Positions 1-64,000 of a stretch of DNA of 64,000 bases are shown here, piece after piece (position 1 is the stretch's first letter; each line of letters opens with the position of its first letter). The translations under genes and the position numbers were made by a program. Location: positions 1,364,001-1,428,000 of the forward strand of contig CP066225.1 of assembly GCA_016350165.1 (NCBI GenBank), written 5' to 3'. The notes below the pieces were generated by a model. It was not told where the DNA came from. It saw only the letters and a list, made by a program, of their open reading frames with translations, and did no database searches. Source of the stretch: Planctomycetota bacterium (GTDB lineage: Bacteria; Planctomycetota; Phycisphaerae; Phycisphaerales; Phycisphaeraceae).

Positions 1-282
1 TGACACTGTCGCACGTTTTGAATGCACAGCTTCAGCTAGGCGTGCAGGAGTCCATTGTTCATCATCAATCAAATAAAGAAGCGTCAGAATCGCAAAGCGT
101 CCTTGCGACAAACCGTATTGTGAAAAGTGCGATTCCGCACCAAGTATTGTGAAGTGAGCAAAATCCATCAGAATCAATTGCGTTTCAATCATTTCTGTAT
201 TGGCATTGGGATATTGCTCTACAATCGCGGTGATTAAGCGATTACGTGTTTTATCATGCGGAACAACGGTTTTCGCGGTCAT
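1..282 (-). CDS. MarR-family transcriptional regulator (partial, N-terminal part)
   Basis: The minus-strand reading frame opens with ATG at 282 and runs off the window edge with 94 codons and no stop. The visible part has the MarR-type opening: a helical dimerisation arm, then GLSQGRFAILTLLYL and the start of the winged helix (WTPARLAEAVHSKRATVS). MarR proteins are dimeric repressors or activators that bind palindromes and often respond to small phenolic or oxidative ligands; the ligand here is unknown. The 16-bp inverted repeat just upstream (301-340) is a natural candidate for autoregulation. The family call is firm; the C-terminal half is not visible. Confidence 0.8.
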   Translation of the reverse strand, partial: MTAKTVVPHDKTRNRLITAIVEQYPNANTEMIETQLILMDFAHFTILGAESHFSQYGLSQGRFAILTLLYLIDDEQWTPARLAEAVHSKRATVS

Positions 283-300
283 CGGTGACTCCGGATCTAG

Positions 301-340
301 TTAGTTAGGCACCATATTATATAGTATGGTGCCTAACTAA
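301..340. promoter_or_regulatory. Perfect 16-bp inverted repeat upstream of the marR-type gene
   Basis: Arms 301-316 (TTAGTTAGGCACCATA) and 325-340 are exact reverse complements around the 8-base centre TTATATAG. It lies 18 bases upstream of the start at 282. No T-run follows on either strand, so a terminator is unlikely. MarR regulators bind such palindromes next to their own start, so an autoregulatory operator is inferred. Confidence 0.6.
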
Positions 341-420
341 TTCAATGATTTCCTAAAAAAATGCTATGGTTATCATAAGAAACGACATGACTTGTATGAC
401 TTACGGATAACTAAGTGCAT

Positions 421-446
421 AAAAAAGCCCCTGATAATCAGGGGCT
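421..446 (-). terminator. Intrinsic terminator of secDF
   Basis: Arms 426-434 and 438-446 (AGCCCCTGA / TCAGGGGCT) form a 9-bp stem with a 3-base loop. On the minus strand it is followed by a run of six T, and it lies about 30 bases after the secDF stop. Confidence 0.9.
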
Positions 447-475
447 AGTGAATTAGTTAATTGTTGGCTGACTGA

Positions 476-3400
476 TTATTCAGCGGCAGGTTTACGATCA
501 TACTGATCAGAGTCTGCTGAGATTGGTGAGTCCTTTGAAGGCTTATGAGCACCAAGCAAAAGTAGTGTTGGTGAAGCGATCGCGATTGATGAGTAGGTAC
601 CAACAACGACACCGATGATCATTGCGAATGCGAAACCATGAACACCTGAGCCACCAAGAATATAAAGCGTAATGACGGCCATGAGTGTAGTAGATGAGGT
701 AAGAATCGTACGGCTCATTGTTTGGTTAATCGAGTCGTTAATGATCTTAGGTGTAATGTATGAGAGGCGTCCTTTGTTCTCACGAATACGGTCAAAGACA
801 ACGATGGTATCGTTGAGTGAGTAACCGACGATCGTGAGAAGAGCTGCGATCATTGCAAGGTTGATCTTGAATGGGTCGAGCAGGAAGAGTTCGAAGATAT
901 CTGCGTCAGAAGCGTAGAGCCAACCACAGATAGCGACGAGGCCGAGTGTGATCGCAACGTCGTGAACAAGAGCGAAGATTGCTGCGATGCCGTAACGGAG
1001 TGAACCGAAACGGAACCAGATGTATGCGACGACTGCGAGCAATGAGAGAACCATTGCGACGATTGCCTGCTGCTTCATGGTCGATGAGACCTGTGAAGAG
1101 AAGTTGGTGACACCAGTGAGTGTGGTATCACGTTGGAGTGCATCACGAATGAGGTTCCATTCAGTGTCAGCAAAACCGCCTGTATCGTAGAGTGTATCTG
1201 GATCTTCAGCGTAGTTTGGTGAGCCACCGGTATTAGTGACGACGACGACTTCGCTGAAAGTTGTTTGCTTATCTTCACGGCCATTCACGAGAACAGTCTT
1301 TTCACCGACCGGTGTGATACCAATGACTTGGAAAGCACGGTGACCGAGTGACTGGAACGTAGGCTGGAAACGCATACGTGAAATGCGTTCTGAGATTTCA
1401 TCAGTGGTCAGAGGTTCTGACATATCAGCAATAACCGTTGCAACACCGCCAATGTAATCATCGACAGAAGCATTGAGTGTTGGCTGGCCAATGTCAGCAC
1501 CAAGGTCTGTTGACTTGATTGCGTAGACAGGAGCAAGGCCAACATTCGCAGCGTCAACACCTTTGAAATCAACAGGTCGTGTTGTTTCAAGATCATTCTC
1601 AAACGCAAGCTTGGTCAGGTCACTGACTGCTTGCGAGTCAGTAAGAATCGTTGCGATTGAGAAAGCGTTCGCGGATGTAACGCCATCTGCAACAGTTGTT
1701 TCACCTTCAGTCACAACGTCTGCTTCTGAGATTACTTCAAATTCCAAAGCATCAGGGGCCGAAGCACGTTCACCTGCTGCAAGTGCTTTTTGATATTCAG
1801 CAACTGCATTTTCGTGGCGAACTTCTGCTTCTTTAACGATCGGAGCAACCTTATCCTTCACATTGTTGAAGAACTTCACAAATTCTTCATCACGTGAGTT
1901 TGGCTGTTCCTTATCTTGGATCAAAGCTGCGACAGCACCGAATTTTTCAATACGGTTACGGACTTCATTGATTGGCAACAAGCCATTGTCAGCAACTTCA
2001 AATGAGACTTGTGTACCAGAGCGGAATTCGATGTCGAGCATCTCATTGCCCTGTTCCCAAACCATAAAGAAGCCTGCAACAATCAGTACACAACTAATGA
2101 CGAAGAATGCATAACGTTTTGCAACCCAATCGACGTTTGGTGAAAGAATCTTCTTAAAGCCTGGGATAAGCGATGGGAGCATTGCAATGTTCTTGACTTT
2201 ACCGAAACGCATCACGAGTTCAATGATGGTTCGAGTGCAGAACAGAGCGGTAAAGAGTGTCGCGATGATACCGATACCGAGTGTAACTGCGAAGCCTTTA
2301 ACTTCAGCCGATGCTGTGTAACCAAGAACCAAACAGGTGATCAAGGTTGTAATGTTCGCATCGAGAATAGTTGAGAATGCTTTGCCGAAACCTTCACGAA
2401 TTGAAGCTGTTGTATCACGACCTGCTTCAAGTTCTTCACGAATACGTTCAAAGATCAGGACGTTCGCATCGACCGCCATACCAATGGTAAGGACGATACC
2501 TGCAATACCAGGTAATGTGAATGTTGCCTGAACCATTGCCATCACACCAAGGATGATGACCATGTTTGCAAAGAGTGCGAAGTCAGCAATTGCACCAGCC
2601 CAGAAGTAATAACAGAGCATGAAGATTGCAACGAGAATGATCGCAACGATTGCTGCTTCAAGACCCTTGGTCAAGTTATCCTGACCGAGTGACGGGCCGG
2701 TGGTTTTAATTGAGATTGGGTATTCAGAAAGCTCGCCTTCAAGTGAACCAGCTTTCAAAGTTTGAACAAGGTAACGAAGGTACGATGCAGAGAAACCGCC
2801 TCTACCGCCGGTGATGATACCGGAACCAGTGATGCGTGATTGCAGTGTTGGTGCAGAGATGACTTTACCGTCGAGAACGATCGCCATCTGCTCCTGCTCG
2901 TGAGCACCAGTCAAAGCACCCATAAGTTGTGAACCAACTGCATTCATACCGAAACCAACAGCTGGGAAGCCTTGTGAGTCAGCTGTCTGATAAACACGTG
3001 TCAGTGCCCAGTCGCCTTGTGCTCTGGTCATTGAGTTGAGATTTGTATTGCCAAGCAACACATAGAATTCTTCGTTAAAAACTTCTCCGACCATACCACG
3101 GTTTGCTGCAAACCAACCTGCAGGATTGTCGTATGCTGCAGCACGTGCTGCAGGGTCTTCGATAAACTTCTCAACATCTTGAATTTTGAACCAGCGATAA
3201 GGACGATTGATGCCGAAACGTGGCCCCTTTTCGCGAAGCTGTTGAATGTAACCAGAAACATCAACGGTCGGGTTATTGACGCCAGCAACAATGCGGAACT
3301 CAAGAATACCCGAGCCACGCAGAAGTGCGATCAGGTCATTCGGGTCATCAAGAAGACCTTTGTTCTGCACGTAAATATTGAAGTACTCAACAACCTTTTC

Positions 3401-4213
3401 AATCTCTGGCTTGAGATTTGGATGTTCCTTCGTCAGTAGATTAACACCTTCCTGACGAGCTTTAATTCCTGTTTCACCAGGCTCGGCTGTCGTCAGGTCA
3501 AGTACACGATCAAGTTCGTCAGCAGTCAGGTTTGAAGCGAGTACATCTGATTCCTTCTGACTGTAATCTTCTTTAGCAGTCACGTAAGCATCTGTTGCTT
3601 CGAGCATCTGCATCATGATTGATTGAACATTGCTTGATGCACTGTTCGAATCATCTGCAGAAAACTCTGGTGTTGCTTTACGAGCTTCTTCGTATGCAGC
3701 AGATAACTCTTTATAAGGACCAGCTGCTTCTTCCAAGCTACGGTACGAACTGTAAAGATCCTGCAATTTTGTCAGGTATTCAGGGTTCCCACCAGACAAA
3801 CGCTGAAAATCAGCTTCACGTTCAGCTTGCTGCTTTTTCAGAGCTGCATCAATCGTGCTCTTATTGATATTCAAAGCAAGAACATCTTCACGTGCATTGA
3901 TGTATTCCGTGCGTGCGTCTTTCACTTCTTGCGAAGGCAACGCCATCTGAATTTCAATGCGGTTACCAGCTATCTGACGCCACACAAGGTTACGCACACC
4001 GTTCGGGTCGACACGACGCTGCAAAACAGCAATCGTTTCGTCAATCACCTGACGAGGGTCTGCACCCTTAGGGACTTTAACGTCATATACCAGTGTCGTT
4101 CCACCAGCAAGGTCAATACCTCGCTTTAGCTTTGTGTTCGGTGGGTACAGCAAACCGATGCTTGCTGCAACGACGAAGATGATCAGAAGAGGCTTCCAGA
4201 CAGGATATTTCAT
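476..4213 (-). CDS. secDF: Fused protein translocase subunit SecDF
   Basis: SecD and SecF in one 1245-residue polypeptide. They use the proton gradient to assist SecYEG export on the periplasmic side. The SecD half (about 1-670) starts with a membrane anchor and RGIDLAGGTTLVYDV and carries GMAVDANVLIFERIREEL near 578-595. The SecF half (about 690-1245) starts at VDWVAKRYAFFV and carries NDTIVVFDRIREN. It is much longer than split or fused homologues (about 740-940 residues in total). The extra length is a charged, probably coiled-coil insertion at about 100-285 in the SecD periplasmic domain and a long acidic periplasmic stretch at about 740-1000 in SecF. yajC and tgt lie upstream on the same strand, the classical order. 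The start is ATG at 4213 without a clear SD. The 200-nt gap before yajC leaves co-transcription open. Confidence 0.96.
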   Translation of the reverse strand: MKYPVWKPLLIIFVVAASIGLLYPPNTKLKRGIDLAGGTTLVYDVKVPKGADPRQVIDETIAVLQRRVDPNGVRNLVWRQIAGNRIEIQMALPSQEVKDARTEYINAREDVLALNINKSTIDAALKKQQAEREADFQRLSGGNPEYLTKLQDLYSSYRSLEEAAGPYKELSAAYEEARKATPEFSADDSNSASSNVQSIMMQMLEATDAYVTAKEDYSQKESDVLASNLTADELDRVLDLTTAEPGETGIKARQEGVNLLTKEHPNLKPEIEKVVEYFNIYVQNKGLLDDPNDLIALLRGSGILEFRIVAGVNNPTVDVSGYIQQLREKGPRFGINRPYRWFKIQDVEKFIEDPAARAAAYDNPAGWFAANRGMVGEVFNEEFYVLLGNTNLNSMTRAQGDWALTRVYQTADSQGFPAVGFGMNAVGSQLMGALTGAHEQEQMAIVLDGKVISAPTLQSRITGSGIITGGRGGFSASYLRYLVQTLKAGSLEGELSEYPISIKTTGPSLGQDNLTKGLEAAIVAIILVAIFMLCYYFWAGAIADFALFANMVIILGVMAMVQATFTLPGIAGIVLTIGMAVDANVLIFERIREELEAGRDTTASIREGFGKAFSTILDANITTLITCLVLGYTASAEVKGFAVTLGIGIIATLFTALFCTRTIIELVMRFGKVKNIAMLPSLIPGFKKILSPNVDWVAKRYAFFVISCVLIVAGFFMVWEQGNEMLDIEFRSGTQVSFEVADNGLLPINEVRNRIEKFGAVAALIQDKEQPNSRDEEFVKFFNNVKDKVAPIVKEAEVRHENAVAEYQKALAAGERASAPDALEFEVISEADVVTEGETTVADGVTSANAFSIATILTDSQAVSDLTKLAFENDLETTRPVDFKGVDAANVGLAPVYAIKSTDLGADIGQPTLNASVDDYIGGVATVIADMSEPLTTDEISERISRMRFQPTFQSLGHRAFQVIGITPVGEKTVLVNGREDKQTTFSEVVVVTNTGGSPNYAEDPDTLYDTGGFADTEWNLIRDALQRDTTLTGVTNFSSQVSSTMKQQAIVAMVLSLLAVVAYIWFRFGSLRYGIAAIFALVHDVAITLGLVAICGWLYASDADIFELFLLDPFKINLAMIAALLTIVGYSLNDTIVVFDRIRENKGRLSYITPKIINDSINQTMSRTILTSSTTLMAVITLYILGGSGVHGFAFAMIIGVVVGTYSSIAIASPTLLLLGAHKPSKDSPISADSDQYDRKPAAE

Positions 4214-4417
4214 AATGACCGTTCGCTTTTCTAAAAAACTATTGCGGTAAACCGGAGTAATCTGTGGCTATTGATGTGTAGCCGAGTCATTTCAGAGCGT
4301 GGTCTATCGATCGCTTAGACCCCCTGCTCTGTTCGTGTTTATGTGTTTTTATTTGCGTGTAAACAGGAACAAAGCCGCACGGCTCTCGCCGACGGCTTCT
4401 CGCTGTTCGATTTTACT

Positions 4418-4855
4418 TTAATCTTTTTTATCTTCGATGACCGTCTGAATCGCTGAGCGATTGAATCGCATGCGAGTGTTGTTGTTTTCATCAATCTTAA
4501 CAACAACCACATCATCACGGATATCGACGATCGTACCGAGAATACCGCCGATGGTCTGGACTTTCGAGCCCTTCTTCATCGATGACAGCAACTCAGCTTT
4601 TTTCTTCTTGTCCTTGCCTGTGGAGCGGAGCATAAAGATCCAAACCACAACCAGAAACAGTGCCATGATCATCAGTGGCGAACCGAATATTGACCCTCCA
4701 CCAGTATCATTAGGATTGTTGGTGCCTTGGCCACCGTCTGCCGGTGCAGTTTCACCAGCTTGCTGGCCTGCTGCAGGTGCCTCAGTGAGTGTTGGTGCAG
4801 CATCATCGCTCTGTGCGAGCGTTTGTGTGTATGTTGCGAGGAATGTTTCTAGCAT
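4418..4855 (-). CDS. yajC: Preprotein translocase subunit YajC
   Basis: Small single-span accessory subunit of the SecDF-YajC complex, 145 residues against about 110 in Escherichia coli. The extra length is a Gln/Ala/Gly/Asp-rich N-terminal segment (1-58) before the membrane span PLMIMALFLVVVWIFML (about 60-76). The conserved cytoplasmic part follows: KKKAELLSSMKKGSKVQTIGG, then a beta domain with VDIRDDVVVVKIDEN. The start at 4855 is preceded by GAGAGACGAG. It sits between tgt and secDF on the same strand. The 299-nt gap to tgt holds no other gene and no clear hairpin. Confidence 0.93.
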   Translation of the reverse strand: MLETFLATYTQTLAQSDDAAPTLTEAPAAGQQAGETAPADGGQGTNNPNDTGGGSIFGSPLMIMALFLVVVWIFMLRSTGKDKKKKAELLSSMKKGSKVQTIGGILGTIVDIRDDVVVVKIDENNNTRMRFNRSAIQTVIEDKKD

Positions 4856-5154
4856 TTTTATCTCGTCTCTCTAGTCTGTGTTCACTGCTCAGGATCATCT
4901 CGATCTGATGCATACTTATGACTGAACTATTTTAACGGCCTGTACAAAAGTTGCTGGAATTAGGCCCTTTGTGGATGTGATTGTTACGAGATTGCGGATA
5001 AGCGGGTCGCCCACTTTCACAATTCCCTCACCACTTTCCATTTTCTACCTGCAACTGTGCCACCTGAGCTACATTTGGCACTTCCATGTAGCCGTGATCA
5101 GCCAGTATACACTAGCTATAAGTACCTGTGTGACAGGACTCTATGCTAATTTCG

Positions 5155-6531
5155 CTATTCTGCAAATGCCACAGGCCAATTCTGCCTCAATGCAGACCAG
5201 TCATTTTGGCGTATTGCGGCTCTTATGTCGAGCATAAACCTTTGGAAATGCCGTATGTTATGCGCCGATACCAAGATCCCGCCCAACATCTCATCAGCCT
5301 GGAACAAGTGACGCAGGTACGACCGTGTAAATCCGCCAGAACATGCGGGGCAATCACAACCCACTTCGATCACGTTCGGGTCTGTTGCGAATTTCGCATT
5401 TTTCAGACGAATCTGACCAGTCGAGGTAAACGCATTGGCATTTCGCCCATTTCGCGTTGGCAAAACGCAGTCAAACATATCCACACCTGCCTGAACCGCA
5501 AGCAGGATGTCACGCTCATAACCTACGCCCATTAAATATCTTGGCTTCTCATCCGGCAACAGCGGAGCTGTAAATTCCACCACCTTCTTGATCTCGTCCG
5601 GCCCTTCACCAACAGCCACACCACCAATCGCATAGCCCGGCAGATCAAACTCAGCCACACGTTTCGCACACCATTCACGCTGCTCATAATCCGTCCCACC
5701 CTGACAGATCCCAAAGAGCGCCTGCTCTGACTTACGTGCATGAGCCTTCTTACAACGATCCAACCAACGGATCGTCCGTTCATTCGATTCTTTCACACGC
5801 TGCAGGTAAGCCGCTTCATCCATCCCCGCACCCAGCGGTGTATCTGAAACCTTCGACCAGCGTTTTTTCTTCTCACCCGACTCAGCTGCATCAATATCTG
5901 CATTCACTGCCCCGTCATCCCCTTTTGCAGTCTTCGTCCGGACCTTATTCACATCACCCTTCGTCGGCTTAATCTTATTCGATTTACCCACATTCTTGAA
6001 CTGAGCCGACCGCTGCTGAGCATGCGCATTCACATTCTTCGCAGGCGGACAGTCATCAAACGCCATCATGATGTCCGAACCCAGATGGTTCTGCACTTCC
6101 ATCGACCGCTCAGGCGTCATATCGATCAGCGACCCATTCAAATGGTTCCTGAAAACAACGCCATCCTCAGTCATCCGATTGATATCAGCCAGACTAAAGA
6201 CCTGAAATCCGCCCGAATCCGTCAATATCGGCTTGTCCCAACGCATCCACTTATGCAATCCGCCCATCTGGTCAATCAACTCAGAACCCGGACGCAGCAT
6301 CAGATGATATGTATTACCCAGAATAATCTGAGCACCCAGACCCGCCACCTGTTCAGGCAGCAAACCTTTAACCGTTGCTTGCGTACCCACATTCATAAAT
6401 GCAGGCGTATCAAACGAGCCATGTAAAGTACTCACGCGACCAAGTCTTGCCTTCGTCGTCGTGTCACGTACGTCTATTTCAAATTTCAGCGGTGAATCGG
6501 ACATTCGAAAGAGTTTAATTGCATTACCCAT
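5155..6531 (-). CDS. tgt: Queuine tRNA-ribosyltransferase (tRNA-guanine transglycosylase)
   Basis: Exchanges guanine for preQ1 at position 34 of GUN-anticodon tRNAs in queuosine synthesis. Key residues are visible: TDSGGFQVFSL with Asp105, the nucleophile Asp354 in FDCVLPTRNGRN, and zinc ligands C392, C394, C397 and H424 (CDCPAC...SAHN). At 458 residues it exceeds the usual 370-380 because a hydrophilic Lys/Asp-rich insertion of about 65-70 residues (roughly 165-235) interrupts the domain after MMAFDDCPP. It heads the tgt-yajC-secDF run. Start ambiguous: ATG 6531 (taken here) or ATG 6504 (MSDSPLKF); neither has a strong SD. Confidence 0.95.
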   Translation of the reverse strand: MGNAIKLFRMSDSPLKFEIDVRDTTTKARLGRVSTLHGSFDTPAFMNVGTQATVKGLLPEQVAGLGAQIILGNTYHLMLRPGSELIDQMGGLHKWMRWDKPILTDSGGFQVFSLADINRMTEDGVVFRNHLNGSLIDMTPERSMEVQNHLGSDIMMAFDDCPPAKNVNAHAQQRSAQFKNVGKSNKIKPTKGDVNKVRTKTAKGDDGAVNADIDAAESGEKKKRWSKVSDTPLGAGMDEAAYLQRVKESNERTIRWLDRCKKAHARKSEQALFGICQGGTDYEQREWCAKRVAEFDLPGYAIGGVAVGEGPDEIKKVVEFTAPLLPDEKPRYLMGVGYERDILLAVQAGVDMFDCVLPTRNGRNANAFTSTGQIRLKNAKFATDPNVIEVGCDCPACSGGFTRSYLRHLFQADEMLGGILVSAHNIRHFQRFMLDIRAAIRQNDWSALRQNWPVAFAE

Positions 6532-6575
6532 CCGAATCCAGCTAGCCTACCTCACAACCCCAACGCCCCTCTCCT

Positions 6576-8195
6576 TCACATGACCCTCCCCGCCAACCTG
6601 CCCTTCCTACTCCCCAAAACCTCACGATACTTCTTTAGCACTCCTCGCATCGACCAAACCATCACCAAATAAGTCATCAACATCACACCAACCTGTAACG
6701 CAAACAAACCCTTCAAATCAAACCGCCACAGCCCGCCAGCAAACACAAGAAACATCACAAACCCAATCATCGCCAACCCAGTCCAAAGCTGCATCTTTCT
6801 ACAAAAATTAAACATCCCAAGCGATACATCTTCATCAACCCTAATCATTATTTCCTTCAGATAATCAGAAAACACATAACAACAGATCAACCCCACTGCT
6901 CCCGTCATCGTGAGCATCATCACATGAATACCAAAGTGGCGCATACGTAAATAACCCTCATCCACAAACCCACCAACTAATTCAAACCACGACATCAGCA
7001 CAACCGCACTCACCAACCATCCACGCACCCATTTCGAAGGTTTAACATCCAGCACACGATGTTTTGTCATCATCCACACGCAACAAAAAAACATGCCCGG
7101 CACAACAACATACGTACTAAACATCAACTTAAATCCCAACTCCCATTTAATCACCATAAACCCGTTCTTCATCGTTAAACCTGACAACTGAACAGCCATA
7201 GCAATCAAGCCAAGCAACATCAAAATGAAGCCAATCCTCATGACACGTGTACACCAAACATGTTCATCTACCACATTAAACTTTGTTTCTTGCTTCCAGC
7301 TATCACATCGCTTATCGACTTGCCTAAGCGCGTGATAGGCATAACCAAATATTGGCACCCCTATACCAAGCAGTAGTACCATACGTGACCAAAATTCTTC
7401 TAATCCTAAAAAACCAACAATATCACCATAGTAGTTGTCGCTTTCATTCAGCACGTGTACCACATGCTCCAATGTATTGCCATCGCCACTTAACCAACCA
7501 AAAACAGCTGTAAAAAAAACAGCAAGCATAAGATTCAATTTGCAAATCAGATACGCTGCAGCCATCCCCGCGAACAAATACATCAGAATAACTAACTTAC
7601 TTTTAGAGAGTGCTTTCAATAAACCGCCAATTCTGATTGCCAAAATACATACGATTGCTGCAGGTAAAAATGTGACTGCTGTCACAACAGCAATACCAAT
7701 CGTGTCACGAATCCCCCAAGGCATCATGAACAGTAAATCAAACAAACACACCCCAATAAAATAAACTGCTGCGATCACAACACCCCAAACACCCAGCCAA
7801 TTACGCCGACTAAACTCATAAGGCTTCTCAAGTAAACAAAACATCCCCACCAACAATGCGCCCAAACTCATCAACTTGATAATCAAGCTGACATACATCA
7901 CCGACATCCAAGGCGACACCTGCGCAACATTCCCCTCAATAAAATGCAACAAAAACGATACGATAAAACTCACAACCGCAATCTTCGCAGTCCTTGTATG
8001 ATCCTTCGATGTAAACCGAAACGATGGATTCGCAATCGTCTCTTCAATCAGCATCCCACACTCAGAACATTTCTCATATCGAAGCAACGTGCGCAGATTA
8101 TAGTTACAGTTCAAACAATGAAGATCTTCTTGAATCCGTCTCGGATCATCCATCTCCACAACTTGTTCACACGCTTCTTCTATCTTTTCGCACAT
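6576..8195 (-). CDS. Zinc-ribbon polytopic membrane protein of unknown function
   Basis: About 539 residues. A short cytoplasmic N-terminal zinc ribbon has four cysteines in two CxxC pairs (LHCLNCNYNL...YEKCSECGML, about residues 27-46). It is followed by roughly 11-12 hydrophobic spans to the C-terminus. ATG 8195 is preferred over TTG 8213 because AGGGG lies 8 nt ahead of it. Similar N-terminal ribbons on membrane proteins are common in planctomycetes, but no enzyme motif is seen and I do not recognise a function. It lies 45 nt upstream of tgt on the same strand, so it could share a transcript. The codons make the plus strand strongly C/A-rich. Confidence 0.75.
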   Translation of the reverse strand: MCEKIEEACEQVVEMDDPRRIQEDLHCLNCNYNLRTLLRYEKCSECGMLIEETIANPSFRFTSKDHTRTAKIAVVSFIVSFLLHFIEGNVAQVSPWMSVMYVSLIIKLMSLGALLVGMFCLLEKPYEFSRRNWLGVWGVVIAAVYFIGVCLFDLLFMMPWGIRDTIGIAVVTAVTFLPAAIVCILAIRIGGLLKALSKSKLVILMYLFAGMAAAYLICKLNLMLAVFFTAVFGWLSGDGNTLEHVVHVLNESDNYYGDIVGFLGLEEFWSRMVLLLGIGVPIFGYAYHALRQVDKRCDSWKQETKFNVVDEHVWCTRVMRIGFILMLLGLIAMAVQLSGLTMKNGFMVIKWELGFKLMFSTYVVVPGMFFCCVWMMTKHRVLDVKPSKWVRGWLVSAVVLMSWFELVGGFVDEGYLRMRHFGIHVMMLTMTGAVGLICCYVFSDYLKEIMIRVDEDVSLGMFNFCRKMQLWTGLAMIGFVMFLVFAGGLWRFDLKGLFALQVGVMLMTYLVMVWSMRGVLKKYREVLGSRKGRLAGRVM

Positions 8196-8566
8196 AGAGT
8201 ATGCCCCTGCCAATCAATAAACGATCACATCAATAAATTAGACGTAGCACACCAAGCATTCTTTCAGCGACAATCACAATTTACGTAAACAATAAAACCA
8301 CATCACCTTAATGCGAATTTAGAATCATACAAAAACACAATCTATCCCTGAAGTACCATGTTACAAAAGTCGATAAAACGGACATCACATTGCAACAAAT
8401 CATTCTTTTACGCAATGTGATACATGTAAAAGAAGATGAATCGCCTGTATTTATCGTTTATTTATTGCACTCGATATCCGGGTTTGTTTTCCATACTTCT
8501 GATCTAGGGACTCGCAGAAGTTAATGGCTATCGGTGCAGTTTTTCCTAATTGAAGGATGGCAGAAA
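8196..8566. other. Divergent intergenic region
   Basis: About 370 bases between the divergent membrane protein (minus) and chemoreceptor (plus) genes. It must contain both promoters. It is AT-rich with no ORF, tRNA or recognisable riboswitch. A good SD (AAGGA at 8553-8557) marks the chemoreceptor start. Confidence 0.5.
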
Positions 8567-10603
8567 ATGCATTTCACACTCAAATCCGTCAGAGCTAAAG
8601 TTGTCGCATGGTCAGGCTTAGCACTCATCGGTACACTCACCGTCGCATGTTCTTTCGCTGGTTACAAAGCATGGAACGATGCAGAAGCTTACGCTGTTAA
8701 AGAAGCAGAACAAGTCGCACTCGATGCCTCACGCGTCATCAAAGGTGCACTGGATGAAAACTCCAGCATTGCAAGAACTCTTGCGCATTACGCTTCAAAT
8801 TGCATCAGCGACGACTTAAAAAACATCAATAACCCTGAAGAAATCACAAACGTACTCAGCACAATTATCGAAGAAAATCCCGGCATCGTCGGTAGCTGGA
8901 TCGGCTTCGAGCCCGGCATCGTACCTCAATCGGATTCACAAGAATTTGATCAATCCAAGTACACCGCATGGTATGTCAGTAAAGATGACACAGGTAAAGT
9001 AATCCACTCACTCTCATCAACCAATGAACCCGCATCAGCCGATTGGTATCAAACACCGAAAAAACTCAACACAGAATTTGCAACCGAGCCATACCTCTAC
9101 AAGATCGCTGGCAAAGACGTTTTGATGGCAACCATTTCCGTACCCATCAAAAAACACAACCAGTTCATCGGCCTCGCAACAGTTGATATCCCACTCAACA
9201 ATCTTCAAGCACTCGCAGACACATGTAACGCTTTCGATGGCAACTCAAGAATGCTAATCCTCAGCCCCAGCGGCAGCGTTGTCGGCTACACAGGATGCCC
9301 TGACGCGCTTGGTAAAAAAGTAGCCAAATTAGAGGACAAATTCGGCATCTTCAATGAATACACCAAACATCAAGACGCCATCCACAAAGGCCAATCAATG
9401 CACCTTTGGGACTCAGGCATGCTCCAGGTTTTCAAACCAACCAGCTTCGGCCGTGCAGGTCAATTCAGTACCGTTGCCATCGGCGTGCCCGAAAGTGTCA
9501 TCACTGCACCAGCAAAAGCAGCTGTCTTCAGAATGGTCGGCATAAGCATCGCATGCCTCGCCGTAGCTACAGTCCTTCTCTTCTGGGTTGGCAACAAAAT
9601 CAGCAAGCCAATCATCGAAGTTGTCAACGGTATGAACGACATCTCGCAAGGTGATGGTGACCTCACCAAACGTCTTCAGCGACAAACAAACGACGAAGTC
9701 GGCGACCTCGCGGATGCTTTCAACACCTTCGCTCAAAAAGTGCACGACATCATCTTCGAAGTTACTGCAACAACAAACGAAGTCGCAGGTGCTGCAACTC
9801 AAATCGCCGCTTCAAGCGAACAAATCGCCCAAGGTATGGAAGAACAAAGTGCCCAAGTCACCGAAGTCTCCGCAGCAGTTGAAGAAATGAGCGCTTCCAT
9901 CACCGAAGTTGCAACGCGTGGACACGAAGCTCGCGACAACGCAGCAAACTCAAAAGACGTCGCTCTCAATGGCAGCGAAATCGTTCAACAAAACGTCGAT
10001 GCAATCAACATGATCGCCAACGACACAGAACAAGTCGGCGGCCAAATCGGCAACCTCGGTAGCCAAGCTGAAAAAATCGGCGAAATCATCACCGTCATCA
10101 ATGACATCTCAGATCAAACCAACTTACTCGCACTCAATGCAGCCATCGAAGCTGCCCGCGCCGGCGAGCATGGGCGTGGCTTCGCCGTTGTTGCTGATGA
10201 AGTTCGCAAACTCGCGGATCGCACAACCAAAGCAACCGACGACATCACCGAACTTATCGACGCTATCCAAGATGGTACAAATCAAGCAATCGACAGAATG
10301 GAAACGAGTAAACAAAACGTCGATCAAGGTGTTTCAACCGCAACTGAGGCTGGCCACTCACTCAATGAAATCATGCAGAACGCAGATTCAGTCGCAGGTC
10401 TCATTCAGACAATCGCTGCAGCTGCCGAACAACAATCCGCAGCCGCTGAGGAAATCTCTTCAAACATTCAATCAATCAGCGCCGTCACATCTCAATCCCG
10501 TGAAGGCACCATTCAAGCCGCAGAAGCAGCGAATCACCTCTCATCCCAAGCCGAAGCGCTCAAGCAACTCGTCGGCCAATTCAAAATTCGTGACGTCGCA
10601 TAA
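8567..10603 (+). CDS. Methyl-accepting chemotaxis protein with periplasmic Cache sensor
   Basis: A 678-residue transmembrane receptor that controls CheA. Order: first span (about 14-35), a periplasmic double-Cache-like domain (about 40-310, including PDxxxYTAWY-type and WYQTPKK segments), second span (about 322-345), HAMP ([22 protein letters not shown]), then a long helical signalling hairpin. The tip carries the invariant [20 protein letters not shown] and [18 protein letters not shown] 8567 is chosen over an in-frame GTG at 8534 because AAGGA sits 9 nt upstream. No che genes are nearby, so it is an orphan receptor. Cache domains usually bind small organic ligands; the ligand here is unknown. 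Confidence 0.93.
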
Positions 10604-10658
10604 CCCACGACGTTCATCCTCAAATACACATCAATCACAACATGCCCTACGAAAAAAC

Positions 10659-10680
10659 CCCTTCAAACGAAGGGATTTTT
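10659..10680. terminator. Bidirectional terminator between convergent genes
   Basis: CCCTTC (10659-10664) and GAAGGG (10669-10674) form a stem with loop AAAC, with A-run before and T-run after. It serves the chemoreceptor (plus) and possibly the lipoprotein gene ending at 10710 (minus). Confidence 0.75.
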
Positions 10681-10709
10681 CAATGTTATTAATCTTCCAT
10701 TTTCCAACA

Positions 10710-11444
10710 TCAGCCTGGCAAAGTCTCACCCGGTTGCGGCTTCTGATGCTTATAAAACATCCGTGCCACTTCCAGACCAATCTTTTCAGCCAAAAGCCTT
10801 CTTAGCTGTAATTCTTCACTCGGACCTTCAAAGTTCGTGCCCTTGTAAGGTAAATCAACATCCAACATATAGCCCGGCGGCGTAATCGACGTATCCACGA
10901 CAACCTTACCTTCTGGGAACAGACGTTTGCCTGTCTTCGAATCGATTACCTTCACTTCAACCGTCGCCTTAGGCTTAAACACGTTCACCGCATAATGCGT
11001 CTGGAACGATTGCACACTCACATAGACCACCTGATCCGCCCCCATACGCTTACCGATTTTATCGATAGGCATCTTATCGAAATCTTTACCCATCTCATCC
11101 TGCAATGCAAAAATCTTATCTGAAGGCACAAGCTCAATATGCAGCTCATGCTTCTCAGGGTCCTTGATCTTACTGTTCTTTTCCTTCACAGCATCGACCA
11201 TATTCTTCTGCATGTGGTATTCAACATTACTCGTAATCGTGCGGCCTATCTGCGAATTAGGAATCACTTTAAACGGATCATCCAACATCACAAGCGTCGT
11301 CTTCGGCTCAGGCTCATAAACAGCCGGCGCCTTGTCACCTTCTATAAAATCAGCAACAAACGCTAAACCCGCGCAGCCACTTACACTCACCAATACCAAC
11401 GTTGTAAGAATCAAACATGACAGCTTCATTCGTTGTTTATCCAT
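10710..11444 (-). CDS. Predicted lipoprotein, function unknown
   Basis: About 244 residues with a lipoprotein signal peptide ending in VSVSGC. The body is soluble and alpha/beta (TTLVMLDDPFKVIPNSQIG..., ADQVVYVSVQSFQ) and ends LEVARMFYKHQKPQPGE. ATG 11444 is chosen because GGAG lies 6 nt ahead. The next gene upstream on the same strand, 66 nt away, is also a lipoprotein with a similar plan (a VVYVSV or IVVVDL strand at mid-protein, and an end motif of hydrophobic-FY-K/D-H). The two are probably a co-transcribed pair that act together at the envelope. No domain family was recognised with confidence. Confidence 0.7.
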   Translation of the reverse strand: MDKQRMKLSCLILTTLVLVSVSGCAGLAFVADFIEGDKAPAVYEPEPKTTLVMLDDPFKVIPNSQIGRTITSNVEYHMQKNMVDAVKEKNSKIKDPEKHELHIELVPSDKIFALQDEMGKDFDKMPIDKIGKRMGADQVVYVSVQSFQTHYAVNVFKPKATVEVKVIDSKTGKRLFPEGKVVVDTSITPPGYMLDVDLPYKGTNFEGPSEELQLRRLLAEKIGLEVARMFYKHQKPQPGETLPG

Positions 11445-11510
11445 TGCACTCTCCAATTCGGTTCATACAAAACCAAGTGCCTTTAGCTTGATTCAACCTC
11501 ACCCGACAAT

Positions 11511-12164
11511 TTATTTTGTCTTACGTACAACTGTGTGATCGTAAAACAAACCAGCCGCATCTCTCGAAAAGATCGACAGCATGCCCAACTGAATCGCATT
11601 CGAATCAGAATCTATAACACCAACTTTCGAATCCTCAGGATACTCTGCACGAATGATCTGTGAGAACAATGCTTGTCCCGGCACATCACCATTCTTCGCA
11701 GCAACCGTCACGTTCGCAGCAACGATACCCTTCCACTGATACATATTCCCAGGCTCATGTGTCCTGTACTCAGACAAGTCCACAACAACAATCGCATCAA
11801 CGCCCAACGAATCAATCAGATTCGCATAACCCGACATATTCCAATACGGATTGTTCATCTGAAAATCAATCACATCTGACGGCGCCATCACCTTCAATGA
11901 TTCAATGTTGTCCGCCAACCTTCCAGACATCGCTCTCGATGTGCGAAGCATTGCATCCTGATGACGGAACAAAATATCATCCGTCGCAGCAACCAACACC
12001 GCAATGTGCTTGCCTTCAAGACCTGTGTACTCAGCCGTTTTATCGATCTCTTCGATATCCGAGCCATACGGGGCCGCCATCCAACCAATAATGTTGCAGC
12101 CGCTGTTTAAGCCGACCACCAACAACAAACTAAATATTGCCAACATCTTGGCCCAGTTGTTCAT
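11511..12164 (-). CDS. Predicted lipoprotein, partner of the following gene
   Basis: 217 residues; signal peptide with lipobox GLNSGC, then EGKHIAVLVAATDDILFRHQ, a mid-protein strand VDAIVVVDLSEYRTHEP, and a C-terminal RDAAGLFYDHTVV. The start has AAAGGGA about 8 nt upstream. It is first in a two-gene minus-strand unit with the lipoprotein at 10710. The layout resembles GNA1162/CsgG-like lipoproteins that tune outer-membrane stress or assembly, but this is only a structural impression. Confidence 0.7.
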   Translation of the reverse strand: MNNWAKMLAIFSLLLVVGLNSGCNIIGWMAAPYGSDIEEIDKTAEYTGLEGKHIAVLVAATDDILFRHQDAMLRTSRAMSGRLADNIESLKVMAPSDVIDFQMNNPYWNMSGYANLIDSLGVDAIVVVDLSEYRTHEPGNMYQWKGIVAANVTVAAKNGDVPGQALFSQIIRAEYPEDSKVGVIDSDSNAIQLGMLSIFSRDAAGLFYDHTVVRKTK

Positions 12165-12405
12165 CGTGCCGTTTCCCTTTAATGAGGTTCATTAATCTTG
12201 CCCACCAGCACACTTCATACGACCACAAACCCTTATTGGTTTGCTGACGTCCTATTTCTTCTACAAGTTTTAAACTCCGCAAATTAATTCCGCACAATAT
12301 CTTGCATCAATCAACCTGCAGAGCACCTGAATGCCTGCGCGGGCACGCCATTGTAACGGAACTTGCACATCAAGCGGTAGAAATTTGCCCCAACCGTCTC
12401 ATTAG

Positions 12406-12960
12406 TCACGCATGATAACCCATCATCGTCATCACAAGGTTATAAACCCAGCTCAGCACCAGTAACACCGCCAGCGGAATGATCACCCGAGGCCGCCAAA
12501 TCACGCGCCCAATCGGCTCCAGCGACATTCCTGTATATAGCGACCAACCAAACACAAAGCTAAAAGCCGCTGCCCCCACCGCCAGCATCGCTCCAAACGG
12601 CTGCAACCAAAATGCCGTCAACAAATCCCCTCTCACCGCATGTGTCACCGACGTCGTCATCCCACACGTCAAGCAAGGCAACCCCGTCTCCAATTTAAAC
12701 CCACACGCTGGCACACCAAAACTCTTACTCAGCCCACCCTCAGGCGTCAAATACAACCCCATCAGCAGCGGAAACAAGCACACCGAGAGTAAAATCAGTG
12801 CCACCATCCTGTTACGGCGTACTTCCTCTTTATCATCATAGTTCGCAACAGTATGCGGATGCACGCGCCGATGATCATCAGACGCATTCACAGCCACAGG
12901 CATCGCCTCATGATGCTCACGCCCCTCACCCTCTCGTTTTGTCTCTTCATGTTCACTCAT
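12406..12960 (-). CDS. DUF2752-family membrane protein
   Basis: 184 residues. After a charged, His-rich N-terminus (1-45) come three predicted spans. The DUF2752 hallmark GLPCLTCGMTTSVTHAVRGD follows the first span, corresponding to the family pattern CPxCGxTR (here with T in place of R). Most members are uncharacterised and the motif's CxxC suggests metal binding. It is flanked by pssA (divergent) and by the lipoprotein pair about 240 nt away; that gap shows no gene. Confidence 0.8.
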   Translation of the reverse strand: MSEHEETKREGEGREHHEAMPVAVNASDDHRRVHPHTVANYDDKEEVRRNRMVALILLSVCLFPLLMGLYLTPEGGLSKSFGVPACGFKLETGLPCLTCGMTTSVTHAVRGDLLTAFWLQPFGAMLAVGAAAFSFVFGWSLYTGMSLEPIGRVIWRPRVIIPLAVLLVLSWVYNLVMTMMGYHA

Positions 12961-13180
12961 TCAGTCAAATAGCATAGCCGATCCCAAACCTCGTTGCGAC
13001 AACACCTTGCAATCAGCTTCACCGCTCCCCTCAACACCACCCCGCTCATCCCCCTACAATCATAAATATCCCAGAAATCTACCTCATCTCCGCCCCACCC
13101 CCGATATATCAAATAGCCAACAACTCAATCTCCCTCACTCTCCTCATACACCATAATTCAGGATCGCACCCCATTTCGTG

Positions 13181-13186
13181 TACAAT
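13181..13186 (+). promoter_or_regulatory. Pribnow-like box placed for leaderless pssA
   Basis: TACAAT lies exactly 6 nt (GGGCCC) before ATG 13193 and there is no SD. A transcript starting about 7 nt after the box would begin at the start codon. No good -35 is visible at 16-18 nt. Confidence 0.5.
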
Positions 13187-13192
13187 GGGCCC

Positions 13193-14173
13193 ATGAAGTT
13201 AAGGATCTCTGACCAAAGCAAAGGTGGTTCCAATTTGACCTCCAGGCGCAAAAGACTCACTCGTCGCGGCATCTCCGTCCTCCCTACTGCACTTACCCTC
13301 GGCAACGCCCTTTGTGGCTTCGCCGCTATCTTCGTCGCAGCCGCCGCACACCGTCCTCAAAACGGCTACCCACTTCCCATGAACTGGTCGCCTCTCACTT
13401 TCGCCGCCATCTTCATCTTCGCTGGCATGGTCCTCGACGGTCTCGACGGCCACGTCGCTCGTCTCACCAAATCCACCTCAGACCTCGGCGAACAACTCGA
13501 CTCCATGTCCGACATGGTCACCTTCGGCGTCGCACCAGCCTTCCTCTGCATTCAACTCGTCAACGTAGGCCTCCCATTCTTCGGCCCACCCCAAGACGAC
13601 TCCATCTTTAATCGCGTCGCTCTACTCGTCGCTTTCATCTACGTCGCATGTGCAGCTCTCCGCCTCGCTAGATTCAACATCGAGCACGCTGAAGACTCAC
13701 CCGACCACACATCATTCAAAGGCCTCCCCTCACCCGGCGCTGCAGGCACCGTCGCCTCACTCACACTCCTACACGAACACTTCCTCCGCCAAAGCGGCAT
13801 CGAAGGATACTGGACGCTCTCACTCACCGCAGGCGTCATGGTCTTCGTCATGCTCACCGCAGCCATCGGCATGGTCTCAACCTTCCGTTACACACACGTA
13901 CTCAACAAATACGCAAAAGGTAAAGTACCTTTCCACACTCTCGCCTACGGCACCATCCTCCTCATCCTACTCATGGTCAAACCTCAACTCGCCATGGCCA
14001 TCGGCTTCTCCGTCTACGCTCTCTCCGCACCATTCATGTACTACTACAACAAAATCTTCAACCCCGCCAAAGCCGCTGACCTCGTCGTCAACACCGACCT
14101 GCTCGACAGCGTCGAACCCGAAGACCTTGTAGAAGACGATGAAGACGACACCCCAAACCGCGATGCCATCTAA
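13193..14173 (+). CDS. pssA: CDP-diacylglycerol-serine O-phosphatidyltransferase
   Basis: Makes phosphatidylserine from CDP-diacylglycerol and L-serine, the entry to phosphatidylethanolamine. The CDP-alcohol phosphotransferase signature is intact at about 82-107: DGLDGHVAR, eight residues, then GEQLDSMSD with the metal-binding aspartates. The protein has about 326 residues and eight predicted spans, with a basic N-terminus (SRRKRLTRRG) and an acidic cytoplasmic tail (EPEDLVEDDEDD). ATG 13193 is preferred to an in-frame GTG at 13178 because of the -10 box 6 nt upstream. Codon third positions are strongly C-biased, unlike the plus-strand genes after 16.5 kb. No psd gene is adjacent. Confidence 0.94.
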   Translation: MKLRISDQSKGGSNLTSRRKRLTRRGISVLPTALTLGNALCGFAAIFVAAAAHRPQNGYPLPMNWSPLTFAAIFIFAGMVLDGLDGHVARLTKSTSDLGEQLDSMSDMVTFGVAPAFLCIQLVNVGLPFFGPPQDDSIFNRVALLVAFIYVACAALRLARFNIEHAEDSPDHTSFKGLPSPGAAGTVASLTLLHEHFLRQSGIEGYWTLSLTAGVMVFVMLTAAIGMVSTFRYTHVLNKYAKGKVPFHTLAYGTILLILLMVKPQLAMAIGFSVYALSAPFMYYYNKIFNPAKAADLVVNTDLLDSVEPEDLVEDDEDDTPNRDAI

Positions 14174-14204
14174 TCATTCGTTAGACACAATCAGATTAAA
14201 ACAA

Positions 14205-14229
14205 AACCTCCTGATTTCAGGAGGTTTTT
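14205..14229. terminator. Terminator after pssA, likely bidirectional
   Basis: AACCTCCTG (14205-14213) pairs with CAGGAGGTT (14218-14226), loop ATTT, T-run after and A-run before. It lies between convergent pssA and the gene ending at 14261. Confidence 0.85.
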
Positions 14230-14260
14230 CATTTCCATTTCAAACAACAATCCACCGAAT

Positions 14261-14737
14261 CTACTCACCAACACCCACAGCCATTGCCATCCCCCGATCC
14301 GTAATCACCCAAATCCGAACACCACCCTTATCAACATACAAATAATCTTCTGTTTCTTTGACCTGCTTCTCAAGAAAACCCAAATCAAACCATCCCGGAA
14401 AACTTCGAGGCAACTTCATCATTACCTTCGAATCCGGATCTTTACCATCACTCCACTCATTTTTCACAGCCAACGCTTCCCAAAGCTTTCCATCTCGAAA
14501 CCGAAACCCCGCATAATAAATCCCATCCGATTCCTGCACACTCAAAATCGAATCTGTTGCATCTGCATACTCAACGACTGCTTCATAAAACTCATTCACC
14601 TTCTCAACACGCGCATATGCATTGCGGTAGTGATTCACAATCCCAAACACAGAAATCGCAACGATCCAGACAGCAATTACCATCAGACCAATAAATATGA
14701 TCTTCTCTTTTCGTTTCGTACTCGCATCACGCTTCAT
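14261..14737 (-). CDS. Small single-span membrane protein, unknown function
   Basis: 158 residues. A basic N-terminus (MKRDASTKRKEK) precedes one span (IIFIGLMVIAVWIVAISVFG, about 13-32), then an extracytoplasmic domain with GIYYAGFRFRDGKLWEALAVKNEW and a C-terminal VRIWVITDRGMAMAVG. No motif recognised. GAGAG precedes the start. It converges on pssA and shares its terminator. Confidence 0.6.
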   Translation of the reverse strand: MKRDASTKRKEKIIFIGLMVIAVWIVAISVFGIVNHYRNAYARVEKVNEFYEAVVEYADATDSILSVQESDGIYYAGFRFRDGKLWEALAVKNEWSDGKDPDSKVMMKLPRSFPGWFDLGFLEKQVKETEDYLYVDKGGVRIWVITDRGMAMAVGVGE

Positions 14738-15352
14738 CAGCCTACTCTCAAACTCTTACATCACAACGGTTCATTCAATCATGACTAATCTTACATCCAT
14801 CACACCATATCACAATAAAAAACAAACTCACCTCTCAGCAACCCAAAACATAAACAGCATAAACCATCCCCCTTCATCGTTATATTTTCATAACTAACGA
14901 AGGCATTAGGACTTTTCAGCAAACACCCCTGAAACCTGTCACATCACGCACATTAAACCCATTATTTAATAACACCTGTCATATCTGCCTCATTGCTCAA
15001 GCACATTCCACCCCAACAAACATGACATCCATAAAAACCAAGCCTAAACTCTCAAGCACACTTTCCTGGCACCACCTCGAAAACACTTATCACAAGTATT
15101 GAATCCTTTTCATTCAAACAACTGGATGATGTCATCTCGGGATGACTCGTGATTGCAGCTAGATAATTCACTGCCTGTTCATCTAACTTAATCTCGTTTA
15201 CTTCAGCATTCAGCGGTAAAAAACCGTACACATTCAGCAGCCACCAAAGTTTCTAAAAAACTTTAACGCTATCCCCTGCTCGTTTAAACAATTGCGAACT
15301 TCACAAACACCAACAACTAATTCAAATCTCTCACAAACAAGGACGCCTGAAT
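14738..15352. other. 615-base intergenic region upstream of a PEP-CTERM gene
   Basis: No ORF, RNA gene or strong hairpin recognised. Plus strand is C/A-rich like the flanking genes. Short near-repeats (AACCTGTCACAT at about 14934, CACCTGTCATAT at about 14973) are visible. Probably the promoter and long 5' leader of the gene at 15353. Confidence 0.3.
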
Positions 15353-16021
15353 ATGGAAACGCATGCAATCAACAAATACGCGGTATTTCCGCTACTTGCC
15401 CTATTCGGCATCGCCACATCCGCACAAGCGGCAACCGTCTCCGGTAACTTCACCGTTTCCGGCGGTATCCACTTCGACGGCGAAAGCTTCGCCCCCGGCG
15501 GCGCTGACATTGGCGACACCGGTAGCTTCTCTTTCGATCTGAACCTTGATGCAATCAACGCCGGTTATCAAGACCAAGGCGGTGGTATCTACGAATACGA
15601 AAACGCATTCGATTCCTTCGTCTTCGAAGTCAATGGCGAATCATTTGATCTCATCTCCGGTGACATCGAATCAAACATCCTTCAAGTCGAACAAGATCAA
15701 AGCGGATTTGATGTCGTCGAATTCGATATCGAAACTGACCTCGGCCGCGTTTTCTTCCGACTCGGCTACGATGATGATGTACTGACCTTCGACGAAAACA
15801 ATGCTTTTAATCTCGATATCTTCGATGAAAACCTGATCGGATCTATCCCGCAATTCAGCTTCTACGACGGCTTTGCCGGCGGCACATCACTCCTTCAAGT
15901 TGAATTCGATGGTGCTTTCGATACCGATCTCCCTCCAGCTGCAGTTCCAACACCCGCGGCTTTCGCTTCTAGCGTATTACTCATCCCGCTACTACTTCGA
16001 AGAAAAAGAGATAAATCCTAA
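15353..16021 (+). CDS. Secreted PEP-CTERM-type protein
   Basis: 222 residues. Signal peptide with core VFPLLALFGIATSAQA, then an acidic, Asp/Phe/Gly-rich beta domain (SFSFDLNLDAINAG, DVVEFDIETDLGRVFF). The C-terminal sorting signal is VPTPAAFASSVLLIPLLLRRKR: a PTP variant of the PEP motif, one span and an Arg/Lys cluster. Such tails are processed by exosortase and the proteins reach the cell surface or matrix. No exosortase gene is in the window. The N-terminal domain is not a family I recognise. Confidence 0.75.
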   Translation: METHAINKYAVFPLLALFGIATSAQAATVSGNFTVSGGIHFDGESFAPGGADIGDTGSFSFDLNLDAINAGYQDQGGGIYEYENAFDSFVFEVNGESFDLISGDIESNILQVEQDQSGFDVVEFDIETDLGRVFFRLGYDDDVLTFDENNAFNLDIFDENLIGSIPQFSFYDGFAGGTSLLQVEFDGAFDTDLPPAAVPTPAAFASSVLLIPLLLRRKRDKS

Positions 16022-16575
16022 AAATCCATAAAGATAGAATCACGTAACTTATCGTACTTTTCAAACCTCTGCTCTACGGTTAGCTACCCTTAATTGTCCA
16101 ACATGCAAGGTTAGTTACCGCAGAGCTTTTTTATGCGCCCGTATAGAATCAAGCAATCAAATTTCCAAATCAGTCTAATCTATTAATAGACTAACCATCT
16201 ATTAGATGTCATAACATCAGGGCGACCAGTTACATCACAATTCTCACTTCGTAATCATCAAACCTAAAACACCCACAACCAATCCACTCAAAAAACTAAT
16301 TTTTTATAAACCCAACCTTCATGCCACGCATTTTAAACGACCCACATTTCGCCTCCCCAAACTCCCCCACACGACCACCTCTCTTCCCCCCTGCCCGCGC
16401 AATTGCTATCATGTACAAACAGGGCCCGAGAGAGCCCTTACATCTTTATTGACATAGTGTTATAAAAAGATAAAGGTGTTTTTTAAATACGATTCATGTG
16501 CGTTGGTGCAGGAGATACACCCACGTGCAGATGACAAAACGCGCAAAAGTGCGCGCACAAAAACGAGCGAGAACC
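16022..16575. other. Intergenic region at a composition switch
   Basis: No gene is seen from 16022 to the reductase start. Plus-strand composition changes from C/A-rich to balanced or G-rich at about 16.45 kb. A TTGACA at 16449-16454 precedes an AT-rich stretch and is a candidate -35 for the reductase, but no well-spaced TATAAT follows. Confidence 0.35.
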
Positions 16576-17652
16576 ATGATTGAAAAACGCGTGATTCCTG
16601 GAACAGATTTGGCTATCAGTCTATTAGGCTTTGGCAATTTCACCCTCGGCGCAAACTGGTGGGGCGAGTTCACCGACGAGCAAGCAACTGCTTTGCAGAA
16701 CTATGCTTATGACAAAGGTGTGAACTTTTTCGACTCCGCGCCAGCCTATGGAAACGGGATCGCAGAAGAACGTTTGAAGGACACGATCACCTATGCGGGC
16801 CGTGAAAATATTGTTTTGAGTACGAAATTTGGTTACGACCTGTTCGTCGATCCGGGCGCACCAGGTTCACATCGTGAGCGTAAGCAAAACTTTACAGCAG
16901 ATTTCATCCGTAAGGATTTAGAACAATCTTTGCGCAAGATGGACACGGACTATATCGATCTGTATCAAGCTCATAACATCAAGCTCGAACACTACAGCGA
17001 CGAGTTAGTCGATGTTATGGAAGCACTTACGAAAGAAGGCAAGATCAGGTATTGGGGTATTGCGGTCGGGCCTGCGATCGGGTGGCGCGAAGAGTGTTGG
17101 GATGCTTTTAACAAGCTAAATGCAGCTACTGTGCAGACAGTTTTCAATATGTATGAGCAAGATCCGGGTCGGGAGTGTTGTGAGATCGCAGATGCGCGTG
17201 GGACGGGTGGCGTTATATCACGTGTGCCAACTAATTCTGGGATGCTTGATGACGAATTCAAGTCAGCGGACCATAAATTTGATCAGAACGATCACCGTAA
17301 ATTCCGTGACAAAAATTGGCTGATTTATGGTTTGCAGAAGAACGATATGGTGCGGCCATTGGCGGATGAATTGGGATTGAGCTTGAGGCAATTCTCGTTC
17401 CGTTGGCTAGCAAGTCAGCCTGCGATGGTGAGCGTTGAACCTAACATCTTGAATAACAATGACATCGACGAGTATGCAGCAGTTGCGGATGGTGAAGGTT
17501 TGCCTAAGCATGTGTTAGATCAGATTCAGGCTTGGTACGATGATGATTTTGGGATGGGGATGGAAGCGCATCCATGTGATCACAAGTCTTCAATTACGGA
17601 GACGGGTGCGATTCAAAGTCAGTACATTAAGCCTGAGATTGTGGGCGCATAA
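16576..17652 (+). CDS. Aldo/keto reductase-family oxidoreductase
   Basis: About 358 residues, NADPH-dependent TIM-barrel reductase. Visible family features: LGFGNFTLGANWWG at the N-terminus, FFDSAPAYGNGIAEERL (Asp and Tyr of the catalytic tetrad), LSTKFGYD (Lys), YIDLYQAHNI (position of the catalytic His), and GIAVGPAIGW. Substrate cannot be predicted. ATG 16576 (MIEKRVIPGTD) is preferred over an upstream GTG at 16498, whose extra 26 residues are Arg/Lys-rich and unlike the family. A strong terminator follows. Confidence 0.85.
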   Translation: MIEKRVIPGTDLAISLLGFGNFTLGANWWGEFTDEQATALQNYAYDKGVNFFDSAPAYGNGIAEERLKDTITYAGRENIVLSTKFGYDLFVDPGAPGSHRERKQNFTADFIRKDLEQSLRKMDTDYIDLYQAHNIKLEHYSDELVDVMEALTKEGKIRYWGIAVGPAIGWREECWDAFNKLNAATVQTVFNMYEQDPGRECCEIADARGTGGVISRVPTNSGMLDDEFKSADHKFDQNDHRKFRDKNWLIYGLQKNDMVRPLADELGLSLRQFSFRWLASQPAMVSVEPNILNNNDIDEYAAVADGEGLPKHVLDQIQAWYDDDFGMGMEAHPCDHKSSITETGAIQSQYIKPEIVGA

Positions 17653-17689
17653 ATTAATTCGATTTTGAACAAAAATAATTGATGTAAGT

Positions 17690-17713
17690 GGCCGCGAGTA
17701 CGCGGCCTTTTTT
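17690..17713 (+). terminator. Terminator of the aldo/keto reductase gene
   Basis: GGCCGCG (17690-17696), loop AGTA, CGCGGCC (17701-17707), then six T. Confidence 0.9.
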
Positions 17714-17748
17714 AATTCGTAATGCGCGCATAAAAATGAACGATATGG

Positions 17749-17772
17749 GCGCGCACGTTTTGCGCGCTTTTT
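17749..17772 (+). terminator. Second, tandem GC-rich terminator-like hairpin
   Basis: GCGCGC (17749-17754) and GCGCGC (17762-17767) with loop ACGTTTT, then TTTTT. It may back up the terminator at 17690 or belong to a short unannotated RNA. The rest of 17773-18060 is T/G-rich without a gene. Confidence 0.6.
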
Positions 17773-18074
17773 CAAAAGTTGGACTAAAACGAACAATTCT
17801 TTGATGGTTTTGAGCTGTTCTTAAAGGTTTTTAAGTCGTTTTAGGCGAAAGTTGCAGATTTGAGAATTTTTAGGGTGCTGTTGCAATTCTTTAAGTTGCA
17901 ATAAGTTGTATGCGTTGCAGTGAAAACGTGTTATTGGGGTGTTTGAGATGGTTTTCAAAACGTGCGCGCGTTTTGTTTCTTTTTTAGGCTGAATTTGGAT
18001 GCCACGAAAAAAAATGTGATGAAGTCGTTGTGTGTGAGGCAGTGAGGTGAGGTCGGTCATGCGTGGTTGATTGT

Positions 18075-18095
18075 TGCACTAAAACGTATCGTCAA
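18075..18095 (+). repeat. Dispersed CAC-N5-YGTATCGT element, copy 1
   Basis: TGCACTAAAACGTATCGTCA begins at 18075. It lies between the convergent reductase and permease genes. Confidence 0.7.
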
Positions 18096-18121
18096 CAGTA
18101 CATTCAATATGTTTGAGTTGT

Positions 18122-18142
18122 TTCACTGTAGCGTATCGTTAG
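18122..18142 (+). repeat. Dispersed CAC-N5-YGTATCGT element, copy 2
   Basis: TTCACTGTAGCGTATCGTTA begins at 18122, 47 bases after copy 1, same orientation. Confidence 0.7.
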
Positions 18143-18175
18143 TTGTCAGTGTTTACTCTGATGGCTAATCGTTGA

Positions 18176-19405
18176 TTAGAAGAAGGTGAGGATGTAGAGC
18201 CAGAGGCCGGTGGTGGCGAGGGTGATGACAGTGACTGGGATGCCGACGCGGGCGTGGGTGATCCAGTCGATGGTTAGGCCGAGGCGTTCGGATTGAGTGA
18301 CGACGATGATGTTAGCGATTGAACCGACGATGATGAAATTGCCTGCGAGTGTTGAGGAGAGCGCGAGGATTGGGCCGTATTGAGGATCGTGGATGACGTT
18401 GAGGATGAGGAGGATGGCGGGGACGTTTGAGACGAGGTTGGAAAGAACGGCGGTGAGAATGTAAAGGGTTGGTTCATTATGTATGTCTATCTGGTAGTTA
18501 GATAGTGAGGTAACAAGTTTGGGGAGGGTTCGTGTTTCGGCAAGAGCGTCGTTGACGATGAAGAGGCCGATGAAGAGGAGAAGGAGTTGCCAATCTACTC
18601 GGGAGAGAATGGAGGCGGTGTGCTGCTTGCGTGAAAAGAGAAGTAAAGCGGCACCTGCAAGTGCGACGATTGGTTTCGGGAAATCGGTTATGAGGAAGAG
18701 AATCACGATGATGGTAAGGATGATGCATGTTGCAATGGCGCGGGGTAGTACGAGTGGGACGTCTTCATTGACGAGAGGTTTTATGGGTGTGCTGCGTTCG
18801 TCTAACTTAAAGTTAGGGGTGAGGAGAACGATGACGCCCCAGGTAATGAAGAGGGATACGATGACGGGAAGGATGGCAATGAGGAGGTAGTGGGTGAAAG
18901 AGAGTTGTAGGACTTCGCCGAGAAGAATGTTTTGAGGGTTGCCGATGAGGGTGGCGGCAGACCCGATGTTGGCTGCACACGCGAGGGCGATGAGATATGG
19001 GACGGGATTGAGTTTACGCTCGACACATGCAATGAGGAGGACAGGTGTTGTAGCGAGACAGACAATATCATTGGCAAGGACTGCGGAGAGGAAGGCGATC
19101 ACGAAGATGACGATGAGGAGGAGGAAACTGGGTGAGAGAGGGGCGGCGATGAGATGGCGGGTAATGAGCGAATAGAGGCCTGACTGGGCGAAGTTGGCGG
19201 AGATGACCATGAGTGCGAAGAGAAGGAATATGGTTGAAGCGTCGACGGATTTCCATGCGTTATTGACGGAAAGTTCGTTGGTGAGGAGCATGGCGACGGC
19301 GCCGAGGAGTGCGATGCCTGTGCGGTCAACGCGGAGGAATGGGATGCGGCCGAGGATCATGCCGATGTAGACGAGGATGAAGATGGTGATGACGGCTGCA
19401 GTCAT
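18176..19405 (-). CDS. SLC13/ArsB/NhaD-type ion permease
   Basis: 409 residues and about 11 spans, of the ion-transporter superfamily that includes arsenite, Na+/H+ (NhaD) and di/tricarboxylate carriers. Typical elements: GIALLGAVAMLL near the N-terminus, the first re-entrant region (VLANDIVCLATTPVLL), the loop ACAANIGSAATLIGNPQNIL with the family's IGNPxN signature, and a second repeat at SNLVSNVPAILLIL and LAGNFIIVGSIANIIV. Substrate not assignable; no arsR, arsC or regulator is next to it. The gene's minus-strand sense is C-rich, so the plus strand is G-rich here, opposite to 5-16 kb. It is converged on by the reductase gene. Confidence 0.85.
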   Translation of the reverse strand: MTAAVITIFILVYIGMILGRIPFLRVDRTGIALLGAVAMLLTNELSVNNAWKSVDASTIFLLFALMVISANFAQSGLYSLITRHLIAAPLSPSFLLLIVIFVIAFLSAVLANDIVCLATTPVLLIACVERKLNPVPYLIALACAANIGSAATLIGNPQNILLGEVLQLSFTHYLLIAILPVIVSLFITWGVIVLLTPNFKLDERSTPIKPLVNEDVPLVLPRAIATCIILTIIVILFLITDFPKPIVALAGAALLLFSRKQHTASILSRVDWQLLLLFIGLFIVNDALAETRTLPKLVTSLSNYQIDIHNEPTLYILTAVLSNLVSNVPAILLILNVIHDPQYGPILALSSTLAGNFIIVGSIANIIVVTQSERLGLTIDWITHARVGIPVTVITLATTGLWLYILTFF

Positions 19406-19407
19406 GA

Positions 19408-19450
19408 GTTAGTGTTAGTGGTTAGTGTTAGTGGTTAGTGCTAGTGCTAG
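19408..19450. repeat. Short tandem repeat GTTAGT/GTTAGTG
   Basis: The stretch consists of GTTAGTGTTAGTG repeated twice and then degrading to GCTAGT. It begins 3 bases outside the permease start codon, in its 5' region. Confidence 0.8.
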
Positions 19451-19539
19451 GGAAGACGCAAGCGAGGTTTGGTTGTGATTGCAGGAAAGTGATGCATGGT
19501 TGGAGGATGTTAAATTTTTGGTTATGCGGGCAAGCGGTG

Positions 19540-19572
19540 TGAGGGCGCGCCGATCGTGGATCGGCGGCTAAT
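19540..19572 (+). repeat. 33-bp palindromic repeat, copy A
   Basis: Begins TGAGGGCGCGCCGATC, with CCGATC-GTG-GATCGG as an internal hairpin, and ends GGCTAAT. It matches copy C at 29951 at 29 of 33 positions. Confidence 0.75.
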
Positions 19573-19582
19573 GGTGCGTTTT

Positions 19583-19603
19583 TTCACTTGAACGTATCGT
19601 TGA
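19583..19603 (+). repeat. Dispersed CAC-N5-YGTATCGT element, copy 3
   Basis: TTCACTTGAACGTATCGTTG begins at 19583, 10 bases after palindromic repeat A, between divergent permease and Nudix genes. Confidence 0.7.
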
Positions 19604-19625
19604 GTTTTTGGTGGTGAATGAGGTT

Positions 19626-19658
19626 TGAGGGTGTGATGATCCCGAATCGGTGGTTAAT
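19626..19658 (+). repeat. 33-bp palindromic repeat, copy B (diverged)
   Basis: Begins TGAGGGTGTGATGATC and ends GGTTAAT. It aligns without gaps to copy A at 24 of 33 positions; the hairpin is weakened. Confidence 0.5.
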
Positions 19659-19747
19659 TGAAGCATGCAAATTGTTGCGTGTGACGATATAACGATGACT
19701 CACGGATATCTTTTGGTATCGGTGTGAGAAGAAATAAACGCAGAAAA

Positions 19748-20359
19748 ATGGATGTGATGGATATGAGCCAAGGCAAAGGTGAGCAGGTTTACCGGACAGA
19801 ACGGTTTGATGTCATGGAGGTGGATCTGAAGAAACGCAGTGGTGGTGCACTTCGGCGCGGGTATATCAGAACGGCGGATGCGGTGGTTGTTTTGCCTATC
19901 ATGCCTGCGGATAAGGAGAAAGGTGAAACGGAAGAGAAAGTTGTATTAATCAGGAATGAACGGTTTGCTTTGGGGAAGGTGTTGTGGGAATTGCCAGCGG
20001 GGACGCTGGAGCGGGTAAAAAATGAGGCGGATAATGGGGGGGATGATGGGGTGAAAAGTGGGGAGTGGGAGGATATTGATTTGGCGGCTGGGAGAGAATT
20101 AGCAGAAGAAACGGGGTATGTGGCTGGAAGAATTGAGCGGATGAGTGGGTTTTATTGCTGCCCGGGCATGGTGACGGAGAAGCTGCATGGGTATTTGGCG
20201 AGGGATTTGCGGTTTGTTGGGCAGAAATTAGATGAAACAGAGCAGATTACGACTGTAGTAGTGCCTATGAGTAAGACGATGGAAATGATACAGGCGGGCG
20301 AAATTGAGGATGCGAAAAGCATCGCATTGATACTGTTTTATAGCGTATTTAAAAGCTGA
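19748..20359 (+). CDS. Nudix hydrolase, ADP-sugar pyrophosphatase type, with interrupted Nudix box
   Basis: About 203 residues. VLIRNERFALGKVLWELPAGTLE, AAGRELAEETGYVAG and FYCCPGMVTEKLHGYLARDL are the pattern of ADP-ribose/NDP-sugar diphosphatases. The REL-EE-TG half of the Nudix box is intact. Between GTLE and AAGREL there is a Gly/Asp/Glu-rich insertion of about 20 residues (KNEADNGGDDGVKSGEWEDI) where the canonical box has a short GE..EAA link. Start uncertain: GTG 19724, ATG 19748 (used) or ATG 19757; none has a good SD. It precedes the rhomboid gene by 26 nt, so the two probably share a transcript. Confidence 0.85.
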   Translation: MDVMDMSQGKGEQVYRTERFDVMEVDLKKRSGGALRRGYIRTADAVVVLPIMPADKEKGETEEKVVLIRNERFALGKVLWELPAGTLERVKNEADNGGDDGVKSGEWEDIDLAAGRELAEETGYVAGRIERMSGFYCCPGMVTEKLHGYLARDLRFVGQKLDETEQITTVVVPMSKTMEMIQAGEIEDAKSIALILFYSVFKS

Positions 20360-20385
20360 CGTTGGGAAACAGGTGACGAACGATT

Positions 20386-21267
20386 ATGAGTTTTGAAAAT
20401 CGCGATTATTATCGGGACACGAGCACGTACGGCGGGATGGGCCGCATGACGAACACGTCGATGGTGACGTGGATTTTGATCATTACGGTCGTGATGTACT
20501 TATTGCAGACGATCATGGGTGATGCGATGCGGATGTCGTGGCTGAACCCGACGGAATGGGGGAACTTCAATTTCGATCAGGGATTGAAGGGTGGTCAGGT
20601 TTGGAGATTGATCACGTATCAGTTTTTGCATGCTGGTTTTCTGCATATTCTTTTTAATATGCTGATGCTGTACTGGTTTGGGCCAACGATGGAACGATGG
20701 TTGGGCTCGAAACGGTTTTTGGCATTCTACTTGTTATGTGGTGCAGCTGGCGCGGTGATGATGACGGTATTGTCGATGATCCCGAACTTGCTGGAATTGG
20801 GTGGTGCGACACAGTTGGTGGGCGCATCGGGTGCAATAACGGGGATCATTATTGGTGTGGCGATGATTAGCCCGCCTGAGCAGATGATAAGACTGTTGAT
20901 CCCGCCGATTCCGATCAAGTTGCGCACGCTGGCTTGGTTTATTGTGGGCATGTCTGTGTTCACTATTATTGTTGGTGGGGCGAATAGTGGTGGCGAGGCG
21001 GCTCACTTGGGTGGTGCTGCGTTTGGTTTTGTGCTGCTAAAGTTTCCTTGGTTGCTTGGCTGGGCGAATCGGATTTCGTTTGGCAGTGTGAGTGAGAAGG
21101 GACGCGAAGCTCGCCATGCATATAAGCAGCAGAAGAATGAGAATTTTGATGCTGAGGTTGACCGGATTCTTGATAAGGTGAGAGAGCATGGCTTGCACTC
21201 ACTGACGAAGAAAGAGAAGAAGGTGCTACAGCAGGCAACGAATGATAAACGGAAGAATGTGGGGTAG
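20386..21267 (+). CDS. Rhomboid-family intramembrane serine protease
   Basis: 293 residues. The catalytic dyad is visible as GASG with Ser148 and AAHLGG with His207. H87/N91 of the family's HxxxN motif appear as LHILFNML, and the ER/GxxxGR-like region appears as TMERWLGSKRF. Six spans are predicted. The cytosolic C-terminal tail (about 230-293; DAEVDRILDKVREHG, LTKKEKKVLQQA) is the short helical module often attached to such rhomboids (DUF6576-like). Rhomboids cleave membrane proteins in or near a span. It follows the Nudix gene by 26 nt and ends in its own terminator. Confidence 0.92.
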   Translation: MSFENRDYYRDTSTYGGMGRMTNTSMVTWILIITVVMYLLQTIMGDAMRMSWLNPTEWGNFNFDQGLKGGQVWRLITYQFLHAGFLHILFNMLMLYWFGPTMERWLGSKRFLAFYLLCGAAGAVMMTVLSMIPNLLELGGATQLVGASGAITGIIIGVAMISPPEQMIRLLIPPIPIKLRTLAWFIVGMSVFTIIVGGANSGGEAAHLGGAAFGFVLLKFPWLLGWANRISFGSVSEKGREARHAYKQQKNENFDAEVDRILDKVREHGLHSLTKKEKKVLQQATNDKRKNVG

Positions 21268-21295
21268 TCCCGGGAAGAAGAAAAACACAATAAAG

Positions 21296-21325
21296 AAGCG
21301 GAGCGTGAAGTGCTTCGCTTTTTTT
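21296..21325 (+). terminator. Terminator after the rhomboid gene
   Basis: AAGCGGAGC (21296-21304) pairs with GCTTCGCTT (21312-21320) with one G-U pair, then a T-run. Confidence 0.8.
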
Positions 21326-21396
21326 GTTGGCTAGAAGTTTGCAGTTTTTTGGGGTGGAGCGGAGAATGTTGAGCGAGATATGCTGATGTTGAATCA

Positions 21397-22557
21397 ATGC
21401 TGAAAAGGACGAATCAGTTGGAAGTGAAGATGTTACATATTGTTCGTGAAGGTGGTGGGCTGGGATGTCCTTGCGGTTTAATGAAGCTGAGGGGGTTGCT
21501 GGGGATTGAGGATGTGAAAGAGCATGTGATGGTGCTGGGGCGGCAGGCAATTCTGGAAGAATGTGAGGAATTGGGGATAGAGGGCGTTGAGCGGATCGGT
21601 ACGCCTGGGGGGAGCGGCGTATCGGGGTTCTGGACGATCAGAAAACGGATGCGTGAATTGGGGAATGTGGATGTGGTGAGTTGTGATGATGTGGGCGTGC
21701 TTTGGGCGGTGGATCGGGTGATGCGTGGTGCGAAAAAGATTTTGTGGGTGAGTAAATTGCCTGTGGGTAGAAGATTGTGGTGGCTGCGGAAATATTTTGG
21801 GAAGCGCGGCGGTGGTCGTGGAATTTGTGTGATCGCGGTGAGTACAGAGGCGATGAAGGGACAGTTGATGAAATTAGGGTTTGATGGGGAGATGATTCGG
21901 GTGATTGGTGTGGGTGTGAATGAGGGGAAAATTGAGCGAAATGAGGATGTGCTTAAGAAGCTGCGTGTGAAGTGGGGGGCTGTGGGTAAGGAAATGGATT
22001 GCTTTGTGGTTGGCGTGATGAGTGATCGGCCGATGGAGTCGGATACGCGACTGGTGAGTTTGGCGGGTGGGACTGCGAGTATTGTGATGCAATCTAAGTT
22101 GGGTAAAGCTTGGCAGTTACGTGTGCTGATCAATCCGACGCACCTGTATCGTGATCGATCGATCAATCTAAATGATGAATTTGGTCATGTGGGCCTGCTG
22201 GTACAAGAGAGAGGGACGAGTCGTGGGTGGGAGATTGGCGCGGGGTGTGATGCGTTATTGGTGGTGGGTGAGACGTCGGAGGACAGCTTGGCGTGGGCGT
22301 GTGCGAGCGGGAAGCCGGTGATGTGTGAGAATGATCCGAGGCTGAGGGAACTGGTGGGTGCGGAAGAAAGTGGCGTGGTAATGTTTGAGGGGAATGACCT
22401 GCGGAAGCCTAGCGATCAGATCACGAAGTGGGCGATGGATGGGGGGATGCGTGAGGTGAATGGGAAGCAAAGTCGCGAATGGGCACTGAAGCGATTCGGA
22501 TTAAGTGAGCAAAGAGAACGATTTGGCATGGTGATACGGGAATTATGCGGAGCGTGA
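21397..22557 (+). CDS. GT-B-fold glycosyltransferase-like protein
   Basis: 386 residues. The C-terminal half resembles the donor-binding domain of GT4/GT1 enzymes: GCDALLVVGETSEDSLAWACASGKPVMCENDPRLRELVG in place of the usual E-x7-E segment, and a short GVVMFEGND. The N-terminal half (HIVREGGGLGCPCG..., DVVSCDDVGVLWAVDRV, WVSKLP, AVSTEAMKGQLMKLGF) is consistent with an acceptor-binding Rossmann domain. It is diverged and the substrate cannot be stated. Start ATG 21397 or ATG 21430 (MLHIVREGG). The gene is very G-rich on the coding strand, in contrast to pssA on the same strand. Confidence 0.6.
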   Translation: MLKRTNQLEVKMLHIVREGGGLGCPCGLMKLRGLLGIEDVKEHVMVLGRQAILEECEELGIEGVERIGTPGGSGVSGFWTIRKRMRELGNVDVVSCDDVGVLWAVDRVMRGAKKILWVSKLPVGRRLWWLRKYFGKRGGGRGICVIAVSTEAMKGQLMKLGFDGEMIRVIGVGVNEGKIERNEDVLKKLRVKWGAVGKEMDCFVVGVMSDRPMESDTRLVSLAGGTASIVMQSKLGKAWQLRVLINPTHLYRDRSINLNDEFGHVGLLVQERGTSRGWEIGAGCDALLVVGETSEDSLAWACASGKPVMCENDPRLRELVGAEESGVVMFEGNDLRKPSDQITKWAMDGGMREVNGKQSREWALKRFGLSEQRERFGMVIRELCGA

Positions 22558-23329
22558 AAGCGGGGATAAGGGGTGGTCATGAGGAGTGGTATTGAGGGAG
22601 AAATCGGGTGTTTAAAGTCGGGTAGACTTGATATACAGGTGAGAGATAAGACTTGACGAAATATCTGTAATAGGTAGAGTTATGTCAATTCACAGGTTTA
22701 TGAATGATGATATTTATGAAGATTTCATGAGACTTGTGTGAAAGCTGCTGAGCGGCTGTGATTGGAGCTGAAAAGAGCTTTGAAAGCAGGGTTTGAGTGG
22801 CGAGATAAATATTAGACTATTGCCCTTCGATATCATGGATTGATATCGGAGATATAACCGGCACGAACCCGGGTGAGACCTGGTCTGCCGCTGACTGTTG
22901 GCGAGGGCGTCCAAATGTGAGGACGTTAGCGTCGCAGACGTCTGGAAGATGTGACTGATTAAGAGGTTACGGACAGGCGGAATAAATCAAACGATGGACA
23001 ACATTGGCTGCGTGAGCGGCTGATTATGAAGCAAATTAGAACGGCTGAAAAACCGGTATAAATAGAGCGCCAACGGGGAAGTATGGATTGGGGAATTTGA
23101 GCGTGGTGGTAGATGGGTTGGCGTAGCAGAAGCACGGCATGAGTCGTGGCGCACGGTGAAAGCCTTTTCATTTAAGATTTATTCGCTGTCATATCCAGAA
23201 ATAGCGGTGGAGATCCGGATTATCAGGTGACTGATAATGAGGTATGCCCGTGACCGTGCCCCAACACCGATTGGTGTGGTGCTATTTGATGCACTGAATG
23301 CTGATTGGAGAGAAGGGGTACTTTAGACC
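22558..23329 (+). other. 770-base gene-free region upstream of rny, locally structured
   Basis: Both flanking genes read rightward and no convincing ORF exists. From about 22840 the sequence becomes GC-rich and hairpin-prone. Examples: ATTATCAG-GTGA-CTGATAAT at 23219-23238, ACACC-GATT-GGTGT at about 23264-23277, GACG-TTAG-CGTC at about 22922, and CGCCAAC (about 23071) facing GTTGGCG (about 23114). It does not match the conserved cores of RNase P RNA, tmRNA, SRP RNA or the riboswitch classes I can recall. It is either an unrecognised structured RNA or a long rny leader. Confidence 0.4.
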
Positions 23330-24997
23330 ATGATAAACACGTTAGATTTTGTGATTACCCAACTGGGTCAGGTTCAGCCTGAAGCGCATAATGCGTGGTG
23401 GCCTTTGGATCAGAGTGACTATGTAGTTGGGATTCTTGCGGGGATTTGTGCGGCGATATCTGTGCTGATCGTCATGAGAGTGACGGGCAGACAGACGATT
23501 GCTCGTGCTCAAAAAGAGGGTCAGGATATTGTTGATCGAGCAAGATCTGAGGGGGAAACACTTCGCAAGCAGTTGGAATTGGATGCTCGTAATGAGCAGG
23601 CAGCGAGACGTGAAACTTTTGAGAAGGAAGTTGAGGCTTCCCGGAATGAGCAGAAGGACGTCGAACGTCGTCTGACGAAACGTGAAGACAATCTGGATCG
23701 CAAACTAGATACGCTGACGACCAAAGAGAAGTATCTGGTTGATCTGGATAACAAAATCAAAAGTCGTGAAGGTCAGGTCAACAAGCGTGAAGGCGAGTTG
23801 AAAGACCTGATCGTAAAGCATGAGCAGATCATTGATGAAGCTGAGAAAGAGAAGAAACAAGTTCTTTTGCGTATCAGCAGCATGAGTGAAGAAGAAGCAC
23901 GTAAAGAAGCACTCAAGGCGGTTGAGCGTGAGTGTCAGCATGAAGCGGGACAGTTGGTCCAGCGGATTACGGATCGTGCTGAAGAAGAAGCGAAAGAGAA
24001 TAGCCAAAAGATTACGTTGATGGCGATTCAGCGATATGCTTCTGAGCATGTTTCTGATTCGACGGTTAGCGCGATTGCGATCCCGAGTGATGACATGAAG
24101 GGTCGTGTGATTGGTCGTGAAGGCCGCAATATCCGTGCGTTTGAGAAGGCGACGGGTGTTGATGTGATTGTGGATGACACGCCGGGCGTTGTGGTGGTGA
24201 GCTGCTTTGATCCGGTGAGAAGAGCGATTGCTGCGGAAGCGCTGCAGAAATTGCTTGATGATGGTCGTATCCACCCGGCTCGTATCGAAGAGATTGTTGA
24301 GCAGATCACGAAGGAAACACAACAAAGAATCATCAAGCTCGGTAAAGATGCTTGTATTGAAGCGAATATTCAGGGCTTGCACCCACGTATTGCTGAGATG
24401 ATGGGTCGCTTGCACTACCGTATGTCATACGGTCAGAACATTCTGCGTCACTCGATTGAGGTGTCGTACCTGTGTCAGACGATTGCTGATGAGCTTGGTC
24501 TGGACGGTGAGATGGCACGTCGTTGTGGCTTCTTGCACGACATCGGTAAGGCGATGGACCATGAAATCGAGGGTGGTCACCCTGCGATTGGTATGGAATT
24601 CTGTAAGAAGTTTGGCGAGAAAGAAGCTGTGCTGAATGCGATCGGTGGACACCATAATGATATTCCAGCGACGACGCCATACACGCCGATAGTGATGGCA
24701 GCGGACGCGATCAGTGGTGCGAGACCTGGTGCGAGACGCGAGACGCTTGAGAAGTATGTGAAGCGTCTTGAGCAGCTTGAAGGCATTGCGACGAGCCATA
24801 AGGGCGTGAATACAGCGTATGCGATTCAGGCTGGCCGTGAGGTTCGCGTAATCGTCGATCCGGACAATATTGACGATTCAACCTGTGCATATATCGCACG
24901 TGATATCGCGAAACGGGTGAGTGAAGAAATGACTTTCCCAGGCGAAATCAAGGTTACAGTGATGCGTGAAATGAGAACAGTTGAATACGCACGCTAA
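23330..24997 (+). CDS. rny: Ribonuclease Y
   Basis: Membrane-anchored endoribonuclease that initiates mRNA decay. 555 residues: one N-terminal span (about 31-51), a long charged coiled coil (about 55-235), a KH RNA-binding domain with [12 protein letters not shown] at 258-269, and an HD domain with H374, the HD pair at 403-404 ([12 protein letters not shown]) and GGHHND at 439-444. This is the standard architecture; it is slightly longer than the roughly 520 of Gram-positive homologues because of an N-terminal extension before the span. The start is preceded by a GAAGGGG-like SD. A strong terminator follows, so it is monocistronic unless driven from the region upstream. Confidence 0.96.
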
Positions 24998-25103
24998 TTC
25001 GAAGATAATGCCGAGACAATTGAAGATTAACTCTGCAATTTATATACGCTGTGAGTGAGAGGTGTGAGGGCCTTTTGCTCCATAAAAAAGCGTATGTGCG
25101 GGA

Positions 25104-25140
25104 GGCCCGGACGTGGCGGCGTCCGGGCCCACTTTTTTTT
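25104..25140 (+). terminator. Strong terminator after rny
   Basis: GGCCCGGACG (25104-25113) pairs with CGTCCGGGCC (25120-25129), loop TGGCGG, then eight T. Confidence 0.95.
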
Positions 25141-25366
25141 AGGGGGATCTACGTCTTACAAACAACATCTTTAACAAAGCAGACGAATCTATAGCAATTA
25201 ACGACATACAGACAATTGCATGAGATTCACAAAATCGCAATGAGTGTTTAAACAATCAACTCTTTATTATCTTTGCGAAGTCTCGTATTCACTCCACGGC
25301 AATTTTCACTTGCTCATTTCATGGTGGTCTACATAAAAGCCAAAAGCCATACACTTAGGTTTGCCC

Positions 25367-25402
25367 ATAAAAAAGGCAACCTTTTTAATGTGGTTGCCTT
25401 TT
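25367..25402 (-). terminator. Terminator of the sulfatase gene
   Basis: AAAAGGCAACC (25371-25381) pairs with GGTTGCCTTTT (25392-25402). On the minus strand it ends in a T-run, 17 bases after the sulfatase stop. The remainder of 24998-25418 shows nothing else. Confidence 0.85.
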
Positions 25403-25418
25403 GGAAATTTGCAGGAAC

Positions 25419-27653
25419 TTACGCTCTTTTGCGTGAACGTCGAGTTAACATCGGGACCCCCATTCCAGCCAACATCATCAACGCAGTAGGTTCAGGCAAT
25501 GCGATACTATCCAGCGGAAGTGCGACTGAGATATCTTTCAATGTGATTCCGCCTGCAACTGAACCATTCGGCGTAGATAAAGCTAAAATAGTTCCTGCTT
25601 TAATTAATATTTCATCACGCTCTAAGCCACCAAAATTGATGGTGTAATCATCTGAACCAAATCCGGGTACATCAAAGGTGATGCTATTACTGTTTTGAGT
25701 AAAATAATCAGAATCGTAACCTTCTAAGCTGTCGAATGGATTATCACCTGCAACGAATGTGAGTGAAACCAAATCATCGTTAAAGCCAGTGTTCTCAAGA
25801 CCGACGACGATGGAACTCAAAACAACATCATGATCAAACCAGAAATTAATTGATTCATCAGTTCCATTGATGCGTAACCGCTGCGAACTAGATTGTAGAT
25901 TTTCTGCATCTGAAAGAATGCCGATGCCTTCACTGGTTACAGCCAATGCTGCATTGCTGCCGACAGCTTCAATGGACATTGCAACATCCATGTTAGTAAA
26001 CGTTGCATTGCTGGTGTTTAATGTGACAGGAGTAGTCATTTTCATTGAAAATGCTACGGTTTGATAAAGCGCCTCAACAGCTCGGCCTGTGGAACGAACG
26101 GTTCCCTGTTTTGCACCACTCTCTTGTAACCAATTGCGCAAATCTTTACCCATATTGGCCGCAATATCAAAGTTTTGCTTAGTAAAATCACCTGCCAACA
26201 GGTTATTGGTTTCGCCAATATCATTGGAAAGATCGTAAAGCTCGTAACCCTCTGTTTCATAGTTGTAATGCAGCTTATAACGTTTGTCGCCAAAACGTTT
26301 GTTAATCACTGAGGTTGGATGCTTCATGTAATTTTGCCAATAACCAGGCATATGCCAATAAAGCGAATCACGATCAAGACTGCTCTCCTGCCCTTTCAGG
26401 ATACCGGCAAATGATTCTCCATCTACTTCATGTACTGTTGGATCTGGTAAATCAGCACCTGCAAAATCAGCAAATGTACTATAAATATCGATAGCATGAA
26501 CAGCTTCATCACTTATCGCTCCGGAAGCGATCGTGCCGGGCATGCTTGCAATTAAAGGCACACGTAAGCCGCCTTCATACATCGTGTGTTTTGTACTACG
26601 TAAAGGTGTATTTACAGTACCGCCTTCATATCCGCCGTTATCAGAATACAACATAACGAGTGTATTATCTGCAATACTGTCACTTTGATTGCCATCACCA
26701 TTCGGATCATACAGTGCATCCATGATGCGTCCAATGGCGATATCCAATCCCTCAACAAAACCTGCGTAATCTGCATTTGTATGAAGTGATCCAGCACTGC
26801 TTTTTGCTTCATATTTTGCTTTCAAGTCAGTACGAGAGATGATTGGAACATGCACTGCTTGAAAAGCCATTTGCATGTAAAATGGTTCGCTGCCATTTGC
26901 GTGATTCGCGATGTAGTCTATCCCCGCATCACCCATTGCATCTGTTAAATGTTTGGCTGTTCCAACCAATGAATCAACATCACTGTCGTTTTGGTAAGGC
27001 TTTAAATGTTTATCGATGTATGCCTGTGTGTATGGGATTGCATATGCATCATAAGTTGGTTTATCAAAGGACCAATGGCCATTTTCTTCTTTGGCATGGT
27101 AAGTATTACCATGCCAGACCCTCATGTTTAAATCGTAACCATGTGCAGTATCTAATTGATTACGATCACCCATCGCATGAGTTTTACCGAAGTGGGCTGT
27201 GGTATAACCTTCGGTTTTAAGTGTTTCAGCAACCGTCGTGGTTACTTTCCGTATCACCGTTCTTTGATCCGGTGCAACAATCAATGAGTTCTGTTTGTTG
27301 TTGATATTACCTACACAATACAGGTCTGTTTTAGGAGCATATTGACCTAAAATCAATGATGCACGAGTAGGCGCACTGTTCGGTTGTGAATAGGCAGAAT
27401 TGAAGGACATGCCCATATCTGCCAATCGCGCAATATTTGGCGTTTCATAATAAGTTGAACTGTTTCCCATGTTGGTTGCGTTGGTACTAACATCTGTCCA
27501 ACCTAAATCATCAGCGCATAATAAAACAATATTCGGCTTGCTTGGCGTTTCTGCGGCTGCATGACCTGCTAATAAAAGCAACCCAGCATATAAAGTCTTA
27601 TTAATTTGCTTTTGACATAATTTATGACACTGATCTAACGTTCTTAAAAGCAC
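25419..27653 (-). CDS. Secreted serine-type sulfatase with PEP-CTERM anchor
   Basis: 744 residues. Signal peptide (YAGLLLLAGHAAA), then an S1-type sulfatase domain: NIVLLCADDLGW with the metal-binding Asp pair at 48-49, and the formylglycine motif S93-A-P-T-R97 followed by ASLILGQYAP. Because it is Ser rather than Cys, maturation should require an anaerobic-type radical SAM maturase, none of which is in the window. LYSDNGGYEGG gives the second metal site. After about residue 545 a beta-rich domain follows (NFWFDHDVVLSSIVVGLEN), then ALPEPTALMMLAGMGVP and RRSRKR, a full PEP-CTERM signal. The GTG start has AAGGAG 6 nt upstream. It likely desulfates algal or other marine polysaccharides at the surface; the substrate is unknown. 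Confidence 0.9.
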   Translation of the reverse strand: MLLRTLDQCHKLCQKQINKTLYAGLLLLAGHAAAETPSKPNIVLLCADDLGWTDVSTNATNMGNSSTYYETPNIARLADMGMSFNSAYSQPNSAPTRASLILGQYAPKTDLYCVGNINNKQNSLIVAPDQRTVIRKVTTTVAETLKTEGYTTAHFGKTHAMGDRNQLDTAHGYDLNMRVWHGNTYHAKEENGHWSFDKPTYDAYAIPYTQAYIDKHLKPYQNDSDVDSLVGTAKHLTDAMGDAGIDYIANHANGSEPFYMQMAFQAVHVPIISRTDLKAKYEAKSSAGSLHTNADYAGFVEGLDIAIGRIMDALYDPNGDGNQSDSIADNTLVMLYSDNGGYEGGTVNTPLRSTKHTMYEGGLRVPLIASMPGTIASGAISDEAVHAIDIYSTFADFAGADLPDPTVHEVDGESFAGILKGQESSLDRDSLYWHMPGYWQNYMKHPTSVINKRFGDKRYKLHYNYETEGYELYDLSNDIGETNNLLAGDFTKQNFDIAANMGKDLRNWLQESGAKQGTVRSTGRAVEALYQTVAFSMKMTTPVTLNTSNATFTNMDVAMSIEAVGSNAALAVTSEGIGILSDAENLQSSSQRLRINGTDESINFWFDHDVVLSSIVVGLENTGFNDDLVSLTFVAGDNPFDSLEGYDSDYFTQNSNSITFDVPGFGSDDYTINFGGLERDEILIKAGTILALSTPNGSVAGGITLKDISVALPLDSIALPEPTALMMLAGMGVPMLTRRSRKRA

Positions 27654-28363
27654 GCACCACTCCTTCCAATGACTACAGTAGTAATAAAATTCGTTTCGAG
27701 AAAACTCGATAACATTGATTAATCATCTGTTATGCTTATATTTTCCTACTCAAATTTTTGTGATGAGATAACAGCAGATATCGACTGACAAGCAACAACA
27801 AAACGCGTGTGTTATATCTTTCAGATAGAAGCATTAACATAATGCTCATTTCTAGATCATATTTAGGTTGCCAGCTAACCCTTTATCGTGACATCTATTT
27901 GCAATATCGTGATATTCAATTGGTACCGAATTGCCTCTAAATTATTTCGAGCGTGAAATTTTAGCTATTTTATCTTTGAATATGCTTATACTTAACTAAC
28001 TTAACAGCTACTTGGGATTACTTAAGTACTGCATGCTTGTTCATCAAAACCAAAGATCCAGACTTATTACAATCCACCATGCTCTGATCGTTGAGTTAAC
28101 GGCATGAGAGTTTTTGGACAGCGCATCCACTTCTGAAATAAAACAGTATTTCAGCGTAAGGCTATTCGGAAGCAAATCTCATTTATGCCCCCATATGAAG
28201 GTTGTTATTACCGCACATTGTGTATTCATAATACGTGAAAGATTGGTCTTGCAAGCTTTGTATGGTATTGAGAGAATGTATTTCCATCTGGAGAGAGCCT
28301 GCTTTCTGCTCATATCCAATTAACTGAATGATTGATATTGGCCAGTAGCTGAAAGGCGAACCT
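27654..28363. other. 710-base intergenic region between divergent genes
   Basis: AT-rich, with no convincing ORF, hairpin terminator or RNA. It should hold the promoter of the sulfatase (minus) and of the zinc-ribbon protein (plus). Confidence 0.3.
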
Positions 28364-28693
28364 ATGGCGACTCTTGAATCACGAACTCTAAGATGTCCGC
28401 AATGCCATGCGATCATGGAAGAGGGTTGTTTGCCGGTGACGCAGGGGCTGACTTGGATTAAGGGGCGTAATGCAGAGGGAAATAAGTTTGCGGAGAACTT
28501 GCCGGGGACACATGCGGTGATGCGGCCGAACCATATCATGGCTTGGCGATGTCGGAAGTGCCACGTGATCACGTTTAAGTATGGGAAATCGCTGGAACAG
28601 AAGCCTTCATGGCAACGGCAGCAGGAAGATATGGTTGCGGCGAATGATGCTGCGAAAGCTGATGCGGAAGAAACGCAGGAAGCTGAAGTCTGA
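28364..28693 (+). CDS. Small zinc-ribbon protein
   Basis: 109 residues. CPQCHAIMEEGCLP near the N-terminus and WRCRKCHVITFKYGK at about 61-75 provide two CxxC pairs. The conserved GLTWIKGR between them is typical of the small planctomycete PF20097-like (DUF6487) family. The tail (about 85-109) is acidic and Ala-rich. AAAGG lies 8 nt before the ATG. Function unknown; a protein or nucleic-acid binding role is plausible. Confidence 0.7.
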   Translation: MATLESRTLRCPQCHAIMEEGCLPVTQGLTWIKGRNAEGNKFAENLPGTHAVMRPNHIMAWRCRKCHVITFKYGKSLEQKPSWQRQQEDMVAANDAAKADAEETQEAEV

Positions 28694-28795
28694 GTTTATT
28701 GAATTGAGTTGTATTAGTTTTGACGAGCGTGATTTTGATTGCGTTAGTTGTTGTATGGTCTAAAAAGGTAGTGGATTCTGTGGTGAATTTTGGGT

Positions 28796-28801
28796 TATGA
28801 T
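28796..28801 (+). promoter_or_regulatory. Pribnow-like box placed for a leaderless ATP-grasp mRNA
   Basis: TATGAT lies exactly 6 nt (GTTGGT) before ATG 28808; no SD precedes that ATG. Confidence 0.5.
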
Positions 28802-28807
28802 GTTGGT

Positions 28808-29938
28808 ATGAGTAAGCCAGTTTTGATTGTCGGGGTTAATGCGCGTGCGGCAGCGATGAGTGCGCTAAAACTTGGGTATGAGCCGTGGGTTGTCGATTGC
28901 GTGGGTTGTCGTGATCTGCAACAGGTTGCGCATACGATGAAGATCGCGTTGCGTGATTATCCAGCAAAATTGCCTGCGATGATTGATAAAGCACCGAAGA
29001 GTGCAGCGGTGATGATGTCGGGAGATTTGGAAAACTATCCGGATATATGGGAAGCGATTACATTCGGGAGAGAAGTGATTGGCAGTGGTGCGGATGCGGT
29101 GAGAGCGTCGCGGATGGTTGGTGCGTTGAATGCGATCGAGCCATCGAAGGGGGTGAAGCTGTGCAAGATTAAGGTTGATGGTGGTTTGATTGGGAAATTG
29201 ACGTCACAAATCTTTGGAATATTTGATCGACGGAAATATCTGGTGAAGCCAATTGCGGGGAGTGGGGGCATGGGAGTGAAGTTTTGGGAGAAGGGAACTC
29301 CAATTGGGAAGAAATATTATTTACAGGAGTATGTGCAGGGTATTCCGGTTGGTATTGCATTTCGAGCTGATGGATGGAGCGTGCAGTATGTGGGGGCATG
29401 TGAGATGATTTCGGGGGATAGAGCATTTGGTGCGAAGGATTTTAGTTATGTGGGGTCTATTGGTGAGATAGAGCTATCCGAAGATGCAAGAGCGGCGGTG
29501 AGTCAGATTGCGGTTGCGATGACACAACGGCATGATTTGAGGGGTGCATTTAATATTGATTTCATGATGGATTTTGCAGGGAAACTGTGGCCGATTGAAG
29601 TGAATCCGAGGTATTCTGCTGGGATGGAAATTTTGGAGAAGGTGTCGGGGAGTTCGGTGTTTGATGAATTACCTTCGAGTAGTAAAAAGAAGGGAGATGA
29701 GCAGACTTCACTCAAATGGGGCAAAGCGCTGATTAGAGCGAAAGAAGATTGTATTGCGCCAGATTTGTTTAGTGTGTTGGGTTCGCAGTGGGTTGCGAAT
29801 GTGCCTGATGAAGGTGTGAAGGTTGCGAAAGGGATGCCGATCTGTTCGGTGATTGCGGATGGCCGGACGAGGGATGAGGTTTATGATGACCTTAAAAACA
29901 AGGCGAAAAAGATTTATGAAGCGATAAAAACAGGATGA
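28808..29938 (+). CDS. ATP-grasp superfamily enzyme
   Basis: 376 residues. N-terminal Rossmann-like part (PVLIVGVNARAAAMSALKLGYEPWVVD), then the ATP-grasp region: KYLVKPIAGSGGMGVKFWEKG, YYLQEYVQGIPVGIAF, and the metal-binding end NIDFMMDFAGKLWPIEVNPRYSAGMEILE. This is the PF02655-like group of carboxylate-amine/thiol ligases, some of which sit in tetrahydromethanopterin/C1 clusters. No other C1 gene is here, so the substrate is open. ATG 28808 is preferred to an in-frame TTG at 28790, given the -10 box position. Confidence 0.85.
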   Translation: MSKPVLIVGVNARAAAMSALKLGYEPWVVDCVGCRDLQQVAHTMKIALRDYPAKLPAMIDKAPKSAAVMMSGDLENYPDIWEAITFGREVIGSGADAVRASRMVGALNAIEPSKGVKLCKIKVDGGLIGKLTSQIFGIFDRRKYLVKPIAGSGGMGVKFWEKGTPIGKKYYLQEYVQGIPVGIAFRADGWSVQYVGACEMISGDRAFGAKDFSYVGSIGEIELSEDARAAVSQIAVAMTQRHDLRGAFNIDFMMDFAGKLWPIEVNPRYSAGMEILEKVSGSSVFDELPSSSKKKGDEQTSLKWGKALIRAKEDCIAPDLFSVLGSQWVANVPDEGVKVAKGMPICSVIADGRTRDEVYDDLKNKAKKIYEAIKTG

Positions 29939-29950
29939 AGTCAAGAGGGA

Positions 29951-29983
29951 TGAGGGCGTGCCGATCATAGATCGGCGGCTATT
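29951..29983 (+). repeat. 33-bp palindromic repeat, copy C
   Basis: Begins TGAGGGCGTGCCGATC and ends GGCTATT, with hairpin CCGATC-ATA-GATCGG. It lies 12 bases after the ATP-grasp stop and matches copy A (19540) at 29 of 33 positions. Confidence 0.75.
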
Positions 29984-29997
29984 AGATGAATAGGTAT

Positions 29998-30030
29998 AAA
30001 AAAAGACGACTTAAAGTAGTCGTCTTTTTC
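29998..30030. terminator. Bidirectional terminator, ATP-grasp gene / uppS
   Basis: GACGACT (30006-30012) pairs with AGTCGTC (30019-30025); A-run before, T-run after. It lies between convergent genes. Confidence 0.88.
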
Positions 30031-30050
30031 ATTTGGTTTTAATTAGATGT

Positions 30051-30800
30051 TTAAGCAGTTGGAACTGAGCCGAATTTGCGTTGACGGTTTGCGAAAGCAT
30101 CGAACGCTTTTTGTAATTCGGCGAGATCAAATTCTGGCCAACAGCATTCAGCGATGTAGAGTTCAGCGTATGAGATCTGCCAGAGCAGATAGTTTGAGAG
30201 ACGCATCTCGCCAGCGGTGCGGATGAGAAGGTCAGGGTCAGGGAGACCTGCGGTGTAGAGGTTTGAACTAATCAGCGCTTCGTCGATTTGGGATGGTTTG
30301 AGTTCGCCTGCTTCGATTTGCTTGGCGATTTGTTGAACAGCATTGGCGATCTCTGCACGTGAGCCATAGTTGATGGCGAGTGAGAGGGTCATGCCGGTGT
30401 TGTTCTTGGTGAGCTCAACGGTGCGATCGATTTCGTCGATCACGTTTTGAGGTAAACCATCGCGGCTACCGAGCTGACGGAATTGGATGTTATTGTCGAT
30501 CATCGTCTTGCGTTCAGAGATGAGATACTCGACGTAAAGATCCATAAGGAAGTCGACTTCGGTTTGTTCGCGAGTCCAGTTTTCAGTGGAGAATGAGTAA
30601 AGGGTCAGCGCTTCGATGCCGAGTTCAGCAAGTTCGGTAACGATGGGGCGTACAGCTTCGGCACCTTTGCGGTGGCCGTAGGTACGGTTCATGCCACGAG
30701 CTTGCGCCCAGCGGCCGTTACCATCCATGATGATTGCGACATGCTTGGGGAGCTTGTCGGGGTCGATGTTTTTTAGCTTGGAAACTTCATCTCGAAGCAT
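30051..30800 (-). CDS. uppS: Isoprenyl transferase (undecaprenyl diphosphate synthase)
   Basis: Cis-prenyltransferase that makes the C55 carrier for peptidoglycan and other surface glycans. 249 residues. Motifs: IIMDGNGRWAQARG (catalytic Asp), GHRKGAEAVRPIV, LYSFSTENWTRE, and the C-terminal DLLIRTAGEMRLSNYLLWQ with YAELYI. AAGGA lies 7 nt before ATG 30800. cdsA/dxr, the frequent neighbours, are absent. purA lies about 140 nt upstream on the same strand. Confidence 0.95.
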   Translation of the reverse strand: MLRDEVSKLKNIDPDKLPKHVAIIMDGNGRWAQARGMNRTYGHRKGAEAVRPIVTELAELGIEALTLYSFSTENWTREQTEVDFLMDLYVEYLISERKTMIDNNIQFRQLGSRDGLPQNVIDEIDRTVELTKNNTGMTLSLAINYGSRAEIANAVQQIAKQIEAGELKPSQIDEALISSNLYTAGLPDPDLLIRTAGEMRLSNYLLWQISYAELYIAECCWPEFDLAELQKAFDAFANRQRKFGSVPTA

Positions 30801-30938
30801 TCAACGATCCTTACTGGCATCAAACGTCAGTGAATGAGTCGCACTGTTAAGTTTATTGTATCCAATGAATCTGGGGTTGTGGTTCAGTAATGACTGAGAC
30901 AATTCCCATACAAATCAGCGAATTTAGCGATAACGGGG

Positions 30939-32318
30939 TTATCGGAGAACTGACTGATCACGACGTGGGCCTACGGAAGCGAAGACTACTGGGACGCCGA
31001 TTTCAGCTTCGATGCGAGCAATGTATGCCTTTGCGTTCTCAGGCAGTTCATCGAACGATCTACATTCATCGACAGGTTCTTCAAAGCCCGGCAATGATTC
31101 GAAGACAGGTTTTGCCTTTGCTAATACGTCGTTATCAGCAGGGAAGTTCGTGAGCTTCTCGCCATCAACTTCGTAAGCGGTACAGATCTTGAGTTCTTTG
31201 AGTCCTGAGAGAACGTCAAGGAGCATGAGTGCGATGTGTGATGCACCTGACACTGAGACGGTGTACTTGAGGGCAACGAGGTCGAGCCAACCGCAGCGAC
31301 GTGGGCGGCCAGTTGTTGTGCCATATTCGTGACCAACTTCGCGGATACGTTCGCCGATTTCATCGTGAAGCTCTGTAGGCATTGGGCCTTCACCGACGCG
31401 TGTCTGGTAGGCTTTGACGATGCCGATGACGTTGTTGAGGTTACGGCCAGGGAAGGCAGCACCGGTGTGAACGCCGAGGGATGAACAGTTTGATGAAGTG
31501 ACGTATGGGTACGTGCCGTGATCGATGTCGAGAAGATTCGCGTTTGCACCTTCGAAGAGGAATCGATCGCCGCCACGAAGTTTTTCATGGATAAGTGAGG
31601 ATGTGTCCGTGACCATTGGGCCGAGGACTTCCATGCACTTACGAAGCATTGCGATGATTTCGTCTGCATTTACAGGGGTGTATTCGAGGTTGTGCGGAGC
31701 AGCGAGTGCTGAGAGGAGTGTGTTCTTGAACTCAACAATGCGGTTTACTTTTGCAACCAGTTTTGCATCGTCAGTGAGATCACCCATGCGAATAGCGTTG
31801 AGGCGGATGGCTTTATCTGCGTAACAAGGACCGATGCCACGGCCAGTTGTGCCGATTGGAGCTTTGGAAGATTCTTCAAGCAGGCGGTCTTCGATTTTGT
31901 GCCATGGGAGAACGACATGTGCACGGTCAGAGATCTTGAGATTCTCTGCATCGACCTGTTTACCACGCTCACGGAGTTCGAGAACTTCCTTGAGGAGCTG
32001 TTCAGGGTCAATGACGACACCGTTGCCGAGGATATTTGTTTTGCCGGAGTAAAGCATACCTGAGGGCAGCAGGTGAAGCTTGTAGGTTTCGTCGCCGACG
32101 CAGACGGTATGACCAGCGTTAGCGCCGCCGTTGTAACGGACGACTGTGTCGAAGCCAACGGTGAGCAGGTCAACGACCTTGCCTTTGCCTTCGTCACCCC
32201 ATTGGAGGCCGACGATGGCGGAGTGGCCGGTGGCAAGGCCCATGGATTCGAGAAGCTGCTGTGCAGACGGTTCGGTGGTTTTGTTACTCATTTCAGAGGC
32301 TACTTCAGAGGTCATCAT
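30939..32318 (-). CDS. purA: Adenylosuccinate synthase
   Basis: Converts IMP, GTP and aspartate to adenylosuccinate. 459 residues. It has the GTP-binding GLQWGDEGKGKVVDLL after an extra N-terminal segment of about 35 residues, then NGGANAGHTV, GTTGRGIGPCYADK, GTYPYVTSSN and TTTGRPRRCGWLD. It is slightly longer than the usual 430 because of that leader (MMTSEVASEMSNKTTEPSAQ). GAGAG precedes the start. purC and purD occur elsewhere in the window, so the purine genes are scattered. Confidence 0.96.
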   Translation of the reverse strand: MMTSEVASEMSNKTTEPSAQQLLESMGLATGHSAIVGLQWGDEGKGKVVDLLTVGFDTVVRYNGGANAGHTVCVGDETYKLHLLPSGMLYSGKTNILGNGVVIDPEQLLKEVLELRERGKQVDAENLKISDRAHVVLPWHKIEDRLLEESSKAPIGTTGRGIGPCYADKAIRLNAIRMGDLTDDAKLVAKVNRIVEFKNTLLSALAAPHNLEYTPVNADEIIAMLRKCMEVLGPMVTDTSSLIHEKLRGGDRFLFEGANANLLDIDHGTYPYVTSSNCSSLGVHTGAAFPGRNLNNVIGIVKAYQTRVGEGPMPTELHDEIGERIREVGHEYGTTTGRPRRCGWLDLVALKYTVSVSGASHIALMLLDVLSGLKELKICTAYEVDGEKLTNFPADNDVLAKAKPVFESLPGFEEPVDECRSFDELPENAKAYIARIEAEIGVPVVFASVGPRRDQSVLR

Positions 32319-32754
32319 ATTACTCTCGTAAGGTCGGTATCCGACACAACCGGAAATACGAACCCCATGCCAAGCGTAAATGACGCTGGTGGGAGGCTCA
32401 GGATTTTCCCTAGATTTTGAATCGTGCCAAAACAGTGGCAGGGCTCAAAAAGCCCGATTTTATCACGATGTTAAGCGAAGATACAGCCGACTGGAAATTA
32501 AGAATAAAAGTGGCATAAGATCAAAATATCAGAAGATGGTTGTCAGGGGGAATAGGATGTTATAAAACACGGTTGTATCTGTTGTTTCATGACCTTTCGG
32601 GCTTTTATATGTGTGTTTTGCATGTGCCTGAGAAAACGATCTGTGAGTCTACGAGGATTTTGCCAGTAGGTAACGATTTCCTGCTGCAAGGGTCAAAGAT
32701 CGGCTCGGGCGACAGGCAAGAACCTTTTGAGATTCATTAGCGAGAACCAGAAAG
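32319..32754. other. 436-base divergent intergenic region
   Basis: Lies between purA (minus) and the Rrf2 gene (plus). No ORF or recognisable RNA; no purine riboswitch core was seen. Confidence 0.3.
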
Positions 32755-33285
32755 ATGATTTATTCGAATGCTTGTGCGTACGCGATTCGTGCGATGACAC
32801 GTTTGGCCATGCTCCGACCTGATGGCTATGTGCTCTTGGACGAACTCTGCGAGGGATCAGATCTTCCACGTCATTTTGTTGCCAAGATCTTCCAGGATCT
32901 GGTCAGAAAGGGTTTGCTGACCAGTGCGAAGGGTCGAGGCGGCGGATTTGCTCTGGCCAGACGGCCTCATGAGATCCGCTTATTGGACATCATGGAAGTG
33001 GTCGACGGTACGCGTGGACTGGAAAAATGTGTTGTCGGTATGGCTGAGTGCAATAGCGAACAGCCTTGCCCGCTTCATGACAAATGGGCACCGATCCGTG
33101 ATGAGCTCAATGAGTTCCTCGAAGGGACGATGCTGGATCAAATGAGTGAGACTTTGTTGCGTAAGCTTGAGTTGCTTGGGACACCCGTTCCATCGCTGAC
33201 TCGTGAAAGCAAGCCAATCAAACGCGAAGACGAGGCACCGAACGCGGCACCTGAAGCACCGCTGACGCCTCCAACGTTTGAATAA
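32755..33285 (+). CDS. Rrf2-family transcriptional regulator with three cysteines
   Basis: 176 residues. Winged helix (MIYSNACAYAIRAMTRLAM, DLPRHFVAKIFQDLVRKGLLTSAKGRGGGF) followed by a Cys loop at C92, C99 and C105 (EKCVVGMAECNSEQPCPLHD). This is the pattern of Fe-S binding IscR/NsrR-like members, although the first spacing is one residue longer than in IscR (6 rather than 5 residues between). The tail (about 148-176) is Pro/Ala/Glu-rich. The isc or nitrosative-stress genes that would identify its regulon are not adjacent. Fe-S sensing is inferred. Confidence 0.88.
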   Translation: MIYSNACAYAIRAMTRLAMLRPDGYVLLDELCEGSDLPRHFVAKIFQDLVRKGLLTSAKGRGGGFALARRPHEIRLLDIMEVVDGTRGLEKCVVGMAECNSEQPCPLHDKWAPIRDELNEFLEGTMLDQMSETLLRKLELLGTPVPSLTRESKPIKREDEAPNAAPEAPLTPPTFE

Positions 33286-33311
33286 GTTTCATAAAACAAA
33301 ATCAACATGAA

Positions 33312-33345
33312 AAACGCAGAGCTTAATTGGCTCTGCGTTTTTTTT
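33312..33345 (+). terminator. Terminator of the Rrf2 gene
   Basis: AAACGCAGAGC (33312-33322) pairs with GCTCTGCGTTT (33330-33340), then a T-run. Confidence 0.92.
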
Positions 33346-33462
33346 CGCGTATTTAAAACCATCATAAATTCCGCACGTCATCTCAGATACACCAGTTCTT
33401 ACAACAAAATTGTTTAAACAACGGAATTGTTCATATTCACTTCATTTTTCCGGAGCTATCTT

Positions 33463-34179
33463 ATGGTTAGATTTATTTCTACTTTATGCATGCTATTGAT
33501 TTGTTGCCTACAAATTGGCTGCGTATCCAGTTATGTAACGCCAAGCAAAGGAGTGTCATTAAGCAAGATTGATAACCACAGGATTAAAAGAGCCTATCAA
33601 AGTGAGCCTGCTGCACAGTTTCCTTCTAATATTGTATTAGTCCGTGCACAAAAAACTCCAGATTATTATCAAAATCGTGGACACTTTGAGTTACCACGGA
33701 ACACTGTGGCTGAGCAAGCTGCGTTTAACGAATCTATTTCGAAACTGCCTTTGGTTGCAAACATCAGCCGATTAAGTCCGTTACTATCACCTGAGTATGC
33801 GGCTGATATTGAGGAAATACGTACAGCTGCGGCCCCGATGAAGGCGGATATGATTGCGTTATATACGGTTGATACGGAAGCGAAGGTACATGATTACGAT
33901 GTTGGGCCTTTGAATATTCTGGCATTGGGCTTCATTCCGAATCAAGAAGCGAGAGCGACAGCCACCGCTTCATTATTGCTCGTGGATGTAAGAACTGGAT
34001 ATATTTACGGCTCGTCAGAAGCAAGTGCAAGCCACAAGAAAACCTCGAACGTCTGGCTGAGCAGACAGGCTCAAAATGAATCGATTGAGCAGGCTGAAAC
34101 TGAGGCGTATGAGAAATTGATTGAAGAGTTTGCAGATTTGTGGTGTGGCGTGGCGAATGAGCACTTAGGCACACGCTAG
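33463..34179 (+). CDS. Predicted lipoprotein, unknown function
   Basis: About 238 residues. Signal peptide with a Cys-rich hydrophobic core, with LQIGC at 16-20 as an atypical lipobox. The body includes NIVLVRAQKTPDYYQNRGHFELP and MKADMIALYTVDTEAKVHD, then ATASLLLVDVRTGYIYGSSEAS, a strand pattern seen in GNA1162-like or CsgG-like accessory lipoproteins. ATG 33463 is chosen over an in-frame start at 33427 because GGAG lies 7 nt ahead. No terminator follows. Confidence 0.65.
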   Translation: MVRFISTLCMLLICCLQIGCVSSYVTPSKGVSLSKIDNHRIKRAYQSEPAAQFPSNIVLVRAQKTPDYYQNRGHFELPRNTVAEQAAFNESISKLPLVANISRLSPLLSPEYAADIEEIRTAAAPMKADMIALYTVDTEAKVHDYDVGPLNILALGFIPNQEARATATASLLLVDVRTGYIYGSSEASASHKKTSNVWLSRQAQNESIEQAETEAYEKLIEEFADLWCGVANEHLGTR

Positions 34180-34259
34180 GCCAAGAAAGATGAAGGCGAG
34201 CGAGAAAGGGCAATAAATCTGCAATGATCGTGGAAGATTGGGGCACTGGGGCCTTAAAT

Positions 34260-34288
34260 GTGAAATCTATCCCCAAACTGGTTATCTT
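34260..34288 (+). promoter_or_regulatory. Candidate purD promoter for a leaderless transcript
   Basis: GTGAAA (34260-34265), 17 nt, TATCTT (34283-34288), 6 nt (GCGTAC), then ATG 34295. There is no SD. Confidence 0.55.
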
Positions 34289-34294
34289 GCGTAC

Positions 34295-35608
34295 ATGAGT
34301 GCCAAAAACAAAAAAAAGAAGGTCAATGTCCTAGTCATCGGTAGCGGCGGCCGCGAGCATGCAATTGGGTGGAAGCTAAAACAGTCTAAACGCTGTGGTG
34401 CACTCCACTTCGCTCCCGGTAACGGCGGTACGGCAGGTCTCGGCAAAAATGTCGCGACTATCAATCCGGACCGAGTCGATACGAAAACCGTTGATGATAT
34501 CGACTACTACTGCAGACAGAACAATATTGATCTAGTCGTGATCGGTCCTGAAGATCCACTATCCCAAGGCTTGGCTGATCGTCTGGAAAAAGAAGGTCGC
34601 ATGATCTTCGGCCCAGTCGCTGCTGCTGCGAAGCTTGAAGGTGATAAAGCATATGCCAAACAGTTGATGAAGGCTGTGTCGATCCCAACGGCTGATGCTC
34701 GCGTCTTCAAGGAATACTCAGTTGCTGAAAACTATGTGAAATCACGTGAAACACCGGTCGTCGTCAAAGCTGCTGGCTTGGCGAAGGGCAAAGGTGTGAT
34801 CGTTTGTGATGACACGAATCAGGCACTCGACGCACTGGCTCAGTGCATGAAAAACAAATCTTTCGGCGATGCTGGCGATACCGTCATCGTTGAAGAGCGT
34901 TTGTCTGGTCAGGAAGTTTCGATCCTTGCACTGGTTGATGGCCGCAATATCTATGTGCTCGACCCATCACAAGACCACAAGCAAGCAAACGAAGGCGACA
35001 CCGGCCCAAACACCGGCGGCATGGGTGCTTACTGCCCTACCCCATTGGTGAATGACAAGCTGATGATGGCGATTGAACGTGAAATCCTTGTGCCAACCGT
35101 CGATGCACTGCGTCGTGAAGGTATTGAGTATAAGGGCGTACTTTATGCAGGTCTGATGCTAACTGCTGGCGGCCCAAAGGTACTTGAATACAACTGCCGC
35201 TTTGGTGATCCTGAAACACAGCCTTTGATGATGCGTTTGAAAGGCGACTTGCTTGAGATCATGATAGCGACTGCTCAAGGCACTTTAGATCAGGTCGATC
35301 TCTCATGGGATCAACGTTACTGCTGCTGCGTCGTCATGGCTTCAGGAGGCTATCCTGGCCGTTACAATGCGAATAAGACCATCAAGGGCATCGAAGAAGC
35401 AGAATCTGATCCCGATGTGAAGGTCTTCCATGCAGGCACTCGCAAATCGAAAGATGAGGTTATCTCAGCAGGTGGCCGTGTCTTAAATGTTTGTGCGATG
35501 GGCAAGGATCTGAAAGAAGCACAGGAAAAGGCAAACGCTGCTTGTGCGAAGATCAGTTTCGATGGGGCTTGGTACCGCAAGGACATCGGCTGGCGTGTGA
35601 TGAAATAG
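34295..35608 (+). CDS. purD: Phosphoribosylamine-glycine ligase
   Basis: Second step of purine synthesis (phosphoribosylamine plus glycine plus ATP to GAR). About 437 residues. N-terminal VNVLVIGSGGREHAIGWKL, then IDLVVIGPEDPLSQGLADRL, ATP-grasp VVVKAAGLAKGKGVIVCDD and VEERLSGQEVSILALVDG, DHKQANEGDTGPNTGGMGAY, and YNCRFGDPETQPLMMRL. A lysine-rich start (MSAKNKKKKV) precedes the domain. It stands alone, without purH or purN beside it. Confidence 0.96.
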   Translation: MSAKNKKKKVNVLVIGSGGREHAIGWKLKQSKRCGALHFAPGNGGTAGLGKNVATINPDRVDTKTVDDIDYYCRQNNIDLVVIGPEDPLSQGLADRLEKEGRMIFGPVAAAAKLEGDKAYAKQLMKAVSIPTADARVFKEYSVAENYVKSRETPVVVKAAGLAKGKGVIVCDDTNQALDALAQCMKNKSFGDAGDTVIVEERLSGQEVSILALVDGRNIYVLDPSQDHKQANEGDTGPNTGGMGAYCPTPLVNDKLMMAIEREILVPTVDALRREGIEYKGVLYAGLMLTAGGPKVLEYNCRFGDPETQPLMMRLKGDLLEIMIATAQGTLDQVDLSWDQRYCCCVVMASGGYPGRYNANKTIKGIEEAESDPDVKVFHAGTRKSKDEVISAGGRVLNVCAMGKDLKEAQEKANAACAKISFDGAWYRKDIGWRVMK

Positions 35609-35636
35609 CATCAGCACTCAAAATTAAACGAATAAA

Positions 35637-35665
35637 ACTGGCATTAGCAATGATGCCAGTTTTTT
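35637..35665 (+). terminator. Terminator of purD
   Basis: ACTGGCAT (35637-35644) pairs with ATGCCAGT (35653-35660), then six T. Confidence 0.9.
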
Positions 35666-35804
35666 CTTTTTAGGCCTAGGGTTTACGCCAAATCAGATCA
35701 AATGAATACCCACGCGGATGTACAGAACCTAAAATGAATCCAAAGCAAATCGCAATTTTTCTTTCACGGTTTAATATGTACATGCTTTGGATTGAGGGAT
35801 CATT

Positions 35805-36206
35805 ATGAATACAGGGTCTAAATCACAGGGACACAATCTTGACGGGCTTTCACTGATCATTGTGGAAGACGATTTTGTCGTGGCTCAATCACTTTCCGAC
35901 TTACTAGAAGCTTTCGGTGCAGCATTTGTCGACATGGCTTCAAACATCGACCAGGCACTTAAGAAAATCGATCAACGATCGTTTAATGCTGCGGTGCTCG
36001 ATGTGAATTTGCTAGGTGGCAATGTTGAGCCTGTTGCTTTGAAGCTCGAAGAAATCGGCGTTCCCTTTTTATTCGTCACTGGCTACGCATCACGCGACAT
36101 GCTTCCACCTGAATTGCAAAAACATCCAGTACTGCTGAAACCTGTCAATCCAGATGAAATGCTTGATCTTTTGTGCCAACTGATAGAGCAGACGCAAGCA
36201 GATTAA
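35805..36206 (+). CDS. Single-domain response regulator
   Basis: 133 residues, receiver domain only. Acidic triad IIVEDDFV (E21, D22, D23), phosphoacceptor D66 in AAVLDVNLLGG, T92 in VTGYAS and K112 in LLKPV are all present, so phosphorylation is expected. No output domain and no histidine kinase nearby, as in CheY/DivK-like proteins or phosphorelay shuttles. The partner is unknown. Confidence 0.92.
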   Translation: MNTGSKSQGHNLDGLSLIIVEDDFVVAQSLSDLLEAFGAAFVDMASNIDQALKKIDQRSFNAAVLDVNLLGGNVEPVALKLEEIGVPFLFVTGYASRDMLPPELQKHPVLLKPVNPDEMLDLLCQLIEQTQAD

Positions 36207-36837
36207 GTCGGATCAATTCTGTTACTGTCTCTGCGCCACGAACAAATGCTCCAACACATATCTCACAACTTTTCAACAAAATGATCAATGCATATTAAAT
36301 GAACAACACATACAAAATGATGGGATATTTATTTTTTGCGCGTTTAGCACACCGTACTAATGTTCGTGATGAATAGCACAAAACTTTCAATTCTTTATAT
36401 GAAACAATCTCAGTCAGATTAATCTGAATTTTCAGAATGAACTCCCTAGTTACACACCAACGATAATCATTCAAATGATAAAGCCGGGTTTAAACCTTAT
36501 TAAAATAGGCTAACCTATTTCAACCACTATTATTCTCCATTGCGCGATAATCCAAAAACTACCTCCAGATACAGCCATTGATTAGATACGAATCTCGTAT
36601 CACATCAATTTCTCCAATCACCTGACCATTCTGACTAGTTTCTCTAGTTCAACTAATCGTATGTTGAGCTGCTGAAATAAAATGCCACCACAAGTGAATA
36701 TGCTTGAAAAATTTGCCGTTGCGGTTACCTTGGTAGGCATTATTGTCGGCTACTTGTGTCTTTCGGGAGTGGATATTCGAAAGATTACGGTCAGCTTTGA
36801 TTATTTCTACGCATTAACCCTCCGTTCCGGTGGATGG
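36207..36837. other. AT-rich intergenic region upstream of a prepilin-like gene
   Basis: No convincing gene. An open frame continues upstream of the prepilin start to ATG 36682 and would add a hydrophobic segment (VAVTLVGIIVGYLCLSG). I regard it as non-coding or as an alternative start. Confidence 0.3.
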
Positions 36838-37683
36838 ATGATCGTACGACGTGGTTTTACATTAATAGAGTTGTTAGTAGTGATTTCCATCATTGGATTG
36901 CTCGTCGGTATTCTTTTGCCTGCACTTTCAGCAGCCAGAGACACGGCAATCACACTAAAATGTGCAACTCAGATGAAGCAGCTCGGCCAAGGTTTCATGA
37001 CCTACACCGGCGACTTCAACGATCGCATCCCTTACGCAGGAATACGTGAGGTTGATGGTAATGTTATACGTCACTTGAGTTATGACGATTTAATTGCTGA
37101 CTACATCGGCAACTCACTTGATTACAAGAAGAAGAGCTACAACGGCTTACTTGGCAGGGATACATTCCCACTTCTAGTTTGCCCAGCAGACCCAACCGAG
37201 GAAAGCGAAGCACGAGCAATTCGTAGCTATTCAATGGTTCAAGGTTATCAAAAGACTTCAGAAATGAAGGCTCACCTGCAACCTGAAGGTGTCGGAATCA
37301 TCACAAGTCATGATCCAAATCAAGAAAGTAACTACACACTCCCATTTATCCTCACAGGTACCGATATCCCAAACCAGTCAGGAACGCTGATTCTTTCTGA
37401 GAGAATCTATACGCCCAAGCAAGATAATGCGTTGTTATACAACAGGCAGGGCCAATTTTCAGATACACGTACTGCGGTACTCAGAAGAATCAAAGATCAA
37501 CTAAAAAGTAATTTTGTTTCTGACATACAATTACCGCATGGCACAACGAACCAACCAAGATACAACTATCTATATGTAGACAGTCACGTAGAAACCAAAG
37601 CACCTGAATCTACGATCGGTAAAGACGCTACGATCGACGACAAACATTCAATGGGCCAATGGACACGTGACCCAAGCGATTGA
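36838..37683 (+). CDS. Type II secretion/type IV prepilin-like protein
   Basis: About 281 residues. A short basic leader and prepilin cleavage/methylation motif, MIVRRG then FTLIELLVVISIIG, precede a hydrophobic helix (to about 30), followed by ALSAARDTAITLKCATQMKQLGQGFMTYTGDF. This is the plan of the pseudopilins abundant in planctomycetes and lentisphaeres. RYNYLYVDSHVETKAP near the C-terminus is the usual H-x-DG-like end strand. Start taken at ATG 36838 for the canonical leader; ATG 36682 is possible. It runs directly into the protease gene 68 nt later. Confidence 0.8.
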   Translation: MIVRRGFTLIELLVVISIIGLLVGILLPALSAARDTAITLKCATQMKQLGQGFMTYTGDFNDRIPYAGIREVDGNVIRHLSYDDLIADYIGNSLDYKKKSYNGLLGRDTFPLLVCPADPTEESEARAIRSYSMVQGYQKTSEMKAHLQPEGVGIITSHDPNQESNYTLPFILTGTDIPNQSGTLILSERIYTPKQDNALLYNRQGQFSDTRTAVLRRIKDQLKSNFVSDIQLPHGTTNQPRYNYLYVDSHVETKAPESTIGKDATIDDKHSMGQWTRDPSD

Positions 37684-37751
37684 GCTTGAACGTAACCAAG
37701 AGAGACTCAACAAGAAGACAAACATTAAGTTACTTAATGAGGGACTACGAG

Positions 37752-39101
37752 ATGAATAAATCTTTCAATACATGGACCACGAGTGCTTTGCTCGCAACCG
37801 CGATGGCGCTCCCAATGGTCATCAGCAGCAACGCCTCTGCGAGCACGATTCTTGCAGAAGAATATGACGTCTTCCACAGACAAGCTGGTAGAGAACATAA
37901 ATCAGTTGGCCAGATTACTGCGTATACAACTGTTGACTGGGCTGACCCAGTAATTAACAAACCAATTCTAGGTCCAGTCGGCGGCTACAGTTCAGGTACT
38001 GTCATTGGCGACCAATGGTTCCTAACTGCAGGCCACTGTGTTTCTGTACAAAGCATTGCCGAAAGACAAGGATTCCACACAATAAGTGTGGATGGTGCAA
38101 CTTACGTCGCAGAAGAATGGTACACGCCATCCGAATGGAAATATTCACTCCGTGAAGGTGCTGATATTGCTTTAATCAAAATCAAAGGCACATTCAACGA
38201 TGAAATCCCACGTATGAAAGTCAATGGCCTACAAGGCGGCTTTGTCAACGGTAAATGGGAAGAAAATGGCGCTCTTGCTGGCAGTTCAATCGACCCCACA
38301 AACAAAGCTTTCGAAGCTGTTGGATATGGCCAAACTGGTACAGGCACAAGTGGTCAAATTGCTGGAAGTGGCGGAACCCGCCGCGCATCATGGAATCGTT
38401 TTGACCTCACACAAACCGGTATCAAAGAACTAACCGGCGAATTAGGCGTAACGAATCCTGAAAGATTTCTGATGGGCGATTTTGATTCGGGTATCGCTAT
38501 GGGCTACCTCACCGAAATGTCCGAAAACAATCCTAACTTCAACTGGGATACCGACTACAAGACCGTCTTGGAAAGTTCTATTGCATCTGGTGACTCAGGC
38601 GGCCCAGCTTACATTGGCGGACAGATCGTTGGTGTTACATCTTGGGGCCTAGGCCATAAAGATGGTAATACAAACTCATCCTTCAGTGATGTCTTTGGGT
38701 TCACCGCTACAGCGCCTTGGGCCCAGTGGATGGTCGATATCATGCACGGCGACACAAGCGCTTCGCAAACCGGTTCTCCATTCGTAACCATATTTGCAAA
38801 CGGTCCTGATGGTGACCTAAACGACGCTCTACTCTCAGAAGTTCTTCGTGTACAACAGGCACTCGAAGATGCTGATCTTGAAGACAAGTTTTTCCTCCAC
38901 CCACGCTACAACAGCGAATCAATGTTATTTGCTGGCGAATGGGAAACTGAAAATATGAACAAGAACGCTCTCACTTATGGCGATCTTGAGCGCATCTATG
39001 GTGCAGACCATGGCATCACACTTGGCTACGAAGTCCCAGAGCCAACCTCACTTGCACTGCTCGGTCTTGGCGGCCTCGCAATGCTCCGTCGTCGTAAATA
39101 A
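37752..39101 (+). CDS. Secreted trypsin-like serine protease with PEP-CTERM tail
   Basis: 449 residues. Signal peptide (LLATAMALPMVISSNASA), then an S1/S1-like protease with the complete triad: H95 in FLTAGHC, D138 in GADIALIKIKG, and S282 in IASGDSGGPAYIGG. The C-terminus VPEPTSLALLGLGGLAML plus RRRK is a full PEP-CTERM signal. ATG 37752 is used because GAGGG lies 8 nt upstream; a longer frame to 37680 overlaps the previous gene. It sits between two prepilin-like genes. Joint export or surface assembly is possible but not shown. Confidence 0.9.
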   Translation: MNKSFNTWTTSALLATAMALPMVISSNASASTILAEEYDVFHRQAGREHKSVGQITAYTTVDWADPVINKPILGPVGGYSSGTVIGDQWFLTAGHCVSVQSIAERQGFHTISVDGATYVAEEWYTPSEWKYSLREGADIALIKIKGTFNDEIPRMKVNGLQGGFVNGKWEENGALAGSSIDPTNKAFEAVGYGQTGTGTSGQIAGSGGTRRASWNRFDLTQTGIKELTGELGVTNPERFLMGDFDSGIAMGYLTEMSENNPNFNWDTDYKTVLESSIASGDSGGPAYIGGQIVGVTSWGLGHKDGNTNSSFSDVFGFTATAPWAQWMVDIMHGDTSASQTGSPFVTIFANGPDGDLNDALLSEVLRVQQALEDADLEDKFFLHPRYNSESMLFAGEWETENMNKNALTYGDLERIYGADHGITLGYEVPEPTSLALLGLGGLAMLRRRK

Positions 39102-39127
39102 TCACGACAACACATAAACAAATAAAA

Positions 39128-39156
39128 AGAGCGGCCTTCACGGTCGCTCTTTTTTT
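39128..39156 (+). terminator. Terminator of the protease gene
   Basis: AGAGCGGCC (39128-39136) pairs with GGTCGCTCT (39142-39150) with one G-U pair, then a T-run. It lies just before the convergent prepilin gene's stop. Confidence 0.88.
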
Positions 39157-39177
39157 ATCATTTCATTTCATCACCCA

Positions 39178-39939
39178 TCAATACCCTTCATAAGGCAACC
39201 AATACCGCGATATCGGCTGCTCCCACTTCAATCCTCGTTTCTCATACAGCGCAACATGCCCATCAAAAAACTGCACGTTCAACGTCCCATCCCAATTACC
39301 TGCCTCACCATGACGATGCCTTCCCGTCGCTGAACGATGATCTTTCGACTTCAAATCACGCTCATCCGAATCCACAAACTGATACGTCTTGGCAGGATCA
39401 GTCAAATCAGCCAAACGTAACGGCGTCCGATACCAGCCATATGCCTTCGAATATTCCATCTCTGGGTGCATCTTCAAATACAACTCGCGCTGCCTGATCA
39501 CCGACCCCGAATAAGCTTGCCATGATTTTGATCCATCAAAACTATTCATCGCATACCCAAGCTTATTTTGCATTCTCGCTTCATCTTGACTCAACGGACA
39601 GAACAAGCTCGGCAAGTTTAAATCTAATTTCTTTTGCGATGCAACAGGAGCCACACCCCTTCCCTTCACATCAATATATTCATCCAATAGCTGCTCCCAA
39701 TTCCTCACAATCCCATTCGCATCCATCACGTAATTCAACGGCAACATCTCGTCATGTTCCATCGCATACAACTGCGAACTCACATGCAGCTTCTTCAAAT
39801 TGGCACTACACAATAACTGCCGCATCGCACCCCGTGACATCGAAATTGCAGGAATGATAAGAGCAATCAGAACCACAATCACGACCAATACGATCACAAC
39901 TTCTATGATTGAAAATCCACCACGTCCTTTAGTACTCAT
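39178..39939 (-). CDS. Prepilin-like protein with variant cleavage motif
   Basis: About 253 residues from ATG 39939 (MSTKGRGG); ATG 39954 adds MGLCC. The processing site is GG-FSIIEVVIVLVVIVVLIALIIPA, with S and I where the consensus FTLIE has T and L. Then SRGAMRQLLCSANLKKLHVSSQLYAMEHDEMLP and a C-terminal VQFFDGHVALYEKRG, matching the general pseudopilin plan of the protein at 36838, although the two are only weakly alike. From here to about 51 kb the plus strand is C/A-rich. Confidence 0.78.
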   Translation of the reverse strand: MSTKGRGGFSIIEVVIVLVVIVVLIALIIPAISMSRGAMRQLLCSANLKKLHVSSQLYAMEHDEMLPLNYVMDANGIVRNWEQLLDEYIDVKGRGVAPVASQKKLDLNLPSLFCPLSQDEARMQNKLGYAMNSFDGSKSWQAYSGSVIRQRELYLKMHPEMEYSKAYGWYRTPLRLADLTDPAKTYQFVDSDERDLKSKDHRSATGRHRHGEAGNWDGTLNVQFFDGHVALYEKRGLKWEQPISRYWLPYEGY

Positions 39940-40156
39940 ACAACACAACCCCATTTTTCAACCGCCAACTAACTAGTGACCTCCCCCCTTGCATCATTTA
40001 CACCTTTGCTATGCCTCCCCCCTCCACATCGAATCATTTAGCCCCTATATTTACAGCCCGAAACAGTTATCCTCAAAATGAATCCCCTTACACTACGTCA
40101 TCTCAAAACGATAGTCTGCATCCCATAACCAAATCACATCCCATAAATGCGCATAC

Positions 40157-40185
40157 AAAAACACCGCCCACAATTGCGAGCGGTG
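40157..40185 (-). terminator. Terminator of the first GDPD gene
   Basis: CACCGC (40162-40167) pairs with GCGGTG (40180-40185), followed on the minus strand by TTTTTG. The rest of 39955-40223 is C/A-rich and empty. Confidence 0.7.
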
Positions 40186-40223
40186 CTTGAAAACCGTCAA
40201 ACCAGGTCCCGCCCCGATTTGAG

Positions 40224-41000
40224 TTAGCAGCTATGTACTGCTCGTTTCACAAAGCTAGGCCGATCCGTCGTAATCGAATCAACACCCATCTTCGTATAAC
40301 GCTTTGCAACATGCGGACTATTGATCGTCCACACATGATAAGAATAACCAGCCGCCTTGATTTGATCAATATACGACTGTTCAACTCGATACACCACATT
40401 AATATCCATGCCATCCGCGTCACATGCCTGCAGCTTCTCAATCACCTCATCCGCCGTCGGCGACCACGTACCATTCACTCTGTCATGCACAAAAAAGATC
40501 AGCAAAAATGCACCAATCTCAGGCATCTGTTCCTTCGATGCTTTAATCGCTTCATCACTGAACGAAATAAGACGAATCTGCTTCGGATCGATCTTTGACT
40601 TCTCAATATCAGCCTTCACCAACGGTACAGCCTTCGCTGCATCCATCCCCGACTTAATCTCAATATAAAAAAGCTTCCCCTCAGGTACCGTATCCAACAC
40701 CTCAACCAGTGTCGGAATTTGTTCGCCATCATATTGATCATCTTGGAACGAACCAACTTCTAGTTTCCTTAGTTCATCAAAGTTCGTTTCAGATATCTTC
40801 ACTTCAGAACCAGCTGTACGTTCTGCATCATCATCATGCATGCAGATCAACTTCCCATCTGCCGTGATATGAACATCCGTCTCCGCACCATCCGCACCTT
40901 GCTCCCACGCCAACTTATAAGCTGCGATCGTATTCTCAGGTGCATCATACGACGCGCCACGATGCGCGATAACCAAAGGCTTTTTCTCTTGATGACTCAT
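40224..41000 (-). CDS. Glycerophosphodiester phosphodiesterase, cytoplasmic paralogue
   Basis: 258 residues, GP-PDE TIM barrel that hydrolyses deacylated phospholipids to glycerol-3-phosphate and an alcohol. Catalytic features: VIAHRGASYDAPENTIAAY (HRG), GADGAETDVHITADGKLICMHDD (ExD and HD), FYIEIKSG, and a C-terminal YSYHVWTINSPHVAKRYTKMGVDSITTDRP. No signal peptide or span (starts MSHQEKKPLVIAHRG), unlike the two paralogues upstream. Last of three tandem GDPD genes; each pair is about 40-60% identical by eye. Its own terminator follows. Confidence 0.93.
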   Translation of the reverse strand: MSHQEKKPLVIAHRGASYDAPENTIAAYKLAWEQGADGAETDVHITADGKLICMHDDDAERTAGSEVKISETNFDELRKLEVGSFQDDQYDGEQIPTLVEVLDTVPEGKLFYIEIKSGMDAAKAVPLVKADIEKSKIDPKQIRLISFSDEAIKASKEQMPEIGAFLLIFFVHDRVNGTWSPTADEVIEKLQACDADGMDINVVYRVEQSYIDQIKAAGYSYHVWTINSPHVAKRYTKMGVDSITTDRPSFVKRAVHSC

Positions 41001-41166
41001 TCTTCTATGACTCCAATCAGGGAACGATTGATTCCGTACATTTTAGCAAAACCCTGAAAAACATGATAATTTGCCGCGCAACGAATATGCACTTCCTGCC
41101 TCTCCATCGCGCCATAGCAATTTTACCCAACTCTCTCATCACTTCTCGTACCGCTATCCACAATAG

Positions 41167-41195
41167 AAAACACCCCACTTTTACGCAGGGTGTTT
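41167..41195 (-). terminator. Terminator of the second GDPD gene
   Basis: AAACACCC (41168-41175) pairs with GGGTGTTT (41188-41195) across a 12-base loop, ending in TTTTC on the minus strand, 25 bases after the stop. Confidence 0.7.
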
Positions 41196-41219
41196 CGTTT
41201 CATTCCATTTTCAATCATC

Positions 41220-42134
41220 TCAACGCGCCGGCTCAAGTGGTATCGCATCCATCGTCGTTGGCTTCTGCTTCGGCTCTCCTTCAAGTGCTCGGCGAATAAA
41301 CGCAGGTCGATCAGTCGTAATCGAATCAACACCAATCTCCGCATAATACTTCGCAATGTGCGGACTGTTGATCGTCCAAATGTTGTACGAATAACCAGCA
41401 CTCTTGATTTTATCGATAAACGCCTTATCAACCTTATACTTCGTATTAATATCAACACCGTTCGCATTTACCGCTTTAAGTTGCGAGATAATCTCATCAG
41501 CCGTCGGACTCCACTGCCCTGTCGAGTCATTCTGCTTAAATTCCAACAGCAAATACGCTGGTATATCAGGCATCTGCTGCTTCGAAAACTTCACTGCTGC
41601 AGGATCAAACGAGATCACCACGATCTGATTCGGATTAATACCAGACGCAGCAATATCCTGTTTCACCAACGTCACAGCTTTCTCTGCATCCTTGCCTTTC
41701 TTAATCTCGACAAAAAACAGCTTCCCTTGAGGTACCGTTTGCAAAACCTCTGTCAATGTAGGTACTTTCTCGCCGCGATACTTCTCATCTTTGAACGAAC
41801 CAACTTCTGCTTTTCTCACCTCATCAAAATTCATATCAGACACAGCACCACCATCGCCGCCAGTACGCTCCAACGTATCATCATGGATACACACCAGCTT
41901 CCCATCCTTAGTGACATGCACATCCGTCTCAGCACCATCTGCATCTCTCTCCCACGCCAATTTATACGATGCAACCGTATTTTCAGGTGCATCCATGGAA
42001 GCGCCTCGATGCGCAATAATCAGCGGCATCTTATCAGCCTCTTGACCAGTTACACCTCTTGATATCCCTAAAAAAGCAACACCAATCAACACAACGATAA
42101 TCAACATCACTGTCAAACGAATTGCATTACTCAT
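41220..42134 (-). CDS. Glycerophosphodiester phosphodiesterase, membrane-anchored/exported paralogue
   Basis: 304 residues. An N-terminal hydrophobic segment (LTVMLIIVVLIGVAFLGISRG, about 7-27) acts as anchor or signal peptide, then the GDPD barrel: LIIAHRGASMDAPENTVASY, GAETDVHVTKDGKLVCIHDDTLERTGG, FFVEIKKGKDAEKAV, NIWTINSPHIAKYYAEIGVDSITTDRP. All catalytic residues are kept. The middle member of the tandem array, 47 nt downstream of the third paralogue, so these two are probably co-transcribed. Confidence 0.93.
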   Translation of the reverse strand: MSNAIRLTVMLIIVVLIGVAFLGISRGVTGQEADKMPLIIAHRGASMDAPENTVASYKLAWERDADGAETDVHVTKDGKLVCIHDDTLERTGGDGGAVSDMNFDEVRKAEVGSFKDEKYRGEKVPTLTEVLQTVPQGKLFFVEIKKGKDAEKAVTLVKQDIAASGINPNQIVVISFDPAAVKFSKQQMPDIPAYLLLEFKQNDSTGQWSPTADEIISQLKAVNANGVDINTKYKVDKAFIDKIKSAGYSYNIWTINSPHIAKYYAEIGVDSITTDRPAFIRRALEGEPKQKPTTMDAIPLEPAR

Positions 42135-42181
42135 CAGTCATACTCACTTATGCTTACGATGCCGCAGCAACCAACCTCGCA

Positions 42182-43093
42182 CTAAGGCTCAATCAATTCC
42201 ACTGCTTCATCTGTTTTGTATTTCTCTTCACCATTCAAACGATCACGCAAAAACGCAGCACGATCAGTCGTGATCGAATCTACGCCCATTGCCGCATACT
42301 TCTTTGCAACATGCGGACTGTTAATCGTCCATACATGAAACGAATACCCCGCATCCTTCACCTTCTGCACATACGCCTTATCAATCGCAGGCGACACGCT
42401 GATATCAACACCATCCGCGCCATATGCCCGTAGTACATCAATCACTTCATCCGCAGAAGGCGTCCAATTATCCGTCACCTCATCTTGATTCTGTTCAATC
42501 GCAACAAACACCTTTACCCCCGGCATCACCTGCTTCGCAACCGGCGTCGCCTCTGGATTAAACACAACCAGTTTCACTTGGTCGTCTTGCAAGCCCGACT
42601 GCTTCACCGCCTCCGCAATCACAGGTACAACCTCAGGTGACTTCTCATCACCCTTCACATCAATATAAATTTCCTTCCCCTCAGGCACCGTCTTCAGCAC
42701 CTCGCCCAACGTCGGCACCGCCTGCCCTCGATACACCGTATCCTTGAACGAACCCACATCCATCCCCTTCAACTCCGCCAGCGTTAAATCCTCAACGCGC
42801 ATATCCACCCCAGCCGTGCGCATCATCGTTTGATCATGCACACAAGCCAACTGCCCATCCTTCGTCAGATAAACATCCACCTCAATCCCATCTACATGCT
42901 GAGCCCACGCTAACTTGAACGACGCCAACGTATTCTCAGGTGCCTCATATGACGCACCCCGATGCGCGATAAACTTTGGCTGATCCCCTTCATTCACACC
43001 CTCAACCATGCTGAACGATGCCAAAAGCACCACACCGCAGATCACCAACAGCCCGCTCAACACAACAATCCGCTTAATTGGATGTTCAATCAT
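42182..43093 (-). CDS. Glycerophosphodiester phosphodiesterase, exported paralogue
   Basis: About 303 residues. Anchor or signal segment (IVVLSGLLVICGVVLLASFSM), then FIAHRGASYEAPENTLASF, GIEVDVYLTKDGQLACVHDQTMMRTAG, EIYIDVKGDEKSPEVV and FHVWTINSPHVAKKYAAMGVDSITTDRA. The HD pair is kept. ATG 43093 is chosen over a start at 43129 because AAGG lies 6 nt ahead. First gene of the three-GDPD array; the 280-nt gap to pheS is strongly C-rich and holds no gene. Confidence 0.93.
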   Translation of the reverse strand: MIEHPIKRIVVLSGLLVICGVVLLASFSMVEGVNEGDQPKFIAHRGASYEAPENTLASFKLAWAQHVDGIEVDVYLTKDGQLACVHDQTMMRTAGVDMRVEDLTLAELKGMDVGSFKDTVYRGQAVPTLGEVLKTVPEGKEIYIDVKGDEKSPEVVPVIAEAVKQSGLQDDQVKLVVFNPEATPVAKQVMPGVKVFVAIEQNQDEVTDNWTPSADEVIDVLRAYGADGVDISVSPAIDKAYVQKVKDAGYSFHVWTINSPHVAKKYAAMGVDSITTDRAAFLRDRLNGEEKYKTDEAVELIEP

Positions 43094-43365
43094 TGATTCA
43101 CCTTCATAATCTAGCCACAAACCGCTCACAACCCCGTCTCAACCCACTCCCCATACACACTCACCGCACACGTGCTTTCGCTCCTCACACCCATTACCCG
43201 CCATTCTAGGCCCCATATCCCCCCTCACTCCCATTCTCTTACCGAAACTCAGCCCACCCCTACAGGCAATTGCCCAGATATTCAGCCATCCACATCACGT
43301 CACCTCCCCTCCACCCAAAAACCACTCCACCTCTGCCCTAATTGGGGTTTCAATCCGCTTTCGGG

Positions 43366-43371
43366 TATCAT
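43366..43371 (+). promoter_or_regulatory. Pribnow-like box before pheS
   Basis: TATCAT 9 nt before ATG 43381, with TTGGGG at 43342-43347 (18-nt spacer) as a weak -35. There is no SD, so the leader is very short or absent. Confidence 0.45.
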
Positions 43372-43380
43372 TCTCCCATC

Positions 43381-44391
43381 ATGATTCAGAAAATTGACGA
43401 CATTCTCAGCGAAGCACAGACCGACCTCGACGCTGTCTCCTCACCCGATCAGCTCGAGCAGTTCCGCATCAAATACCTTGGCTCCAAAGGTCTCACCAAG
43501 CAGATGATGACCTGGATCAAGGACATCCCTAAAGAGCAAAAACGCGACTTCGGCCAAAAAGCCAACGCCGCTCGCCAATCCATCGAATCATCATTCAAAG
43601 ACAAAAAATCAAACCTCGGTGCATCCACAGGTCCAGCCAAATCCAAGAAACCACAACTCGACATCACCGAGCCTGGCTTCAAACCACAACTCGGCCGCAA
43701 GCACGTCATCACCCAGACCGTTGACGAACTACTCGACGTTTTCGGCCGCATGGGCTTTGACGTCGAAACAGGACCCGAAACCGAAGACGAATACCACAAC
43801 TTCGTCGCCCTCAACATCCCCGAGCAGCACCCTGCCCGCGACCCACTCGACAACTTCTACCTCACCGACCCCAACGGCGAAAACCCTTTCCTCATGCGAT
43901 CACAGACCTCAACCGTCCAGATCCGCACTATGGAAAAAGTCCAACCCCCAGTCCGTATCGTCTCCACAGGCCGCGTCTATCGCCCTGACGAACACGATGC
44001 CACACACTACTCAATGTTCCACCAGATCGAAGGCCTCTACGTCGACAAAAACGTCACCATGGCCGACCTCAAAACCACACTCATCCAATTCGCTCACGCC
44101 TACTGGGGACCAGACACAGAAATCAAACTCGTCCCGTCATACTTCCCATTCACCGAACCCTCAGCCGAGCTTTACATCAAAATGGACTTCGGCGACGGCC
44201 CAGAATGGATGGAAGTCGGCGGCTGCGGCATGGTCGATCCTGCAGTCTTCAAACACGTCGGCTACGACCCCGAAGAATGGACCGGTTTCGCCTTCGGCCT
44301 CGGCATCGAACGCCTCGCCATGCGTAAGTACGACATCAAAGACATCCGCTGGCTCTTCGAAAACGACACCCGCTTCCTCCGCCAGTTCTAA
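43381..44391 (+). CDS. pheS: Phenylalanine-tRNA ligase alpha subunit
   Basis: 336 residues. N-terminal coiled coil (1-90), then class II motifs: HVITQTVDELLDVFGRMGFDVETGPETEDEYHNFVALNIPEQHPAR (motif 1 region), LMRSQTSTVQIRTM, RIVSTGRVYRPDEHDATHYSMFHQIEGLYVD (motif 2), and FAFGLGIERLAMRKYDIKDIRWLFEND (motif 3). pheT does not follow; the gene ends in a strong terminator, whereas pheST is an operon in many bacteria. ATG 43381 is used; an upstream frame to 43342 is unlike the family. Confidence 0.96.
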   Translation: MIQKIDDILSEAQTDLDAVSSPDQLEQFRIKYLGSKGLTKQMMTWIKDIPKEQKRDFGQKANAARQSIESSFKDKKSNLGASTGPAKSKKPQLDITEPGFKPQLGRKHVITQTVDELLDVFGRMGFDVETGPETEDEYHNFVALNIPEQHPARDPLDNFYLTDPNGENPFLMRSQTSTVQIRTMEKVQPPVRIVSTGRVYRPDEHDATHYSMFHQIEGLYVDKNVTMADLKTTLIQFAHAYWGPDTEIKLVPSYFPFTEPSAELYIKMDFGDGPEWMEVGGCGMVDPAVFKHVGYDPEEWTGFAFGLGIERLAMRKYDIKDIRWLFENDTRFLRQF

Positions 44392-44422
44392 TCCTCGAAT
44401 AGATCAACCAAATCAACACACG

Positions 44423-44451
44423 ACTGCGATCTCCTCTGATCGCAGTTTTTT
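44423..44451 (+). terminator. Terminator of pheS
   Basis: ACTGCGATC (44423-44431) pairs with GATCGCAGT (44438-44446), then six T. Confidence 0.93.
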
Positions 44452-44503
44452 CATTGCAAACCCAACCCACCCAACTTCATCACCCATACGCCCAACTGTT
44501 TTT

Positions 44504-44524
44504 CCAACGATACACTCTAGTGAA
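44504..44524 (-). repeat. Dispersed CAC-N5-YGTATCGT element, copy 4
   Basis: On the minus strand TTCACTAGAGTGTATCGTTG. It lies between the pheS terminator and the purC promoter. Confidence 0.7.
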
Positions 44525-44602
44525 GCAATTCAATTCGCAGCACCACAATCCCTACAAATAGACCACCCCTCCACAACCTCTCACAACTGTCTTCACCTCA
44601 AC

Positions 44603-44631
44603 TAGACCCCAACACCTCAACCCACTACCCT
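44603..44631 (+). promoter_or_regulatory. Candidate promoter of the purC leader
   Basis: TAGACC (44603-44608), 17 nt, TACCCT (44626-44631), 6 nt, then ATG 44638. The same -35, spacer, -10 and distance recur before the CDF gene at 45868-45902. Confidence 0.6.
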
Positions 44632-44637
44632 ATTGCC

Positions 44638-44700
44638 ATGAGCGTGTCGCAACCACGTTTCTTCACTCACTTCCGCACCCCCACCTACCCCGACCTGTGA
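44638..44700 (+). CDS. Putative 20-residue leaderless leader peptide before purC
   Basis: ATG 44638 to TGA 44698-44700 encodes MSVSQPRFFTHFRTPTYPDL. There is no SD; the ATG sits 6 nt after the -10 box, so it would be the 5' end of the purC transcript. The stop is 36 nt before the purC start. The peptide has no recognisable homologue. It may be a regulatory upstream ORF, or an accidental frame after a genuine transcription start. Confidence 0.35.
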   Translation: MSVSQPRFFTHFRTPTYPDL

Positions 44701-44736
44701 TTTCAATTCGCTTATTTACAATCAGGAGCAACAGAC

Positions 44737-45696
44737 ATGTCCACTCCCCCCAGCTCTGCCCCAATCATGCAGACCAACCTCAATCTCCCCGGCAAACGCC
44801 AAGGCAAAGTCCGCGATATCTATCTTTGCAAAACCAAAGCAGGCCAAGACGCAATGATGATCGTCGCGTCCGACCGCATCTCAGCCTTCGACGTCGTCAT
44901 GCCCAACGGCATCCCAGGCAAAGGCAAAGTCCTTACACAAATCTCAGCTTTCTGGTTCGATATGATCGCCGACAAATTCAAAGGCGAACTCGAACACCAC
45001 ATCATCTCATACAAACCCACCGACGTAGAAGGCATCACTTCCGACCAAGCCAAAGATCTCGAAGGTCGCATTATGGTCGGGCGCCGCTGCAACGTCGTCC
45101 CAGTCGAATGCATCGTCCGCGGCTACATCACCGGCTCCGGCTGGAAAGAATACAAACGCGAAGGCACCATCTGTGGCATCAAACTCCCAGAAGGTCTCGA
45201 AGAATGTCAAAAGCTACCTGAACCAATCTTCACACCTTCCACCAAAGCCGAGCAAGGCCTTCACGACGAAAACGTCTCATTCCAAGTCGCATGCGACACC
45301 GTCGGCACAGAGCTCATGGAAAAACTCCGTGACCTCTCACTCGCCATCTACAAAATGGCGCACGACTACGCAGCAGAGCGCGGCATCATCCTCGCTGACA
45401 CCAAGTTCGAATTTGGCATCCCACTCGACGACCCTTCAGGCACACCAATCCTCATCGACGAAGCACTCACACCAGACTCATCACGCTTCTGGCCAGCATC
45501 AGAATACGAAGTCGGCCACGACCAACCTTCATACGACAAACAGTATGTCCGCAACTACCTGCAAACTCTCGTCGACGCAGGAGACTGGGCCAAAGAACCA
45601 CCCGCCCCTGTCCTCCCTGACGAAATCATCAACAACTCACTTGCCAAATATCTCGAAGCCTACGAACGCATCACCGGCAAGAAATTAAACCTCTAA
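44737..45696 (+). CDS. purC: Phosphoribosylaminoimidazole-succinocarboxamide synthase
   Basis: SAICAR synthase of purine synthesis. 319 residues, the longer eukaryote-like/plant-like form rather than the roughly 240-residue form of E. coli. Motifs: GKRQGKVRDIYL, VASDRISAFDVVMPNGIPGKGKVLTQIS, VECIVRGYITGSGWKEYK, LADTKFEFGI, LIDEALTPDSSRFWPAS and YDKQYVRNYLQ. AGGAG at 44724-44728 lies 8 nt before ATG 44737, a clear SD. A TACAAT at 44717-44722 overlaps the leader but would exclude the SD from the transcript, so the promoter is placed further upstream. Confidence 0.96.
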   Translation: MSTPPSSAPIMQTNLNLPGKRQGKVRDIYLCKTKAGQDAMMIVASDRISAFDVVMPNGIPGKGKVLTQISAFWFDMIADKFKGELEHHIISYKPTDVEGITSDQAKDLEGRIMVGRRCNVVPVECIVRGYITGSGWKEYKREGTICGIKLPEGLEECQKLPEPIFTPSTKAEQGLHDENVSFQVACDTVGTELMEKLRDLSLAIYKMAHDYAAERGIILADTKFEFGIPLDDPSGTPILIDEALTPDSSRFWPASEYEVGHDQPSYDKQYVRNYLQTLVDAGDWAKEPPAPVLPDEIINNSLAKYLEAYERITGKKLNL

Positions 45697-45766
45697 TCCT
45701 ATCCACCCGATAGTATTACTTAGACAACATACGCTCACTGCATATACACAGTGAGATAGAACTCAA

Positions 45767-45801
45767 AAGAACCCACACGCGCCACGAGTGGGTTCTTTTT
45801 T
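45767..45801 (+). terminator. Terminator of purC
   Basis: AAGAACCCAC (45767-45776) pairs with GTGGGTTCTT (45788-45797), then a T-run. Confidence 0.93.
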
Positions 45802-45867
45802 CATACTCACATCGCGACCCAATCAATAACCATTCATCGACATACAGACTTTAACCCCTCTCACCCC

Positions 45868-45896
45868 TAGACCCTCCCACATATCCCCGCTACCCT
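45868..45896 (+). promoter_or_regulatory. Candidate promoter for the leaderless CDF mRNA
   Basis: TAGACC (45868-45873), 17 nt, TACCCT (45891-45896), 6 nt, then ATG 45903. No SD. Confidence 0.6.
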
Positions 45897-45902
45897 ATAT
45901 TC

Positions 45903-47219
45903 ATGCCAGACCCACAACCAAATCCAAACCAAGTCGACACCCTCAAAGTCGCCATCTATGCCCTCTCCTTCGGCATCCTCATCACGCTATTCAAATTCTG
46001 TGTCTACATCTTCACAGGCTCCGTCGCCATCCTCGCCGACACACTCGAATCCATCATCAACATCGTCGCCGCCGCTGTCATGCTCTACACCATCTGGTAC
46101 TCAAACAGGCCTGCCGACAAGACCCACCCCTACGGCCACGGCAAAATCGAATTCCTCGCCGTTGGTTTCGAAGGCGCACTCATCCTCTTCGCGGGCATCA
46201 TCATCGTCTTCAAAGCAATACCCAAACTATTCACCCCAACACTCGAACTAGACAGACTCTCCATCGGCATGGGCCTACTCTTCGTCATCGGCCTACTCAC
46301 CACCGGGCTCGCCCTCTACGTCACAACCATGGGCAAACGCACGAACAACCAAGTCATCAAAGCCGATGGCAAACATCTCTTCACTGACGCACTCTCAACC
46401 CTAGGCGTCTTCCTCGGACTCATACTCGTCAACATCACCGGCTGGACGCGACTCGACCCCATCATCGCCCTCATCATCGCAGGCATCATCTTTCCAATGT
46501 CCTGGCGCCTCCTTTGGCAATCCCTCTCAGGACTCATGGATCGTTCAGACCCAGCTGACCAAAAGCTCATCGAGAACATCCTCAATCTCGAAGTCGAAAA
46601 CAAAACCATCATCTCCTATCACAAGGTTAGACACCGCCACACCGGCTCATTCCACTGGGTCGATATGCACCTCCAAGTCAACCCTGAACTCTCCGTCGCT
46701 CAATCACACGACCTCGCATCATCCATCGAAAATAAAATCGAACTCGCACTAGGCAGCGCCGACGCAACTGCACACGTCGAACCACCCGACGCATACTGCG
46801 AACACAACCCAGAAACCGCACACAAAAAACCTTCAACCCCTACCTCATCCACAGGCACTGCAATCCCCGCACACAAACCTCATCCATCACACAAAGAAGA
46901 CGATAAACCTTTCGACCCAACGGAACCGATCGACCTCGCCCCACCACGCGAAGACATACCCACAGACACAACTGAGTCAGCCGAACAATCGACACCATCA
47001 GCTGAATCACCCAGTAGTGATAGCGAAAAAGTCTTCACCAAAGAAAACGCCCTCACCGGCTCCGGCGACCTCTACGACCTCGCACACGAAGAAGCATCCC
47101 CACCATCCCCCCCGCAAGAAGAACAAGACCAATCCGACGATTCACTTGAAGATGAATCCGAAGAAGATTATCCAGAAGAATCCGACGACGACTTCAACGC
47201 CCCCAACCCCAACGCATAA
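45903..47219 (+). CDS. Cation diffusion facilitator transporter with long acidic C-terminal tail
   Basis: 438 residues. Residues about 1-295 are a CDF exporter (Zn/Fe/Mn class): six spans, ILADTLESIINI in TM2 where the metal site Asp is kept, THPYGHGKIEFLAV, DGKHLFTDALSTLGVFLGL in TM5 with H and D, and a cytoplasmic metal-binding domain (HKVRHRHTGSFHWVDMHLQVNPELS). About 140 extra residues follow, Pro/Ser/Glu/Asp-rich and probably disordered. They contain DDKPFDPTEPIDL, FTKENALTGSGDLYDLAHEE and an end SDDDFNAPNPNA. Usual CDF proteins are about 300 long. Pieces of this tail recur at 47675-47987. Confidence 0.93.
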   Translation: MPDPQPNPNQVDTLKVAIYALSFGILITLFKFCVYIFTGSVAILADTLESIINIVAAAVMLYTIWYSNRPADKTHPYGHGKIEFLAVGFEGALILFAGIIIVFKAIPKLFTPTLELDRLSIGMGLLFVIGLLTTGLALYVTTMGKRTNNQVIKADGKHLFTDALSTLGVFLGLILVNITGWTRLDPIIALIIAGIIFPMSWRLLWQSLSGLMDRSDPADQKLIENILNLEVENKTIISYHKVRHRHTGSFHWVDMHLQVNPELSVAQSHDLASSIENKIELALGSADATAHVEPPDAYCEHNPETAHKKPSTPTSSTGTAIPAHKPHPSHKEDDKPFDPTEPIDLAPPREDIPTDTTESAEQSTPSAESPSSDSEKVFTKENALTGSGDLYDLAHEEASPPSPPQEEQDQSDDSLEDESEEDYPEESDDDFNAPNPNA

Positions 47220-47331
47220 CCTATTACGCCAACCTACAAAATCTCTACAACTCAAGTAACCGCAGACCTACGGGCCGCGGTAGCCTCACAACCCCATCAT
47301 TCCCTTCGAATCAACTTCCGGAATCCCAACC

Positions 47332-47682
47332 ATGCACAAGTTCCTCATCGTTATCAATATCCTCGCACTCATCGTCTTCACCCTCGCACTAGTCTTCACC
47401 GAGTTCAGCACTATCGGCGGGCCAACCAAAGTCACATCACTCGATCGCGTACAAGCCTTCAAAGTCGATGTCGTTCAAGAACATTTCCCACAACTAGTCG
47501 ATGCAGGAGGTGTCAAACGCTACGACACAGGCCGATGGATTGCATCCTTCGAACGCACCTCCGCTTACCTCAACCTCTTCCTCGCCTATGCCATCGTCAT
47601 CATCAACTTGCTCATCGTCATCATTCACAAACTTTTCTTCACTAAATCAAAGAATCAACTTTTGGCCCCCAACAATGAGTAA
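47332..47682 (+). CDS. Small two-span membrane protein, unknown function
   Basis: 116 residues: one span at 4-24 (FLIVINILALIVFTLALVF), an extracytoplasmic stretch of about 50 residues (TSLDRVQAFKVDVVQEHFPQ, YDTGRWIASFER), and a second span (LFLAYAIVIINLLIVIIHKLF). The stop overlaps the ATG of the next small ORF (ATGAGTAA), which suggests coupled translation. It lies 112 nt after the CDF gene on the same strand. Family not recognised. Confidence 0.6.
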   Translation: MHKFLIVINILALIVFTLALVFTEFSTIGGPTKVTSLDRVQAFKVDVVQEHFPQLVDAGGVKRYDTGRWIASFERTSAYLNLFLAYAIVIINLLIVIIHKLFFTKSKNQLLAPNNE

Positions 47683-47987
47683 GAAAATCACCATCACAGC
47701 AATCACCGCAAACGAACCGCACCCCTCACCCACCGAATCAAACGTAGAAGACAAACCCTTCGACCCAACCGAACCCATCGACCTCAAGTAAAACAAAAAC
47801 CGCTTCCGGGAACGACAGCGCTTTCACCAAAGAAAATGCCCTCACCGGTTCAGGCGATATCTACGAACTCGCACACGAAGAAGCATCTCCCTCACATAAA
47901 AAACATGACAAAACCGACAAGCTAAGCGAAGAAAACCCCGAAGAACAATTCGACGATGACTTCAACGCCCTTAATCCAGATGTATAA
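47675..47987 (+). pseudogene. Frameshifted copy of the CDF acidic tail
   Basis: ATG 47675 opens MSKKITITAITANEPHPSPT and continues with EDKPFDPTEPIDLK to TAA 47789-47791. Skipping one base (T47789) opens a second frame that reads FTKENALTGSGDIYELAHEE and then EEQFDDDFNALNPDV to TAA 47985-47987. Both blocks occur in the same order in the CDF tail at 46900-47216. Removing the extra base would give an acidic protein of 103 residues. Interpretations: a partial gene duplication that decayed, a sequencing indel, or a +1 frameshift at the stop. Confidence 0.75.
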
Positions 47988-48020
47988 TGTGCAAAACTCT
48001 TAATTTCTGGAAATCAATCC

Positions 48021-48128
48021 ATGTTTGCACATTACTTCGGCGCATTTCCCGCCTTCTATCAACTTGTAATATTCGCTTTTGTTGCAGGCATCTTTCTGAT
48101 TATCTTGTGGGAAACCAGAAATTTGTAA
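48021..48128 (+). CDS. Putative 35-residue single-span membrane protein
   Basis: ATG 48021 to TAA 48126-48128. One clear hydrophobic helix (FYQLVIFAFVAGIFLIILW), then a short polar end ETRNL. A perfect TATAAT at 47983-47988 lies 32 nt upstream and TGGAAA gives a weak SD about 10 nt ahead. It resembles many uncharacterised bacterial small membrane proteins. Real but unproven. Confidence 0.4.
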   Translation: MFAHYFGAFPAFYQLVIFAFVAGIFLIILWETRNL

Positions 48129-48219
48129 TCTGTAAACCCGATCTACTTCTAGACACATAAGCATTCTTCACACCATCAATACCACAACTGGGCAGCCTTT
48201 TGCTCAATAACCAAATCAA

Positions 48220-49146
48220 CTATTGCCGCCGCGCCAACTCACTCTGATACTCACGCCCCAACTCCTCCTTATGCTTTTCCGCCCACGCCGTCAGCTTCAC
48301 CTTCCCCGTTGGCTCACTCTCCACATACAACAAATCATCCATCAGCCCCCCAATCTCATCGCGCGTAATCGTCACATCACCCACCCACTTCCCAAACAAC
48401 CATCCCACCACAAACCCCATCCAAGGCTTCACCCTCATCACACGCTTCTTCACACCAATAATCCCCATCAACTCCCGCGCTAACCCCTCATACGTAAAAC
48501 TCTCAGGCCCAATCGCATCAACAACTTCATTCTCCTCTTTACCTCCCCGCTCAACAGCCAACTCCGCTAAGTCCTCCACATGAATCGGCTGCAACCGGTA
48601 CTGCCCATCGCCAAACACACCAAACACCGGAAAATGCCTTAAAACATAGGCAATATTGTTAATCAAAATATCCCGACCACCAAACAAAACTGCAGGCCTT
48701 AAGATCGCATAACTTACACCCAAATTCATCAGCGTATTCTCAAGCTCCGCCTTCCCACGAAAATAACTCCACCTCGAATTCATCGACGGGTTCGTAATAC
48801 TCACATGCACAATCCGTTCAACCCCCGCCTCCTTCGCAGCCTCAAACAACACGCGCGTATTCGCCACCGCTTGCTCATGACTAAACCCATGACGCTTCGA
48901 ATTAAATCTCACCCAATACGTGTTATACAAAACCTTCACATCGCGCAAAGCTTCAACCAGCACATCCTTCCGACCAAACTTCAGCGGCCTTGCCTCAACT
49001 ACTTCCTTCAAATCACTATACCGCCCCACACTATTCGTCAGCGTCACAACCTTCTTCCCCTTACTCAAAAGCTGCTTCGCAATATACTCACCCGAATATC
49101 CAAAAACACCCGTCACAGCATGTATTTCTTTACGTTCAACATTCAT
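48220..49146 (-). CDS. NAD(P)-binding atypical SDR / NmrA-like epimerase-family protein
   Basis: 308 residues. Rossmann motif TGVFGYSGEYIAKQLLSKGKKVV (GxxGxxG, 12-30), NTYWVRFN instead of the SDR YxxxK, then ERIVHVSITNPSMNSRWSYFRGKAELENTL (a Y-x3-K-like WSYFRGK) and ILRPAVLFGGRDIL. The domain and length match the NDUFA9/YwnB-like atypical SDRs, which may bind NAD(P) without a known reaction. The C-terminal part has a hydrophobic helix (WMGFVVGWLFGKWVGD). A GTATCGT element lies about 80 nt before the start. Confidence 0.75.
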   Translation of the reverse strand: MNVERKEIHAVTGVFGYSGEYIAKQLLSKGKKVVTLTNSVGRYSDLKEVVEARPLKFGRKDVLVEALRDVKVLYNTYWVRFNSKRHGFSHEQAVANTRVLFEAAKEAGVERIVHVSITNPSMNSRWSYFRGKAELENTLMNLGVSYAILRPAVLFGGRDILINNIAYVLRHFPVFGVFGDGQYRLQPIHVEDLAELAVERGGKEENEVVDAIGPESFTYEGLARELMGIIGVKKRVMRVKPWMGFVVGWLFGKWVGDVTITRDEIGGLMDDLLYVESEPTGKVKLTAWAEKHKEELGREYQSELARRQ

Positions 49147-49226
49147 AATTCAAAACCCCGTCAAAAATTATTCAATTCGTAATTCACACTCCCCACTCAC
49201 ATCTTCTGTCTCTCAACAATTTTTTT

Positions 49227-49247
49227 TCAACGATACGCTCTTGTGCA
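49227..49247 (-). repeat. Dispersed CAC-N5-YGTATCGT element, copy 5
   Basis: On the minus strand TGCACAAGAGCGTATCGTTG, followed by an A-run. It lies between the GbsR-type regulator and the NmrA-like gene, about 80 nt upstream of the latter's start. Confidence 0.7.
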
Positions 49248-49292
49248 ACAACACTCATGCATCATCACACAACACAACTATCTAATCTACGA

Positions 49293-49862
49293 TTAGAATT
49301 TATCACCTTTAAACAAACCCATTACCTTCCCGACTGTGGACTGTTGCAAATCATCCAGCGCCACAACCGTCGCCACCAATTTGTCCAACATCTTGAAGAA
49401 ATCCTCCATATTCTTCATCCGCTCATCATAAAAGTTGGTTGCATCACCTCCATGACCATCCCCCTGCTTCGCTAACATCGCGCGGCTCTCACTCACCGTC
49501 CGCAACGCACTATCAAACTCAGGCTTCTCACGTTCTTTCAGCACATTGCGCACAATCTTCCAGAAGTCCGTCTCAGCCGTATAAAAATCGCGACGGTCCC
49601 CCACCACAACTTTCTTATGCACCAACCCTAACCGATCCAATGCACGCACATGCGTACTCACCGCCCCCTTCGTCACCCCCGACAACTCAACCAACTCATT
49701 CAAACCCACCGGCCTATCCGACAGATAGACCACGCCATAAACCGCTCCCATCGCTTTCGGGAATCCCCAGAATTGTGCAATCCTGCACATACCCTCAATA
49801 AAGTGCGCCTTTGCTTCTTCATTGGGATCATTCACATCATTGATTTCATTTTGATCATTCAT
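49293..49862 (-). CDS. GbsR/MarR-type transcriptional regulator
   Basis: 189 residues from ATG 49862, chosen because GGAG lies 8 nt ahead; TTG 49889 would add 9. A core FWGFPKAMGAVYGVVYLSDRPVGLNELVELSGVTKGAVSTHVRALDRLGLVHKK is the GbsR-group winged helix, followed by GDRRDFYTAETDFWKIVRNVL. This group often represses uptake or synthesis of osmolytes, but no osmolyte gene is adjacent. The N-terminus is Asn/Asp/Glu-rich. The palindrome at 49951 is a likely operator. The NmrA-like gene downstream may be co-regulated. Confidence 0.85.
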   Translation of the reverse strand: MNDQNEINDVNDPNEEAKAHFIEGMCRIAQFWGFPKAMGAVYGVVYLSDRPVGLNELVELSGVTKGAVSTHVRALDRLGLVHKKVVVGDRRDFYTAETDFWKIVRNVLKEREKPEFDSALRTVSESRAMLAKQGDGHGGDATNFYDERMKNMEDFFKMLDKLVATVVALDDLQQSTVGKVMGLFKGDKF

Positions 49863-50531
49863 TTCATTCGCTCCAATACTCTCAGCCAATCAACCCATCT
49901 CACATCTCACATCACTATTTCATCCTTTAAAGCCACTTCCTGATTTATATCGTTTAGTTTATACTAAACGTTCTATATTGTAAATACATCCCCAAACACA
50001 ATCATCTACACCTACCGCTAGCACAATAGATACACCTCAAAAAAAAACTTTTCGCGCGCACAAATGCGATTTTCAGCCCGATTTACCCATCATTTCTTGA
50101 CCATTCTTCAACGGTTTCAGCCCATTTCGATCCATTTCCACTTCAAAACGCACGATTTCTGACCATTTCTAGCTACGGGTAAATCACTAATTTGAATAAA
50201 ACGTGCGCACAAAACCGTTTCCCCGCACCGCTATTGTGCGCTTTCCCACCTCATCTCCCCCAATCCAACTCAAACCCAATCTCAATCTAAACGCACAATC
50301 ACATCCTATTTCAGCCAAACTTCCCACGACATATCAGACAAATTTGATGCCTGACCGCAACTTCTCTCAAGCAACATACAAAACCATCCGATCCCCAATA
50401 ATGCAGGGTTAACATGGAGCCAGTCGCACCACCTCAGCGACTCATTAAAAACTTCCACATACCTCACCCTCCGCACACCAGCAGCGACATCCATTACCCC
50501 TTGCAAGGCATACATTTACAAAGGGGCAAGC
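49863..50531. other. 670-base intergenic region with imperfect internal repeats
   Basis: Contains the palindrome at 49951-49970, and GAAATGG-type direct repeats on the minus strand at about 50070-50170 (TTTCAGCCC and TTGACCATT blocks each occur twice on the plus strand). GTGCGCGC/GTGCGCAC motifs occur at about 50053 and 50203. No gene recognised. Confidence 0.4.
49951..49970. promoter_or_regulatory. Palindrome CGTTTAGT-TTAT-ACTAAACG, candidate GbsR-type operator
   Basis: Perfect 8-bp arms 89 bases upstream of the regulator's start. TTTAGT/ACTAAA half-sites are typical for GbsR/OpcR-like regulators, so autoregulation is inferred. Confidence 0.6.
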
Positions 50532-51464
50532 ATGTCAAGGCATGACTCATTTCCACGTCGAATTCTCGACCAGTTCACCGACGGGGCATACGTCGTTGAT
50601 CGTGATCGCCGAATCACCTTCTGGAGCAAAGGGGCTGAACGAATCACCGGCTACAAAGCCGACCAAGTTCTCGGACACCACTGTTATCAAAACATTCTAA
50701 TGCACGTAAATGACTGTGGCACATGCCTTTGTAAAGGTGACTGCCCACTCAAACAAACCATCGACGACGGCATCGTCCGCAACGGTATCGTCTATCTTCA
50801 CCATCAGAAGGGGCACCGCATCCCCGTCAACGTCCACACCAATCCCATCCGCGATCACAACGGCCACATCGTCGGCGGCATCGAAATCTTCTCAGATGAA
50901 TCCGCGCAAAACATTGATAAACAGAAACTTAAAGCTCTCGAAGCCGCTGCACTGCTTGATCCACTCACGAACCTCGCCAATCGGCGTCACATCACCGAAA
51001 ACATCGAAGCCCGCTTCGCGGAGTTATCCCGCAACGATTGGAATTTCGGCATCATTTTCATCGATGTCGATCATTTCAAGCAATTTAACGACATGCACGG
51101 CCACTCCGTCGGCGATCGCATCCTCCAACTCATCTCACGCACCATGAAGCACTCATGCAGAACCTATGACATGGTCGGGCGCTGGGGAGGCGAGGAATTC
51201 ATTATTATCATTGGACATACAGACGAAGAAGAGATGCGAATAACGGCTGAACGCGTGCGCGCATTGGTTTCACAATCCTTCATCTTGCACGATGACGATC
51301 GACTCGTCGTCACAATCTCTGCGGGGGTGACGATGGCGAGGCAAAATGACAGCACGGAAACACTCATTAATCGAGCTGATTCACTTCTATATCAGAGCAA
51401 AGAAAATGGTCGTAATCGTGTCACATGCGACACACAAAATGAACCCAAAACGGTCGCAGCCTGA
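50532..51464 (+). CDS. PAS-GGDEF diguanylate cyclase
   Basis: 310 residues. PAS domain about 10-125 (FTDGAYVVDRDRRITFWSKGAERITGY), then GGDEF domain about 140-300 with GGEEF at 219-223 and an intact product-inhibition site RTYD at 210-213. It makes c-di-GMP from GTP. The PAS contains five clustered cysteines (C51, C62, C65, C67, C71; NDCGTCLCKGDCPL), which may bind a metal/Fe-S cluster or sense redox. No membrane span, so cytoplasmic. AAGGGG lies about 5 nt before the ATG. The only downstream hairpin is weak (CACG/CGTG at about 51481). Confidence 0.93.
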   Translation: MSRHDSFPRRILDQFTDGAYVVDRDRRITFWSKGAERITGYKADQVLGHHCYQNILMHVNDCGTCLCKGDCPLKQTIDDGIVRNGIVYLHHQKGHRIPVNVHTNPIRDHNGHIVGGIEIFSDESAQNIDKQKLKALEAAALLDPLTNLANRRHITENIEARFAELSRNDWNFGIIFIDVDHFKQFNDMHGHSVGDRILQLISRTMKHSCRTYDMVGRWGGEEFIIIIGHTDEEEMRITAERVRALVSQSFILHDDDRLVVTISAGVTMARQNDSTETLINRADSLLYQSKENGRNRVTCDTQNEPKTVAA

Positions 51465-51615
51465 TCCTAAAGGGCTAAATCACGTTTAATCGTGTTTTAT
51501 AGTGCTGACGGCATCTTGTTCAGTGGTGTTTAGTCCACAAAGATCACACAGTTTGAGGTTCAAGGGGGGATACTTGCCAAGAAACGCATGATCCGTAGAA
51601 TTGGTGGACACTCTA

Positions 51616-51700
51616 GCCGGAGTGGCGGAATTGGCAGACGCGTCGGATTCAAAATCCGATTCTGGTTAACAGAGTGTGGGTTCGAGTCCCACCTCCGGCA
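51616..51700 (+). tRNA. tRNA-Leu (anticodon CAA)
   Basis: 85 nt. Acceptor GCCGGAG (51616-51622) pairs with CTCCGGC (51693-51699), discriminator A at 51700. Anticodon loop TTCAAAA gives anticodon CAA (reads UUG). A long variable arm and GGTTCGAGTCCC T-arm fit class II tRNA-Leu. CCA is not encoded. A terminator follows. Confidence 0.95.
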
Positions 51701-51719
51701 TTACAAGAGGATGAAAATG

Positions 51720-51745
51720 AGCTGCCCACTGGGCGGCTTTTTTTA
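51720..51745 (+). terminator. Terminator of tRNA-Leu
   Basis: AGCTGCCC (51720-51727), loop ACT, GGGCGGCT with one G-U pair, then seven T. Confidence 0.88.
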
Positions 51746-52030
51746 TGCCCATTTTGCATGATCATTGAATAAATTGCGGTGAATATGTATTTGAACTGAA
51801 AGACTTCTAATTTGAATTGGCTTTAATAGTGCATTGCACCTAATTGGATGTATGAATTAAGCTTGTGTTTTCTGGCTTGATTTTGCCGATGTGCAAACGA
51901 GTAAAAACTTATATGTGTGCGAATACGTATGAGTAGGAGTGCGTTTCACGATGTGTCGATTTGCTGCGCGACATGTTAGAGATAGGTGATAGTGATGCGG
52001 CGAAGAAGTTTTGTTATTGTGTAAGTTAGT

Positions 52031-53194
52031 ATGCCAGTAAACGGAACCATTTTGTTTAGCGCGTTTGAGCCTAGCGGTGATGCTTTGGCTTCGCGTTTGA
52101 TTACCGAATTGAAGCGACGTGATCCTGATTGCAAGATCATGGCGTTGGGCGGTCCTCGTATGAAAGCTGCAGGTGCAGAGCTCATTGAAACGACAACAGA
52201 ACATGCAGTGATGTTGGCGGGCGCATTGAAGCATGCACATGAACATCATCAACGGTTAAAGCGAGTTGATGCGTGGTTGAGTGCAAACAAGATCGATGCA
52301 CTTGTACCTACGGATTCGCCAGCTGCGAACTGGGGGATCTGCAAAAAGGTTAGAAAGCGTTGCCCTGATGCAAAGATTGTTCATCTGGCAGCACCGCAGT
52401 TATGGGCGTGGGCACCGTGGCGTATTAAGAAATTAAGACGGCTAACGGATCATGTTTTGTGCTTGTTGCCGTTTGAACCGGATTGGTTTGGTTCACGTGG
52501 TGTTGATGCGACGTTTGTTGGTCATCCACTTTTTGAAAGTGAACATGCACAATTAGAGCAAGGTGAAGGTGATGCGGTTTTAGCTTATGAAGGTAAGCCG
52601 AAGTTTGCGTTGCTGCCAGGTTCGAGACCTAGTGAGATAACGAAGAACTGGCCGACGATGCTGGATGCTTACGTGCAGTTAAAACAGAAGTATCCGGAGA
52701 TGGAAGCAGTTGTTGCTGCATCCGATGAACATCGTCAGAAGGCGATCATCGATTTGTGTCCAAATAGCGAGTTGCCTGAAGGGATGCACATACAGACAGG
52801 CAAGGCGGGCTCTGTGCTCGACTGGGCGGACGTTGGGCTGATTGTGTCGGGCACTGCGACGTTGCAGGCTGTGACGCATCACACGCCGATGGTGTCGCTG
52901 TACAACGTGACGAAGCTGGGTTGGAACATTTTGGGTCGCTGGTTGATCCGCAATCGGCCGTTGACACTACCAAACTTGCTGAGCCAACATATCATTGGTG
53001 CAAACGCAACGACAGAGCTGATTCCACACTTCGGTGAGGTTCAACCTGTAGTCGAAGCCTTGCTGCCTTTGATGGAGGAAGGTGATGCACGTAACGGGCA
53101 GGTGAAGGCATTCAAAGAGATTTGTGATGTGTTCCAAACTCGCGTATTTAGCCAGGGATCGGCGGATAAATTTATGGAAGTCATCGGGGCGTAG
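52031..53194 (+). CDS. lpxB: Lipid-A-disaccharide synthase
   Basis: GT19 enzyme that joins UDP-diacylglucosamine and lipid X to form the lipid A disaccharide. 387 residues. The N-terminal FEPSGDALASRLITEL corresponds to the family's GExSGD. Then MALGGPRMKAAGAELI, YVAPQVWAW-like HLAAPQLWAWAPWR, LCLLPFEPDWF, THVGHPL-like TFVGHPLFE, LLPGSRPSEI, and VSGTATLQAVTHHTPMV. Other lpx genes are not in the window. The gap 51746-52030 holds no gene. The sequence before the ATG lacks a strong SD. Confidence 0.93.
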   Translation: MPVNGTILFSAFEPSGDALASRLITELKRRDPDCKIMALGGPRMKAAGAELIETTTEHAVMLAGALKHAHEHHQRLKRVDAWLSANKIDALVPTDSPAANWGICKKVRKRCPDAKIVHLAAPQLWAWAPWRIKKLRRLTDHVLCLLPFEPDWFGSRGVDATFVGHPLFESEHAQLEQGEGDAVLAYEGKPKFALLPGSRPSEITKNWPTMLDAYVQLKQKYPEMEAVVAASDEHRQKAIIDLCPNSELPEGMHIQTGKAGSVLDWADVGLIVSGTATLQAVTHHTPMVSLYNVTKLGWNILGRWLIRNRPLTLPNLLSQHIIGANATTELIPHFGEVQPVVEALLPLMEEGDARNGQVKAFKEICDVFQTRVFSQGSADKFMEVIGA

Positions 53195-53219
53195 AACGAC
53201 TCGATTAGTATGAATTCGA

Positions 53220-53250
53220 AACCCATACACCGTCAGGTGTGTGGGTTTTT
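53220..53250 (+). terminator. Terminator of lpxB
   Basis: AACCCATACACC (53220-53231) pairs with GGTGTGTGGGTT (53236-53247) with one G-U pair, then a T-run. Confidence 0.93.
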
Positions 53251-53497
53251 TATTAGGGCTAATGCTAGTTTTCAGCGATAGATCTGGCGCAAGCGAAGCG
53301 TGGGATAAGGTCGTGTGAAATATGGTGTTTATCGTGAGATGACGTGGGTTGTACACGGCAAACGTGGCTCACCAGCAAATGGATATGCGCAAGCGTGATT
53401 ATTTCATTGGACGTGAAGGTCGTAGGTGTTGATGTTTAAGATTTTTCCTAAGGAGAAGTGATGCCGATAAGAAATGGGTTTAGGGATGATGAGGGCA

Positions 53498-53531
53498 AAA
53501 AATAAAGTGGCCCACGTGTGGCCACTTTATT
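53498..53531. terminator. Long-stem terminator downstream of the H1-like gene
   Basis: AATAAAGTGGCC (53501-53512) pairs with GGCCACTTTATT (53520-53531), loop CACGTGT. The minus strand then reads into TTTTTT, so it could end the H1-like gene, about 135 nt after its stop. The remaining part of 53251-53664 is empty. Confidence 0.7.
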
Positions 53532-53664
53532 TTGATTTTAGCTCCGAGGCGAATTGAGAAAATTGAATGCTTCTGTCGAAAATTCGGAGCGACAGATTTT
53601 GATTCGTTTTAGAGCAATTCGCTCAATTGCCGAGCACCAGCCCGGCGAATTAGTCTACAACAGA

Positions 53665-53973
53665 TTATTTTTTCTTCTTAGTTGCGCGTTTTTTCTTGGC
53701 AACTTTCTTCTTAGCTTTCTTCTTAGTAGCTTTTTTCTTCGCTACTTTCTTCTTAGCTTTCTTCTTAGTAGCTTTTTTCTTTGCTACTTTCTTCTTAGCT
53801 TTCTTCTTAGTAGCTTTTTTCTTTGCTACTTTCTTCTTAGCTTTCTTCTTGGTTGCTTTCTTCTTAGCTACTTTCTTCTTAGCTTTCTTCTTAGTAGCTT
53901 TCTTCTTGGTTACTTTTTTCTTAGCACCTTTTTTCTTGGATGCTTTTTTCTTGGTTGCTTTCTTCTTAGCCAT
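53665..53973 (-). CDS. Histone H1-like lysine/alanine-repeat protein
   Basis: 102 residues composed almost only of K, A, T and V. It opens MAKKKATKKKASKKK and then has five identical 14-residue units ATKKKAKKKVAKKK, ending RATKKKK. The composition resembles eukaryotic H1 tails and bacterial H1-like proteins such as chlamydial HctB and the C-terminal tails of some HU proteins, which bind DNA non-specifically and compact the nucleoid. No globular domain is present. ATG 53973 has AAGGA 9 nt upstream, a good SD. A gene-free, A-tract-rich region of 1.1 kb lies upstream. Confidence 0.8.
   Translation of the reverse strand: MAKKKATKKKASKKKGAKKKVTKKKATKKKAKKKVAKKKATKKKAKKKVAKKKATKKKAKKKVAKKKATKKKAKKKVAKKKATKKKAKKKVAKKKRATKKKK
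53689..53898 (-). repeat. Five tandem 42-bp units inside the H1-like gene
   Basis: Each unit encodes ATKKKAKKKVAKKK. The copies differ only at a few synonymous sites, so unit number is probably variable between strains. Confidence 0.9.
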
Positions 53974-55095
53974 GGCTTTAATTCCTTTCAATCAACCTTC
54001 GGAGCTAGTTGATTTGTCAAATGTAACTAGTATACAAAAAGTAAGTCAACAAAAATTATTTGTTGCGCCAAATTTATCGGCATGAAAAGTTACATCTCTT
54101 GAGCGTAATTTGAGTATGTATGGTTTGTTAGCAGTCGTTATTGATGTTTGAAGTTGTTTTAAAACACGAAAGCGTGTGAAGAATGAAGCGTTGCAATGAT
54201 GAAACGAAGTAAGTGTATTGCATGTGTTGTTTGATGAACAAAGAAGCGAAGCAAGTGATGAATCATGTGTTGAATTGATGTTTTGAAGACGTTTCGTTGC
54301 GAATTAAAGTAATCGTTAAGTGTTTCAAAAACTGCATTTACATGCGAGTAACGCGGTTTTCTGTTTAATCGTTCCCAAAAACGGGGTAAAAGTTTCGAAG
54401 TGTTCCCACGTTATACAAAATGATGTTTGATGTTGGTTTGTTTTGATGTTTTTATGTTGATGATGTTGCAATGTAGTGTTGCTGAAGAATGAATAAGCGC
54501 GTAATGAAAGCAAAAAGCATAAGTGATGGTATCGCTAAAAAAAACGGTAAAAAAAATTTTCATTTTTCTTTTATACGGACGCGTTTTTTATCATAAAAAA
54601 TGAAATGAAATACAAAAAGCTTATGTGCATGATGAAGTAATTACGGTTTGATGATGTTTTTGAAACGAGTTTGTGTTGTCGATGTGAAGTTGATTGATGT
54701 GAATGGAGTATGTGTTTAATGATTATGGTCGTTCATGCAAGCGTTTTGAAGTGATGCAAATGAGATGAAAACAGATACTGAGTGTATGAATGTTATACAA
54801 GAGTCACGTTATGAATCGGGTGAGATGATATCAACGTAATTGTTTGTTTTACATATAGTTGGCAAGAGATGATGTTGTATTGTTTCGAGTGAACCTTAAT
54901 GCAAATGTTTGCTATACATGGCATGTCGGCATGAAGAAGTGGTATTAAAGGCAACATGGTTGCGGTTGGTTGTTTGAAAGTAAGTAATTTGGGTGTTGAA
55001 TTGGATGTAAATGGATAAAAAAGACTGCTGCATGAAAGATGCAGCAGTCTGAGATGGTTGCTAATGAATCGAGTCATGTATTGAACATGAAGAGT
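53974..55095. other. 1.1-kb gene-free, AT-rich region
   Basis: Lies between the H1-like gene and EF-G2. The plus strand is G/T/A-rich with many TGATG/GATGT repeats and a dense A/T tract at about 54535-54600 (runs of 7-8 A and T). No ORF, tRNA or DnaA-box cluster was seen. It ends with the EF-G terminator. Confidence 0.4.
55016..55050 (-). terminator. Terminator of the EF-G2 gene
   Basis: AGACTGCTGCAT (55022-55033) pairs with ATGCAGCAGTCT (55039-55050), followed on the minus strand by a T-run, 46 bases after the stop. Confidence 0.95.
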
Positions 55096-57168
55096 TTAAT
55101 CTTCTTCTATACGAGGTTTGTACTCAGAGACGACTTGCTGCTGCACGTTTGAAGGAACAGCATCGTAGTGGTCGAATTCCATCGCGAACGTACCTTGGCC
55201 GCCGGTGACGGACTTGAGTTGTGACTGATAATTAGTGACTTCTGAGAGCGGAACGATGGCTTTGATCATGGCTTGGTTACCGGGCAGCATATCAGTGCCT
55301 TGGATACGTCCACGTTTACCTGAGAGGTCGCCTGTGATGTCACCCATGAATTGATTAGGAACGATGACTTCAACATTAACGAGTGGTTCAAGAAGAACAG
55401 GTTTTGCATCGTTGATCGCTTGGACAAAAGCAGTCTTGCCTGCGGACATGAATGCGATTTCCTTTGAGTCAACTGGATGATATTTACCATCGTAGACAGA
55501 GACTTTGATGTCCTGCATTGGGTAGCCAGCGATGGCACCATCTTGAAGAACTTTGCGGATACCTTTTTCGATGGCAGGGATAAATTGTTGAGGGATTGAG
55601 CCGCCGAAGGTGTCGTCTGCGAATTCAAAACCTGTGCCACGCGGAAGTGGTTCAACGCGTAGATAAACTTCGCCGAACTGACCAGCGCCGCCGGTTTGTT
55701 TTTTATGACGATGATGACCTTCTGCTTTACCAAGAATAGTTTCACGGTAAGCAATTTTCGGTGGTTTGGTATCAACTTCAACGTTGTAACGGTTCTTGAG
55801 TTTTTCAAGTATTACGCGTAGATGAAGATCGCCGAGACCGTTGATAACAGTTTCTTTGGTCGCTGAATCACGTGTGACCTTGAAGCATGGATCTTCTTCT
55901 TGGAACTTGTTAATTGCATCTGCAATCTTTTGTTCATCGCCACGTTTCTTAGCGGTGATGGCGAGGCCAGAGAGTGGCTCTGGATACATGATTGGTTTGA
56001 GATGTATGCCATCTTCGTCGTGCGAATCGTGTAGACATGCATCGAAATGAATGTCATCGATTTTCGCGAGTGCGATGAGATCGCCAGGTATGGCGTCTTT
56101 GATTTCTACGTGCTTAGCACCCTGGAGTTTGAAGAGATGACCGACTTTAATCGGTTTCTTGCTTGCACCTGTTTTCACATCGTCGATGTATAGTTGTGAA
56201 TCTTTGGAAACGGTGCCTTGGTGAACACGAAGTGAGCAGAGTTTGCCGACGTATGGGTCAATCTTAATGTTGAAGCAGTGAGCGAGTACATGCTTGGCTG
56301 GATCAGGTTCTGCATGGATTTCATCATCGCCGTTGCCAGCTTTGACGAATGGACGTGGGTTACCTTCGGTTGGGTTTGGCGCGAGTTTTGTGATGACATC
56401 GAGGAGTTCAACGACGCCGATCGGTTCGCCGCCACCATGTGGGTGTGCAGATGTGAAACAGATTGGTACGAGGTGGCCTTCACGAAGTGCTTTTTCGAAA
56501 GGTTCGTGCAGTTGTTCGGGTTTGACTTCGCCTTGCTCGAGGTAAAGTTCCATGAGTTCTTCGTCGACTTCGACGACTTGATCAACGATGGCGGTGTGTG
56601 CATCTTCGATTGAGCCAAGGTCTGACTCGCCTTCTGGATTAAAGAAGCAATCGACGACTTTTTTGCCTCCGTCAGCAGGGAGGTTGATAGGCAGGCATTG
56701 CTTGCCAAAGGTTTTCTGGATTGATTCGAGCAGTTCGTCGAGATCGACGTTATCTGCGTCAATTTTGTTGATGATAATCATGCGGCAGAGCTTGCGTCGT
56801 GCGGCACGTTCCATCATGCGTCGGGTCATTGGCTCGATCCCATGCGCGGCATTAATCACGACAGCGCAAGTGTCGGCAGCGGGCAGCATTGAGAGAGCGA
56901 GACCCATGAAATCTGTTGAACCAGGCGTATCAATAATATTGATATGTTTATTGTTGTAATCACAGTGAGTGATAGCAGAAGTGAGTGAATAATGATGATG
57001 TTTTTCTTCGTCGGTGAAGTCACAGACAGTCGTACCGGATTCGATTGAACCCATATTCCCGAGCACGCCAGCTTTGTATAACAGTGCTTCTGTAAGCAAT
57101 GTTTTGCCAGAGCTGGCGTGACCTACAAGGACCAAGTTGCGGATGTCAGAGGTGGTATAAGAAGGCAT
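55096..57168 (-). CDS. Elongation factor G-like GTPase (EF-G2 type)
   Basis: About 690 residues. G1 GHASSGKTLL, G3 DTPGSTDF, G4 NKID, then domain II, domain III (LSGLAITAKKRGDEQKIADAINKFQEEDP), domain IV (GGAGQFGEVYLRVEPLPRG, FIPAIEKGIRKVLQDG) and domain V. It differs from canonical FusA: the P-loop is GHASSGKT rather than GHIDAGKT, effector loops are altered, and it stands apart from str operon genes (no rpsL, rpsG or tuf). Proteins of this group act as secondary EF-G paralogues; their exact role is unclear. ATG 57168 is used because GGAG lies 9 nt upstream. Confidence 0.9.
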   Translation of the reverse strand: MPSYTTSDIRNLVLVGHASSGKTLLTEALLYKAGVLGNMGSIESGTTVCDFTDEEKHHHYSLTSAITHCDYNNKHINIIDTPGSTDFMGLALSMLPAADTCAVVINAAHGIEPMTRRMMERAARRKLCRMIIINKIDADNVDLDELLESIQKTFGKQCLPINLPADGGKKVVDCFFNPEGESDLGSIEDAHTAIVDQVVEVDEELMELYLEQGEVKPEQLHEPFEKALREGHLVPICFTSAHPHGGGEPIGVVELLDVITKLAPNPTEGNPRPFVKAGNGDDEIHAEPDPAKHVLAHCFNIKIDPYVGKLCSLRVHQGTVSKDSQLYIDDVKTGASKKPIKVGHLFKLQGAKHVEIKDAIPGDLIALAKIDDIHFDACLHDSHDEDGIHLKPIMYPEPLSGLAITAKKRGDEQKIADAINKFQEEDPCFKVTRDSATKETVINGLGDLHLRVILEKLKNRYNVEVDTKPPKIAYRETILGKAEGHHRHKKQTGGAGQFGEVYLRVEPLPRGTGFEFADDTFGGSIPQQFIPAIEKGIRKVLQDGAIAGYPMQDIKVSVYDGKYHPVDSKEIAFMSAGKTAFVQAINDAKPVLLEPLVNVEVIVPNQFMGDITGDLSGKRGRIQGTDMLPGNQAMIKAIVPLSEVTNYQSQLKSVTGGQGTFAMEFDHYDAVPSNVQQQVVSEYKPRIEED

Positions 57169-57531
57169 AATATTGAACTCCAATAAAAAAGATTACCGAA
57201 CGGTTTTCGTAGAAGGTACAAATACGCAATCTCGACACGCATGTGTGCAGGTATAAACAACTTTTCAATCCCGAATAAAGAGACGAAGTTTTACCTCGCA
57301 GCCGTCTCCTCGCGGGTTCCTGACGCACTCCTTTTGCATGGATTAGAACATGAAAAAGTGACGTGTCGGACCATGCCAGTATAGGCGGCTGAAAAGTGTT
57401 AGCCAAGGGTTAAAATGCATGAATTAAATAAGAGCAAAAACGAAAAAAGATGTGTTTTTAAAGGGGAAAACGTGTTGATTACAAGAGGGTGAAAAACAAA
57501 AGATTTTTCTGTATTTTTCTAAATATGTCGA
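57169..57531. other. 360-base region between EF-G2 and the GT39 gene
   Basis: It carries the upstream region of the EF-G gene and the 3' end of the GT39 gene. No clear hairpin or gene; AT-rich near 57430-57520. Confidence 0.3.
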
Positions 57532-59226
57532 TTAAAATGTGTTGTTGATGCGCTCGAAAACGAGAAGCGTATTTCTGGTGTGCCAATCGTGGACTATGGG
57601 CATAAAATCGAGCTTAAACCATATGGGCGTGGTAGGGGAAACCTCTCTTTTTAATTGATAGCCTAGTGATTGAATTGATGTGAATTGACCAATGTCGAGG
57701 TCGGATTCTTTTATGAGCATCTGGGCTCGTTGTGGATATTTTTGTGCATCGAGGATGAAATCGAGTTGGCCTTTGTTCGCGTAGATGATGCCCGGGCGGG
57801 TGATGGGTGAATCATTGATGATTTGTGCGAGGCTATGTGTGTTAAGGTTGTAGCCAAGGTAGTAAAGGCGGTTCTTGCCGGGGACTTGGGGGTGAAGTGA
57901 AAGAATGTTTATTGATGTGTTTTTATTGACGTTGTTCTGCAAGTCGTGTTCGATCATGGCCTGCGGGTTGCCTTGCGGGCGGATGAATGCGAAGGTGGCC
58001 CAGTACATGTTGAATACAAGGAGAATGAGTGCTGCAGCGTTGATGATGTATTTGAGAGGGAGGCGGTGTATGCGCGTTGATATCGAATCGAATTGACTGA
58101 TGATGAAGGGGAGAAGTGCGAGTGTGAAGACGATGTAGAAACGATCGACGACGTAACCGAGGGGGAGGAGTGCGAGGAAGAAGACACTGATGGGTGGGAT
58201 GATGAGCATGTACCAATACTTGCCGGGCATAAAGGGGAAGAGAATAAGCGTGATGAGGATTACGATGGTTCCACCGGGGCCAAGGTTGTTGAGAATGGCG
58301 ATTGCGATTTGAGTGAGATAGGTTGTGTAAGAGAGTTCACCGGAAGCGAGGCCGCCGCCCCAGATGGCGGAAGATGTACCTTCGCCGCCAACCCAGTGCG
58401 TCATTTGTTCGTACCATGTTGATGGTGCGTAGATGACGTTGAGTAAGAGGTATGTGCCGAAGCCTGCGACGAGTGTGTATGCGATTGATCGCCAAAACAA
58501 ACTGCGTTTTTCAGGGTTTTTGCGTGAGTGTATGTATTGCTGAATGCCAAGAGCGAGGTATGGGAGAAGGAACATTGGGCCAATGAGTGCTTTGGATGTT
58601 ATGGCGAGTGATGCGAAGACTGACATCCAGAAGGCACGTTTGACAGTAAGCTTATCGAAAATAATTTTGCAATAGATAAGAAGGGAGAGAAGTGCGAACC
58701 AAACCATTGGACCATCGGGGCGCGTGTTAACTGAATAGAGAAGGTCGTTAATGTTGGTTGCAATGAGGAGCATGAATGCGAGTGCGATGAGGTAGGTTCG
58801 CTTAGTGATGCAGGTAAATTGGTGAAGTGTTATCGCAAAGGTGACGAGTGCGAGGATGAGGAAGAGGACCCTGCCCTGCAGGATAAGGAAGGAGAGTTGC
58901 CGAAGAGGATTTTCGAAGCCGTAAGGGAAGTCGGTAGATGGCGAAGTGAAGGTACCGAGGATGTACCAGTTTGCAAGTGTGAGTGTGTAGGTAGGCGCGA
59001 GAAGGAAGTTTGGGAGTGGGCCATATTTGTGATAATCCTGGCCTTTGGATGCGAAGAACTTCAGAGCGCGTAGTGGCTGATATGTTTCGCCGAAGTAGCT
59101 TTCGGTTGCGGGAAGTAGAAAGGTGACAAGTGGGATGCAGTACAGCGTGATGAACAGAAGCGGTGCGATGACCCACCAGTATGTTCTGAACCAATTGAGT
59201 AAACGCGAACCAACTGCGAGCTTCAT
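57532..59226 (-). CDS. GT39-like polytopic glycosyltransferase
   Basis: 564 residues with about 11-12 spans in the first 420 residues and a C-terminal soluble tail. The first loop after TM1 carries the acidic ESYFGETYQPLRAL and YGPLPN, in the position of the catalytic Asp/Glu of PMT/ArnT-type enzymes. NTRPDGPMVWFALLS follows. Such enzymes take a sugar from a polyprenyl-phosphate donor to a protein or lipid on the outer face. The GT2 gene 85 nt upstream on the same strand is expected to make that donor. Confidence 0.8.
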   Translation of the reverse strand: MKLAVGSRLLNWFRTYWWVIAPLLFITLYCIPLVTFLLPATESYFGETYQPLRALKFFASKGQDYHKYGPLPNFLLAPTYTLTLANWYILGTFTSPSTDFPYGFENPLRQLSFLILQGRVLFLILALVTFAITLHQFTCITKRTYLIALAFMLLIATNINDLLYSVNTRPDGPMVWFALLSLLIYCKIIFDKLTVKRAFWMSVFASLAITSKALIGPMFLLPYLALGIQQYIHSRKNPEKRSLFWRSIAYTLVAGFGTYLLLNVIYAPSTWYEQMTHWVGGEGTSSAIWGGGLASGELSYTTYLTQIAIAILNNLGPGGTIVILITLILFPFMPGKYWYMLIIPPISVFFLALLPLGYVVDRFYIVFTLALLPFIISQFDSISTRIHRLPLKYIINAAALILLVFNMYWATFAFIRPQGNPQAMIEHDLQNNVNKNTSINILSLHPQVPGKNRLYYLGYNLNTHSLAQIINDSPITRPGIIYANKGQLDFILDAQKYPQRAQMLIKESDLDIGQFTSIQSLGYQLKREVSPTTPIWFKLDFMPIVHDWHTRNTLLVFERINNTF

Positions 59227-59311
59227 TGATCCTCCCCTGTCGTACTTAACCTGTGTGAAGTACTATTTTTTCAGTATTGAATGAATATTGGTTTGAGTCA
59301 GTGCGTGGTAC

Positions 59312-60001
59312 TTATTTAAAGAGATTGTATTTAAGGATGCAGACGATGGCGCGGACGCCGTCTTTCCACCCGATTTTCTTACCTTCATCGTAGGTGCGGC
59401 CGTCGTATGAGATACCAACTTCGTAGATGCGACAGTTACGGCGTGCGACCTTGGCAGTAATTTCAGGTTCGAAGCCAAAACGGTTCTCTTTGATATCGAT
59501 GTCTTGAATGATCTCACGTTTGAAAACTTTATAACAGGTTTCCATATCGGTGAGGTTGATGTTGGTGAACATGTTTGACAACCACGTAAGGAAGGTGTTG
59601 CCTACTGAATGCCAATAGTAGAGGACACGGTGGCATTCACCGCCAGCGAAACGTGAGCCGTAGACGACATCGGCATCGCTGTTTTCGAACGGCGCGAGGA
59701 GTTTATGGTAATCCTGTGGATCGTACTCGAGGTCAGCGTCTTGAATGATGACGAGGTCGCCACGTGCTTCTTTGAAGCCAGTTCGGAGTGCTGCACCTTT
59801 GCCTTGGTTATATGTATGAAAAGCAGTGCGAACGTTTTCGTGTTTCTCTTCGAGTTCTTTGAGTTTGTCGCGTGTCCCATCGGTTGAATAATCGTCAACG
59901 AGAATGATTTCCTTATCGACTTCAACAGCTTGCACTCGATCGAGAATCATCTCGATTGTATTAACTTCGTTGAATACCGGTATGACGACAGTGAGCTTCA
60001 T
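59312..60001 (-). CDS. Family 2 glycosyltransferase, polyprenyl-phosphate sugar synthase type
   Basis: 229 residues. GT-A motifs: [65 protein letters not shown] (DxD), [24 protein letters not shown], and [14 protein letters not shown]. This is the pattern of DPM1-like enzymes lacking membrane spans. It probably loads a sugar from a nucleotide donor onto polyprenyl phosphate for the GT39 enzyme downstream; uppS at 30051 supplies the lipid precursor. AAGG lies 6 nt before ATG. Confidence 0.9.
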
Positions 60002-60308
60002 AATCGACCTTACTATAAGGAATGCGATGAGAACGACTGATACATAGTAGCTGGCGCGTACTAGTCTGTCATGACTTACATACCAGAAAGCAAATCTTGA
60101 GGCTGTAAGTATATGTATCAGTATGACGAGATAAAAGAGATCCCGTGTACATGTTTTATCCGCAATTAGCGTGTGTTAGGTTGAGTGAGAAGCAGAATAA
60201 AAGGGTTCTGAGCCGATAACATGGGGCTTGATGCGAAGAAATGGGGGAGAGGTGGTGGGTAGAAAAGGATGGTAGCTGCGGATTTGTGCATGGTGAGAGG
60301 CGGAGTGC

Positions 60309-60314
60309 TATCCT
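60309..60314 (+). promoter_or_regulatory. Pribnow-like box placed for leaderless bioA
   Basis: TATCCT 7 nt before ATG 60322; no SD. TTGTGC at 60284 (19-nt spacer) is a weak -35. Confidence 0.45.
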
Positions 60315-60321
60315 TGTAATC

Positions 60322-61740
60322 ATGAAGAAAGAATACACTACAGAAGAATTGATCGCATTGGACCATGAATATGTGTGGCATCCATTTACGCCGATGAAGT
60401 TCTGGCGATCGCAGAAGCCTTTGGTGATTGCTGAGGGTGAAGGCGACTTTTTGATTGATTCGGATGGGAATCGATATATCGATGGCGTGTCGTCATTGTG
60501 GTGCAACGTACATGGACATCGTGTGCCTGAGATTGATGATGCGATCCGTGGCCAGTTAGACAAGATTGCACATACGACACTGTTGGGGCTGGCATCGCCG
60601 CCTTCGATTGAGGTTGCAAAAAGGTTAGCAGAAATGTTGCCGGGCAAGCTGAATAAGACGTTTTTTAGTGATGCAGGTGCGACGGCGGTGGAAGTGGCAT
60701 TCAAGATGGCTGTGGGGTATTGGTTCCATAAGGGACGGCCTGAGAAGTCAAAATTTATCGGATTGGCTGGTGCTTATCACGGTGATACGACGGGGAGTAT
60801 GTCGGTTGGGTATTCAGACCTGTTTCATAAGCCGTTTTTGTCGATGGTGTTCTCGGTGACATCGTTTCCGTCGCCTGACACATGTCGTCCACCACATGGT
60901 TTTGAGATGCCGATGCCTGACTGTTATGGGAAGGGACATTGGCCAAGTGAGGATAAGAAATTTAACGAGGCTTTGAGTAAGTTTTGTTTGGATAAGCTTG
61001 AGCAGATGTTGAAGGATCATGGTAATGAGACTGCAGCGATTGTGATTGAGCCTTTGATGCAAGGGGCTGCGGGGATGGTTTGCCAACCGAAGGGGTTTTT
61101 AAAAGGTGTTGAAAAGCTGGCGAAGAAGTATGACGTGCTACTGATTGCTGATGAAGTGGCAGTTGGTTTTGGTCGTACTGGAAAGATGTTTGCGATTGAT
61201 CATGATGGGGTGGAACCTGACATTATTTGTTTAGCAAAGGGGATCACGGGCGGGTATTTGCCACTGGCTGCGACGGTTGTGAGCGATGAAATTGATAAGA
61301 CGTTTGCTGGTGATGATGTGCTTGAGAGAAGAACGCTGTATCACGGACATACATATACGGGGAATCCGCTTGCGTGTGCTGCGGCGCTTGCGACATTTGA
61401 TTTGTTTGAAAAAAACAAGACGATTGAACATACGCAGATATCAATCAAGATGATTCAAGAGAAGCTGAAAGAGTTGTTGGATCATCCGAATATTTTGGAT
61501 ATTAGACAACGTGGTTTGATGACAGGCATTGAATTGTGTGCATCAAGAAATAACGCTGAGCCGTTTGATTTCTCGAAGCGTACTGCGACGGATGTTTGTT
61601 TGTCCATGCGTGAAAAGGGATTGATCATTCGGCCGCTGGGTGACATTATTGTGATGATGCCGATGCCGGGGATGTCACATGAGAATCTCAAGACGATGCT
61701 TGATATTGTTGTTGAGACGATCGAGGGCTGGAAATTTTAA
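60322..61740 (+). CDS. bioA: Adenosylmethionine-8-amino-7-oxononanoate aminotransferase
   Basis: PLP enzyme of biotin synthesis that makes DAPA with S-adenosylmethionine as amino donor. 472 residues. YVWHPFTPMKFW at 17-28 and DGVSSLWCNVHGH at 54-66 are specific for BioA. D277 (IADEVAVGFGRTG) and Lys306 (LAKGITGGYLP) are the PLP residues. There is an insertion around 184-215 (DTCRPPHGFEMPMPDCYGKGHW) as in Gram-positive BioK/BioA forms. No other bio genes are present. An upstream frame to 60241 is unlike the family. Confidence 0.95.
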   Translation: MKKEYTTEELIALDHEYVWHPFTPMKFWRSQKPLVIAEGEGDFLIDSDGNRYIDGVSSLWCNVHGHRVPEIDDAIRGQLDKIAHTTLLGLASPPSIEVAKRLAEMLPGKLNKTFFSDAGATAVEVAFKMAVGYWFHKGRPEKSKFIGLAGAYHGDTTGSMSVGYSDLFHKPFLSMVFSVTSFPSPDTCRPPHGFEMPMPDCYGKGHWPSEDKKFNEALSKFCLDKLEQMLKDHGNETAAIVIEPLMQGAAGMVCQPKGFLKGVEKLAKKYDVLLIADEVAVGFGRTGKMFAIDHDGVEPDIICLAKGITGGYLPLAATVVSDEIDKTFAGDDVLERRTLYHGHTYTGNPLACAAALATFDLFEKNKTIEHTQISIKMIQEKLKELLDHPNILDIRQRGLMTGIELCASRNNAEPFDFSKRTATDVCLSMREKGLIIRPLGDIIVMMPMPGMSHENLKTMLDIVVETIEGWKF

Positions 61741-61767
61741 AAGTACTATAAAATTAGACATAAAATC

Positions 61768-61800
61768 ATCGGTCTACTGTAAAGTAGTCCGATTTTTTTT
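61768..61800 (+). terminator. Terminator of bioA
   Basis: ATCGG-T-CTACT (61768-61778) pairs with AGTAG-T-CCGAT (61783-61793) with one T-T mismatch, then eight T. Confidence 0.85.
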
Positions 61801-61814
61801 GTGTGTGAATATAT

Positions 61815-61850
61815 AAAAAGCAAGGCCGCCCGGTGATCAACGGGGCGACC
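61815..61850 (-). terminator. Terminator of the MarR-family gene
   Basis: GGCCGCCC (61824-61831) and GGGCGACC (61843-61850) pair on the minus-strand RNA with one G-U, followed by TTGCTTTTT. It lies 34 bases after the stop. Confidence 0.8.
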
Positions 61851-61883
61851 TATGGAGTGTGTTTCCAAAATTTAAGGTAGATG

Positions 61884-62438
61884 CTATTTGCGGTGTGCAT
61901 CTGGTTTTTCTGGATCGATACCAGCTTCGAGAGCATTGAGGTATTCGGTCCAATCGCGGGAGGCGAGATGCCGTTCTATGGCTTCGATTGTTTGAACCGA
62001 AGCAAGCATGTTCGGGACATCAATGGCGGTTTCAACATGTTTAAAGATGGTCATCTCACGACGATTCATCTCTTTGAGTTCTTCGCGGCCAAGCTCGGTG
62101 AGGTCAATGAGTTGCGAAGTGTTATGAGCGGGGTTGGGTTTTTGCTCAACGTAGCCTTTGTCGAGAAGGCTTTTGACCTGCTTTTGTACGACTTGGCGTG
62201 AAACAGGTTTTTCGCGAGCAATTTGAGGAACGGTCATTGCTCCCATTTCATCGATGGTACGCATGATCAATCGCATGGCAGGTGTAATGCCGGTGTTGCC
62301 ATGGAGCTGCTCACCGACTGAGCGAAGACGCTGAAAGGTCGTGATGACCGAGTCGATGAATGCACGAATCGCAGCAGCTTGCTGATCGGCTTTTTGAGGT
62401 TGTGAGTCTGTGTGGGTGGGTTGATTTGCGTCCATCAT
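61884..62438 (-). CDS. MarR-family transcriptional regulator
   Basis: 184 residues. Dimerisation helices (AIRAFIDSVITTFQRLRSVGEQLHG), then a winged helix: ITPAMRLIMRTIDEMGAMTVPQIAREKPVSRQVVQKQVKSLLDKGYVEQKPNPAHNTSQLIDLTELGREEL. The wing has HNTSQLIDLTELG. The regulated gene is unknown; it is divergent to the receiver-like gene at 62835, a possible target. It has its own -35/-10 promoter (62560-62589) and terminator. Confidence 0.88.
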   Translation of the reverse strand: MMDANQPTHTDSQPQKADQQAAAIRAFIDSVITTFQRLRSVGEQLHGNTGITPAMRLIMRTIDEMGAMTVPQIAREKPVSRQVVQKQVKSLLDKGYVEQKPNPAHNTSQLIDLTELGREELKEMNRREMTIFKHVETAIDVPNMLASVQTIEAIERHLASRDWTEYLNALEAGIDPEKPDAHRK

Positions 62439-62559
62439 TTATCAATTCACAGCGAGAGGTTTTGCTCAAAAGAGCGAACCTTGATCGCCCAATGATTTTT
62501 AAGGAAAGGGCCGCATGATTTTAGGCGGTGCAGTGCCAAGTTTCAGCAACCCTATTGCC

Positions 62560-62589
62560 ATTATGTCATCTGCACTGCTAATCTGTCAA
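62560..62589 (-). promoter_or_regulatory. Promoter of the MarR-family gene with flanking TGTCA repeats
   Basis: On the minus strand TTGACA (62584-62589), 18 nt, CATAAT (62560-62565). TGTCA occurs three times around it on the plus strand (62564, 62584, 62596), which are possible operator half-sites. The leader would be about 115 nt. Confidence 0.65.
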
Positions 62590-62834
62590 CTCTGTTGTCA
62601 TATAATATTGGCAAATTGGTATGAAATGAAGGTACTAGAGATTAATAAAAGAGCTTCAAGAAGAATTGAACGACCTGCCAAAGCGGCACCTTGATCGGAG
62701 AGGATTGGCGAGAGCGGCAGGATTGGGCTGGTGAATTACCACGCCCATAAGACCTTAGCCTTTAATTAACAAGCACTTATGCAAGCAATCGATCTGCCGT
62801 TTTTTGGCATCTCGATTGCTTTGAATATGGCATC

Positions 62835-63413
62835 ATGATGAATCTGCGCACACAATTTCATCCGGGATCACGCTTTGCTGAATTTGGCGAGGGTGATGGC
62901 GGTGCGCTCGGAGGGGGCGATCACTATGATTCGCCAATGGAGCGGTCACGGTTTAAGGTGCTGCTGACGGAAGATCGTGATCATGCGATTGAGCATTGGA
63001 CGCATCAGTTGCCACGACTGCTTGGGCCTCAGGGAGTGGAAGCGATCGTCGCGAAGACCGGACGTGAGGCGATTGATATAACGAGCCGAACTGATATTCA
63101 TGCAGCAGTGATTGATTTAGCGACGCCACAAGATGCAATGAACCGTGCGTATACATCGTCAGGTGTGCCAGGTGGGATTTGGTTACTGGAAGTGCTGTCG
63201 AGGTTGCCACAGAATTTACCGATTGTGATCGTGAATTCGAGAACGTATACGCCGCGACAAATCCATCGTTTTTTACATGATGCATTGAGGCTTGGTGCAT
63301 TTTCTGTAATCAATCAGCCTGTGGAGTTAGAGAAGCTATTAACGGTGATTCAACGAATTCTGCAACGGCAATACGATGGACAGTGGCCGGGCGTTTCGGG
63401 GGAGCGAAACTAA
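62835..63413 (+). CDS. Degenerate receiver-domain protein
   Basis: 192 residues. A Gly-rich, disordered N-terminus (1-35, GEGDGGALGGGD) is followed by a receiver-like fold: FKVLLTEDRDHAIEHW (acidic pair), HAAVIDLATPQDAMNRAYTS (candidate phospho-Asp near 94), LPIVIVNSRTYTP (the T/S position) and GAFSVINQPVELEKLLTVIQRIL. The conserved Lys before Pro is replaced (NQP instead of KP), and a 15-20-residue loop follows the Asp. Phosphorylation may be absent or altered. It lies directly before groES. Confidence 0.7.
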   Translation: MMNLRTQFHPGSRFAEFGEGDGGALGGGDHYDSPMERSRFKVLLTEDRDHAIEHWTHQLPRLLGPQGVEAIVAKTGREAIDITSRTDIHAAVIDLATPQDAMNRAYTSSGVPGGIWLLEVLSRLPQNLPIVIVNSRTYTPRQIHRFLHDALRLGAFSVINQPVELEKLLTVIQRILQRQYDGQWPGVSGERN

Positions 63414-63432
63414 TCACAAGGTAGACATATAT

Positions 63433-63494
63433 TTTCAGGTGAATGTAAACCTGAAATACAACATAGAAATCACGCCCGCTTGATCGGGTATAAA
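63433..63494 (+). promoter_or_regulatory. groES-groEL upstream region: inverted repeat and candidate -10
   Basis: TTTCAGGT (63433-63440) and ACCTGAAA (63449-63456) form a perfect 8-bp inverted repeat with an 8-base gap. TATAAA at 63489-63494 is a candidate -10. The standard CIRCE element (TTAGCACTC-N9-GAGTGCTAA) is not seen, so the repeat may be a different heat-shock operator. Confidence 0.45.
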
Positions 63495-63525
63495 AAGACA
63501 ATAACCATCCAAGGAGATTATTTAG

Positions 63526-63813
63526 ATGAAAGTTAGACCACTCGGCGACAAGATTCTCGTCAAACGTCTTGAAGCAGTTGAAAAGACAACTTCCGGTATT
63601 TTTCTTCCTGAATCAGCGAAAGAAAAACCACAGCAGGCAACCGTGATTGCTATTGGTGATGGCAAGCTGCTCAAGAATGGTGAGCGTGCAGGTTTCTCAG
63701 TTAAAGTCGGCGATGTGATCATCCTCAATAAATGGGGTGGTACAGAAGTGAAGATCGACGGTGAAGAATACATGGTCATGGCTGAAGACGAAGTTCTCGC
63801 TATTGTTGGCTAA
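63526..63813 (+). CDS. groES: Co-chaperonin GroES
   Basis: 95 residues, full length: VRPLGDKILVKRLEAVEKTTSGIFLPESAKEKPQQATVIAIG, the mobile-loop region TTSGIFLPESA, and VKVGDVIILNKWGGTEVKIDGEEYMVMAEDEVLAIV. It forms the heptameric lid of GroEL. AAGGAG at 63511-63516 lies 9 nt before ATG 63526. groEL follows 65 nt later. Confidence 0.97.
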   Translation: MKVRPLGDKILVKRLEAVEKTTSGIFLPESAKEKPQQATVIAIGDGKLLKNGERAGFSVKVGDVIILNKWGGTEVKIDGEEYMVMAEDEVLAIVG

Positions 63814-63863
63814 TAGTTGATTAGAGCTTCTAATTACTTAAACAGAAATAAAAACTCAAATAA

Positions 63864-64000
<137 letters not shown>

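Follow-up and report, generated by a model that had tools for sequence, protein, structure and literature searches.

A frame-shifted duplicate of the disordered tail of a cation diffusion facilitator in Poriferisphaera heterotrophicis ZRK32, probably an old copy that recently became a pseudogene

The stretch of DNA analysed here (the window, 64,000 nucleotides) comes from the deep-sea planctomycete Poriferisphaera heterotrophicis ZRK32, and the part of interest runs from purC through the gene of a cation diffusion facilitator (CDF) and that of a small membrane protein to a short open reading frame that repeats the 3' end of the CDF gene (Table 1). The copy lies two genes and about 0.8 kb downstream of its parent, close by and on the same strand, and a consensus scan of 47150-48230 found neither a promoter nor a terminator of the copy's own. 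The intervening membrane-protein gene sits behind the CDF gene in both Poriferisphaera genomes. Its 116-residue product is 65% identical in Poriferisphaera corsica, found no match in 39 other relatives, was found only in the two Poriferisphaera genomes, matches no Pfam family, and is possibly a partner of the transporter. Elsewhere in the window, two adjacent tandem paralogues of the glycerophosphodiester-phosphodiesterase type (IAHRGAS...APENT) were recognised by eye on the minus strand at 41220-43129, and at 53678-54000 a plus-strand frame reads as AFFLA/VAFF repeats that differ in number between the two species; the sequence suggests that the minus strand of this region may encode a Lys/Ala-rich, histone-H1-like repeat protein.

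Table 1. Features of the CDF locus and its duplicate (positions in the window)
Feature	Position	Strand	Remarks
purC	44737-45696		upstream of the CDF gene
Parent gene, encoding a CDF cation-efflux transporter of 438 aa	45903-47219	+	Pfam and NCBIfam matches
Genus-specific disordered C-terminal tail of the CDF, past the ZT_dimer domain	46788-47219	+	
Part of the CDF gene's 3' end from which the duplicate derives	46856-47219	+	local alignment
Block 1 in CDF, KPFDPTEPIDL	46905-46937	+	
Block 2 in CDF, FTKENALTGSGDLYDLAHEE region	47034-47101	+	copy's DNA 90% identical over 68 bases
Block 3 in CDF, DDDFNAPNPNA	47184-47216	+	C-terminus of the CDF
116-aa two-helix membrane protein, family unknown, between parent and copy	47332-47682	+	syntenic in P. 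corsica
Copy ORF region	47675-47987		last in the order purC, CDF, membrane-protein gene, copy
Opening half of the copy, a 38-codon ORF that contains block 1	47675-47791	+	stop TAA 47789-47791
Duplicated segment (copy)	47695-47987	+	local alignment
Interval holding the frame change	47748-47789	+	both frames open
Shifted half of the copy, read in the +1 frame, with blocks 2 and 3	47790-47987	+	no internal stop

The parent gene belongs to the CDF family, since both of its domains are present, Cation_efflux (E 1e-44, 153 bits) and ZT_dimer (E 3e-15, 56 bits) each matching Pfam above gathering, and it scores 219 bits against a cut-off of 82 with the NCBIfam CDF superfamily model TIGR01297. It falls below the equivalog cut-offs of the CDF subtypes (MntE 218/500, FieF 154/420, MamM 135/350), so that the metal is not assignable. 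Within the core (45903-46790), D46, E49, S50 and N53 of helix 2 and H158 and D162 of helix 5 are invariant in 20 Phycisphaerales CDFs, which suggests that in this register membrane helix 2 does without the usual HxxxD or DxxxD pair.

From about residue 296 the transporter continues into an acidic tail of about 140 residues, whereas in other family members the CDF either stops within some tens of residues of ZT_dimer or carries an unrelated tail. The predicted structure (AlphaFold) has a confident core and a disordered tail with pLDDT mostly about 40-57, and block 2 is the only part of the tail with predicted structure, in the form of two short, low-confidence helices at 380-385 and 389-396. 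The P. corsica CDF has the same tail with the blocks EPIDLAPPR, FTVENAITGSGDLYELAHEE and DDDFNAPNP, and this conservation fits short functional motifs, in line with the initial annotation, which took the blocks to be likely binding motifs. Its proposal that they be sought in related genomes was borne out within Poriferisphaera; beyond the genus, two GTDB r220 scans and searches of 400 genomes from the order and 392 from the phylum turned up no convincing match to tail or block. A wider family of the tail was rejected on the same scans, where the weak matches beyond Poriferisphaera (E 0.02-0.1) were short pieces of 9-16 residues such as chance would give, or spanned 43 positions at E 0.02. By motif pattern, neither block 2 nor block 3 occurs in any other protein of the ZRK32 and P. 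corsica genomes. The layout resembles that of MamM, in which Cation_efflux and a cytoplasmic ZT_dimer are likewise followed by a disordered tail (residues 294-318 not ordered), and tail-less MamM still gave wild-type-like particles (PMC3962391); the ZRK32 tail differs from it in its length of some 140 residues, its acidity, its three conserved blocks, its restriction to the genus, and in having been copied as a separate ORF.

The duplication is plain from local alignment of the source segment with the copy, which scores 195 where the best of 200 dinucleotide shuffles reaches 63. As the initial annotation had it, all three blocks recur in the same order in the small ORF: the CDF blocks KPFDPTEPIDL, FTKENALTGSGDLYDLAHEE and DDDFNAPNP correspond to KPFDPTEPIDL (identical), FTKENALTGSGDIYELAHEE (two changes) and DDDFNALNP (one change), the latter two blocks lying out of frame past the TAA at 47789. 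The ORF opens at an ATG 20 bases ahead of the duplicated part and, again as described, overlaps the preceding 116-codon gene, in ATGAGTAA. A larger tandem duplication that included the membrane-protein gene was rejected, as 47220-47700 and 47988-48225 are dissimilar (232 of 500 shuffles were as good).

The shifted frame is open from 47748 to the stop TAA at 47985-47987, and both frames are open between TAG 47745 and TAA 47789. The frame break itself therefore stands as first described, but its attribution to one extra base, T47789, is one of many readings: any indel of the same phase within 47745-47789 looks alike, and because the linker also differs in length from that of the CDF, which bases were gained or lost, and how many, is not readable from the sequence. 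From 47748 the shifted half contains no ATG, GTG or TTG, and independent translation of the second half is ruled out for want of a start codon. The copy thus has a frame disrupted relative to its homologue and no alternative start for the remainder, as in a frame-shifted pseudogene. Further disabling changes have not accumulated, there being no further stop in either half, which is expected if the pseudogene is young.

P. corsica keeps the order purC, CDF, membrane-protein gene and has no copy; an unrelated AT-rich ORF of 201 codons and 34% G+C (L051 4769-5433) occupies the slot, which contains no remnant of the copy. This ORF has weak, sub-threshold DUF4145/HEPN-like matches. The different contents suggest that the slot behind the membrane-protein gene is a variable insertion slot, and since P. 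corsica does without the copy in the same place, the copy is dispensable in the genus. Neither the 400 genomes of the order nor the GTDB r220 scans yielded a second copy, and motif patterns located none elsewhere in the two Poriferisphaera genomes; the intact 103-residue orthologue that would have made this small protein a family of its own was likewise not found in the 400 genomes and the GTDB r220 scans.

Within the blocks the copy has diverged from the tail at 16 of 31 silent sites and at 6 of 110 non-silent ones (pS 0.51, pN 0.055). For the whole halves dN/dS is 0.31 and 0.35 with dS of 0.9-1.0, and between ZRK32 and P. corsica dS is 0.52 in purC, 0.62 in the CDF core and 0.67 in the membrane-protein gene. 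As the silent divergence of copy and tail is at least that of these neighbouring genes between species, the duplication dates from about the time of the species split or from before it. The site counts (copy equal to P. corsica at 8, copy equal to its own CDF at 18, own CDF equal to P. corsica at 9) lean weakly towards a duplication after the split. The two CDF tails agree at 34 positions of the shifted half; the copy has retained 27 of these residues and shows 9 silent codon changes, and in simulations of an unconstrained copy with equal clocks no neutral rate that we tried gave both figures, while a late neutral phase of up to about 0.1 substitutions per site is compatible if the copy was constrained earlier. 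When the whole length was simulated, neither complete neutrality at the expected rate (P 0.003) nor, for the second half, complete constraint of the CDF kind (P 0.005) was compatible with the data, which fit either a period of constraint and then one of relaxation or motifs that were kept while the linkers between them were free; these estimates of constraint draw on few codons, partly in blocks already seen to be conserved, involve small numbers and depend on the substitution model used. Most changes fall in the last block (5 of 13 conserved columns), as would be expected at the onset of decay. High silent divergence combined with kept block residues argues that selection acted on the protein encoded by both halves during most of the time since the duplication, and the break must then be recent, artefactual or bypassed.

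Considering these data, we favour as probable, from the one genome at hand, that the locus holds an old partial duplicate of the CDF tail that was once a soluble copy of about 103 residues and is now a young pseudogene in ZRK32. Decay was among the options offered by the initial annotation and is the most likely of them. Sequencing error, another of them, is a possible but less likely source of the break. Under an error of assembly or sequencing the living strain would have an intact gene for a free tail copy of about 103 residues, kept as a decoy or second binding partner, and this would agree with the past constraint on both halves and explain the absence of further stops; we consider it unlikely. 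The ZRK32 assembly does include Nanopore data, but it is a hybrid with Illumina (PMC10945688), and the A runs lie past the stop, where an error in length would leave TAA 47789 in place. Moreover, among 226 P. corsica ORFs with a ZRK32 counterpart in the 400 kb around the site no frameshift was confirmed, the three flagged cases turning out to be an ORF extension or else ORFs that are antisense or unlikely for other reasons, which makes a stray assembly error less likely and favours a true mutation. The GeneTack survey attributed singleton frame-shifted genes to indels or sequencing errors (PMC3711429), and the copy resembles these in having one frame break in one genome and no recoding motif, but differs in that the broken gene is a partial duplicate of the disordered tail encoded next to it. 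Somewhat less probable again is a reading in which the full-length free tail is still made, whether by a frame change of an unrecognised kind or because the break is an assembly error, and works in trans as a decoy for the tail's binder; were this so, a detached copy of the transporter's own disordered tail would regulate it.

A programmed +1 frameshift at AAG-TAA, as put forward in the initial annotation, would join the halves of the copy to yield a long and a short product. Conservation of the shifted half speaks for it, as does +1 shifting over TAA in Poriferisphaera prfB; a bypass in the copy would go in the same +1 direction. However, the prfB site is CTT-TAA-C in both Poriferisphaera species, with the same core across the order, while the copy reads AAG-TAA-A, which offers no P-site (slippery) codon able to re-pair like the CTTT of prfB, an A after the stop in place of the weak-context C (contexts per PMC12421855), and no purine-rich stimulatory element upstream. 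Nor is the site found in a second species, since neither P. corsica nor any other species searched has the copy. As the site lacks a slippery codon, the weak stop context of prfB, a stimulator and conservation, the proposal is not supported, and we regard such recoding as very improbable. As to prfB itself, the ZRK32 gene (RF2) lies at 4284726-4285766, and in Phycisphaerales the site is CTT-T(A/G)A-C, the in-frame stop being TAA in most family members read, with TCCGCGACTCT or a sequence close to it ahead of the site and no AGGGGG Shine-Dalgarno-like element. This element has been called hyper-conserved, with TAA at the site in only 1.4% of genomes (PMC12421855).

Two further readings would dispense with a full-length product. 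That the 38-codon first-half ORF alone is functional and the second half debris could be argued from block 1, which differs from the CDF block at four silent and no non-silent sites, and from the overlap with the previous gene, which makes coupling possible; this is nevertheless quite unlikely, as the shifted block 2 has kept its residues at similar silent divergence, unlike debris dating from the duplication. That the copy was never a gene, being a neutral relic kept similar by gene conversion with the CDF tail, has very little probability. Parent and copy are near enough and in the same orientation for it, but conversion would erase silent differences too, and the block differences are mostly silent, while the equal-clock neutral simulations fail.

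In the pseudogene reading that we prefer, the 3' segment of the CDF gene was duplicated to about 0.8 kb downstream, behind the membrane-protein gene, roughly at the time of the Poriferisphaera species split, and the copy formed a small gene whose translation was probably coupled to that of the gene before it. This gene would have encoded the acidic cytoplasmic tail of the transporter as a free protein of about 103 residues with the same three motifs. Judging from motif conservation only, the free tail could have engaged whatever partner the tail has, either as a decoy or as a second anchor, and selection held the motif residues for most of the copy's life. A recent indel within 47748-47789, presumably present in the living cell as well, would then have put motifs 2 and 3 out of frame, after which only a 38-residue peptide with motif 1 could be made. 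Taken together, the three short motifs in a disordered CDF tail, kept in two species and in a separate copy, are candidate binding sites, and the locus provides a small, well-supported case of partial duplication, selection and decay within one genus, the decay being of an ordinary kind.
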